Shown: piece after piece, positions 1-41,772 of the stretch
Layout of the letters: each line of letters starts with the position of its first letter
Position numbering within the stretch: the first letter of the stretch is position 1
From: Candidatus Gastranaerophilales bacterium
Lineage (GTDB): Bacteria > Cyanobacteriota > Vampirovibrionia > Gastranaerophilales > Gastranaerophilaceae
Direction: 5' to 3'
Length of the DNA: 41,772 nt
Assembly: GCA_947624265.1 (NCBI GenBank)
Contig: CANQJQ010000003.1
Location: forward strand, 1-41,772
The notes under the pieces: model-generated
What the model was told of the DNA's origin: nothing
The model's input: the letters and a program-made list of their open reading frames with translations, nothing else
The model's database searches: none
Made by a program: the position numbers and the translations under genes

Positions 1-267
1 TTTATTGCAGCCCCGGGAGGCTTCGGCACCTTTGAAGAAATTTTTGAAATATTAGTGGCAAAACAATTGGGCTACCACAATAAACCCGTTATTTTCTTTA
101 ATTTTGACAACTATTACTCTGATATGTTAAAGATGTTTGAAACCGTTTACGAGAATAAATTTGCAAAACCAGAAGCCCGCGATTTGTACTTTATAGCAAA
201 CTCAATAGCTGAAATGTTTGATTATATTAAAACATACACACCTAAAGAGTTTGTTTTAAAGTGGTAA
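1..267 (+). CDS. LOG family protein (TIGR00730-type Rossmann fold), C-terminal part, 5' truncated by window
   Basis: Frame 1 reads FIAAPGGFGTFEEIFEILVAKQLGYHNKPVIFFN...; PGGFGTFEE is the LOG-family signature; stop at 265-267. Confidence 0.85.
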   Translation, partial: FIAAPGGFGTFEEIFEILVAKQLGYHNKPVIFFNFDNYYSDMLKMFETVYENKFAKPEARDLYFIANSIAEMFDYIKTYTPKEFVLKW

Positions 268-271
268 AAAG

Positions 272-655
272 TTATTTAACAACAGAAATTGTATCAACTT
301 CTACAGACAAAGAATGAAAGTCTTTATCAACTTCGCCTGTGATTTTAACGGTATCATTAGCACTGACGGTTGTTCCCGCCCAAACTTTATCATCGATTTC
401 CACAGTTATAGTACCTGTTGAGTCCTTAAAAAGATATTTTTCTTTTCCGATTTTTGAAACAATATTTCCTTGTAAAGAGATATAAGAATTATCGGCAAAA
501 TTTTTAACGGAAGCAACTGTTGCTGCTTTGTCTTGAGAAGCACCCGTGAATCCTCCGACGGCATTATTATACTGAGTATTGTCTGCATAACCCGCAAAAA
601 CGGTTGATGCGGTCATAACAAAGATAATTGAAGTCAATGCTAATAATTTTTTCAT
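272..655 (-). CDS. Secreted OB-fold (BOF/YgiW-YdeI type) stress-tolerance family protein
   Basis: Signal peptide MKKLLALTSIIFVMTASTVFA; body ISLQGNIVSKIGKEKYLFKDSTGTITVEIDDKVW...VKITGEVDKD is typical of YgiW/YdeI. Confidence 0.8.
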   Translation of the reverse strand: MKKLLALTSIIFVMTASTVFAGYADNTQYNNAVGGFTGASQDKAATVASVKNFADNSYISLQGNIVSKIGKEKYLFKDSTGTITVEIDDKVWAGTTVSANDTVKITGEVDKDFHSLSVEVDTISVVK

Positions 656-740
656 ATATTTCTCCTTTGTTAATAAAATAACTAATTATGATAATAAGTA
701 CTATACCATATTTTATAGCTGATTGTGCATATTTTATGAT

Positions 741-797
741 TTGTCTTGGGGGGGGGTAAAAGTGGTATAATTATTTTGTTTACAAATTTGGGTGTTT
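741..797 (+). promoter_or_regulatory. Poly-G promoter cassette copy 1: TTGTCT (741-746), G9 (748-756), TGG-TATAAT (763-771)
   Basis: Extended -10 TGGTATAAT with a G9 tract in the spacer; near-identical copy at 3540-3600; ATG of the downstream ORF at 800. Confidence 0.6.
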
Positions 798-799
798 TT

Positions 800-1843
800 A
801 TGTGTAATGATAAAGAGAATATAGAAAAGGGAAAAAACAACAAACAAAGTTGGTGGAAAAATGTTGGGTTAAAAAAAATCCTGCAAATCTTATTTATTGG
901 AATTATTGTAGTGTTTATTATTATTTTTTCTATACATCAAATTATTGATTTAAAAATAAGTAGTTATATTAAAAATAATGAAATTAATAATGCATATAAA
1001 TTACTCAATATTTCTTATAATATAAATCTTCCTATTTTCAAAAAAAATCAATTTTCCCTTGAAAAATTATATAAAATGGCTTGTATTGACTTTAGCATAG
1101 GTAATACCGAACAAAGTTTAGAAAAATTTTATTATATTGAAAAAAATTTAAAGAATAAAAAAACTGAAATTTACCTATCTACATTAGCAAATATTATTTC
1201 TATAATTTATTTAAATGGTGATTATGAAAATGCCAAAAAATATATAAAATTTTTGATAATAAACGGTAATGAAAATATTGAAAGATTATCATTTCTGGTA
1301 AAATTTAGTTACTTGTTACAAAATAATGAAGATACATTAAAATATTATAAAAAATTTATTGAGTTAAATCCTAATAATAAAAATGACAAATTTATATATA
1401 TACTTAATCTGATTGAAATATATTCTATGTTTAATCAAGATAAAGTAATAAATAAAAAAGATATAGATTATATTCTTCACTTTATGAATAATGAACAAAC
1501 AGATTATACAAAATATCTTACAAGTAATGCTCTTGCTGAATATTATTTAAAGCAAAAAAATAAAGAAAAATCGTTATTTTATACCTTAGAATTAGAAAAG
1601 TTCATAGAAGAATACAACCCATCATCATTAAGATACTATTTTTATGTGTCATACCTAATGTATAGAAATAATGAAAGAGATAAAGCATTGCAAGTATTAG
1701 AAAAACTTAAAAATGATAAGCAATTTACGGCGCAAAACAATAAATATAAAATTTGTCTGGATTCTTATACTGATTTATATATGAAAAATATAAATATAAA
1801 TAATGTTTTTTGTAGAAATTTACTGGAAATTAGGGGAATATAA
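800..1843 (+). CDS. Membrane-anchored, TPR-like hypothetical protein
   Basis: ORF 746..1843; ATG at 800 (MCNDKENIEKG) preferred because the upstream part overlaps the -10 element; one TM segment (ILQILFIGIIVVFIIIFSI) then helical repeat-like sequence. Confidence 0.6.
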   Translation: MCNDKENIEKGKNNKQSWWKNVGLKKILQILFIGIIVVFIIIFSIHQIIDLKISSYIKNNEINNAYKLLNISYNINLPIFKKNQFSLEKLYKMACIDFSIGNTEQSLEKFYYIEKNLKNKKTEIYLSTLANIISIIYLNGDYENAKKYIKFLIINGNENIERLSFLVKFSYLLQNNEDTLKYYKKFIELNPNNKNDKFIYILNLIEIYSMFNQDKVINKKDIDYILHFMNNEQTDYTKYLTSNALAEYYLKQKNKEKSLFYTLELEKFIEEYNPSSLRYYFYVSYLMYRNNERDKALQVLEKLKNDKQFTAQNNKYKICLDSYTDLYMKNININNVFCRNLLEIRGI

Positions 1844-1968
1844 AACGGAATATGTAAAATCACAAACTCGTATTGAAGCAAGCAGGTTGGTTCTTAACCC
1901 AACAAACGAATAAAACAATATATAAAATATTTTAAATTTTCCAAAAAATTTTGATACATTTTATTATT

Positions 1969-2025
1969 AGATAATATATTATCTATATATTGACTTTTTG
2001 CATAAAATAGGTTAATATATTATCT
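1969..2025 (+). promoter_or_regulatory. hipBA promoter/operator: palindrome AGATAATATATTATCT (1969-1984), TTGACT (1990-1995), 17-nt spacer, TAATAT (2013-2018), second operator-like AATATATTATCT (2014-2025)
   Basis: Read directly from sequence; perfect 16-bp palindrome and a second copy of AATATATTATCTAT abutting the hipB ATG. Confidence 0.6.
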
Positions 2026-2304
2026 ATGAATAATCTGTTTATAAATCAAAAAACGCCCAATGAAATTGCGAAAAATTTAGCGGATAAAATTAAAAAAAAC
2101 CGTAAAAAATTAAAGATTTCGCAGGAAATTTTAGCGCAAAAATCAGGTGTTAGTTTAGGCAGCATTAAAAGATTTGAAACAAAATATGAAATTTCTCTGC
2201 AATCGCTTATAAAAATTACAATTGCACTTAATTTAGATAATGACATTGAAAATTTATTTACACAAAAAACTTACACTTCAATCGATGAGGTAATTAATGA
2301 ATAA
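2026..2304 (+). CDS. HipB-like HTH (XRE) antitoxin/repressor
   Basis: KISQEILAQKSGVSLGSIKRFETKYEISLQSLIKITIALNL is a canonical XRE HTH; overlaps the downstream hipA-like ORF. Confidence 0.8.
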   Translation: MNNLFINQKTPNEIAKNLADKIKKNRKKLKISQEILAQKSGVSLGSIKRFETKYEISLQSLIKITIALNLDNDIENLFTQKTYTSIDEVINE

Positions 2305-3403
2305 TTATAAATACCTTAAAGTTTTTTATAATGATAAATTAGTCGGAACCTTAGCTAAAACGCCCGACAGGCTCGTTGCTTTTGAATATGACAGCGAATG
2401 GATTAATTCAGGTTTTAGCATTTCACCGTTCTCACTCCCGCTTGAAAAAAAAGTATATTTGCCGAAATTTGAACCGTTTGACGGTTTATTTGGGGTGTTT
2501 AATGACAGTCTGCCTGACGGTTGGGGAAGATTACTTGTTGACAGATTTTTGCTTAAAAACAAAATTAACCCAAGCGAAATTGATAATTTGAATCGTCTTG
2601 CGGTTGTTCAAGAAAGCGGTATGGGAGCTTTAACATATAAACCCGAGCACAGATTTGAAACTTCAAAAGAAGAATCCGATTATGATAAACTTGCTAATGA
2701 ATGTTCAAAAATATTAGAGTCGCAAAATTCGGATAATTTAGATGAATTGTTTAAACTTGGAGGCTCATCAGGCGGTGCAAGACCGAAAATTCTTACTAAA
2801 ATAAATAATGAAGATTGGATAATCAAATTTCCGTCTTCACAAGATTCTAAAAATATAGGAGAACAAGAATACAAATATTCGCTTTTGGCAAAAGCTTGCG
2901 GAATAAAAATGAGCGAAACCCAATTATTTCCGTCTAAAATATGTTCGGGATATTTTGGGATAAAGCGTTTTGATAGAGAAAACGGCAGAAAAATTCATAT
3001 GGTATCAGTCAGCGCCTTATTAGAAACAAGTCATCGCCTGCCCAATCTTGATTATAATATTTTGATGAAGCTGACTTTAGAATTAACCAAAAATTATCAA
3101 GATATTGAACAATTATACAGGCTTATGTGTTTTAATGTTTTTGCCCATAATAGAGATGACCACTCTAAGAATTTCTCGTTTTTATATGATGAAAATAAAA
3201 AAGAATGGCACTTGTCGCCTGCGTATGATTTGACTTACAGCTCGTCTTTCAACGGAGAACACGCAACAACAATCAACGGCGAAGGTAAAAATCCGAGTTT
3301 GGAAAATATTTTAGCAGTTGCAAAAAATATTGGAATAAAAGAAAAATCGGCTCGCGAAATCGCTCTTGAGATTAAAGAAAAATGCTTATCATTAGTTGAT
3401 TAA
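2297..3403 (+). CDS. hipA: HipA-like serine/threonine kinase toxin
   Basis: GGSSGGARPKI, KRFDRENGRKIHMVS, FNVFAHNRDDHSKNFSF, LSPAYDLT are conserved HipA motifs. Confidence 0.88.
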   Translation: MNNYKYLKVFYNDKLVGTLAKTPDRLVAFEYDSEWINSGFSISPFSLPLEKKVYLPKFEPFDGLFGVFNDSLPDGWGRLLVDRFLLKNKINPSEIDNLNRLAVVQESGMGALTYKPEHRFETSKEESDYDKLANECSKILESQNSDNLDELFKLGGSSGGARPKILTKINNEDWIIKFPSSQDSKNIGEQEYKYSLLAKACGIKMSETQLFPSKICSGYFGIKRFDRENGRKIHMVSVSALLETSHRLPNLDYNILMKLTLELTKNYQDIEQLYRLMCFNVFAHNRDDHSKNFSFLYDENKKEWHLSPAYDLTYSSSFNGEHATTINGEGKNPSLENILAVAKNIGIKEKSAREIALEIKEKCLSLVD

Positions 3404-3539
3404 TATTTACCGTAATTTGAGTTAATTACAAACTTGTATTAGAAGGCAAATTTATAGATACCATATTTTATGTTTCTGTAATTATGTAAAAACAAGCAGT
3501 TTGAATTTACTTAGTTTTCCCATTCGAAAAACTTTAAAT

Positions 3540-3600
3540 TTGCCTTGGGGGGGGGGTAAAAGTGGTATAATTACTATGTTTACAAGCTTAGGTGTTTATT
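3540..3600 (+). promoter_or_regulatory. Poly-G promoter cassette copy 2: TTGCCT (3540-3545), G10 (3547-3556), TGG-TATAAT (3563-3571)
   Basis: Same arrangement and near-identical sequence as 741-797; no recognisable gene directly downstream on this strand. Confidence 0.55.
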
Positions 3601-3644
3601 AGTAAAATGTTTGTTTATGTAGAACAGATATTTTGCTCTCATTA

Positions 3645-3971
3645 TTAATTTTTGTTTTCAATATCTGTTGCTTCGAGTTTAAAAATAACGGGGCGAAGTC
3701 CGTCATTACAAGAACAAATGGCAACCCCGGGTGTTTTTATCCAATCATTAAAATAAAAAGTTGTTTTATCAGCCCCGTGAGCAAGCGCAAAAACATATTG
3801 ATAAATTGCCTTCCAAGCTTCATCACAAAAACTTTCAGGTTTAGCATAATCCGCCAAATAAGTTTGCCCTGCTTTATGAAAAGGACAGGTTGATAAGCCT
3901 TCAACTCCGTATTCTTTAGCTAAATCCTCTTGAAACGTAGTTTTTAACACCGTAATTTTAACTTTTTGCAT
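3645..3971 (-). CDS. TIGR04076-like small conserved protein
   Basis: MQKVKITVLKTTFQEDLAKEYGVEGLSTCPFHKAGQTYLAD... GVAICSCNDGLRPVIFKLEA. Confidence 0.65.
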   Translation of the reverse strand: MQKVKITVLKTTFQEDLAKEYGVEGLSTCPFHKAGQTYLADYAKPESFCDEAWKAIYQYVFALAHGADKTTFYFNDWIKTPGVAICSCNDGLRPVIFKLEATDIENKN

Positions 3972-4056
3972 AAATTTAGCCTCTCTCTTGAAAACACTAC
4001 TTTTTTAATTTAGCATAAAATAAAAGATTGAAAAATAAATTAAAAGGAGTTTAATT

Positions 4057-4563
4057 ATGTCATTTTTAGAGTTAGCACGTGAAAGATATTCTTGCAGAAA
4101 ATTCAGTAATAAAGAAGTAGAACAGGATAAAATTGATAAAATACTTGAAGCGGGCAGAGTTGCTCCGACTGCTGTTAACTATCAATCTCAAAGAGTTCTC
4201 GTTTTACAAAGTAAAGAAAGTCTTGAAAAATTAAAAACGGTTACTCAATATCATTTTGATGCTCCGCTTGCTTTTTTAATTTGCTATAATAACACCGTAA
4301 GCTGGAAAAATCCTTTTAATAATTTTGATGAAGGAGTAGTAGACGCAAGTATTGTTACTACGCATATGATGTTAGAAATTGCAGATTTAGGCTTGGGGTC
4401 TACTTGGGTCGGATATTTTGATTCAAAAATTGCTCAAAAAACATTTAATTTAGCGGATAATATTATTCCAGTTGCAATACTTCCCGCAGGCTATCCTGAT
4501 AAAGAACCCTCTCATATGCACAATACCAGAAATGAATTATCCAAAACGGTTCAATATCTATAA
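4057..4563 (+). CDS. Nitroreductase family protein
   Basis: RYSCRKFSNKEVEQDKIDKILEAGRVAPTAVNYQSQRVLV...; RBS aaaggag upstream. Confidence 0.9.
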   Translation: MSFLELARERYSCRKFSNKEVEQDKIDKILEAGRVAPTAVNYQSQRVLVLQSKESLEKLKTVTQYHFDAPLAFLICYNNTVSWKNPFNNFDEGVVDASIVTTHMMLEIADLGLGSTWVGYFDSKIAQKTFNLADNIIPVAILPAGYPDKEPSHMHNTRNELSKTVQYL

Positions 4564-4602
4564 TTTTTTAATAAACCGGCATAATATTCAAGGAGCAATA
4601 AA

Positions 4603-5250
4603 ATGAGAAATATAATTATAGTAAACGGAAGTCCGAGAAAAAATTGTAACACGGCAAAAATGTGTGAAAGCTTTGCCAATGGCGTTAAAGAAGCGGGCGA
4701 AGAAGCTGAAATAATAAACCTTTATGACATCGATTTTAAAGGATGCAGAAGCTGTTTTGCGTGCAAGTTAAAAGAAGGTAAAAACTTTGGCAGATGCTCA
4801 TACCCTGACGGTTTAACGCCGATACTGGATAAAATATCCGCTGCAGACGGTCTTGTAGTGGCAAGTCCTATATATTGCTCAGATGTAACGGGGGTTACAA
4901 GATGTTTTATAGAACGTCTTACCTTCCCATTCTTTGAATACAAAGAAGGTTATCCTTCAATTGCTCCTAAAAAGCTCAAAACAGCAATGATTTATACTAT
5001 GAATGTATCTGAAACCCTTTCAAATCAAATGTATCCTGATATGTTTGATAAAACCGAGTTTATGATAACAACGGTATTTGAAAAACCCGTTAGGATTTTT
5101 GCCTATGATACATATCAATTCACGGATTACGATAAATACGTAGTTGAGACTTTTGACAAAAATGAAAAATTAAAACAAAAAGAACAACAATTCCCAAAAG
5201 ACCTTCAAAGAGCATTTGAAGCAGGAAAAAATATGCTCGAAAACATCTAA
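4603..5250 (+). CDS. Flavodoxin-fold NADPH-dependent FMN reductase family protein
   Basis: NGSPRKNCNTAKMCESFANGV, CRSCFACK, ASPIYCSDVTG. Confidence 0.9.
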   Translation: MRNIIIVNGSPRKNCNTAKMCESFANGVKEAGEEAEIINLYDIDFKGCRSCFACKLKEGKNFGRCSYPDGLTPILDKISAADGLVVASPIYCSDVTGVTRCFIERLTFPFFEYKEGYPSIAPKKLKTAMIYTMNVSETLSNQMYPDMFDKTEFMITTVFEKPVRIFAYDTYQFTDYDKYVVETFDKNEKLKQKEQQFPKDLQRAFEAGKNMLENI

Positions 5251-5271
5251 AATCCTAAAAACAACTAATAA

Positions 5272-5496
5272 TTACATCAGCGGTTCAAATTTAGAATAGA
5301 ACTCTGTTTTTTCACGCACAAAAATCATATCAGGATGCTTATCACTTTTATATAAAACCATCACTTGTCCGTCATTAACGTTGGTGCAGTTTATTACGTC
5401 ATCACGGAGCATCTCGTATATATTGCCCGTTTTTAAATGCTTAAACTTTTTGGAAAACATAAATATACTCATGTTTAAAAATGTAGAACCCGCCAT
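5272..5496 (-). CDS. Small hypothetical protein (start uncertain)
   Basis: FKHLKTGNIYEMLRDDVINCTNVNDGQVMVLYKSDKHPDMIFVREKTEFYSKFEPL; overlaps the 3' end of the methyltransferase gene. Confidence 0.55.
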   Translation of the reverse strand: MAGSTFLNMSIFMFSKKFKHLKTGNIYEMLRDDVINCTNVNDGQVMVLYKSDKHPDMIFVREKTEFYSKFEPLM

Positions 5497-6316
5497 TTAG
5501 GGCTCTATAGCGCCACAGGTTAGCTGTTTTGCCTTTTGCTCTTTCGTTACCTTCCATATTTTTAACTATTACGGCTTTCATTTTGAAGCCGATTTCACGC
5601 ATTTTTTGAGCACAATCAGCGCCTAAGGGAACTATTTCTCCGTTCGCATACTTATCGCCTATAATTAAAGCTGTAAATCTGCCTTTTTCCAATAAATCAT
5701 AACCGTTTTTCGCTACCTTTTGGAACAAATCATAAAATTCCTCTGTTGTAGCACAGTTTGATAAATCTTCTTTTTTATCCGAAAACTTAATAATATCGTC
5801 ATAAGGCGGATGAAGGATTAAAAATTGTGCTTTGTCTTCTCTCATTACGTCAAGTCTTGCCTGAATTTTATCTTTAACCTTAACATCTGCACTATCAGAA
5901 CATATTATGTTTACGTCGGTTACAAGTTCTTTTTTTGAGAATTTGTTTTTAACAACTTCAACCTGTTCGGGCTTAAGTTCAACCCCGATACATCTTCTTT
6001 GCATATTTAAAGCTTCAATGGCGCTTGTGCCCGAGCCTAAAAACATATCAAGAACTATATCGCCCTTTTTTGTAAATCTTTCAAACAACTGTTGAGCCAA
6101 TTGAGGAATATAGTTGCCGTGATATTCGTTAGAATGCCCGTGAGTATTATCTCTTGAAGCAAATTCCCACCACGTATCGGTTTTAATGTGGCTGTATTCT
6201 TTCCAATTATTCAGGTCAATATCACTGTATGGTTTTGTTTTAACTTTCGGAGCTACCCTTAAATCAGGTCTTTGCTCTTGAATTTTAACTTTTTTAGTAT
6301 TATCGCCTCTTACCAT
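5441..6316 (-). CDS. DNA methyltransferase (N4/N6-type), orphan
   Basis: Motif I DMFLGSGTSAIEA and motif IV LHPPYDDIIKFS; GHSNEYHGNYIPQLAQQLFERFTKKGD. Confidence 0.85.
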   Translation of the reverse strand: MVRGDNTKKVKIQEQRPDLRVAPKVKTKPYSDIDLNNWKEYSHIKTDTWWEFASRDNTHGHSNEYHGNYIPQLAQQLFERFTKKGDIVLDMFLGSGTSAIEALNMQRRCIGVELKPEQVEVVKNKFSKKELVTDVNIICSDSADVKVKDKIQARLDVMREDKAQFLILHPPYDDIIKFSDKKEDLSNCATTEEFYDLFQKVAKNGYDLLEKGRFTALIIGDKYANGEIVPLGADCAQKMREIGFKMKAVIVKNMEGNERAKGKTANLWRYRALNGGFYIFKHEYIYVFQKV

Positions 6317-6329
6317 AATCCCTCAAATG

Positions 6330-6355
6330 TATACTATATTCATTTGTTTAGTATA
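6330..6355. promoter_or_regulatory. Inverted repeat TATACTA-N12-TAGTATA upstream of the methyltransferase gene
   Basis: tatacta at 6330-6336 and tagtata at 6349-6355. Confidence 0.35.
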
Positions 6356-6542
6356 TGGAATTTCTTTAATTTCCAAATCATATAAAATTACGATTTATTT
6401 TTTATGCTTGAATTTCATGCCAAAAACCTTAATAAATAGATAATATCAATCTTTTTCTTTCTAAAAAAAATACAACATATAAATGATGCTTATACATGTA
6501 AAAAAATATATTGTATAGCTATGAGTAAGATTAGGGTGATAA

Positions 6543-7703
6543 ATGACGGCTTTAAAATCGGATGTAAATACTAAAAAAACCAAAAATCTTGTAAAAGATT
6601 ACCCTTGGTTTTATTCAAATATTTATGAAAAAATTCAGGAAGCTACCGAAAAATTTTTCCAAAAGGACATTAATTTAAGATTTATGGGAGTTTCTACGGA
6701 CGAAAATATTTTTGTATACGGAGATGAATATTTTGTTAATCAAATACCCGTGAGCAAAAATTCCGTAGTTAAGGTTAAAATTTCTGCAAATCTTGTATCT
6801 TCAATATTGGATGTTGTTTTAGGCGGTTCGGATACCCCATTTAAGCTTAACAGTTTAACTGATATTGAAGCTATGCTTATGAAATCATACACAATATTTC
6901 TTTATAAGCATATTGAAGAACCTTTGATTAAGACAGAACTTAACAGAAAGGTGCTGGAAAATTCAAAAGATTACAATTTCACCTTTTTCGCACAATGCAA
7001 TAATAAACATTCGGGCAAAATAATCATAACAATACCTGATTATATGATACCCGAGATTGAACATAATATAAATAAAGAACATTTCTCAATATCGGATTTT
7101 AAGAATTCAAGAGTAAAAGTAAAATTAAACGCAGGCTCGGCAAAAATTGCGTTAAATGAAATTCAAACAATCGAGACAGGCGACATTATTCTTTTGGATG
7201 ACAGTAACGTCAATAGAATGTCTGTAGTATGGGATGATAAAAAAATAAACTTTAATATAAACCCGAATCCATCCTTAATAGTGAGTGTAAGTAATAACGG
7301 AGGCAAGGAAATGGAAGAAACAGCTAATGCAAAACCTCAAAATATGTGGGATTCAATTCTCGTAGATATAGTTGCGGAGTTTGATAACGTAAAATTAACC
7401 CTAGGAGAATTAAAACAAATATCGGAAGGGCTTGTTATAGACCTTGGCTCGGTTTATGAAAATAAAGTCAGATTGAGAGTTGAAAATCAGGTGGTTGCAA
7501 CTGGCGAACTGGTAATTCTCAATGACAGATACGGAGTAAGAATTGATAAAGTTGCGAAAGTAAAAAGTAATGAAGTAAAAAAAGAACAACCGGCAAAACA
7601 AGAGGCTAAAGCTCCGGTAAAAGAAAATCCCAAGCAAGCACCGAAGAAAGGTGATGAAAACTTTGACTACAGTGATTTTGAAATAGAAGATGAAAGTATT
7701 TAA
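6543..7703 (+). CDS. FliM/FliN-like (SctQ-like) switch/C-ring protein with two SpoA-type domains
   Basis: FliM-like N-terminal region; SpoA-like segments VKVKLNAGSAKIALNEIQTIETGDIILLDD and VDIVAEFDNVKLTLGELKQISEGLVIDLG...VRLRVENQVVATGELVILNDRYGVRI; directly upstream of fliO-like/fliPQR. Confidence 0.75.
   Translation: MTALKSDVNTKKTKNLVKDYPWFYSNIYEKIQEATEKFFQKDINLRFMGVSTDENIFVYGDEYFVNQIPVSKNSVVKVKISANLVSSILDVVLGGSDTPFKLNSLTDIEAMLMKSYTIFLYKHIEEPLIKTELNRKVLENSKDYNFTFFAQCNNKHSGKIIITIPDYMIPEIEHNINKEHFSISDFKNSRVKVKLNAGSAKIALNEIQTIETGDIILLDDSNVNRMSVVWDDKKINFNINPNPSLIVSVSNNGGKEMEETANAKPQNMWDSILVDIVAEFDNVKLTLGELKQISEGLVIDLGSVYENKVRLRVENQVVATGELVILNDRYGVRIDKVAKVKSNEVKKEQPAKQEAKAPVKENPKQAPKKGDENFDYSDFEIEDESI
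7311..7703 (+). CDS. Predicted internal translation product: FliN-like C-terminal SpoA protein (about 130 aa)
   Basis: GGAGG at 7299-7303, 7 nt spacing, in-frame ATG at 7311 (MEETANAKPQNMWDSILVDIVAEF...). Confidence 0.4.
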   Translation: MEETANAKPQNMWDSILVDIVAEFDNVKLTLGELKQISEGLVIDLGSVYENKVRLRVENQVVATGELVILNDRYGVRIDKVAKVKSNEVKKEQPAKQEAKAPVKENPKQAPKKGDENFDYSDFEIEDESI

Positions 7704-7708
7704 AAAAG

Positions 7709-7966
7709 ATGAACGATTATTTAATACATTTTGCCACATATACACTTGCAATGCTGGGATTTATAGTCCTTGCGGTATATGTATATAAAAAAACCATCTA
7801 TACTTGTCCAAAGCAAGACAACAAAAATTTTTTGAAGGTGGAAAATGCTTTAAGATTATCTGCAAGCAAAACAATATATGTTTTAAAAGCTGGTAATGAA
7901 AAGTTTTTAATAGCAGGCGACAGCTCAAATACAACAATGCTTGCAAAATTAAAGGAAGAGAATTAA
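7709..7966 (+). CDS. fliO: FliO-like small membrane protein
   Basis: One TM segment then a short soluble domain (KTIYVLKAGNEKFLIAGDSSNTTMLAKL), immediately upstream of fliP. Confidence 0.65.
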   Translation: MNDYLIHFATYTLAMLGFIVLAVYVYKKTIYTCPKQDNKNFLKVENALRLSASKTIYVLKAGNEKFLIAGDSSNTTMLAKLKEEN

Positions 7967-7985
7967 GAAAAAAACAGAGGTAAAC

Positions 7986-8627
7986 ATGGATTCAGTATTA
8001 AGAGATTTAAGCCCGATATTACAGTTACTAATGGTAATGGCAATATTTTCACTGTTACCGTTTATGTTTGTATGTATGACAAGTTTTATGCGTTATGCAA
8101 TAGTATTCGGATTTTTAAAGCAGGCTCTGGGGGCGCAGCAGATTCCTCCCGCCATTGTACTTGTCGGTTTATCAATAATATTGACTTTCTATACGATGGG
8201 ACCTGTTTTTCAACAAATGTACGAACTCGGTTCTAAACCTTATGAAAAGGACGGCTCTATTGTTATGGCATTGACGGAAGGCTCAAAACCCTTGAAAGAA
8301 TTTATGCTGAAACAGACAAGAGAAAAAGACCTCGCATTTTTTGTACAATTATCAAGAAAAGAAGCACCCGCATCAATTGAAGATGTTACCATCTGGGAGG
8401 TTGCTCCCGCATATATATTGAGCGAATTAAAAACAGCTTTTGAAATAAGCTTTATTATATTTGTACCGTTTATAGTCTTGGACTTGGTAATAGCGAACGT
8501 ACTGTTGGCATTAGGTATGTTCATGCTGTCGCCCACAATTATATCCTTGCCGTTTAAACTGCTGATATTTATTGCCGTGGACGGATGGGGCTTGATTGTA
8601 AACGGTTTGGTCGGAAGTTTTAATTAA
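7986..8627 (+). CDS. fliP: Flagellar/type III export protein FliP
   Basis: MTSFMRYAIVFGFLKQALGAQQIPPAIVLVGLSIILTFYTMGPV; FIIFVPFIVLDLVIANVLLALGMFMLSPTIISLPFKLLIFIAVDGWGLIVNGLV. Confidence 0.95.
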   Translation: MDSVLRDLSPILQLLMVMAIFSLLPFMFVCMTSFMRYAIVFGFLKQALGAQQIPPAIVLVGLSIILTFYTMGPVFQQMYELGSKPYEKDGSIVMALTEGSKPLKEFMLKQTREKDLAFFVQLSRKEAPASIEDVTIWEVAPAYILSELKTAFEISFIIFVPFIVLDLVIANVLLALGMFMLSPTIISLPFKLLIFIAVDGWGLIVNGLVGSFN

Positions 8628-8636
8628 GGATAAATT

Positions 8637-9134
8637 ATGGAAATATTAATAGAATATCTTGCAAAAGGACTAATGACAATGCTGATGATAGCGATGCCAT
8701 GTGTATTGGTAGCGGCAGCAATCGGTCTTGTTGTCGGTATCCTGCAAGCGGTAACTCAGGTTCAGGAACAAACTATAGCCGCAGCACCTAAGATATTTGC
8801 GGTATTCTTAACTATAATTATTTTGGGAACAGGCTATATTAAACTTTTATCCAACTTCTTTAATGAAGGAGCTTCCATTGCCTTTGATGTAATCCCAAAA
8901 TCCGACGATTTTGTGCTTCCCGAAGGATATTACAATTATACGAAGCCGTTTATAGATGAAATGAAAACGGATGTAAAAAAAGATATGATTCCGATGAACA
9001 GAATACTTAATAATGCAACCAAACCGCAAGGAATAAACGAAAGTGATAAATTTAATTTCTTAAGAAACGGAGCAAAAGAAATCCCGACACCTAACCTTGC
9101 CGAAAGAAAAAGAATAATGGAAAATAAACGCTGA
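8637..9134 (+). CDS. fliQ: Flagellar/type III export protein FliQ with long C-terminal extension
   Basis: AKGLMTMLMIAMPCVLVAAAIGLVVGILQAVTQVQEQTIAAAPKIFAVFLTIIILG; located between fliP and fliR. Confidence 0.9.
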   Translation: MEILIEYLAKGLMTMLMIAMPCVLVAAAIGLVVGILQAVTQVQEQTIAAAPKIFAVFLTIIILGTGYIKLLSNFFNEGASIAFDVIPKSDDFVLPEGYYNYTKPFIDEMKTDVKKDMIPMNRILNNATKPQGINESDKFNFLRNGAKEIPTPNLAERKRIMENKR

Positions 9135-9916
9135 TGCTGGACGCTATATTAAACGAATTTCCGAAAATATTTCCAGAAATTAATAATGCAATAGCTGCAG
9201 GCATACCCATATTTGCCCGCACGGCAGGCTTAATGAGAGCAACTCCCTTCTTAAACAGAAGCGAAGTACCCATGATAGCTAAAGTCGGCTTTACTTTTAT
9301 TTTTACGGTCATATTAACAATGCTTTTAAAACCGGGACCTATGCCCTCTAACGTATCTTTACCGATAGTTATAATATTAAATTATTTATGCGGAGCTTTA
9401 ATAGGTTATATTGTAAATTGCATAATTTCAGCCGTAGAAAGCGGAGGAGATATGATAAACATGCAGCAGGGTGTATCTTCCGCAACAATTATGGATCCTT
9501 CAACATCATCTCAAGTTTCTATTATGGGAAGGTTGTTCAGCTTGTTAGGCTTAATTATTTTTCTAGAAATAGGCGGTGCATACTGGACATTTAATGCTTT
9601 TATCAGAAGTTTTGAAATTTTCCCGATATATTCAGCTTTAGTGCCCATTGATGAAATAGTTAATATGCCTTATCTGGTAAAAATTACGTCAAATGTTTTA
9701 TATATAGGTTTACAGATAGCATCACCCGTTTTGCTTGCAACATTAGGGCAGGATATAATTCTGGGTATTATTTCCAAAACTGCACCTCAGGTTAACGTAT
9801 TTCAAATGAGTTTCTTATTTAAACCGTGCTTGGGTTCCGCAATATTAATCGTAATACTGCCTTCCGTTTTTGATGCAATTAATGATTTCTATCTGTCGTT
9901 TGCTAATATTTTTTAA
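9134..9916 (+). CDS. fliR: Flagellar/type III export protein FliR
   Basis: FARTAGLMRATPFLNRSEVPMIAKVGFTFIFTVIL; multi-TM; follows fliQ. Confidence 0.92.
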   Translation: MLDAILNEFPKIFPEINNAIAAGIPIFARTAGLMRATPFLNRSEVPMIAKVGFTFIFTVILTMLLKPGPMPSNVSLPIVIILNYLCGALIGYIVNCIISAVESGGDMINMQQGVSSATIMDPSTSSQVSIMGRLFSLLGLIIFLEIGGAYWTFNAFIRSFEIFPIYSALVPIDEIVNMPYLVKITSNVLYIGLQIASPVLLATLGQDIILGIISKTAPQVNVFQMSFLFKPCLGSAILIVILPSVFDAINDFYLSFANIF

Positions 9917-9925
9917 ATAAAATTT

Positions 9926-10168
9926 TTAATTAAAATAATCGCAAATCAGTTCTTTTTTATTTTGTTTAACTTTCTTAATAATTTTAGATAGGAAAGAGGG
10001 TTCTTTGTGCAATAATTTATCTCTTAAAATAGCTTTTTCCACTAACAATTTATTAAAAGATTCATTTAAAGCCGGTTTTTCATCCGACAAATGCGGTTTA
10101 ATTGTATTTAGCCTTAACTTGCACATTCTTATAGACTCTTTTATTTCTTCCTGTTTATTTTTATTCAT
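9926..10168 (-). CDS. Hypothetical protein, 80 aa
   Basis: ORF; coiled-coil-like charged sequence. Confidence 0.4.
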   Translation of the reverse strand: MNKNKQEEIKESIRMCKLRLNTIKPHLSDEKPALNESFNKLLVEKAILRDKLLHKEPSFLSKIIKKVKQNKKELICDYFN

Positions 10169-10361
10169 AAAGTAATTGTCCTAATTATGTGATGACCATT
10201 ATTTCCTGACAAATTTATAATAATCAATTTTTTTTAAAATTCATTCCTCTAAAAAGTTTAAAATGATATTTCAAATGTAAACTTTTATTGTATTTTTTTT
10301 AAAATAAATTCATATAAATAATGGTATACTATATTAATAAAACAGAAAAAATGAGGAAAAT

Positions 10362-11087
10362 ATGGAAAATAACGTAATATGTGTAAAATGGGGAACAAAG
10401 TTCGGACCTGAATACGTAAACAGATTATATAAAATGGTGGAAAAAAACCTTACCATACCGCACAGATTTGTTTGTTTAACAAATGAACCCGAAGGTATAG
10501 ATAAAGAAATAGAAGTAAGACCGTTTTTTACGCTTGATGATTCAGGACTGCCGGAAAAAGCTTGGAAAAAACTCGGGCTGTTTACGGATAAGCTTGCCGA
10601 CATTGAGGGCAGAGCTTTATTTTTGGATTTGGATGTTGTTATTCTTAAAAATATAGATGATTTTTTCAAAGTTGAAGGGGAATTTGTAATTATTAAAGAT
10701 TGGGATTTTAAGAAAGATATTATAGGAAATTCCTCTGTTTTCAGATTTGAAGTTAACAAACATAAGGATATTATTGAAAACTTTTATAAAGAAGGAAAAG
10801 ATATAAGAAAAAGATACAGAAATGAACAAGCTTTTCTTTCTTATCAAATGTATAAAAAAGGAATTCTTTCATATTGGGATAAAAGCTGGTGCGTAAGTTT
10901 TAAGAGAAATTGCCTAAGAAGATTTCCGCTTAATTATTTCCAAGTACCGAAAGAACCAAAAGATGCAAAAATATTAGTTTTTCATGGAAGACCAAACCCC
11001 GAGCAGGCTTATGAAGGTTTTATGGGTAAGGGGGGTTTAAGATACGTTAAACCTACCAAATGGCTTGATAAATATTGGGAAAAATAA
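10362..11087 (+). CDS. Glycosyltransferase-like protein
   Basis: VICVKWGTKFGPEYVNRLYKMVEKNLTIPHRFVCLTNEPEGI...ALFLDLDVVILKNIDDFF (DLD metal-binding-like motif). Confidence 0.8.
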   Translation: MENNVICVKWGTKFGPEYVNRLYKMVEKNLTIPHRFVCLTNEPEGIDKEIEVRPFFTLDDSGLPEKAWKKLGLFTDKLADIEGRALFLDLDVVILKNIDDFFKVEGEFVIIKDWDFKKDIIGNSSVFRFEVNKHKDIIENFYKEGKDIRKRYRNEQAFLSYQMYKKGILSYWDKSWCVSFKRNCLRRFPLNYFQVPKEPKDAKILVFHGRPNPEQAYEGFMGKGGLRYVKPTKWLDKYWEK

Positions 11088-11180
11088 AAGTATGTAAACT
11101 TTTATATTCTTATTTTTACAATAATAAAAAAATGGGTATATAATAATAAATACAAAATTACTCTTAATACGGTAGCAATC

Positions 11181-13091
11181 GTGGGAATATTTTCAGGTTT
11201 TAAAGATTTACTAGGGCAGATTAACAGAATAGACGGGGCTGTTTATACTCAAGGACGAGATTTTGCTGATGTTTATGCCAGAAATATTGCCTTGGAAGAA
11301 GAAATTGCAGTCCGTACAAAAGAACTTGAACAAGCTAATCAAACAATTCTAACTTTAAACAGCGTCTGGGATATGATGAATTCTTCTCAGCCGTTATCAA
11401 GTTTGCTTGATAAAATTGTGAGTATTTTGCATGATGATATGGGTTACGTTTATACGGCTATTTTAAAACTGAATAGGGATGAAAATGGGAATGAATACTT
11501 TTCAATTATGTCTTCTTCGGAAGATAAACTGGTTGGAAGTATTTTTTCCTTAATTAATGAAAATCTGCAGACGTATAAAATACCTTATATAGAAAATTCA
11601 ATAATAGAAAAAGCGCTCCAAGAAGGTCAAATAAGCTCAACTCCTGATATGAAGGGCGTATTAAACATGTTTTTTCCGATGCTCAATGAAGAACAGTTAA
11701 AAGAATATGTTTCTCAAATGATTACCAAAAGTGTAATTATTGTACCTTTAAAAAGAGAGAAGCTTAATTACGGCTGTGTTGTTATAAGCTCACAAAGAGA
11801 GCTTACAAGCGATACGGAGGTAAACTTTTTATCCTTGTTCGCAAATCAAATAGAACTTGCTATAACGGTAGCAGGATTATTTGAAGAAGTAAAAAAACAA
11901 GCTATAACTGACCCTCTGACGGGTATTTATAACCGCAGATATTTTGAAGACAATATTGTAAAAGAAGCGGAAAGAGCTTTGAGATTAAAACAGCCTTTTT
12001 CCGTTATTTCAATGGATTTAGACTTTTTAAAGAAAATAAATGATACATACGGGCATCAATATGGTGATTTGGCTATAAAAACTATTGCAAATATAATGAA
12101 AAAAGAAGCCCGTTCAATAGATATTCCTGCAAGAATAGGCGGAGAAGAGTTCAACCTGCTTTTACCAGGCGTTGATTCAAACGGAGCTTATATAGCAGCG
12201 GAAAGAATAAGAAAATCAATAGAAAGTCAGGTTTTGGATACAATCGGAGGAATAACCGCCAGCATAGGTGTTGCTACGTTTTTAGAGCATTCAGACAGAA
12301 TAGATGAGCTTATTGAATTGGCTGATCAAGCTATGTATAAAGCTAAAATTAACGGACGTAATCAGGTTCAGGTTTCTCAAGGTCATAATACAAACCTTAA
12401 TTGGCAAAAATTGGCTATTGATGCATTTACGGATATCCTTGCAAAAAAACGCATCCCTGTTGATGAAAATTTTGCAAAAGAACTTATTCAAAAACTCAAT
12501 AGTTCTAAAATCAGCGAACAAAATACAAAAGATGTTTTATATTCAATAGTTGATATGATTTCTAAAACATATAATCAATCTTATAAAGAAGGTACTACAA
12601 AATCTAAATTACTACTTGCCGTTATGATTGCAAAAAAAATGCAATTATCCAAAGAGGACATTGATAAACTGCAATTGGCAATTTTATTATATGACATAGG
12701 AAATGTGATGATTCCGGAGGAAATTTATAATAAAAAAGAACCTTTAAATGACCATGAATATGAAATAATCAAACAGCATCCCGTAATTGCAGCAAGGGAA
12801 ATTTTAAAACCGATTTCAAATATTCAAGATATAATTCCGATAATAGAAGCTCATCATGAAAACTGGGACGGAAACGGTTATCCGAGCAGAAAATCAGGGA
12901 TTGAAATCCCAATAATGTCGCAAATAGTATTACTTGTTGATGCTTTTTATGCTATGACTCAAGACAGGCCTTATCGTAAAGCATATACTCTTGAACAGGC
13001 AGTTAATATTATAAAAGCTGATGCGGGTAAAAAATGGAATAAAGAATTAATTGATGATTTTATTTTTGTTCTAAAAAATGAATTAATTTAA
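11181..13091 (+). CDS. GAF-like/GGDEF diguanylate cyclase with degenerate C-terminal HD-GYP domain
   Basis: DPLTGIYNRRYFEDN, RSIDIPARIGGEEF; HHENWDGNGYPSRKSG; GTG start. Confidence 0.88.
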   Translation: MGIFSGFKDLLGQINRIDGAVYTQGRDFADVYARNIALEEEIAVRTKELEQANQTILTLNSVWDMMNSSQPLSSLLDKIVSILHDDMGYVYTAILKLNRDENGNEYFSIMSSSEDKLVGSIFSLINENLQTYKIPYIENSIIEKALQEGQISSTPDMKGVLNMFFPMLNEEQLKEYVSQMITKSVIIVPLKREKLNYGCVVISSQRELTSDTEVNFLSLFANQIELAITVAGLFEEVKKQAITDPLTGIYNRRYFEDNIVKEAERALRLKQPFSVISMDLDFLKKINDTYGHQYGDLAIKTIANIMKKEARSIDIPARIGGEEFNLLLPGVDSNGAYIAAERIRKSIESQVLDTIGGITASIGVATFLEHSDRIDELIELADQAMYKAKINGRNQVQVSQGHNTNLNWQKLAIDAFTDILAKKRIPVDENFAKELIQKLNSSKISEQNTKDVLYSIVDMISKTYNQSYKEGTTKSKLLLAVMIAKKMQLSKEDIDKLQLAILLYDIGNVMIPEEIYNKKEPLNDHEYEIIKQHPVIAAREILKPISNIQDIIPIIEAHHENWDGNGYPSRKSGIEIPIMSQIVLLVDAFYAMTQDRPYRKAYTLEQAVNIIKADAGKKWNKELIDDFIFVLKNELI

Positions 13092-13098
13092 AAAACTA

Positions 13099-13356
13099 CT
13101 ATTCTTCAATAGTAAATACTTGTTGTCCCGCTTCTTCCTTCATTGCGGTTTCAAGTAAAATATATGTCATATAAGCACCAAGTGCTACTGCTTTAGGGTC
13201 TAAATCCGTGTTTTGGGCAGCTTCAATAATAGCAGAATTAATTTCGGGATTTTCTTCTTTTATGTAATGAATCATTTTCTTTCGCCAAGAGTGTACATCT
13301 TGAAATATTTCCGCGAAACATAATGTTGATTGTTCTTGATTTACTATCGGAAGCAT
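13099..13356 (-). CDS. Hypothetical protein, 85 aa
   Basis: ORF with plausible start and no overlap with other genes. Confidence 0.45.
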   Translation of the reverse strand: MLPIVNQEQSTLCFAEIFQDVHSWRKKMIHYIKEENPEINSAIIEAAQNTDLDPKAVALGAYMTYILLETAMKEEAGQQVFTIEE

Positions 13357-13497
13357 TTTCTCTCTTCTTTCTTATGCTTATAGGATAACATTGATTAAAT
13401 ATTATATCAAGTAAAGTTTTTGTGAAATGTTTAGTTTCTTGACTTGGTTGTTTTTTAAGCCTAAAATATTTAAAGTCTTAATTTAAAAAGGGATTGT

Positions 13498-13956
13498 ATG
13501 AAGGAATTTGAAACTGATTATATAAAAAAATTAATTGATATAATGCAGAATAACGAGTTAACGGAAATTACTCTTGAGGATAAAAACCAATCTATAGTAA
13601 TTAAAGGTAACGGATTCAAACCTGTTATAAAGAACAAGGAAACGCAGGAAGAAAAGGTTGTTGAACTTGAAAAAGAGCCCGTTGAAGAAATACAACCTGC
13701 CGAAGAAAAGAAAAATCTTGTTCCCGTGGTGTCAAATATGATAGGTTTATTTTACTCGAAACCTTCTCCAAATGAAGACGCTTTTGTAAAAGTCGGAGAT
13801 AAAGTAAAAGAAGGTCAAGTTATCTGTATTATAGAAACAATAAAATTAATAAATAAGATTACGGCTGAATTTTCGGGCAAAGTTGCCGAAATTTGTATAG
13901 AAGACGGTAAACCTGTTGAATACGGTCAAGTAATGATGTATATAGAAAAAGATTAG
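13498..13956 (+). CDS. accB: Acetyl-CoA carboxylase biotin carboxyl carrier protein
   Basis: VSNMIGLFYSKPSPNEDAFVKVGDKVKEGQVICIIETIKLINKI; immediately upstream of accC. Confidence 0.9.
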   Translation: MKEFETDYIKKLIDIMQNNELTEITLEDKNQSIVIKGNGFKPVIKNKETQEEKVVELEKEPVEEIQPAEEKKNLVPVVSNMIGLFYSKPSPNEDAFVKVGDKVKEGQVICIIETIKLINKITAEFSGKVAEICIEDGKPVEYGQVMMYIEKD

Positions 13957-13968
13957 CGGTAAAAGAAT

Positions 13969-15324
13969 ATGTTTAAAAAAGTATTGATTGCAAACAGAGG
14001 CGAGGTAGCGGTAAGAATAATAAGAGCCTGCAGGGAAATAGGAATTCCAACGGTTGCAGTATACTCTCAGGCTGATGCAAATTCTCTGCATGTAAGTTTG
14101 GCAACGGAAGCATACTGTATAGGCCCGAATGAAAGTTCAAAGAGTTATTTAAATATACCTGCAATAATATCAGCAGCTTTGGTATCAGGAGCGGATGCAA
14201 TCCATCCCGGATACGGTTTTATGTCAGAAAGAGCTGATTTTGCCGAGATTTGTGCAGAACACAATATTAAATTTATAGGTCCATCACCTGAATCTATGCA
14301 ATTAATGGGCGATAAAGCAACAGCAAGAAAAACCATGGCATCTAAAAATGTACCTATCACCCCCGGGACCGGTATCATTACCGATATTGAAGAAGCCAAA
14401 AAAGCGGCTAAAGAGTTTGGTTACCCTGTTATTGTTAAAGCAACCGCAGGTGGTGGCGGTAAGGGTATGAGAGTTGCCAATAACGATGCAGAGCTTGAAC
14501 AAAATATTACTCTTTGCCGTCAGGAAGCTGAAAAGTTTTTCGGCAACCCTGATGTTTATATGGAAAAATATTTGGTAAATCCAAGACACATTGAGGTTCA
14601 AATTATTGCTGATAAATTCGGTAATGTAGTACATTTAGGCGAAAGAGACTGCTCTATCCAAAGAAGACATCAAAAGCTTGTGGAAGAAGCACCATCACCC
14701 GCAGTAAGCGAAGAAGTTCGTAAAAAATTAGGCGATGCTGCCATTAGAGCCGCTAAAGCAGCTAATTATGAAGGCGTTGGTACTATTGAATTCTTACTTG
14801 ATAAAGATAAAAATTTCTATTTTATGGAAATGAATACAAGACTTCAGGTAGAACATGGTATTTCCGAAATGATTTCTAACGTTGATATAGTCAGAGAGCA
14901 AATTAATATAGCGGCAGGAAACCCCTTATCATTTAAACAAGAAGATATTAAACTATACGGGCATGCAATAGAATGCCGTATTAATGCGGAGGATCCCGAC
15001 CGAAACTTCCTGCCCGCCCCTGGTGAAATCAACGGTTATATTCCTCCGGGAGGTTTCGGAGTCAGAGTTGATTCCCACGTTTATTCAGGCTATAAAATTC
15101 CGCCTTACTATGATTCTTTAATAAGTAAAGTTATGTGTTGGGCGCCTACGCGCGAAGAAGCAAGACGCAGAATGTACCGCGCTCTTAAAGAATATGTTAT
15201 TACCGGGGTAAAAACAACACTCCCCTTCTATCAGGAGCTTATTGAAGATGAAGTATTTATAAGCGGTAATTTTGATACGGGCTTTATGAATACCTACAAG
15301 CAAAATAAAGAAAAAGAGCAATAA
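13969..15324 (+). CDS. accC: Acetyl-CoA carboxylase biotin carboxylase subunit
   Basis: MFKKVLIANRGEVAVRIIRACREIGIPTVAVYSQAD... KATAGGGGKGMR... EMNTRLQVEH. Confidence 0.97.
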   Translation: MFKKVLIANRGEVAVRIIRACREIGIPTVAVYSQADANSLHVSLATEAYCIGPNESSKSYLNIPAIISAALVSGADAIHPGYGFMSERADFAEICAEHNIKFIGPSPESMQLMGDKATARKTMASKNVPITPGTGIITDIEEAKKAAKEFGYPVIVKATAGGGGKGMRVANNDAELEQNITLCRQEAEKFFGNPDVYMEKYLVNPRHIEVQIIADKFGNVVHLGERDCSIQRRHQKLVEEAPSPAVSEEVRKKLGDAAIRAAKAANYEGVGTIEFLLDKDKNFYFMEMNTRLQVEHGISEMISNVDIVREQINIAAGNPLSFKQEDIKLYGHAIECRINAEDPDRNFLPAPGEINGYIPPGGFGVRVDSHVYSGYKIPPYYDSLISKVMCWAPTREEARRRMYRALKEYVITGVKTTLPFYQELIEDEVFISGNFDTGFMNTYKQNKEKEQ

Positions 15325-15377
15325 ACCTAAATTAAAGTATTGTCTTAATTTTATTTGCGAGAGATTAAAATAAAAAA

Positions 15378-15406
15378 AGTAAAGGAGAGTTGAACTCTCC
15401 TTTACT
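15378..15406. terminator. Bidirectional intrinsic terminator-like hairpin between convergent accC and repeat-protein gene
   Basis: AGTAAAGGAGAGTT-G-AACTCTCCTTTACT, 14-nt arms, A-rich on the left flank. Confidence 0.75.
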
Positions 15407-15410
15407 TAAA

Positions 15411-16205
15411 TTAATTTTCATCATTTTCGGGTTTTACGACTGTTGTTATACCCAATAAAGCCTTAAAAAAGTCTTTTATTGAAGAACCTTTATCTTGTCC
15501 TGCTTTTACTGTACCAAAGGCTCCGCCTTCAGTCGCTCTATCTAAAAGTTCTTTAAAATTTTGTCCTGCTTTTACTGTACCAAAAGCTCCACCTTCAAGC
15601 GCTCTATCTACCAGTTCTTTAAAATTTTGTCCTGCTTCTACTGTACCAAAGGCTCCACCTTCAAGCGCTCTATCTACAAGTTCTTTAAAATTTTGTCCTG
15701 CTTCTACCGTGCCAAAGGCTCCGCCTTCAATCGCTCTATCTACAAGTTCTTTAAAATTTTGTCCTGCTTCTACCGTGCCAAAGGCTCCGCCTTCAAGCGC
15801 TCTATCTACAAGTTCTTTAAAATTTTGTCCTGCTTCTACTGTACTAAAGGCTCCGCCTTCAGTCGCTCTATCTAAAAGTTCTTTAAAATTTTGTCCTGCT
15901 TTTACTGTGCCAAAGGCTCCGCCTTCAAGCGCTCTATCTACGGCGTCCTCTAAAGCTGATCCTTCTGCACCTGCTTTTACTACTGCATTAGCTCCACCTA
16001 AAATTGCTCCTTTTACCGCATCCTCAAAAGCTGATCCTTCTGCACCTGCTTTTACTACACCAAGGGCGCCTGTAACTGCTCCTTCTACGGCATCCTCAAA
16101 AATAGGTTTTTCAGTTCCTTCATCCTCTTTGGGTGTATCAGTCTCTTGATTTTCTTGAGGTTTAACAACAGCTGATAATCCTATTAATTTTTCTACAAAA
16201 CTCAT
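15411..16205 (-). CDS. Tandem-repeat protein (22-aa units AGQNFKELVDRALEGGAFGTVE)
   Basis: 264-aa ORF with seven near-identical 22-aa repeats, two divergent N-terminal repeats, and similar terminal segments. Confidence 0.8.
   Translation of the reverse strand: MSFVEKLIGLSAVVKPQENQETDTPKEDEGTEKPIFEDAVEGAVTGALGVVKAGAEGSAFEDAVKGAILGGANAVVKAGAEGSALEDAVDRALEGGAFGTVKAGQNFKELLDRATEGGAFSTVEAGQNFKELVDRALEGGAFGTVEAGQNFKELVDRAIEGGAFGTVEAGQNFKELVDRALEGGAFGTVEAGQNFKELVDRALEGGAFGTVKAGQNFKELLDRATEGGAFGTVKAGQDKGSSIKDFFKALLGITTVVKPENDEN
15495..15956. repeat. Seven tandem 66-bp repeats inside the coding sequence
   Basis: ttgtcctgc recurs at 15495, 15561, 15627, 15693, 15759, 15825 and 15891 (exact 66-bp spacing). 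Confidence 0.95.
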
Positions 16206-16380
16206 AAAAATTTCCTTTCATTTTTTACAAGTTTAAAATCGGAAAGCAGGTGTAAAAACTTAAGTTTAAAATTATTTTTTTTTACAAAAATTAATAAATA
16301 TTATAAGTTTAATAATTTTCCGCAACTATAAACTAATTTCACTTTTTTGTTAAAATAATTATGAATAAGGACATAAAAAC

Positions 16381-17493
16381 ATGGAAGAAGTTAAGGGAAA
16401 ACAAAAGAAACCAATTATTAATTACATCAATGTCTTTAGAGGACTTGCAATTCTTTTAATACTTGCGGGACATACCCTGCAAATAGGGGCAAAAGGCAGC
16501 TGGGTAAATAATATTTCTTATGAAATATGGGCTGGCGGTACTGCTTTATTTATTTTTATTTCCGGATTTTTATTCCAGCATCTGTCTTATAAGTTTGAAT
16601 ATAAAAACTATATGCAAAAAAAATGGACAAATGTAATTATTCCATATATTTTAACAGCAATTCCGGGGATAATATTATGTTTTTGGATACCAAAAATCTA
16701 CGGCAACCCTTTTGAAGGGTTAAATCCGTTTTTACAGATAGGGGTTTTCCTTACTACAGGCAGAGTTCACAATGTTCCTGTTTGGTTTATACCAATGATT
16801 ATTATATTTTTTGTTATAAGTTTTTTACTTCTTTATTTGGAAAAAAAGAATATTTTATATAAGTTATTGCCCGTATTATTTTTGATTACACTTGTTATAC
16901 CAAGGTCGGATATAGAACCTGAGTGGGTTATAAATATGGACTACTGGCATAAATACTTGGCTTATATGGGTTATGTACTGAACGGATTTATACATTTTAC
17001 ATCTATGTATGTTTTTGGTATGTATTTATCCAAAAACAAAGATAAAATTGATATTTTCTACGATAAAAGACTTTTAATATTTGTTTTAATGATATTAACC
17101 GCAGGACTTGATGTTTATTTAAATCATAACAATATATATTTAAACGGAACAATATCTAAATTTTTCTTAACAGTTCTTGTTTTAGGATACTTAAAACATT
17201 ATGATGAACTTATAAAATCACACGAGAGAATAAATTCTTGGCTTGATGTAACCGCAAAATACAGCTTTGGACTGTTTTTTATCCATTGGTACTACGTATT
17301 TGCATTTAATAAACTTTTTAATATGCCAAAAGTACTGCCTGTCAATAGCTGTGGTCAGTTAATTTATTCCTCCGCTCTTGCCTCCTTAAGATACATATTT
17401 GTTTTAGCCGTAAGCTTTTTAACCTTATTTATTCTTAAAAAACTATTAAATAAATTAAAAATAGAAAAAACAAGAACTTTCATAGGGGTTTAA
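16381..17493 (+). CDS. Acyltransferase_3 family membrane acyltransferase
   Basis: INYINVFRGLAILLILAGHTLQIG; multi-TM; FGLFFIHWYYVF. Confidence 0.88.
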   Translation: MEEVKGKQKKPIINYINVFRGLAILLILAGHTLQIGAKGSWVNNISYEIWAGGTALFIFISGFLFQHLSYKFEYKNYMQKKWTNVIIPYILTAIPGIILCFWIPKIYGNPFEGLNPFLQIGVFLTTGRVHNVPVWFIPMIIIFFVISFLLLYLEKKNILYKLLPVLFLITLVIPRSDIEPEWVINMDYWHKYLAYMGYVLNGFIHFTSMYVFGMYLSKNKDKIDIFYDKRLLIFVLMILTAGLDVYLNHNNIYLNGTISKFFLTVLVLGYLKHYDELIKSHERINSWLDVTAKYSFGLFFIHWYYVFAFNKLFNMPKVLPVNSCGQLIYSSALASLRYIFVLAVSFLTLFILKKLLNKLKIEKTRTFIGV

Positions 17494-17542
17494 ATATTAT
17501 CTGATTTGTTAAATTATACCCTATAACTTCAACAGTATGAAA

Positions 17543-18220
17543 TTATTTTTTTTCAAATACATAATAATCAGATAATAAGTCATTAAATTTTTTAGATATT
17601 TCTTCTATATTTTCTTTCTTCCAACCTAAAGAAGTAAGCTTTGATATAATAATATCTTTATCCTCAAGATTTAAGTTGATAAAATATATTTTATTTTTTT
17701 CTTTTAAAAATTGAGAAATGTCCGCATCATCTATAATTATTTTATTATCTTTGTTTACATATTTTACTGAAAAATTATTATTTCTTTTAATTTTATTTAC
17801 ATCAACTACTATCTTGTTATAATGATTGCAATATGTACAAGGATTTTCACGCATTATTATAACTGTATTATCGTCTAACTCATCTAATTGTTCCATTCTG
17901 TTTAAAGTATCTATAGTTCTGGAATTATCAGTAATTAGAGGAAATAATACATTAAGTTTTTTAATATATAGAGAAAATAAAATTGCAAGTATAAGAATTA
18001 TTGTAAAATTTAAAATACCAATAAACCGATTTTTTCCGCAATAATCAAATATTTTACAAGTAATTATAATTATTGACGGAGTAAGAAATAATATTACACG
18101 ATTACAAAAAGGATAAAATCCTAAATATGATAATATTAAGAAAAAATATACGGGTATAATTAAAAATAAACCGTTAAAGTTTAGTGATAACTTACCCCCC
18201 CCCCAGCTCATTTTTCTCAA
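17543..18220 (-). CDS. C-terminal fragment of membrane glycosyltransferase-like protein (out of frame with 18192..19121)
   Basis: Frame continues from SWGGGKLSLNFNGLFLIIPVYFFLILSYLG; joins the upstream ORF if the G10 tract loses 1 nt. Confidence 0.7.
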   Translation of the reverse strand: MRKMSWGGGKLSLNFNGLFLIIPVYFFLILSYLGFYPFCNRVILFLTPSIIIITCKIFDYCGKNRFIGILNFTIILILAILFSLYIKKLNVLFPLITDNSRTIDTLNRMEQLDELDDNTVIIMRENPCTYCNHYNKIVVDVNKIKRNNNFSVKYVNKDNKIIIDDADISQFLKEKNKIYFINLNLEDKDIIISKLTSLGWKKENIEEISKKFNDLLSDYYVFEKK

Positions 18221-19121
18221 TTTTTATACAAATTAAAACACTTCCTATTAAAAATAATATTAAAATAAATAATAAAACGCCGTGAGGAAGCATAGCAGTA
18301 ATTCGAGAATCAAAAAATTCATGCTGAAAAAATATAAAATGTATAATAGAATTTAAAGCTTTAAAAGAATTCGGCGTAAAATAATATAAGTTTGACATCC
18401 ATTGTTCTTTTAATCCGTCATCAGCCTGCATTTGTATAATATAGCTATAATAGTTAACCAAAATAAAAGTTAATGTAAAAATTTGAAAAATGATTATTTT
18501 TATAATATTCTCCGAATTTTTATAAATGAAGTTTTTTAATAATAATAAAAATGAAAATATTTCAATTATTACAATTGATGTAATTGACGAATATACCATT
18601 ATTAAAGACCCTAAAATACACAAAATCAGTTTTTTAGGATTAATTTTATCTAAACTATTGCCGAGAACTAGGTTTAACATCAAAAGCATACAAAACAAAT
18701 CATAAGAATACGGTTTTATATAGTGCGAAAAATGTATGTAACTATAATTAAAACAATATAAAAAAAGACAAAAAACAATTAGTAATTTGTTTTTAAAAAC
18801 TTTTTCAAGTAATCTAAAAAACAAGAAAAAGGATAAAAATTCTGCAAGCAAAGAAAAAAGTTTATAAACAGTAAAATCTAATCCCCATATTTTATAAATA
18901 AATTTCATTAAGCATCTGTATAAAGGTAAAAAATTGGTTCCTTGTATAAAATTGAAAAAAATATCATGTAAAGGAACAAAAGAACCCCACAAACTGTGAC
19001 ATTCATCTCCAATCATATAGTATCGGTTATTTATAAGAGAAATTATTCGAATTGCAAATCCGATAATAAACAATAAAATTATTGCAAAATAGTATAAATT
19101 AAATTTATTAGTTTTTTCCAT
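18192..19121 (-). CDS. N-terminal part of GT-C-like (PMT/ArnT-like) membrane glycosyltransferase, terminated just after a poly-G tract
   Basis: Multi-TM; MIGDECHSLWGSF near the N-terminus; ends ...KIEKNELGGG-stop immediately after the G10 tract. Confidence 0.7.
   Translation of the reverse strand: MEKTNKFNLYYFAIILLFIIGFAIRIISLINNRYYMIGDECHSLWGSFVPLHDIFFNFIQGTNFLPLYRCLMKFIYKIWGLDFTVYKLFSLLAEFLSFFLFFRLLEKVFKNKLLIVFCLFLYCFNYSYIHFSHYIKPYSYDLFCMLLMLNLVLGNSLDKINPKKLILCILGSLIMVYSSITSIVIIEIFSFLLLLKNFIYKNSENIIKIIIFQIFTLTFILVNYYSYIIQMQADDGLKEQWMSNLYYFTPNSFKALNSIIHFIFFQHEFFDSRITAMLPHGVLLFILILFLIGSVLICIKIEKNELGGG
18195..18204 (-). repeat. G10 homopolymer tract (C10 on + strand) inside a glycosyltransferase gene
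   Basis: acttaCCCCCCCCCCagctc. Confidence 0.9.
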
Positions 19122-19169
19122 TTTTCACCTAATTAACATAATAGTACAAATATGATAATCAAAATGATT

Positions 19170-20156
19170 TTATATATTTTTTGATTTTTCCCACAGATAT
19201 GCGGTTTTTATGCTGTCTTTAAGAGAATGTTTACAATTCCAGCCGAGGAGTTCTTTTGCTTTATAAGAATTTGCCAGTAAAACTGCCGCATCTCCCGCTC
19301 GTCTTTGTTCATATTGAACTTGTATTTCTTTATTGGTTAAGGCTTTTACCGTATCAAATACTTCTTTTACACTGCTGCCTTTTTCAGTCCCAAGGTTAAA
19401 ACAATCCGATTTATTGTTTTTCAATAAATATAAGTATGCGAGTCTGTGAGCTTCCGTTAAATCTTCTACATTTACATAATCTCTTATACAGGTGCCGTCG
19501 GGGGTAGAATAGTCAGTACCATAAATTTTAAAAATTCTGTTTTTATCAAAAATTGATTTTAAAATATTCGGGATTAAATGAGTTTCAGGCTCGTGCCATT
19601 CACCCGTTCTGATTTCACTATCAGCCCCTGCTACATTAAAATATCTTAATTTTATTGATTTTAAACCGTATGCTTTATCATAATCATCTAAAATTTGTTC
19701 AATTATGTATTTTGTTTTGCCATATGGATTTATCGGATTTTTGGGGTGATTTTCATCTATCGGAGTATATTGCGGTTCCCCGTAGATTGCACAAGTTGAA
19801 GAAAATACTATTTTCTTTACGTTATTTTCTACCATAACATCCAAAAGGTTTATTGTTCCCAAAACATTATTTTTATAATATTTGGAAGGGTCTTCAACAC
19901 TTTGAGCCACTTCAATATAACCTGCAAAATGGATAACGCAGTCAATTTTATATTCTTTAAATACATTTTCAATATCAGATTTATTTTTTAAATCACCTTG
20001 GATAAAATGAACTTTTCCAAGAGTTTTAAGCTTATTAACCGTTTCAATATGCCCGTTTTCAAGGTTATCAAAAATAACAATTTCATCATTTGCACGCAGG
20101 AAATTAATAACACAATGACTTCCGATGTAGCCGGCTCCCCCCGTAATTAAAATCAT
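19170..20156 (-). CDS. galE: UDP-glucose 4-epimerase
   Basis: MILITGGAGYIGSHCVINFL; SSTCAIYG; NPYGKTKYIIEQIL; RYFNVAGAD. Confidence 0.95.
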   Translation of the reverse strand: MILITGGAGYIGSHCVINFLRANDEIVIFDNLENGHIETVNKLKTLGKVHFIQGDLKNKSDIENVFKEYKIDCVIHFAGYIEVAQSVEDPSKYYKNNVLGTINLLDVMVENNVKKIVFSSTCAIYGEPQYTPIDENHPKNPINPYGKTKYIIEQILDDYDKAYGLKSIKLRYFNVAGADSEIRTGEWHEPETHLIPNILKSIFDKNRIFKIYGTDYSTPDGTCIRDYVNVEDLTEAHRLAYLYLLKNNKSDCFNLGTEKGSSVKEVFDTVKALTNKEIQVQYEQRRAGDAAVLLANSYKAKELLGWNCKHSLKDSIKTAYLWEKSKNI

Positions 20157-21019
20157 TATACATTTTCCTTTTCTTGTGCTTTATTAACAACCACCTGCGG
20201 GAACGGAATTTCTATTCCTTCTTTTTCAAATCTTTCTTTAATCATTTGATTAAATTTTCGTTTTACCATCCATTGTTCATGCGGAGTTGTTTTAAATCTT
20301 GCAAGGATAACAATTGATGAATCTTGAAATTCATTAAGTCCGAATATTTCCAAATCAGAAAGAATATATTTAGAATAGCCTTCTGTTTGTCTGATTTCAT
20401 TACTTAAATCTTTTAAAACTCTTATCAAATGATTGATATCAGTATTATATGCAACACCAATATTAAATAAAGGCCATGAAAAATCTTTTGTTTGATTAAT
20501 AATAGTATCAATTTGACCGTTTCTAAGATAATGAACATCACCATTAAAGGTTCTTATAATAATCATTGTTAGGGTGATTTTTTCAACGGTGCCTGTTGAA
20601 TTATTAACGGTAACAAAATCACCTACTCTAACTTGTCCCGAAAGAATAATAGATAAACCCGTAAACAAGTCTTCAATAAATTTTTTAGCCCCAAAGCCGA
20701 CTGCAACACCTAAAACACCTGCTGTTGCAAGTATAGGTTTCATATCTATTCCGAAATTCTCCAAAATATTTGTTGCAAAAAACAGTATTATTATTGCATC
20801 TATTATATATATTCCTAATTGTCTTATGGTTTGGTAAACTTTTTTTGTTTCGGAGTCTTTAATTCTATTTGTAATTCTTTCAAAAAATATATTAAATAAT
20901 TTATTAATTATTCTTATTACAAAAAAGAAAATAATTATTTCTAAAATAGTTTTTCCTATAAGAAACAAATTAATTTTATCAACATGGTTAGCAAGCATTT
21001 GTTTTAAAATATTGTCCAA
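20156..21019 (-). CDS. MscS-type mechanosensitive ion channel family protein
   Basis: VLGVAVGFGAKKFIEDLFTGLSIILSGQVRVGDFVTVNNSTGTVEKITLTMIIIRTFNGD. Confidence 0.93.
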   Translation of the reverse strand: MDNILKQMLANHVDKINLFLIGKTILEIIIFFFVIRIINKLFNIFFERITNRIKDSETKKVYQTIRQLGIYIIDAIIILFFATNILENFGIDMKPILATAGVLGVAVGFGAKKFIEDLFTGLSIILSGQVRVGDFVTVNNSTGTVEKITLTMIIIRTFNGDVHYLRNGQIDTIINQTKDFSWPLFNIGVAYNTDINHLIRVLKDLSNEIRQTEGYSKYILSDLEIFGLNEFQDSSIVILARFKTTPHEQWMVKRKFNQMIKERFEKEGIEIPFPQVVVNKAQEKENV

Positions 21020-21059
21020 AATATGTCTCCTTAGTGTTTTATATATTATTATTAACTAA

Positions 21060-21665
21060 TTAAAATTTTATTATGTCAATATTATTATCGGACAATTTAG
21101 AACCCCATTTGGGATAATAATAGATTACAATTTTATCTTTAGGAGTAATTTTAGCATGTCCGCCGAGAATAATATTTGTAAAAGACCCTGTAGGAGGCAG
21201 AGGCGTTAATGCCCACTTGACGGGAAGCACGTATATTGTTCTGTTTGCTCCTTTTTTTATATATAGTGATTTTAGTTTATCTTTTTCTATATTTGGTATC
21301 TCAAAATTGTCAACAATCATAGTTGCGGGAATACCATTCCATCCTCGAGTAGTGTATGTTTCTATCTCGGCTTTAACTATCGTACCTTTTTTTATAATTA
21401 TTTTGTTATCATAAAATACATCTTCTCTAACTCTAAATTCAATCTTTTCACCGTCATATATATTATCTTTTTTGGTGGAAATACTGTTTGTAATTTGCAG
21501 TTTTATAGGTACGCGCTCTAAAGATTCATAATTATAGTTTAAATTTGTATAAGGCGCAGGATATTTATTTGAAGCAAGAGTTTTTTCAACAAAATAATCT
21601 CTTTCAATACCTAAAACAGGCATAGAACTCAAAAGTAAAATAAACAATATAAAAAATTTATTCAT
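21060..21665 (-). CDS. Secreted hypothetical protein
   Basis: Signal peptide MNKFFILFILLLSSMPVLG; overlaps the start of the downstream-coordinate ORF 21658..22353, so likely cotranscribed. Confidence 0.6.
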   Translation of the reverse strand: MNKFFILFILLLSSMPVLGIERDYFVEKTLASNKYPAPYTNLNYNYESLERVPIKLQITNSISTKKDNIYDGEKIEFRVREDVFYDNKIIIKKGTIVKAEIETYTTRGWNGIPATMIVDNFEIPNIEKDKLKSLYIKKGANRTIYVLPVKWALTPLPPTGSFTNIILGGHAKITPKDKIVIYYYPKWGSKLSDNNIDIIKF

Positions 21666-22353
21666 ATTTAATATTTTCCTTTGAACCTTTTTCTATTTTT
21701 TGCTGTAATTTTTGTCTGTTATTTATAGAAGTCAAAAGGAAATTTTGATAATAAGGGTTAGAAATATAAGTATTATTAGCTAAAAACGAAGGATATTTTG
21801 TATAAATATACTCATAAATATTAGCAAGCCGAACAGATGTTAAATTTGTTCTGACAAAAGTATCATATCTTTTCTGCGGATATGTTTTATTCATGTAAGT
21901 AATTAAAGCTAAAGGGTTATAGCCTGCAGTTACCATTAAATCCACCGCACGTTTATCAAAGAAAATTTCATATTTCTTTGGTGCAAATTTTACCTGCGCC
22001 GCCCCGACAATACCTTTCAACTGACCTGAGTATGATTCAGCGGTTTTACATATTTCCCTTGATAAAAAAGCAGCTATTTCATTATCATCTGAGGCATGCT
22101 GAATATCTTTATCATAAATTATAATCTGTCTTTTTGTTAAAGAAGGCTCACCTTTTAGCAGTTTATCATCTTTGCTGTATATAAATACCATTCTGACATC
22201 TATTTTATTAGCATTTAATATGCGTGTACCTATTTCATTAACATGGTCTTGAAGCATAATATCATTTAATATTTTAATATCGTATTTAACGGCGTAAGCT
22301 TTTGTTCCGACAAGCAAAACAAAAATACTCAAAAAACATAAAAACTTTTTCAT
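21658..22353 (-). CDS. Secreted M48-metalloprotease-like protein with degenerate active site
   Basis: Signal peptide; NEIAAFLSREICKTAES aligns to EIAAVLAHEIGHV; FFDKRAVDLMVTAGYNPLALITYMNK resembles the M48 E-x3-D region. Confidence 0.6.
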   Translation of the reverse strand: MKKFLCFLSIFVLLVGTKAYAVKYDIKILNDIMLQDHVNEIGTRILNANKIDVRMVFIYSKDDKLLKGEPSLTKRQIIIYDKDIQHASDDNEIAAFLSREICKTAESYSGQLKGIVGAAQVKFAPKKYEIFFDKRAVDLMVTAGYNPLALITYMNKTYPQKRYDTFVRTNLTSVRLANIYEYIYTKYPSFLANNTYISNPYYQNFLLTSINNRQKLQQKIEKGSKENIKYE

Positions 22354-22394
22354 AAAAAATATTCCAACTTAATTCCAAAATTATTATATCAAAA

Positions 22395-22416
22395 AAGGAC
22401 TGCTGATGCAGTCCTT
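22395..22416 (-). terminator. Intrinsic terminator of the cupin gene
   Basis: AAGGACTGC-TGAT-GCAGTCCTT perfect 9-bp stem; on the minus strand it is followed by a T run. Confidence 0.85.
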
Positions 22417-22420
22417 AAGG

Positions 22421-22816
22421 TTAAATTTTAATAAGCAGAAAATTAGAATCTTTGAGTGCCTTTAGCGTGTGCATAACATTTTTTTCAAAAAAGAACAGCT
22501 GACCTTTTTTAATTTTATATTTTCTGCCTTCTTCTTTATCATCTTCCGGCACTTGGCATCCGCATGCCTGACAGGTGCAGTTATCTTCGTCATTAAATTT
22601 TACTTCTATTTCACCTTCGGTTACAAAGATACATGCATCGGCATGGGACATATGCGGTTCTATTTCCTGATGTTTTTTTAAATAAACAAGCTTTAAATGC
22701 GCTCCGTTATTTTCCATTAAGTCTACAATCTGTCTGTCTGCTTCTTTAATATCCAATAAATCATCCGTTTCTAATACTTTATACATCATATTTCTATTTA
22801 CTCCTTCCTTTTGCAT
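22421..22816 (-). CDS. Cupin-domain protein with Cys-rich insertion
   Basis: HLKLVYLKKHQEIEPHMSHADACIFVTEGEIEVKF...CTCQACGCQ...YKIKKGQLFFFEKNVMHTLKAL. Confidence 0.8.
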   Translation of the reverse strand: MQKEGVNRNMMYKVLETDDLLDIKEADRQIVDLMENNGAHLKLVYLKKHQEIEPHMSHADACIFVTEGEIEVKFNDEDNCTCQACGCQVPEDDKEEGRKYKIKKGQLFFFEKNVMHTLKALKDSNFLLIKI

Positions 22817-22929
22817 ATTTTAACGTTACGTTTACTGTTCGTAATTCCCCAAAAGCTTATTGTTAAGATTAATTTTTTTATTGTAAAATTCATTTATTAA
22901 AAGTTATAATTTTTACGAGGATTTGTTTT

Positions 22930-24435
22930 ATGGAAGAATTGGAAAAAAATAAACAATTTAATATCTTAAAGTGGATATTCATAATAATATCTTTAATACA
23001 CGTAGTATATGCAACAATTGTATTTAGAGGATTATATGAAGACGGATCTGTTTGGATGGTTCAACTATTAAACAATTTGGCAAATGGTTCCTGTAAATTA
23101 GAAATAGATTGGGGCCACACAAGATTTATTTTGATAGCTCTTATACAAATACCGGTAGTATTTGCATATAAGTTCTTACATATTACGAACAAATTTTCAC
23201 TTATGCATATTTTTACTTTTATTCAATTTTTCCTGCCGCTTTTAGTTTTATATTGGAACTATAAATTAACAAAACGTACGGGAAGAATTGATATATTATG
23301 CTGGAATCTTTTTATTTACGGTTGTATTAATCTTACTTTTTCTATCTTTTCCGTAGTTGAAATTATCACAGGATCTATATTCAATTTTATTTTATGGAAT
23401 TATTTGGCATCAAAGATAAATTATACAAAAAAAGATATATTTTATATTACCTGCTTATTAATAATAATGTTTGGAACATATGAATATATAACAGTTTTAG
23501 GTATAATATTTTTTGCTGCATCTTTATATTATGCCTCAAAAGAAACAATTAAGAAAAATAAATTGGTGAAAATCTTCATAGGAATAGGCTCACTCATTGC
23601 ATCAATATTCAACATTGTATATATGCTGAGAGTACCCGGTGAAGGAAACGAAATATTCAGATTCTTAAAAGAAGCTCACGATTATTTATCTTTGATATTT
23701 AATTTGAATATTACTTTTACATTTATTGCCATAGCAATAATCATAATGTTAATGTTCAGAAAAACATTTTTAACAAACAATTTGCTAATGTTAATATCGG
23801 CTGCATTTATATTTATGTTTATAAGATTATCAAACACACCAGAATTATCGATATATCCAATGTGGGAACAGCATTTAAGAACAATACCCTGCTGGTTAAT
23901 CCCATTATTATTTATTTGTATGTGGATAGCTGACATAATAAAAGAAGAAAAAAATAAAATAAAATTTATAAATTATATTTGCGTATTATTAATTTGCTCA
24001 ATAACTCAAACGTGCTGGCAATTTTATAACGATTATTATTGGAACAAAAATGTGGAATATTTAAAAAATGAATTAGAAAATACACAAGAGTTATTGTATA
24101 TACCGGCTGACCACGAAGAAATATCAAGTTTTCATAATAATAACTTAAGAAGATATATTTGGTTTGGCACTTATCCTGCTATGAGTATTTTATTTTCAAA
24201 AGAACATGAAATAAAAACCTTTTTATTAACTTATGATATTCAACCAGATCCAGGAAACATAACAGCCAGAGAATTTCTTTTTGTACCAAAAGATGAAGAA
24301 AATATCCTTTATATTCCGTATGGCAACAGAATAAATATAAAAAACGAATTTTGGGATTTAACAAAATGTGCCGAAGCTTTGGATAAATATAATAAAAAAC
24401 ATAAAATTAAAACAATTGAGGACATGCAAGAATAA
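22930..24435 (+). CDS. Multi-TM membrane protein, possibly GT-C-like, function unknown
   Basis: 501-aa ORF with many hydrophobic helices; RBS region gagg upstream. Confidence 0.65.
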   Translation: MEELEKNKQFNILKWIFIIISLIHVVYATIVFRGLYEDGSVWMVQLLNNLANGSCKLEIDWGHTRFILIALIQIPVVFAYKFLHITNKFSLMHIFTFIQFFLPLLVLYWNYKLTKRTGRIDILCWNLFIYGCINLTFSIFSVVEIITGSIFNFILWNYLASKINYTKKDIFYITCLLIIMFGTYEYITVLGIIFFAASLYYASKETIKKNKLVKIFIGIGSLIASIFNIVYMLRVPGEGNEIFRFLKEAHDYLSLIFNLNITFTFIAIAIIIMLMFRKTFLTNNLLMLISAAFIFMFIRLSNTPELSIYPMWEQHLRTIPCWLIPLLFICMWIADIIKEEKNKIKFINYICVLLICSITQTCWQFYNDYYWNKNVEYLKNELENTQELLYIPADHEEISSFHNNNLRRYIWFGTYPAMSILFSKEHEIKTFLLTYDIQPDPGNITAREFLFVPKDEENILYIPYGNRINIKNEFWDLTKCAEALDKYNKKHKIKTIEDMQE

Positions 24436-24454
24436 TTTTTGATATAATAATGGA

Positions 24455-25819
24455 ATGATAGAAACAGTAAAAAATATACTAAAAAAATATATAAATATTT
24501 CCTGTGAAACAACTTTAATTGTAGGCTTTTCGGGTGGATGGGACTCCATGTGCCTTTTAGATATTATGAATAAACTTTCAAAGGAATATGGTTTTTTACT
24601 TGTTGCCGCACATTTAAATCACAACTGGCGCGGAAAAGAATCCGAAGCGGAAAAAGAACGCTGTCTTGCTTTTTGTGAAGAAAATGATATTACCTTTATA
24701 TCAGATACTCTTGACCCTGATACAAAACCGTCGGAACTGCTTGCAAGAGAAATGAGGTATGACTTTTTTAAACGATGTGCCGAAGAATTTGAAGCGGATG
24801 CGATTTTAACTGCTCATACAAAAAGCGATAACGCGGAAACCATTTTATACAGAATTATAAAAGGTACAGGACTTAACGGTTTGGAAGGAATTAGAGAAGT
24901 AAGAGATTTGGGCGGTTTTAAAGTTATAAGACCCATTCTTAACTTCTCAAGAAAAGATATTGAAGCTTATTGTATTAAAAATGAATTATATCCCAATAAT
25001 GATTCAAGCAACACAAATACAAAATATGCAAGAAACAATATCAGACACAATATTATGCCCGCGATAAAAGTTATTAATCCGAATATTGAAAATTCTTTAA
25101 TTACTCTTGCGGAAATTGCCGCAGGGAACAATAAAGTTATTAATGAATTAATGCAAAATATTGAAAACCAAATAACAATAGGTGATAAGTGGCTTACTCA
25201 AAACTTTCTAATATTAAACTCCGCAATAAAGCAGCATTTTGTTTATAAATTGCTTGTAAAAAATGACCTTGAACCGAGTTTTACCAAAATTCAGGAACTA
25301 ATTAATTTTATCAGCGAAAATCAAAAATCAAAAACAGGTAAAACTCTATCCGTAACTAACGATAAATGGCTTTTTGTTTCACATAAATACACCTATTTTA
25401 TCAGCGAAGAACATTATAAAAAAATTGAAGAAATTATAAATATAGAAAAAGCCGGCAGTTATAATTTTGGAGAATATAAAGTTATAGTTGAAGAAACAAA
25501 AGAAAAAATAGAAAAATTTCCAAAAGCAATAAGTTACAGTGCCTTTGTCGATTTAAGCAATATCGGTTTCCCTTTAACATTAAGAACAAGAAGAAACGGT
25601 GATATTATTCAACCCTTTGGTATGCAGGGGAAAATGAAACTGAAAAAATATTTTATAAATAAAAATATACCCGAACACGACCGCGATAAAATTATATTGC
25701 TTTGCAGGGAAAACGAAGTACTGTGGGCAGCAGGCGTAGGTCTGAGCGAAAAATTAAGGACAAAAGATTTGCCGACTCATAAATTATATTTGGAAAAACA
25801 GGAAAATAAAAATGCTTGA
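24455..25819 (+). CDS. tilS: tRNA(Ile)-lysidine synthase
   Basis: VGFSGGWDSMCLLDIMNK; AAHLNHNWRGKESEAE; TAHTKSDNAETILYRIIKGTGLNGLEGI. Confidence 0.95.
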   Translation: MIETVKNILKKYINISCETTLIVGFSGGWDSMCLLDIMNKLSKEYGFLLVAAHLNHNWRGKESEAEKERCLAFCEENDITFISDTLDPDTKPSELLAREMRYDFFKRCAEEFEADAILTAHTKSDNAETILYRIIKGTGLNGLEGIREVRDLGGFKVIRPILNFSRKDIEAYCIKNELYPNNDSSNTNTKYARNNIRHNIMPAIKVINPNIENSLITLAEIAAGNNKVINELMQNIENQITIGDKWLTQNFLILNSAIKQHFVYKLLVKNDLEPSFTKIQELINFISENQKSKTGKTLSVTNDKWLFVSHKYTYFISEEHYKKIEEIINIEKAGSYNFGEYKVIVEETKEKIEKFPKAISYSAFVDLSNIGFPLTLRTRRNGDIIQPFGMQGKMKLKKYFINKNIPEHDRDKIILLCRENEVLWAAGVGLSEKLRTKDLPTHKLYLEKQENKNA

Positions 25820-26351
25820 TAAAAACAAAAACGACTTAAAGATATTAATAACGGAAAAACAACTGCAGGATAAATTAAAAGAACTCGCCGAAAAAATTGA
25901 AAATGTTTTTGATAAAAATGAAGACATATATGTAATATGCGTTTTAAAGGGTTCTGTCATGTTTTGTGCGGATTTAGTTAAGCATATTCACAATAATGTT
26001 CAAATGGAATTTATAAGAATATCAAGCTACGGCAACGAAACAAAATCTACAAATAACTTGCAGGCAATAGATTTAACTCTGCCGAATTTAAACGGGAAAA
26101 ATGTTTTAATTGTTGAAGATATTATTGATACCGGACTTACGGCAAGATTTTTAACCGATTTGTTTAAAATAAAACACGAACCCAAAAAAGTATTATTCGT
26201 ATCGCTTTTAAATAAAAAATGCGCACGAAAAATAGAAATCGAACCTGATTTATACGGGTTTGAAATAGATGATAAATTTGTAGTGGGTTTTGGTTTGGAC
26301 TATAAAGGCTACTTTAGAAATCTGCCCTATATAGCTTATTTCCCAAATTAA
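25812..26351 (+). CDS. hpt: Hypoxanthine phosphoribosyltransferase
   Basis: YVICVLKGSVMFCADL; NVLIVEDIIDTGLTARFL; overlaps tilS. Confidence 0.95.
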   Translation: MLDKNKNDLKILITEKQLQDKLKELAEKIENVFDKNEDIYVICVLKGSVMFCADLVKHIHNNVQMEFIRISSYGNETKSTNNLQAIDLTLPNLNGKNVLIVEDIIDTGLTARFLTDLFKIKHEPKKVLFVSLLNKKCARKIEIEPDLYGFEIDDKFVVGFGLDYKGYFRNLPYIAYFPN

Positions 26352-26542
26352 AACCAATCACCTTTTACGTATACATTTTTAAATTGGAATAATACAAACC
26401 CCAGCCGATTAAAAATTGCATCTTTTGTTGAGGCAAAGTTTAACTGCGCTTTCTTATACAGATTTGTATATTTATCCAGCATAGACTTCAGATTTTTAAT
26501 ATCATGCTCAAGTTCTAAGTCCAACTCTACATTAGAAATCAT
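26348..26542 (-). CDS. Hypothetical protein, 64 aa
   Basis: ORF, convergent with hpt. Confidence 0.4.
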   Translation of the reverse strand: MISNVELDLELEHDIKNLKSMLDKYTNLYKKAQLNFASTKDAIFNRLGFVLFQFKNVYVKGDWF

Positions 26543-26636
26543 TCACTACCCCAAATAAATATTTATATTACCTTACTAATATATAAAGTATTTTTTTTGG
26601 AAAAAATTACCAAATTTAAAATAATTGTTACAAAGA

Positions 26637-27473
26637 TTAAACTTCTTCTTGGTCTATATTTTCAAGTGCAATATTTTTTAATTTTTTTTCAATTTTTCTG
26701 TTCCAAGGTAAATCCTGCCTGAAAATATATTCATAACCCGTAACTTCACCTTTAGAGAATGTTGCAAGCTGTTCATCACACAATTGTTCAAACTCTTTTT
26801 GAATTTTAAGTGTAAATTCATGCCTGTCAAACTTGCAGTTTTCTTTAGTAATAATAATCGGTTCACCCACTTGGGCTAAGCATTCGGGTCTATCCTCACG
26901 CAAAAAAGTATAATTAACCGCGAGAGGAATAAGATTAACTCCTCCGTGTTGTTTTGCAACATTTTGAGCTATATAAGCAAGCCCCGTTTGAAATTCTATA
27001 GGTCTAAAATTTGGCGGTTTAACAATACCCTGAGGGAAAATCCAAAATCCCAAATCAGGTTCTTTAAGGTTTTCAACAATGTATTTTAAAGAAATCATAG
27101 CCGCCTGAGCCGAAGCTTTATTTACGGGAAACGCACCTATAAAGGAAAACAAAGGAAATCTGTTCATTTCTTCTATCATCATACGGGGTTTAACCTTAAA
27201 AGCTCGGCGCATAAGGTTGTAGCCGACAATACCGTCCCACCAGTTCATATGCGGAGCATATATTATGGAAGGATAATTTTTATTTCGGTGTTCATTAAAA
27301 GCTTCAAGATTTTTTATTCTTAAAGCATAAAATCTGTGGCTTAACATTCTAAAAAACACTCTGTCCGCAATCCAAGTCCAAAAAGCGTAGTTATGAGCTT
27401 TTCTAAATTTCTCTTTTCTGTTTCTCAGCCTTGTGGGCGGAATATCAGAATATAATTTTTCTGTCTTTTGCAT
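26637..27473 (-). CDS. Lysophospholipid acyltransferase family protein
   Basis: IIYAPHMNWWDGIVGY (Hx4D); FWIFPQGIVKPPNFRPIEFQTGLAYIAQ. Confidence 0.85.
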   Translation of the reverse strand: MQKTEKLYSDIPPTRLRNRKEKFRKAHNYAFWTWIADRVFFRMLSHRFYALRIKNLEAFNEHRNKNYPSIIYAPHMNWWDGIVGYNLMRRAFKVKPRMMIEEMNRFPLFSFIGAFPVNKASAQAAMISLKYIVENLKEPDLGFWIFPQGIVKPPNFRPIEFQTGLAYIAQNVAKQHGGVNLIPLAVNYTFLREDRPECLAQVGEPIIITKENCKFDRHEFTLKIQKEFEQLCDEQLATFSKGEVTGYEYIFRQDLPWNRKIEKKLKNIALENIDQEEV

Positions 27474-27516
27474 TTTTAACCCCAGACCATTTAATTATAT
27501 CATTTTTTCAAAACTT

Positions 27517-28230
27517 TTAATCAAATATTTCCTTTACGCTTAATGATTTTAATATTTTTAAATCGTCGAGTTTCTTGTAAATAGTTACAACGGGATTTTT
27601 TTCACTTGAAAAAACTTTAGCATTGACTTTAATACAATCGGCATCTTCATCAACGGTTTTATGATTATAATCAATAACCTCAGGGAAAATCCCTATAAAT
27701 TTATTGTATATTCCTTCATATTCATCATACTTACAAACAAAAGAAATTTTAACCTTCCTTAAGTGTTTAAGATTTTTAGGCATTATTTTAAATTCAAAAA
27801 TTCTGATTAGAACAAGAATAGCTACCGCAAAAACCGTAGACACAACAGCGATGTTAATAAAACCGCATCCGCAAGCCATACCTATAGCGGCTACAATCCA
27901 TAAAGTTGAAGCGGTAGTTAAACCCGTAATTGTTAATCCCTGTCTTAGAACAGTACCTGCACCAATAAAACCTATACCTGTAATAATTTGAGCTGCAACC
28001 CTTGCAGGGTCTCCCATCGGATATAAACTTACAGCTGTTGAAAATCCGTATATTGAAAGTATTGTAAATATGCAAGAACCCAAACAAACCATTATTTGTG
28101 TTCTCAGTCCTGCTGATTTATTTGTTATTTCACGTTCAAATCCGATTACGGAACCTAAAATAATAGAGAATAATATTCTTATAAGAATATCAGCGTTCTC
28201 TATCTGAAAATAATGTAAAAAATCGTGCAT
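27517..28230 (-). CDS. MgtC/SapB family protein
   Basis: LGSVIGFEREITNKSAGLRTQIMVCLGSCIFTILS; DPARVAAQIITGIGFIGAGTVLR. Confidence 0.93.
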   Translation of the reverse strand: MHDFLHYFQIENADILIRILFSIILGSVIGFEREITNKSAGLRTQIMVCLGSCIFTILSIYGFSTAVSLYPMGDPARVAAQIITGIGFIGAGTVLRQGLTITGLTTASTLWIVAAIGMACGCGFINIAVVSTVFAVAILVLIRIFEFKIMPKNLKHLRKVKISFVCKYDEYEGIYNKFIGIFPEVIDYNHKTVDEDADCIKVNAKVFSSEKNPVVTIYKKLDDLKILKSLSVKEIFD

Positions 28231-28236
28231 AAACTG

Positions 28237-29334
28237 TTATCTTTCCTTACTGTTAGGGTCAAGCGCATCTCTTATTGTATCACCAATTACATTAAATGAT
28301 AAAACCGCAACAAAAATTAAAAAACCGGGGGTTAAAAGCCAAGGGCGTGAGATTATATTGATAAATTCCTGAGCTTCTTTAAGCATATTTCCCCAGCTGG
28401 CATCAGGCTGTTGAATACCCAAACCCAAAAAGCTTAAACCTGATTCTGAGAGTATATAAGAAGGAACACTCAAGGTCATGGCAACTATTACATAGCTTAA
28501 AGTTTGAGGCAATATATGATAAATTATTGTCCGCATATTAGATGCCCCCATGGCTTCTGAGGCTGTAACAAACTCTTTTTTCTTAATTGATAAAACCATA
28601 CCTCTTACTACGCGTGAAAATCCTGCCCAGCCGATAAGCGCCAATATAACTACAATAAGCGCAAACCTTTGTGTGCTTGTCATATTTGCAGGTAAGATAG
28701 ATGCCAAAATAATTAACAGATAAAAACTCGGTATAGACATTATGGCTTCAGCCATTCTCATCATAATAAAGTCTGTTTTTCCGCCTAAATACCCTGAAAT
28801 CCCGCCATATAACATTCCCAAAGGAAACGACACTAACAAAGCCAAAAAACCTATTGTAAGCGATATTTGACCTCCGTATAAAAGCCTTGAAAAATTGTCG
28901 CGTCCGTTTATATCGGTTCCTAAAAGGTATAGTTCTCCGCCTTTATCAACATCATAAAAGTGCCTTTTTAAAGGTATCATACCCCAGAGTTTATATTTTT
29001 CTCCTTTTGCAAAATATTTTACTTTATACTTTTGAGTCCTGTCTTCAATGTATTTTGTTTCAAAATTTTCTTTGTCAAAATATCTTATGTAGTTATATGT
29101 GTAGGGAAAACTCAATTTGCTTTTTTCGTTAATTATATATATTTTAGACGGCGGACAGTAGGATTTATTTCTGTTTGAATATTCTTTAGAATAAGGGCTT
29201 ATAAAAGAAGCTAAAAACACAAAAAGGTATAAGCAAACCAGTACCCAAAAAGCGATTTTTGCGAATTTATCCTTTAAAACCGCTTGTAAGATATTTTCAT
29301 TTTGTATTGAGTTAAATTCGGGGAGTTTTGCCAT
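28237..29334 (-). CDS. ABC transporter permease, OppC/DppC type
   Basis: LLGTDINGRDNFSRLLYGGQISLTIGF; EAMGASNMRTIIYHILPQTLSYVIV; DALDPNSKER. Confidence 0.93.
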   Translation of the reverse strand: MAKLPEFNSIQNENILQAVLKDKFAKIAFWVLVCLYLFVFLASFISPYSKEYSNRNKSYCPPSKIYIINEKSKLSFPYTYNYIRYFDKENFETKYIEDRTQKYKVKYFAKGEKYKLWGMIPLKRHFYDVDKGGELYLLGTDINGRDNFSRLLYGGQISLTIGFLALLVSFPLGMLYGGISGYLGGKTDFIMMRMAEAIMSIPSFYLLIILASILPANMTSTQRFALIVVILALIGWAGFSRVVRGMVLSIKKKEFVTASEAMGASNMRTIIYHILPQTLSYVIVAMTLSVPSYILSESGLSFLGLGIQQPDASWGNMLKEAQEFINIISRPWLLTPGFLIFVAVLSFNVIGDTIRDALDPNSKER

Positions 29335-30302
29335 TAAACAGCCTCCACTCTCGGATCAACTATCTTTAATAATATGTCAGCTAAAAGATTTCCGGCAACA
29401 AGCATTAAGGTACCTATCATTAAAGATGCCATTACAAGATTAATATCAGATTTCATAACCGCTTCAAGGATTAATCTGCCAAGCCCCGGATACTGAAATA
29501 CGTATTCTGTTAAAGCAGCCCCGCTTAAAAGTGATGCAAATTCAAACCCTAAAAGAGTAACCATTGGGTTAATTGCATTACGAAGCGCATGTTTATATAT
29601 TACTTTTGTTTCACTCAAGCCTTTAGCTCTTGCAAATTTAACATAATCCGATTCCAATACATCCAGTAAATTTCCTCTCATTTGTCTTTGAAGCCCCGAT
29701 AAGGATATCGTAAATAAAACTACTACAGGCAAAACCAAATGATGTAAAACATCCAAAACTTTACCTAAAGGCGAAAGCTCCGAGTAATTAAAGCTTGTCA
29801 GACCTCCTGTAGGAAACCAGCCAGTTTTAACGGCAAATATTAACAACAATAAAGCAAAAAAGAATGACGGAATTGCCATCCCAATACTGGATAATATTGT
29901 AAGAATTCTGTCAATCGGCTTTCGCCAATGAAGCGCTGCAACAATACCTAAAGGAATACCCGCAGTCCAAGTTAAAAATATTACAAAGCTTGTTAAAAGC
30001 AGAGTATTGGGTATTCTTTCAAGAAGTTTATCGGATACTTTTTCGCCCGTGGTACAATAACCCATATCTCCTTTAACAAAACTTTTCAGCCATTTGCCGT
30101 ATTGAACAATAACGGGTTTATCCAGTCCGAGTCTTTGAGTTTCATAATTTAAGGTTTCCTGCGTTATGGAGGGATTTAACTTTAATTCCGCCAACGGGTC
30201 AACGGGAGCTAATCTTATCAGAAAAAAACTTATAACGGATACCATAAATAATAACGGTATCGTTTGCAAAATCCTTTTTATTACATATCCTAATAAATTC
30301 AT
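29334..30302 (-). CDS. ABC transporter permease, OppB/DppB type
   Basis: MNLLGYVIKRILQTIPLLFMVSVISFFLIRLAPVDP; ARAKGLSETKVIYKHALRNAINPMVTLLG. Confidence 0.93.
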   Translation of the reverse strand: MNLLGYVIKRILQTIPLLFMVSVISFFLIRLAPVDPLAELKLNPSITQETLNYETQRLGLDKPVIVQYGKWLKSFVKGDMGYCTTGEKVSDKLLERIPNTLLLTSFVIFLTWTAGIPLGIVAALHWRKPIDRILTILSSIGMAIPSFFFALLLLIFAVKTGWFPTGGLTSFNYSELSPLGKVLDVLHHLVLPVVVLFTISLSGLQRQMRGNLLDVLESDYVKFARAKGLSETKVIYKHALRNAINPMVTLLGFEFASLLSGAALTEYVFQYPGLGRLILEAVMKSDINLVMASLMIGTLMLVAGNLLADILLKIVDPRVEAV

Positions 30303-30456
30303 ACGCTAATTTTAAAATATATGTTAATTTTTGGCAATTAGCCTTTAATTTTCTAAAATAATAAACTTCTCTAAATTGTAAAATAATATTTCAATATTTA
30401 TTAATATCGTAATTTTTGATACAATAATATAATTTCTAAAAAGGGAAGGATAAATA

Positions 30457-31353
30457 ATGCAGGTAACATTTGGGGTTAATAATCAAGCCGGATATATTTT
30501 TCAGGACATGCCTTATAATGAAAAAAATACTTATCCTTCATATATAAATAAAAATAATTCGGATACTTTTGAACGGCAATCGTTAAAGAACAAAATCAAA
30601 AGTAATAAAAAATTGATAATAGGCGGTGCAATAATAGGTACAGCTGTTATAGGGGCAATAGTATTCAGAAAAAATATAGCAGGCTTGATAAAATCTGTAA
30701 AAGCTCCCAAACAAACAGTAACAGAGCCTGTAAAAACATCAGGTCTGACAGAAGATATGATTAATAAAGCAAAGGATTTCCTTATAAATGATGTTCAGAC
30801 CACAGGTGAAGCAACGGCTAACGGAATATGTTTTTACGGTCCGGATTCACTCGGAAAAGAAAAAGCAATTTCTCAGTTTTTAAATGATTTACAAACTTCC
30901 GGATATAAAATAGAGCATGCTCCAAGGGTAAATAATACCCCACTTCAGGAAATAAGCGGCCATATAAATGAATTAATTAAAGAAGCGGAAGAAAGATTTA
31001 ATTCATCAAAAATAAGAACTGCAATAGTAGTAAGAGATATAGATAAAATTGCATCAGACAGACGCATAGGCAACGGAGAAACATCAAGTGTTGTAAGTGC
31101 TTTATTAAAAATGCAGGATTGCAGAAAACGAGGTTTTGCTTGGATATCGGAGGCTGTGGATGTATCAAAAGTTGATGCTGCAGTTGCAAGAATGGGCAGA
31201 ATGGAGCATAAAATTCCTATAATGCCGTTAGCAGACGAACCAATATCCGTATGGAATAAGTATATTGCACTTATTGAAAGATTTAAAGACGGAGTTAAAA
31301 AAGATACTCTTTTACAAGAAGCACGAGAAATAATAAGTAAGAAAGGAATATAA
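30457..31353 (+). CDS. Membrane-anchored divergent AAA+-like protein (degenerate Walker A)
   Basis: TM KLIIGGAIIGTAVIGAIVF; FYGPDSLGKEKAI, AIVVRDIDKIASDRR, ARMGRMEHKIPI align to motifs in the neighbour ORF. Confidence 0.65.
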   Translation: MQVTFGVNNQAGYIFQDMPYNEKNTYPSYINKNNSDTFERQSLKNKIKSNKKLIIGGAIIGTAVIGAIVFRKNIAGLIKSVKAPKQTVTEPVKTSGLTEDMINKAKDFLINDVQTTGEATANGICFYGPDSLGKEKAISQFLNDLQTSGYKIEHAPRVNNTPLQEISGHINELIKEAEERFNSSKIRTAIVVRDIDKIASDRRIGNGETSSVVSALLKMQDCRKRGFAWISEAVDVSKVDAAVARMGRMEHKIPIMPLADEPISVWNKYIALIERFKDGVKKDTLLQEAREIISKKGI

Positions 31354-31361
31354 TTTTAATT

Positions 31362-32651
31362 ATGAAAATTTCGGCAATTAATGGTTTAAACCCGACAAAA
31401 GTTAATAAAAAAAGTTTTGTAAATTTTAACAGGGAAAATAAAGGACAATATACAAGCAATGCAATAAATATGCCAAACGATAATTACGGCAAAGCTCAAA
31501 TCGGATTAAACAAAAAATATAATCCTTCTTTTGGTTTTGACCTGTTCACTCTCGGTATGATTGGATATGCCCTTTTATATGCGGGGATTTTAGGTGCAGG
31601 AGTTTATCAAACAAATCTGGATGAAAAAAAACGTGCTGAAGAAAGCAGAAAATTAGAACAAGAAACGCAAAATTCAATAAATTCAATATCACAAAAATTA
31701 AATGTTTCTTATGATGAAGCTAAAGATTATCATTATAGTTTCTTAAGATTAGCTGATATTCCGTTTCAAAACAACGGGCATGAAAGAGGTTTAAACGCAG
31801 TTCAAGGTTACGGAGTAGAAAAATACAGACTATCCATGGATGTAATTGCACCGATTGTTGCGAAATCAAAAGATCAATATTTGGGTTATAACGGCAAAGT
31901 TCCTAACGGAGTGTTATTATACGGACCCACCGGAGGAGGCAAAACTTATATTTCCGACAAAGTTTGTGATCACTTAAAATATTTAGGTTTACCCGTAGAA
32001 GACATTGAATTGGATGAAAATAACCATGCCAAAAATGTAAGAAATATTCAAAATGCATTTAAAAAAGCAGAAGAAACCTATAATCAAACAGGCAAGATAA
32101 CAATGATAAACTTTAAGCAGGATGTGGATAATTTCTTTTTAGACAGGAGAAACCATCCTGAATGTATTAAAGAAGTAAGGGCACTGTTAAAGTGTATGGA
32201 AAATTGCGCTGAAAAAGGTGCTGTTTGGATAGGAACGGCAAACAATCCTCAAATGATTGATTCTGCATTGTTACGTCCCGGAAGAACAGATGTTAAACTT
32301 CCTATTGGAGATATGCAGGATTTTGCCGTAGCAGATATGATTAAGTATTCTTTGTTTAAGTATGATGAAAAAGAAAGCGCAAAGGATTTTGATTATCAAA
32401 AAGTCCTTGATAATATGAAAGATAATTTACTTGTATTCACGCCTGCAGAATTAGAGTTATTTGTAATTCAAGCAATAAATCATAAATTAGCACCTTCTCA
32501 ACATCTGAGCGCAGATATGATTATTGCTGAAATGGAGCATTATTCACAAAATGATTTTCCGACTTTAACCGAAGAAATGAAACAAAGATTTAAAGAAGAT
32601 AAAATTTATATGACTTCGTTAGAAAGTTCGAAAAAAGGGAAAAAAAGTTAA
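31362..32651 (+). CDS. Membrane-anchored AAA+ family ATPase
   Basis: LLYGPTGGGKTYISDKV (Walker A); IGTANNPQMIDSALLRPGRTDVKLPI; N-terminal TM LFTLGMIGYALLYAGILGAGVY. Confidence 0.85.
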   Translation: MKISAINGLNPTKVNKKSFVNFNRENKGQYTSNAINMPNDNYGKAQIGLNKKYNPSFGFDLFTLGMIGYALLYAGILGAGVYQTNLDEKKRAEESRKLEQETQNSINSISQKLNVSYDEAKDYHYSFLRLADIPFQNNGHERGLNAVQGYGVEKYRLSMDVIAPIVAKSKDQYLGYNGKVPNGVLLYGPTGGGKTYISDKVCDHLKYLGLPVEDIELDENNHAKNVRNIQNAFKKAEETYNQTGKITMINFKQDVDNFFLDRRNHPECIKEVRALLKCMENCAEKGAVWIGTANNPQMIDSALLRPGRTDVKLPIGDMQDFAVADMIKYSLFKYDEKESAKDFDYQKVLDNMKDNLLVFTPAELELFVIQAINHKLAPSQHLSADMIIAEMEHYSQNDFPTLTEEMKQRFKEDKIYMTSLESSKKGKKS

Positions 32652-32754
32652 AAATTTTTTAAAATTTATATTCTTTAGATCTATTTACATGCCTAAGAAA
32701 ATGGTATAAAATAAAAAAGTAAATCGAGAGATTTGGGATATAAATAAAAAAATT

Positions 32755-32782
32755 AAAAATGCGTAATTTATTACGTATTTTT
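32755..32782 (+). terminator. Terminator-like hairpin in the nrdD leader / downstream of the AAA gene
   Basis: AAAAATGCGTAA-TTTA-TTACGTATTTTT (one G-U pair), ends in a T run. Confidence 0.55.
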
Positions 32783-32810
32783 GATTACTTATAAAATAAG
32801 GAGAGTTGTC

Positions 32811-34952
32811 ATGGGAGATGTAGATTCAAAAGAACTTTTTGTTATTAAAAAAGACGGAACAAAAGAAATTTTTGACGTACAAAAAGTTGTTAATGCCGTA
32901 AAAAAATCTGCAAGACGTGTATTAATTGATTTTACCGAAGAAGAAATTAATAAAATCTGCTCAATAGTTGAAGAAGAAGTAAAAAACACAGGACATAACG
33001 AAATACAAATTCAGGAAATGCATAATATAGTTGAACAAGCTTTGGAAAATGTTAATCACAAAGTATGTGAAAGCTACAGAAACTACAGAAACTATAAACA
33101 AGACTTTGTCAGAATGCTTGATAAAGTTTATCAGGAAAGCCAAAAAATTATGTATATCGGAGATAAAGAAAATTCAAACTCCGATTCTGCGTTAGTATCA
33201 ACAAAACGTTCTTTAATTTTTAATCAATTAAACAAAGAATTATATAAAAAGTTTTTCTTAACCGTAGAAGATTTACAGGCAATTCGCGACGGATATATAT
33301 ACATACACGATATGTCCGCAAGACGCGACACTATGAACTGCTGTTTATTTGATGTGGCTGAAGTTTTAAAAGGCGGTTTTGAAATGGGCAACCTTTGGTA
33401 CAATGAACCAAAGACTTTAGCAGTAGCTTTTGATGTAATCGGCGATATTGTTATGGCTGCAGCAAGCCAGCAATATGGCGGTTTTACCGTTCCCGAAGTT
33501 GATAAACTTCTTGCTCCTTATGCGGAAAAATCTTATAACAAACAATATGAACGTTATATTTCAATGGGTTTAAGCTTTGAACAGGCAAGAAAAGAAGCTT
33601 TAAAAGATGTTCAAACTGATTTTGAACAAGGTTTCCAAGGCTGGGAATATAAATTCAACACGGTAGCTTCTTCAAGAGGCGATTATCCGTTTATCACCAT
33701 TACTTTTGGTTTAGGTACGGGTGAATATGAAAAAATGGCTTCAATTGCCGCTTTAAATACAAGAAAGAACGGACAAGGTAAAAAAGAATGCAAAAAACCT
33801 GTTCTGTTCCCAAAACTTGTATTCTTATATGATAAAGAACTCCACGGAAAAGGCGGAGAACTTGAAGATGTATTTGAAGCAGGCTTGGAATGCTCTCAAA
33901 GGTCAATGTACCCAGACTGGTTAAGCTTAACGGGCGACGGATACGTTGCAAGTATGTATAAAAAATACAAACGAGTTGTATCTCCTATGGGCTGCAGAGC
34001 TTTCTTATCTCCTTGGTATGAAAGAGGCGGTATGAAACCTGCGGATGAAAACGATAAACCTGTATTTGTCGGAAGATTTAATATAGGTGCTATCAGCTTG
34101 CACTTACCTATGATTTATGCAAAAGCTAAAAAAGAAAGTAAAGATTTTTATGAAGTTCTTGATTACTACTTGCAGTTAATCAGAAAAATCCATATAAGAA
34201 CTTATGATTACTTAGGCGAAATGAGAGCTTCAACAAATCCTTTAGCATACTGTGAAGGCGGATTCTATGGCGGACACTTAGGCTTCCACGATAAAATTAA
34301 ACCTTTATTAAAGGCTGCAACAGCATCATTTGGTATTACCGCATTAAATGAACTTCAGGAAATTCATAACGGTAAATCACTTGTTGAAGACGGTCAATTT
34401 GCCGTTGAAGTTATGGAATACATTAATAAACGTGTAAACGAATTTAAAGAAGAAGACGGAAACTTATATGCACTGTATGGAACTCCCGCAGAAAGCTTAT
34501 GCGGACTTCAGGTAAAACAATTCCGTGAAAAATACGGTATTGTTCCAAATGTTTCCGATAGAGGCTACGTATCAAACAGCTTCCACTGCCACGTAACGGA
34601 AAAAATTACCCCGATAGAAAAACAGGATTTGGAAAACAGATTTTGGAATTTAATGAACGGCGGTAAAATCCAATATGTAAAATATCCGATTTCATACAAC
34701 AAAGAAGCTATCAGAACTTTGATTGAACGTGCTATGGATATGGGATTTTATGAAGGTGTAAACTTGTCGCTTTCATACTGTGATGATTGCGGACACCAAG
34801 AATTAAACATGGATGTCTGCCCGAAATGCGGAAGCAGAAATTTAACAAAAATAGATAGGATGAATGGTTATCTTTCATACTCAAGGGTAAAAGGTGATAC
34901 TCGTCTTAACGAAGCAAAAATGGAAGAGATAAAAGACAGAGTAAGTATGTAA
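32811..34952 (+). CDS. nrdD: Anaerobic ribonucleoside-triphosphate reductase
   Basis: N-terminal ATP-cone (VIKKDGTKEIFDVQKVVNAVKKS); C-terminal CPKCGSRNLTKIDRMNGYLSYSRVKGDTRLNEAK; RBS aaggagag; ORF track start 32781. Confidence 0.95.
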   Translation: MGDVDSKELFVIKKDGTKEIFDVQKVVNAVKKSARRVLIDFTEEEINKICSIVEEEVKNTGHNEIQIQEMHNIVEQALENVNHKVCESYRNYRNYKQDFVRMLDKVYQESQKIMYIGDKENSNSDSALVSTKRSLIFNQLNKELYKKFFLTVEDLQAIRDGYIYIHDMSARRDTMNCCLFDVAEVLKGGFEMGNLWYNEPKTLAVAFDVIGDIVMAAASQQYGGFTVPEVDKLLAPYAEKSYNKQYERYISMGLSFEQARKEALKDVQTDFEQGFQGWEYKFNTVASSRGDYPFITITFGLGTGEYEKMASIAALNTRKNGQGKKECKKPVLFPKLVFLYDKELHGKGGELEDVFEAGLECSQRSMYPDWLSLTGDGYVASMYKKYKRVVSPMGCRAFLSPWYERGGMKPADENDKPVFVGRFNIGAISLHLPMIYAKAKKESKDFYEVLDYYLQLIRKIHIRTYDYLGEMRASTNPLAYCEGGFYGGHLGFHDKIKPLLKAATASFGITALNELQEIHNGKSLVEDGQFAVEVMEYINKRVNEFKEEDGNLYALYGTPAESLCGLQVKQFREKYGIVPNVSDRGYVSNSFHCHVTEKITPIEKQDLENRFWNLMNGGKIQYVKYPISYNKEAIRTLIERAMDMGFYEGVNLSLSYCDDCGHQELNMDVCPKCGSRNLTKIDRMNGYLSYSRVKGDTRLNEAKMEEIKDRVSM

Positions 34953-34954
34953 AG

Positions 34955-35467
34955 ATGAACTACCACAATATCACAAAAGACGACATGCTAAATGGAGACG
35001 GCTTAAGGGTCGTATTATGGGTTGCAGGCTGTAATCATCAATGTGAAGGCTGCCAAAATCCCGTAACTTGGGATATAACAGGCGGACTTCCGTTTGATGA
35101 AGCAGCGGAAAATGAATTATTTGAAGCGCTTGCTAAACCTCATATTTCAGGTATAACCTTCTCGGGCGGAGACCCTCTGCATCCGTTTAACCGCGGTGAA
35201 ACTTTCCGCTTGATGAGAAAAGTTAAAGAACTTTATCCTGATAAAACCGTATGGGTTTATACGGGGTTTTTGTGGGAAGAATTTAAACAAAATCCTAAGA
35301 TGAAGTATATCGATGTCTTAGTTGATGGAAGATTTGTAAAAGCACTAAACGACAATAATCTTTGCTGGATTGGAAGCTCAAATCAAAGAATTATTGATGT
35401 TCAAAAAACCCTTGCAACAGGCGAAGTTGTTCTTCATTATGATAACAACAAAAAGAAAAAATCATAA
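34955..35467 (+). CDS. nrdG: Anaerobic ribonucleotide reductase activating protein
   Basis: LRVVLWVAGCNHQCEGCQNPVTWD; ITFSGGDPLHP. Confidence 0.95.
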   Translation: MNYHNITKDDMLNGDGLRVVLWVAGCNHQCEGCQNPVTWDITGGLPFDEAAENELFEALAKPHISGITFSGGDPLHPFNRGETFRLMRKVKELYPDKTVWVYTGFLWEEFKQNPKMKYIDVLVDGRFVKALNDNNLCWIGSSNQRIIDVQKTLATGEVVLHYDNNKKKKS

Positions 35468-36118
35468 ATTATCTTTTTTCTTATGTGCCATATAAAGTTC
35501 TTGGACAATATTTCTTATTCTTTCGGTAAATGCTTTTGTTGAAGTATTATCGTAGCATATAGGATCTGAAATATAGATATCCGAAATGAACGGAACTAAA
35601 ATTGCATCTATTTTTGGAAGAATTTTATCGGGTCCGTTTATATATATAGGAATTATGGGCACATTCGGGTTCATTGAGGCAATATGAGCAATACCTGTTT
35701 TAAATTCAAGCAAAGTATTATCTTCACCTCTTGTACCTTCAGGGTAAATAATGATAATATGATTATTTTTCAAAGCTTCATTAACATCTTTAAACAGAAT
35801 TTCTTTTGTAACTCTTTTAAATTTGCGCTCTATGGGGATAATGTCAATAAGAGTTTTAAATAAAAATGACTTAAATTTAGTGTCGCAAAAATAATCTTCC
35901 GCCGCTAAAGGGTGAATTTTAAGTATGGTTGATATCGGAAATAAACTCATAAGAATAAGTGTATCCAGATGCGAGTTATGATTTGCCGCGATAATAAACG
36001 GACCTGATTTGGGTAATTTTTCCATTCCTCGTGCATTAATTCCCAGCGCCAAAAAAACGAAAGGTTTTACTATAAATAAGAAAAATATAAATTTTATAAA
36101 ATTATTTTTGTTCAACAT
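35462..36118 (-). CDS. plsC: 1-acyl-sn-glycerol-3-phosphate acyltransferase
   Basis: FIIAANHNSHLDTLIL; IIIYPEGTRGEDNTLLEFKTGIAHIA. Confidence 0.92.
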   Translation of the reverse strand: MLNKNNFIKFIFFLFIVKPFVFLALGINARGMEKLPKSGPFIIAANHNSHLDTLILMSLFPISTILKIHPLAAEDYFCDTKFKSFLFKTLIDIIPIERKFKRVTKEILFKDVNEALKNNHIIIIYPEGTRGEDNTLLEFKTGIAHIASMNPNVPIIPIYINGPDKILPKIDAILVPFISDIYISDPICYDNTSTKAFTERIRNIVQELYMAHKKKDNL

Positions 36119-36121
36119 ACT

Positions 36122-37072
36122 TTAATATAGTATTCCTATCTTATAAAAGTATGCAATATAGTGGAAAAACATAGGGACAGTGAATATCATACTGTCTAAT
36201 CTATCCAAAATACCGCCGTGCCCCGGCAATAGAGAACCTGTATCTTTGACTCCCATATCCCGTTTAATTGCAGACATCGTAATATCTCCAAAAAATCCCA
36301 AAACAGAGATAACCGCACCTATAATTAAAGCTTCAAGGTACGATAACGGAGTGAGTAATTGAGATAAAGCACAGGATAATAAAGCTGAAGAAATTACTCC
36401 GCCCATAAGTCCTTCCCAAGTTTTATTGGGGCTTACATTTGGAGTTATTTTATGTTTTCCGCACATTTTACCGCAAACATACTGCATAAAATCATTTGAT
36501 ATTGTTATTATCAATATATATAATAATAATCCTAATGCTCCTCCTGACGGATTTATTTCATTCGGTATCGAAAAATATACCGCAAAATATCCGATTGCAT
36601 ATACACAGGTCATTAACCCCCAATGTATTGTTCCGCAGGATTTTAAAAACCCTTCGGTATCTCCTATTATTACCATTCTTAAAGGAATCAGGATAAATAA
36701 ATACATCGGAATAAACAAATAAAACATTGTAATCCAGCCTATATATATAAAATAAAACTGTATTGGGATGCTTAAATACGCCCATAATAAAACTCTTCTG
36801 TCTGAACGTCTTGTAGGTATCATTGAGAAAAATTCTTTTAATGCCAAATAACTTATCAGCATTATAAAAAATACAGCCGATAATTTATTAAACCCAAATG
36901 CCAGAGTAAATAGAATTACTATTATCCAAAATGATTTCATTCTTGTTTTGAAATTTGTTGTATCTTTTTTTAAAAATCCCAAAATATATGCACTCAACGT
37001 AATAACAGACAGGACTGCATATAAAATTATAATGCATAATTTAACATCACCTGTAAGATAAATGTTTTCCAT
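36122..37072 (-). CDS. cdsA: Phosphatidate cytidylyltransferase
   Basis: NVSPNKTWEGLMGGVISSALL; FGDITMSAIKRDMGVKDTGSLLPGHGGILDRLDSMIF. Confidence 0.95.
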   Translation of the reverse strand: MENIYLTGDVKLCIIILYAVLSVITLSAYILGFLKKDTTNFKTRMKSFWIIVILFTLAFGFNKLSAVFFIMLISYLALKEFFSMIPTRRSDRRVLLWAYLSIPIQFYFIYIGWITMFYLFIPMYLFILIPLRMVIIGDTEGFLKSCGTIHWGLMTCVYAIGYFAVYFSIPNEINPSGGALGLLLYILIITISNDFMQYVCGKMCGKHKITPNVSPNKTWEGLMGGVISSALLSCALSQLLTPLSYLEALIIGAVISVLGFFGDITMSAIKRDMGVKDTGSLLPGHGGILDRLDSMIFTVPMFFHYIAYFYKIGILY

Positions 37073-37083
37073 TTAAACCTCTT

Positions 37084-37890
37084 TTATATTTTTTTTGCCA
37101 AAATAACGGGGTAATGTCCTTTGTCATCAGACCTGTTTAGAATAACGGTAAATCCCAAATCCTTTAGGATGGAATTTATGATATTCATATCCCATGTAAC
37201 CATTTTAAGCTGATGATTATTGAAATCTTTAAAGATTTTATTTGTCAGACTTAAAGCAGAATGCCCTGCCTGTATTGAAAATACAAAATATCCGTTTACC
37301 GGTAAAGCGTTATAAATTAGAGACATTGATTTTCTTATAACATTTTCATCGTCAAACCAATCATAAAATCCCGAAGCAACTATAATATCAGGATTTTTAT
37401 TAAATTGAAAATCACTTTCTTCCAGTGCATTTGCACTTTTGTATTCAATATCAATTCCTCTTGATTTTGCGGTTTCTTTAGCCTCCATAAGCCACCTTAT
37501 ATCTAAATCTCTGATTTCGGCAGTTACATTTTGACCTTTAAAAGCTTCTAATGTTTCAATTATATATCTTGCAGGCCCTGAAGCAACATCTAAAATTCTT
37601 GCTTCGCCTTTTTCTTTTAATGTTAAGTTTACCGCTTCTTTAAGATTTAAAACAAGATTATTTTTTCTGTTTCTGACATCTTGCCATCCGGGATGGTCCA
37701 AATAAATTTTATCAATTATTTTCCCTATAAATAATCTGCCCGAGGGTTCATTTTTATAAATATAATCAAGCATTTTGCCCGAGGTAAACCCCTCTTTTTG
37801 TGCAAGAGATATACCGCTGCTTAACTTTCCCAAAGTATCGACTACTATTTTTAATACACCTATTTGTATATTCTCAATAAATTTGTTCAC
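37084..37890 (-). CDS. Class I SAM-dependent methyltransferase in a lipid cluster
   Basis: EARILDVASGPARYIIETLEAF; GFTSGKMLDYIYKNEPSGRLFIGKIIDKIYLDHPGWQDVRNRK. Confidence 0.85.
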   Translation of the reverse strand: MNKFIENIQIGVLKIVVDTLGKLSSGISLAQKEGFTSGKMLDYIYKNEPSGRLFIGKIIDKIYLDHPGWQDVRNRKNNLVLNLKEAVNLTLKEKGEARILDVASGPARYIIETLEAFKGQNVTAEIRDLDIRWLMEAKETAKSRGIDIEYKSANALEESDFQFNKNPDIIVASGFYDWFDDENVIRKSMSLIYNALPVNGYFVFSIQAGHSALSLTNKIFKDFNNHQLKMVTWDMNIINSILKDLGFTVILNRSDDKGHYPVILAKKI

Positions 37891-39011
37891 TATTTAATCC
37901 TTTCATATAATTTTTTCCCGAATAAATAAGCATCAAGCAAATCATTTTCATCAGGGTGGTTTTTATATGTTTTTGCTATTGAATGATAACCTTTGATATT
38001 TATTGAAGATAAAGGTTTTTTATTTAATTTTTCAGTAAAATATTTTATGCACTTTCTGTTTGAAAACCACCTTTTTACAGGTAGTCCTGACGTCATAACA
38101 AGAGCATACTCTTTTATATTATGATTATCTTCAAGGAAATTAATCATATCGGGCGGCATAATTCTTCTTCCGAGGTGCGGAACGGCAAGAATTACAAGGT
38201 CATATTCGGATAAATCTTTTTTATTTAAAGATTTAACATTTACGGACTCGCATAACAGCGCCTGCGATACTTCATTAGCTGCTTTTTCCGTATTGCCCGT
38301 TTGAGAATCATGTATAACAATAATCTTTTTACTTATATTTCTGTATTTAATCCAATCAAGTTTTGCACATTCTTTAAGTTGTGCCTTAAGCCTGTTAAAC
38401 ACCGTAACTTGACCTAAAATAATAAATAAAATCATTAACCATTCAAAGTAATTTAAAGAATATAATTTGCTGATTTTCCCCGTTAATTGGTAATATTCAA
38501 GTATAGAAAAAATCATAATAAGAATAAGGCGCTCCACTTTACCTAAAGGGCCTTGATGCTGCCAGTTTGCACCTATTGCTTTTGAAAGCATACCTGTATA
38601 ACTAACCAAAAACATCGACGCCATTCCCATCATACCTAAATATGTATTGCATAATGAGGATATTGATATCCCCATTAATATAAATATGTCAGAATATCTG
38701 TCAGGCAATGCATTAACAATCTCGCCTTTTAATCTTAAATTTCCGCGTTCAATTGCTATAACGCCGTCTATGGTATTTAATGTCATTCTGAATAAAGTTA
38801 ATATAACTGAAATTATCAGCAAATATGGTTTATCAGGTGCATATACATAACAAAATGCCGTAATCAATGCTATAAAAGTTGCCAAATATCCTAAAATATC
38901 AGGGTCTACAAACTTAATTTTTTTTGCTAACGGCAATAAAATTTTCCGATACGGATATTTCAATAAATATAAAGCCATTTTACATACTCCCTCTACTTTT
39001 TTAGGATACAA
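37890..39011 (-). CDS. Fusion: CDP-alcohol phosphatidyltransferase (N) + flavodoxin domain (C)
   Basis: TIDGVIAIERGNLRLKGEIVNALPDRYSD (CDP-OH-P-like motif) followed by IIVIHDSQTGNTEKAANEVSQAL (flavodoxin FMN loop) in one ORF. Confidence 0.85.
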   Translation of the reverse strand: MYPKKVEGVCKMALYLLKYPYRKILLPLAKKIKFVDPDILGYLATFIALITAFCYVYAPDKPYLLIISVILTLFRMTLNTIDGVIAIERGNLRLKGEIVNALPDRYSDIFILMGISISSLCNTYLGMMGMASMFLVSYTGMLSKAIGANWQHQGPLGKVERLILIMIFSILEYYQLTGKISKLYSLNYFEWLMILFIILGQVTVFNRLKAQLKECAKLDWIKYRNISKKIIVIHDSQTGNTEKAANEVSQALLCESVNVKSLNKKDLSEYDLVILAVPHLGRRIMPPDMINFLEDNHNIKEYALVMTSGLPVKRWFSNRKCIKYFTEKLNKKPLSSINIKGYHSIAKTYKNHPDENDLLDAYLFGKKLYERIK

Positions 39012-39111
39012 TTTTTTCTAATTTTTTACAAGGAAATCTTTTTATTTTATTTTAAACTTCCGATTTTTTTGTTATAAAATTAAAATATAAACATGAAATT
39101 TGGAGAGTAAA

Positions 39112-40581
39112 ATGGACGAAATCAGAGTTAGAATAGCACCGTCTCCGAGCGGTAATTTACATATAGGCACGGCAAGAACAGCGTTATTTAACTATTTATT
39201 TGCAAAGAAAACCGGCGGTAAATATGTATTAAGAATTGAAGATACGGATGCTGAAAGAACAAGCCAAGCTTATATTGATAATATTTTTGACAGCTTAAAA
39301 GCATTGGGCTTAAATTGGGATGAAGGCCCTGATGTTGGAGGACAATACGGTCCTTATACACAATCGGAACGTTTTGATATTTATCCAAAATATGCTCAAA
39401 TGCTTCTTGATAAAGGATTTGCTTATGAATGCTTCTGCACACCCGAAGAACTTGAAGCGGAAAAAGAAGAAGCTACAAAAGCAAAACGCGCCTATGTATA
39501 CTCTAAAAAATGCGAAAATTTAACGAAAGAAGAAAAAGAAAAATTAAGAGCCGAAGGCAGAAAACCTGCAATACGTTTTTCAATAGAAAAAGCTCAAAAA
39601 GCTTTCCACGATTCTCCGATAATCCATTTTGAAGATTTGGTTAAAGGCGATCTTCATCAAGATACAAGCTTAATCGGCGACTTTGTTATAATGAAATCCA
39701 ACGGAACCCCTACATATAACTTTGCCGTTGTAATAGACGATATGCTGATGAAAATATCTCATATCATAAGAGGCGAAGACCATATTTCAAATACATTTAA
39801 ACAAATTTTAATATATGAAGCCTTGGGTGCGGAAGTACCAAGATTCGGGCATTTAGGTATGATTCTTGCACCCGACAGAAGCAAACTTTCCAAACGCCAC
39901 GGAGCAACCGCAGTTTCGGAATTTGTTGAAAAGGGTTATTTAACCGAAGCACTTTTAAATTTCGTCGCTCTTTTAGGCTGGGCGCCGTCTGACGGACAAG
40001 AAATAAAAACTTTGGATGAGATTGCTCAAGATTTCAGAATTAATGAAGTATCTTCATCCAACTCAATTTTTGAATACGATAAACTTAACTGGATGAACGG
40101 CCAATATATTAAGAAAATGGATATTAAAAAACTTACACAAATGGCAAAACCGTATTTATCAAAATATGATTTATCCGAATTAACCGAAGATAAGCTTGAA
40201 AAAGTTATAGAAGCAACCCGTGAGCCAATTACAATTTTATCTGATTTAACAAACGATGTGGCATATTTCTTCGGTAAAGATGTCGAATATGAAGAAGGGG
40301 TTAAGGAAAAAAATATAGATACCCAGCAGGCTCAAAATATTTTAAAATACTTTAATTCTCAATTAGACGGCTATGATTTTGATAATGAAGAAAAACTTCA
40401 CGAGCAGCTGGCTGATTTTAGAACATATTTTAAAGAAAACTACGGTATAAAACCGAAAGAAACAATGTGGACAATAAGAGCAGCTCTTACAGGCAGAACC
40501 CACGGAGCCGATATGGGTGTTATACTTGATGTCTTAGGCAAAAATAAAGTAAAATATCGTATAGAAAAAGCAATAGTATAG
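39112..40581 (+). CDS. gltX: Glutamyl-tRNA synthetase
   Basis: RIAPSPSGNLHIGTARTALFNYLFAKK; SKLSKRHGATAVSEF; ORF track start 39100. Confidence 0.97.
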   Translation: MDEIRVRIAPSPSGNLHIGTARTALFNYLFAKKTGGKYVLRIEDTDAERTSQAYIDNIFDSLKALGLNWDEGPDVGGQYGPYTQSERFDIYPKYAQMLLDKGFAYECFCTPEELEAEKEEATKAKRAYVYSKKCENLTKEEKEKLRAEGRKPAIRFSIEKAQKAFHDSPIIHFEDLVKGDLHQDTSLIGDFVIMKSNGTPTYNFAVVIDDMLMKISHIIRGEDHISNTFKQILIYEALGAEVPRFGHLGMILAPDRSKLSKRHGATAVSEFVEKGYLTEALLNFVALLGWAPSDGQEIKTLDEIAQDFRINEVSSSNSIFEYDKLNWMNGQYIKKMDIKKLTQMAKPYLSKYDLSELTEDKLEKVIEATREPITILSDLTNDVAYFFGKDVEYEEGVKEKNIDTQQAQNILKYFNSQLDGYDFDNEEKLHEQLADFRTYFKENYGIKPKETMWTIRAALTGRTHGADMGVILDVLGKNKVKYRIEKAIV

Positions 40582-40589
40582 TTGGAATA

Positions 40590-41582
40590 ATGGAAGATTT
40601 TCTTAATTTACCTAAAGTTTCATTTATTGTGATAACTCATAATTTTTCGCAATTTGTCGAAGATTGTCTCAATAGTATTAAAAACCAAACTTATAAAAAC
40701 ATTGAGATTATTGTTGTTGATGATGTTTCCAAAGATGATACAACACAAAAAATTGAAATTTTTATTAAGCAAAATCCTTCTTTATCCGTAAAATTAATTA
40801 AAAATGAAACCAATATAGGTCAACTGGCTTCTTTTATAGAGGGGTTAAAACAGGCAGAAGGTCAATTTGTATGTTCTATTGATGGTGATGACATATTATT
40901 CCCCGAATATTGCGCCATACATATTGAAACCCATTTAAAGACTCCTGTTGCACTTACTTCATGTTTACAGGCGGAAATAGATGAAAATAATGTAATACAT
41001 ACACTAACTTCAATCGACAGTCCCAATAAAAAAGAGCAAAATATATCTGTCGAAAATAAAAACTTTGAAGAATTTTGTAAATACAGAAGTGCAAACGACA
41101 TAGACAAAGAAAATGCCGATGTAAAAATATTGGATAATGATAAATACAGCTTTGCCACATGGCATTGGGGACCTGCAAGCTCGGCTATGATGAGAAAATC
41201 AGTCTGCGATATGATTATTTTAATTGAAAAAGCACGCAAACTAAAAATTACTGCCGATAAATTTTTATTTTCCTTTTGCCATTTAATCGGTTCAAGCGCG
41301 ATAATAAATAAAACTTTATTTGCCTACAGAAGGCATAATACAAATTATTCAATGGCAAATCCTGTTTTAGGTAATAAAAAATATTATAAAGCAAAAACTC
41401 AGGCAAATTACTTTAGAAATAATAAAAGACTCAGAAGCCAAATGTTTGCTTTTATTAAGAGCAATGAAGATTATTTTAAAGAAAGATTTAATAAAATTAA
41501 TCTGCTGTTAATATACAAACGAATAATATTTTCTTTTGATTCAAGATTTTTTAAAGGTTTAATAAAATCCTTGTTTATTTGA
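40590..41582 (+). CDS. Family 2 glycosyltransferase
   Basis: VSFIVITHNFSQFVEDCLNSIKNQTYKNIEIIVVDDVSKDDT; SIDGDD. Confidence 0.92.
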   Translation: MEDFLNLPKVSFIVITHNFSQFVEDCLNSIKNQTYKNIEIIVVDDVSKDDTTQKIEIFIKQNPSLSVKLIKNETNIGQLASFIEGLKQAEGQFVCSIDGDDILFPEYCAIHIETHLKTPVALTSCLQAEIDENNVIHTLTSIDSPNKKEQNISVENKNFEEFCKYRSANDIDKENADVKILDNDKYSFATWHWGPASSAMMRKSVCDMIILIEKARKLKITADKFLFSFCHLIGSSAIINKTLFAYRRHNTNYSMANPVLGNKKYYKAKTQANYFRNNKRLRSQMFAFIKSNEDYFKERFNKINLLLIYKRIIFSFDSRFFKGLIKSLFI

Positions 41583-41710
41583 CATAAGAAATATTATAAA
41601 TATATAATTTATAAATTATTAAAATAAACAAAAAAAATAAAGTTTGAAAACCACATACGGAGTTTCGTAAATTTTCTTGCAAGACAACATCAAGTGAGGA
41701 CATGTTTGAC

Positions 41711-41741
41711 GACCGAAGGGAGGAGTTCCGCAGCTTTGGTC
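41711..41741 (+). other. Possible structured RNA or repeat element (truncated by window end)
   Basis: GACCGAAG-N15-CTTTGGTC stem (one G-U) within a locally GC-richer noncoding stretch after 41650. Confidence 0.3.
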
Positions 41742-41772
41742 GCAGCTGGAAAATTAGAAACGCAGTATCAGG

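Follow-up and report, generated by a model that had tools for sequence, protein, structure and literature searches.

The window analyzed here, a stretch of 41,772 nt from a Candidatus Gastranaerophilales genome (contig CANQJQ010000003.1, GCA_947624265.1), carries near its left end a short promoter-like module between two divergent genes (Table 1). Positions 741–771 read TTGTCT-T-GGGGGGGGG-TAAAAGTGG-TATAAT, followed by 28 nt and an ATG, and the hexamer-to-hexamer spacer is 19 nt. An earlier sequence-only reading of this DNA had described a G9 tract between a −35-like hexamer and an extended −10 at this spacing, and the sequence reads exactly so; the start codon that it put about 29 nt downstream of the −10 lies at 28 nt. 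The −35-like element of the family to which this module belongs is TTGC, in place of which window module 1 has TTGT. A generic sigma-70 scan, which admits spacers of 16–18 only, omits this promoter. No known structured RNA was found in window positions 1–5000.

Table 1 Features of the two module sites in the window
Feature	Position	Strand	Remarks
Divergent BOF (OB-fold) gene	272–655	−	Marks the chromosomal site of module 1
−35-like element TTGTCT	741–746	+	Family consensus TTGCNN; TTGC positions 77–100% identical between modules, neighbors 28–57%
Single T between −35-like element and G tract	747	+
G9 homopolymer, predicted slippage tract in promoter spacer	748–756	+	Uninterrupted in 72/81 family copies, length 7–11
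Spacer remainder TAAAAGTGG	757–765	+
TAAAA-GTGG-TATAAT, spacer remainder and extended −10	757–771	+	Near-invariant columns in 70 aligned modules
Extended −10	TGG 763–765, TATAAT 766–771	+	Window module 1
Start region and 5′ leader	772–799	+	Common to the family; SD-like GGGTG at 790–794
ATG of cargo gene	800–802	+	28 nt after the −10
Cargo gene of module 1	800–1843	+	347-aa membrane-anchored helical-repeat (weakly TPR-like) protein
HTH and HipA pair (hipBA-like)	2026–3403	+	Directly upstream of module 2
Second module	3540–3609	+	TTGCCT 3540–3545, G10 3547–3556, TATAAT 3566–3571, spacer 20; empty or decayed site

The second module, missed in the earlier reading, lies 2.8 kb from the first. A repeat search aligned the 62 nt of module 1 with positions 3548–3609 at 84% identity. 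The leader there has lost its start codon, the start codon region being altered to TTTATTAG, and no convincing ORF was found behind module 2. In related genomes, inspection of the upstream alignment showed modules with other cargo just behind the 3′ end of a hipA in two (G003 and G020), and in a third (G027) a module, again with other cargo, adjoins a BOF promoter region that matches the site of module 1.

In the window, a G7 pattern has 11 overlapping matches, against a mean of 0.94 in shuffled sequences, and none of 100 shuffles reached 11. Runs of G or C in the window are 6 nt or shorter except for one of 9 nt and two of 10 nt, and lengths of 7 and 8 do not occur. In the genome as a whole (a 1.65-Mb MAG in 120 contigs), 34 runs of G8 or longer were counted versus about 6 predicted by a dinucleotide model; for G9 or longer, the model predicts about 1.3.

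A further G10 tract of the window (18195–18204, minus strand) lies in the coding frame of a membrane protein (ORFs 18192–19121 and 17543–18220), in a gene that adjoins a nucleotide-sugar dehydratase/epimerase. The assembled frame stops at 309 aa, and G9 or G12 would give 525–526 aa; judging from these frames, the gene looks like a translational contingency gene that is OFF in the assembly. Among the 34 loci of this genome (G000, L010–L039), most other G8–11 tracts fall within reading frames or at their edges, together resembling a contingency gene set of the Campylobacter type. Elsewhere in the window (15411–16205, minus strand), a CDS made of seven 66-nt repeats gave weak antitoxin-like (PhdYefM) and DUF5678 matches.

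A module family in rabbit-gut Gastranaerophilales

A total of 81 distinct copies of the 60-bp module were gathered from about 15 species of one Gastranaerophilales genus, most of them with a pattern that favors G7 and the −10. This pattern, G7-TAAAAGTGGTATAATTA, was searched with up to 3 mismatches in 58 genomes: 35 of the same genus, including the genome of the window, and 23 others of the order and class. It matched at 3 sites in the window's own genome and in 14 of the 35 same-genus genomes (own included), with up to 11 matches per genome; the 23 other genomes contained none, and a reversed control pattern gave zero matches in all 58. In 84,980 prokaryotic species representatives, an exact scan found 51 stretches, 49 of them in 13 MAGs assigned to Candidatus Gastranaerophilales in the rabbit-gut "Lapin" series. 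Every named relative that has the module originates from rabbit gut. A Cryptobacteroides match (L129) was rejected as chance, as it has 43% GC and neither TTGC nor the leader, and a stretch assigned to Bacilli (L172), with 28% GC and two genuine modules, is probably from a Gastranaerophilales contig that was misbinned. Carriage by phages was also rejected, with no exact matches in the IMG/VR viral contigs.

Within the genus, genomes differ widely in their number of G8+ tracts, from 0–5 in many species to 18–121 in others, as counted in short-read MAGs with one assembly per species. On a MutS tree, species poor in tracts and species with the module are intermingled, and supported branches force at least three changes between tract-poor and tract-rich and at least five for the presence of the module. 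Loss of MutS (a hypermutator state) was considered as the cause of tract richness. It was rejected, as MutS is present in all tract-rich genomes; only G001, with a single tract, gave no MutS match.

Other repeated elements with G tracts were seen in the course of this survey. The genome G032 (L108–L123) has 121 G8+ tracts, many of them held in a repeated element, AAGGAG-ATG-8 codons-C(T/C)AC-G9/10-TARAA, that in some cases stands without any gene. Ten such elements lie just before prepilin-type genes (FTLxEVLITL); these leaders resemble a coding switch, yet all ten are out of frame as assembled. In genus g29, G322 (L264–L287) has about 15 copies of TTGACCCGC-G10..18-TGAC(A/G)TATAAT. The sequence that follows them is conserved and no ORF is within reach; they possibly form an independent poly-G promoter or repeat family. 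In genus g27, G113 and G092 (L265, L266, L270, L274, and L277) share a repeated GAATTTAC-G9/12-CAACCTATAAT element, one copy of which is followed by a prepilin-like ORF.

The layout common to the module family is TTGCNNN-Gn-TAAAARTGGTATAATKA-leader-ATG, with TTGC on the left of the tract and RTGGTATAAT on its right. A homopolymer between the −35- and −10-like elements, arranged as TTGC(T)-Gn-TAAAARTGG-TATAAT, is found in 72 of the 81 copies, the identity of the −35 being weak. These 72 uninterrupted tracts comprise one G7 (at a contig edge), 6 G8, 44 G9, 18 G10, and 3 G11. Across 70 aligned modules, the TAAAARTGGTATAAT columns are near invariant and the leader CTTTGTTTACAARTTTAGGTGTTTTTATG shows good conservation. 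In comparisons of unrelated modules, the three bases left of the tract are 28–44% identical, TTGC 77–100%, and positions further left 24–57%. The bases beside the tract are thus random while TTGC is conserved, which argues that the tract and the hexamer are maintained against background decay. When the −10 and leader were searched alone, with no G required, a tract of at least 7 was still present in 28 of 32 copies. Among the copies that lack one are two orthologous promoters, both in front of an HNH-like gene, whose spacer is fixed at 20 nt.

In most copies, the ATG is found 26–30 nt after the −10 (range 26–36), in a frame that varies relative to the tract. A translational, coding poly-G contingency locus was rejected for this family, as the tract lies upstream of a conserved leader and the frame of the ATG is not fixed to it. 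A comparison of tract length across related genomes, proposed in the sequence-only reading as a check, bore out the expected variation: among 26 pairs of the same gene from different species, 80–99% identical downstream and unrelated upstream, 15 differ in length (G8–G11), with the proviso that these differences are between species and that short-read assembly of G runs may err by one. For example, one gene has G10 in G005 and G8 in G012. When the upstream flank is also shared, two of five pairs differ. The phase-switch reading of that note is well supported in its promoter-spacer position by this comparison, since the 81 copies conserve both flanking elements as well as tract purity, with tract length varying among them.

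Cargo genes and their exchange at the module

The protein behind module 1 had been called membrane TPR-like. Its membrane anchor stands, and the TPR label is sub-threshold (TPR_2, 20.9 bits versus a cut-off of 27); a single-sequence structure model of low confidence (pLDDT 58) is uninformative beyond an all-helical fold. Among 41 genomes of the genus, the full-length protein occurs only in its own, with one remote relative (29% identity) in G021, and its N-terminal 45 aa recur in other cargo of G012 and G034. The putative switch module is thus shared and the cargo private.

Cargo of the family mostly have N-terminal hydrophobic anchors or signal-like segments and are predicted to be membrane or secreted proteins. 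Their domains include Kelch propellers, WG repeats, and TPR, and many match nothing; about half are linked by similarity, many with an N-terminus like MSDDKENIEQEK. Downstream of two module genes (L290 in G012:C18 and L294 in G000:C57), partial repeats of the 5′ coding region of about 100–200 nt each are present, possibly silent copies or small paralogues.

Clustering of the flanks revealed 12 upstream families with two or more members, which combine with about 20 downstream families: one upstream flank usually goes with different genes, and one gene is found behind different flanks. Indeed, pairs that are 86–99% identical downstream have unrelated upstream DNA, as in L054 (G023) and L083 (G003), which are 99% identical downstream. 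Homology between related cassettes begins inside the module and stops near the stop codon. Hairpin-like repeats (AGGTTGGGTTAGCGNAGCGTAACCCAACC) were observed just after the stop codons of cargo genes (for example, window 1883–1913, L045, and L061), near where this homology ends.

In a change-point model, all 23 maximum-likelihood breakpoints fell between −11 and +31 of the right edge of the tract, inside the module; the model allowed −40 to +31 only, and the true position of a few placed at +31 may be further to the right. An average identity profile had pointed to an exact site-specific cassette boundary at the left edge of the tract. This was rejected, as the breakpoints of individual pairs scatter over the module, and so was an integron or other site-specific gene cassette, for which a single crossover point is expected. 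The scatter argues for homologous exchange over a site-specific cut and suggests recombination through the shared module. In our reading, the copies are promoter "expression sites" that each have a slippable spacer of their own and into which surface genes may be swapped. The sequence-only reading, which had the module in place, took it as one switch; it is one of a family of more than 80 and also a junction of gene exchange.

A putative slippable promoter shared between sites

We consider it likely, from the arrangement of these sequences, that the modules hold a transcriptional phase switch of the porA/TP0126 type that would double as homology for cargo exchange. The module itself is probably a slippery on/off or volume switch. 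The G tract would be the variable spacer of a dispersed promoter module, and polymerase slippage in the G run would shift the distance from TTGC to the extended −10 by 1 nt per step. Such a shift could raise or lower transcription of the single gene behind the module, as with porA or TP0126. The modules number more than 80, with as many as about a dozen in one genome, and being nearly identical they would also provide short homology, through which downstream surface-protein genes may be traded between sites and species; each site would then be an independently drifting switch with interchangeable cargo. The module, its conservation, the length variation between species, and the breakpoints inside it are read directly from the sequence. 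Promoter activity, slippage within a population, length-dependent expression, and the homologous recombination route are inferred.

By the 17-nt rule, the ON length would be G7, and the assembled G9 and G10 states would be low. Spacers of 19–20 may themselves be active: the tract-less relative before the HNH-like gene has a fixed spacer of 20, so long spacers may be tolerated thanks to the extended −10. It should be noted that the −35 assignment is weak, as hardly any of 313 other TATAAT promoters in the lineage have TTGAC. In those promoters, TTG is mildly enriched at spacers of 16–17; the modules sit at 18–21.

The modules could instead form a constitutive extended −10 promoter family, in which the G tract has a static role, structural or as a regulator site, and the drift of its length has no effect. 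We find this unlikely. An extended −10 can work without a −35, yet the TTGC beyond the tract is conserved. The length spread is narrow (44 of 72 tracts are G9), but pure G runs of 8–11 are the form most liable to slip. Versions with an interrupted tract or none persist, at spacers of 19–20; interrupted runs, which would suit a static role better, are however the minority, and the same genomes hold many other G tracts, including coding ones in which length sets the frame.

It is quite improbable that the module serves chiefly as a recombination end or the end of a mobile cassette, with only a secondary resemblance to a promoter. The conserved columns are exactly the −10, the extended −10, the leader, and the start codon, and although cassette homology has its limits inside the module and near the stop codon, the breakpoints are spread from −11 to +31 and do not fall on one nucleotide. 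The patchy presence of the module on the tree and modules with no gene behind them, such as window module 2, would fit a cassette end; no integrase or attC-like site was identified in a non-systematic look. An assembly or sequencing artefact (two-color poly-G calls) or chance is extremely improbable and, as to the existence of the tract, already refuted: all data are short-read MAGs, and artefactual-looking G runs do occur next to gaps in other contigs of the genus (L124 and L125 in G019), but such runs are ragged and at contig or read ends, whereas the tract is flanked by conserved sequence at 81 independent sites in some 15 genomes and the reversed pattern gave zero matches.

Relation to known phase-variable systems

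Most known promoter switches of the slipped-strand type come from a few pathogens, and no paper on Gastranaerophilales with phase variation or slipped-strand mispairing was found in one open-access library. If the large family of phase switches proposed here is real, the phenomenon would extend to a new branch, an uncultured and presumably commensal gut lineage. More tentatively, and with doubt slightly the heavier, we propose that gut Gastranaerophilales may possess a multi-site expression system in which one poly-G module acts as a stochastic switch and also supplies the homology by which surface genes are swapped from site to site and from species to species. Each cell would then draw from the product of the number of sites, the on/off states, and the interchangeable cargo, and the shared switch promoter may serve as a docking point for surface-gene exchange among gut species. 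We know of no other case in which a slippable promoter is tied to the exchange of its cargo. Existing rabbit-gut metagenomes, whose reads allow tract variants to be counted, would offer a ready computational test.

In the poly-G coding contingency loci of Campylobacter and Helicobacter, most tracts are inside reading frames. The genome studied here is likewise rich in G8–11 tracts, with surface and glycan genes involved in those loci and probably here as well; unlike those loci, the tract of module 1 is upstream of the ORF, and the same genome also has coding tracts such as 18195–18204.

Closer parallels are found among promoters. Homopolymers between the −35 and −10 of meningococcal porA, fetA, and opc alter transcription (PMC2791445), that of opc overlapping the −35 (PMC7864442). 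As in Neisseria meningitidis, a G (or C) homopolymer lies in the promoter, its length alters the spacing, and the gene behind it encodes a surface protein in Neisseria and may do so here. In Neisseria, however, each is a single locus with its own promoter, whereas here a 60-bp module stands before dozens of unrelated genes, coincides with gene-exchange breakpoints, and has a modal spacer of 19, not 17. In Treponema pallidum, the poly-G tract of TP0126 (an OmpW homologue) also lies between the −35 and −10, and most transcription was obtained experimentally at a 17-nt spacing; length varies in vivo, and several outer-membrane genes, including tprL, are under poly-G control (PMC7864442). The T. 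pallidum optimum is experimental, whereas our module is described from sequence, and neither a shared module nor cargo exchange is reported in the available part of that account (PMC7864442). Of the analogues first named for this locus, porA holds, and Bordetella fim fits less well than porA and TP0126. The class of mechanism is already known; what appears to be new is the lineage, the scale, and the link with gene exchange.
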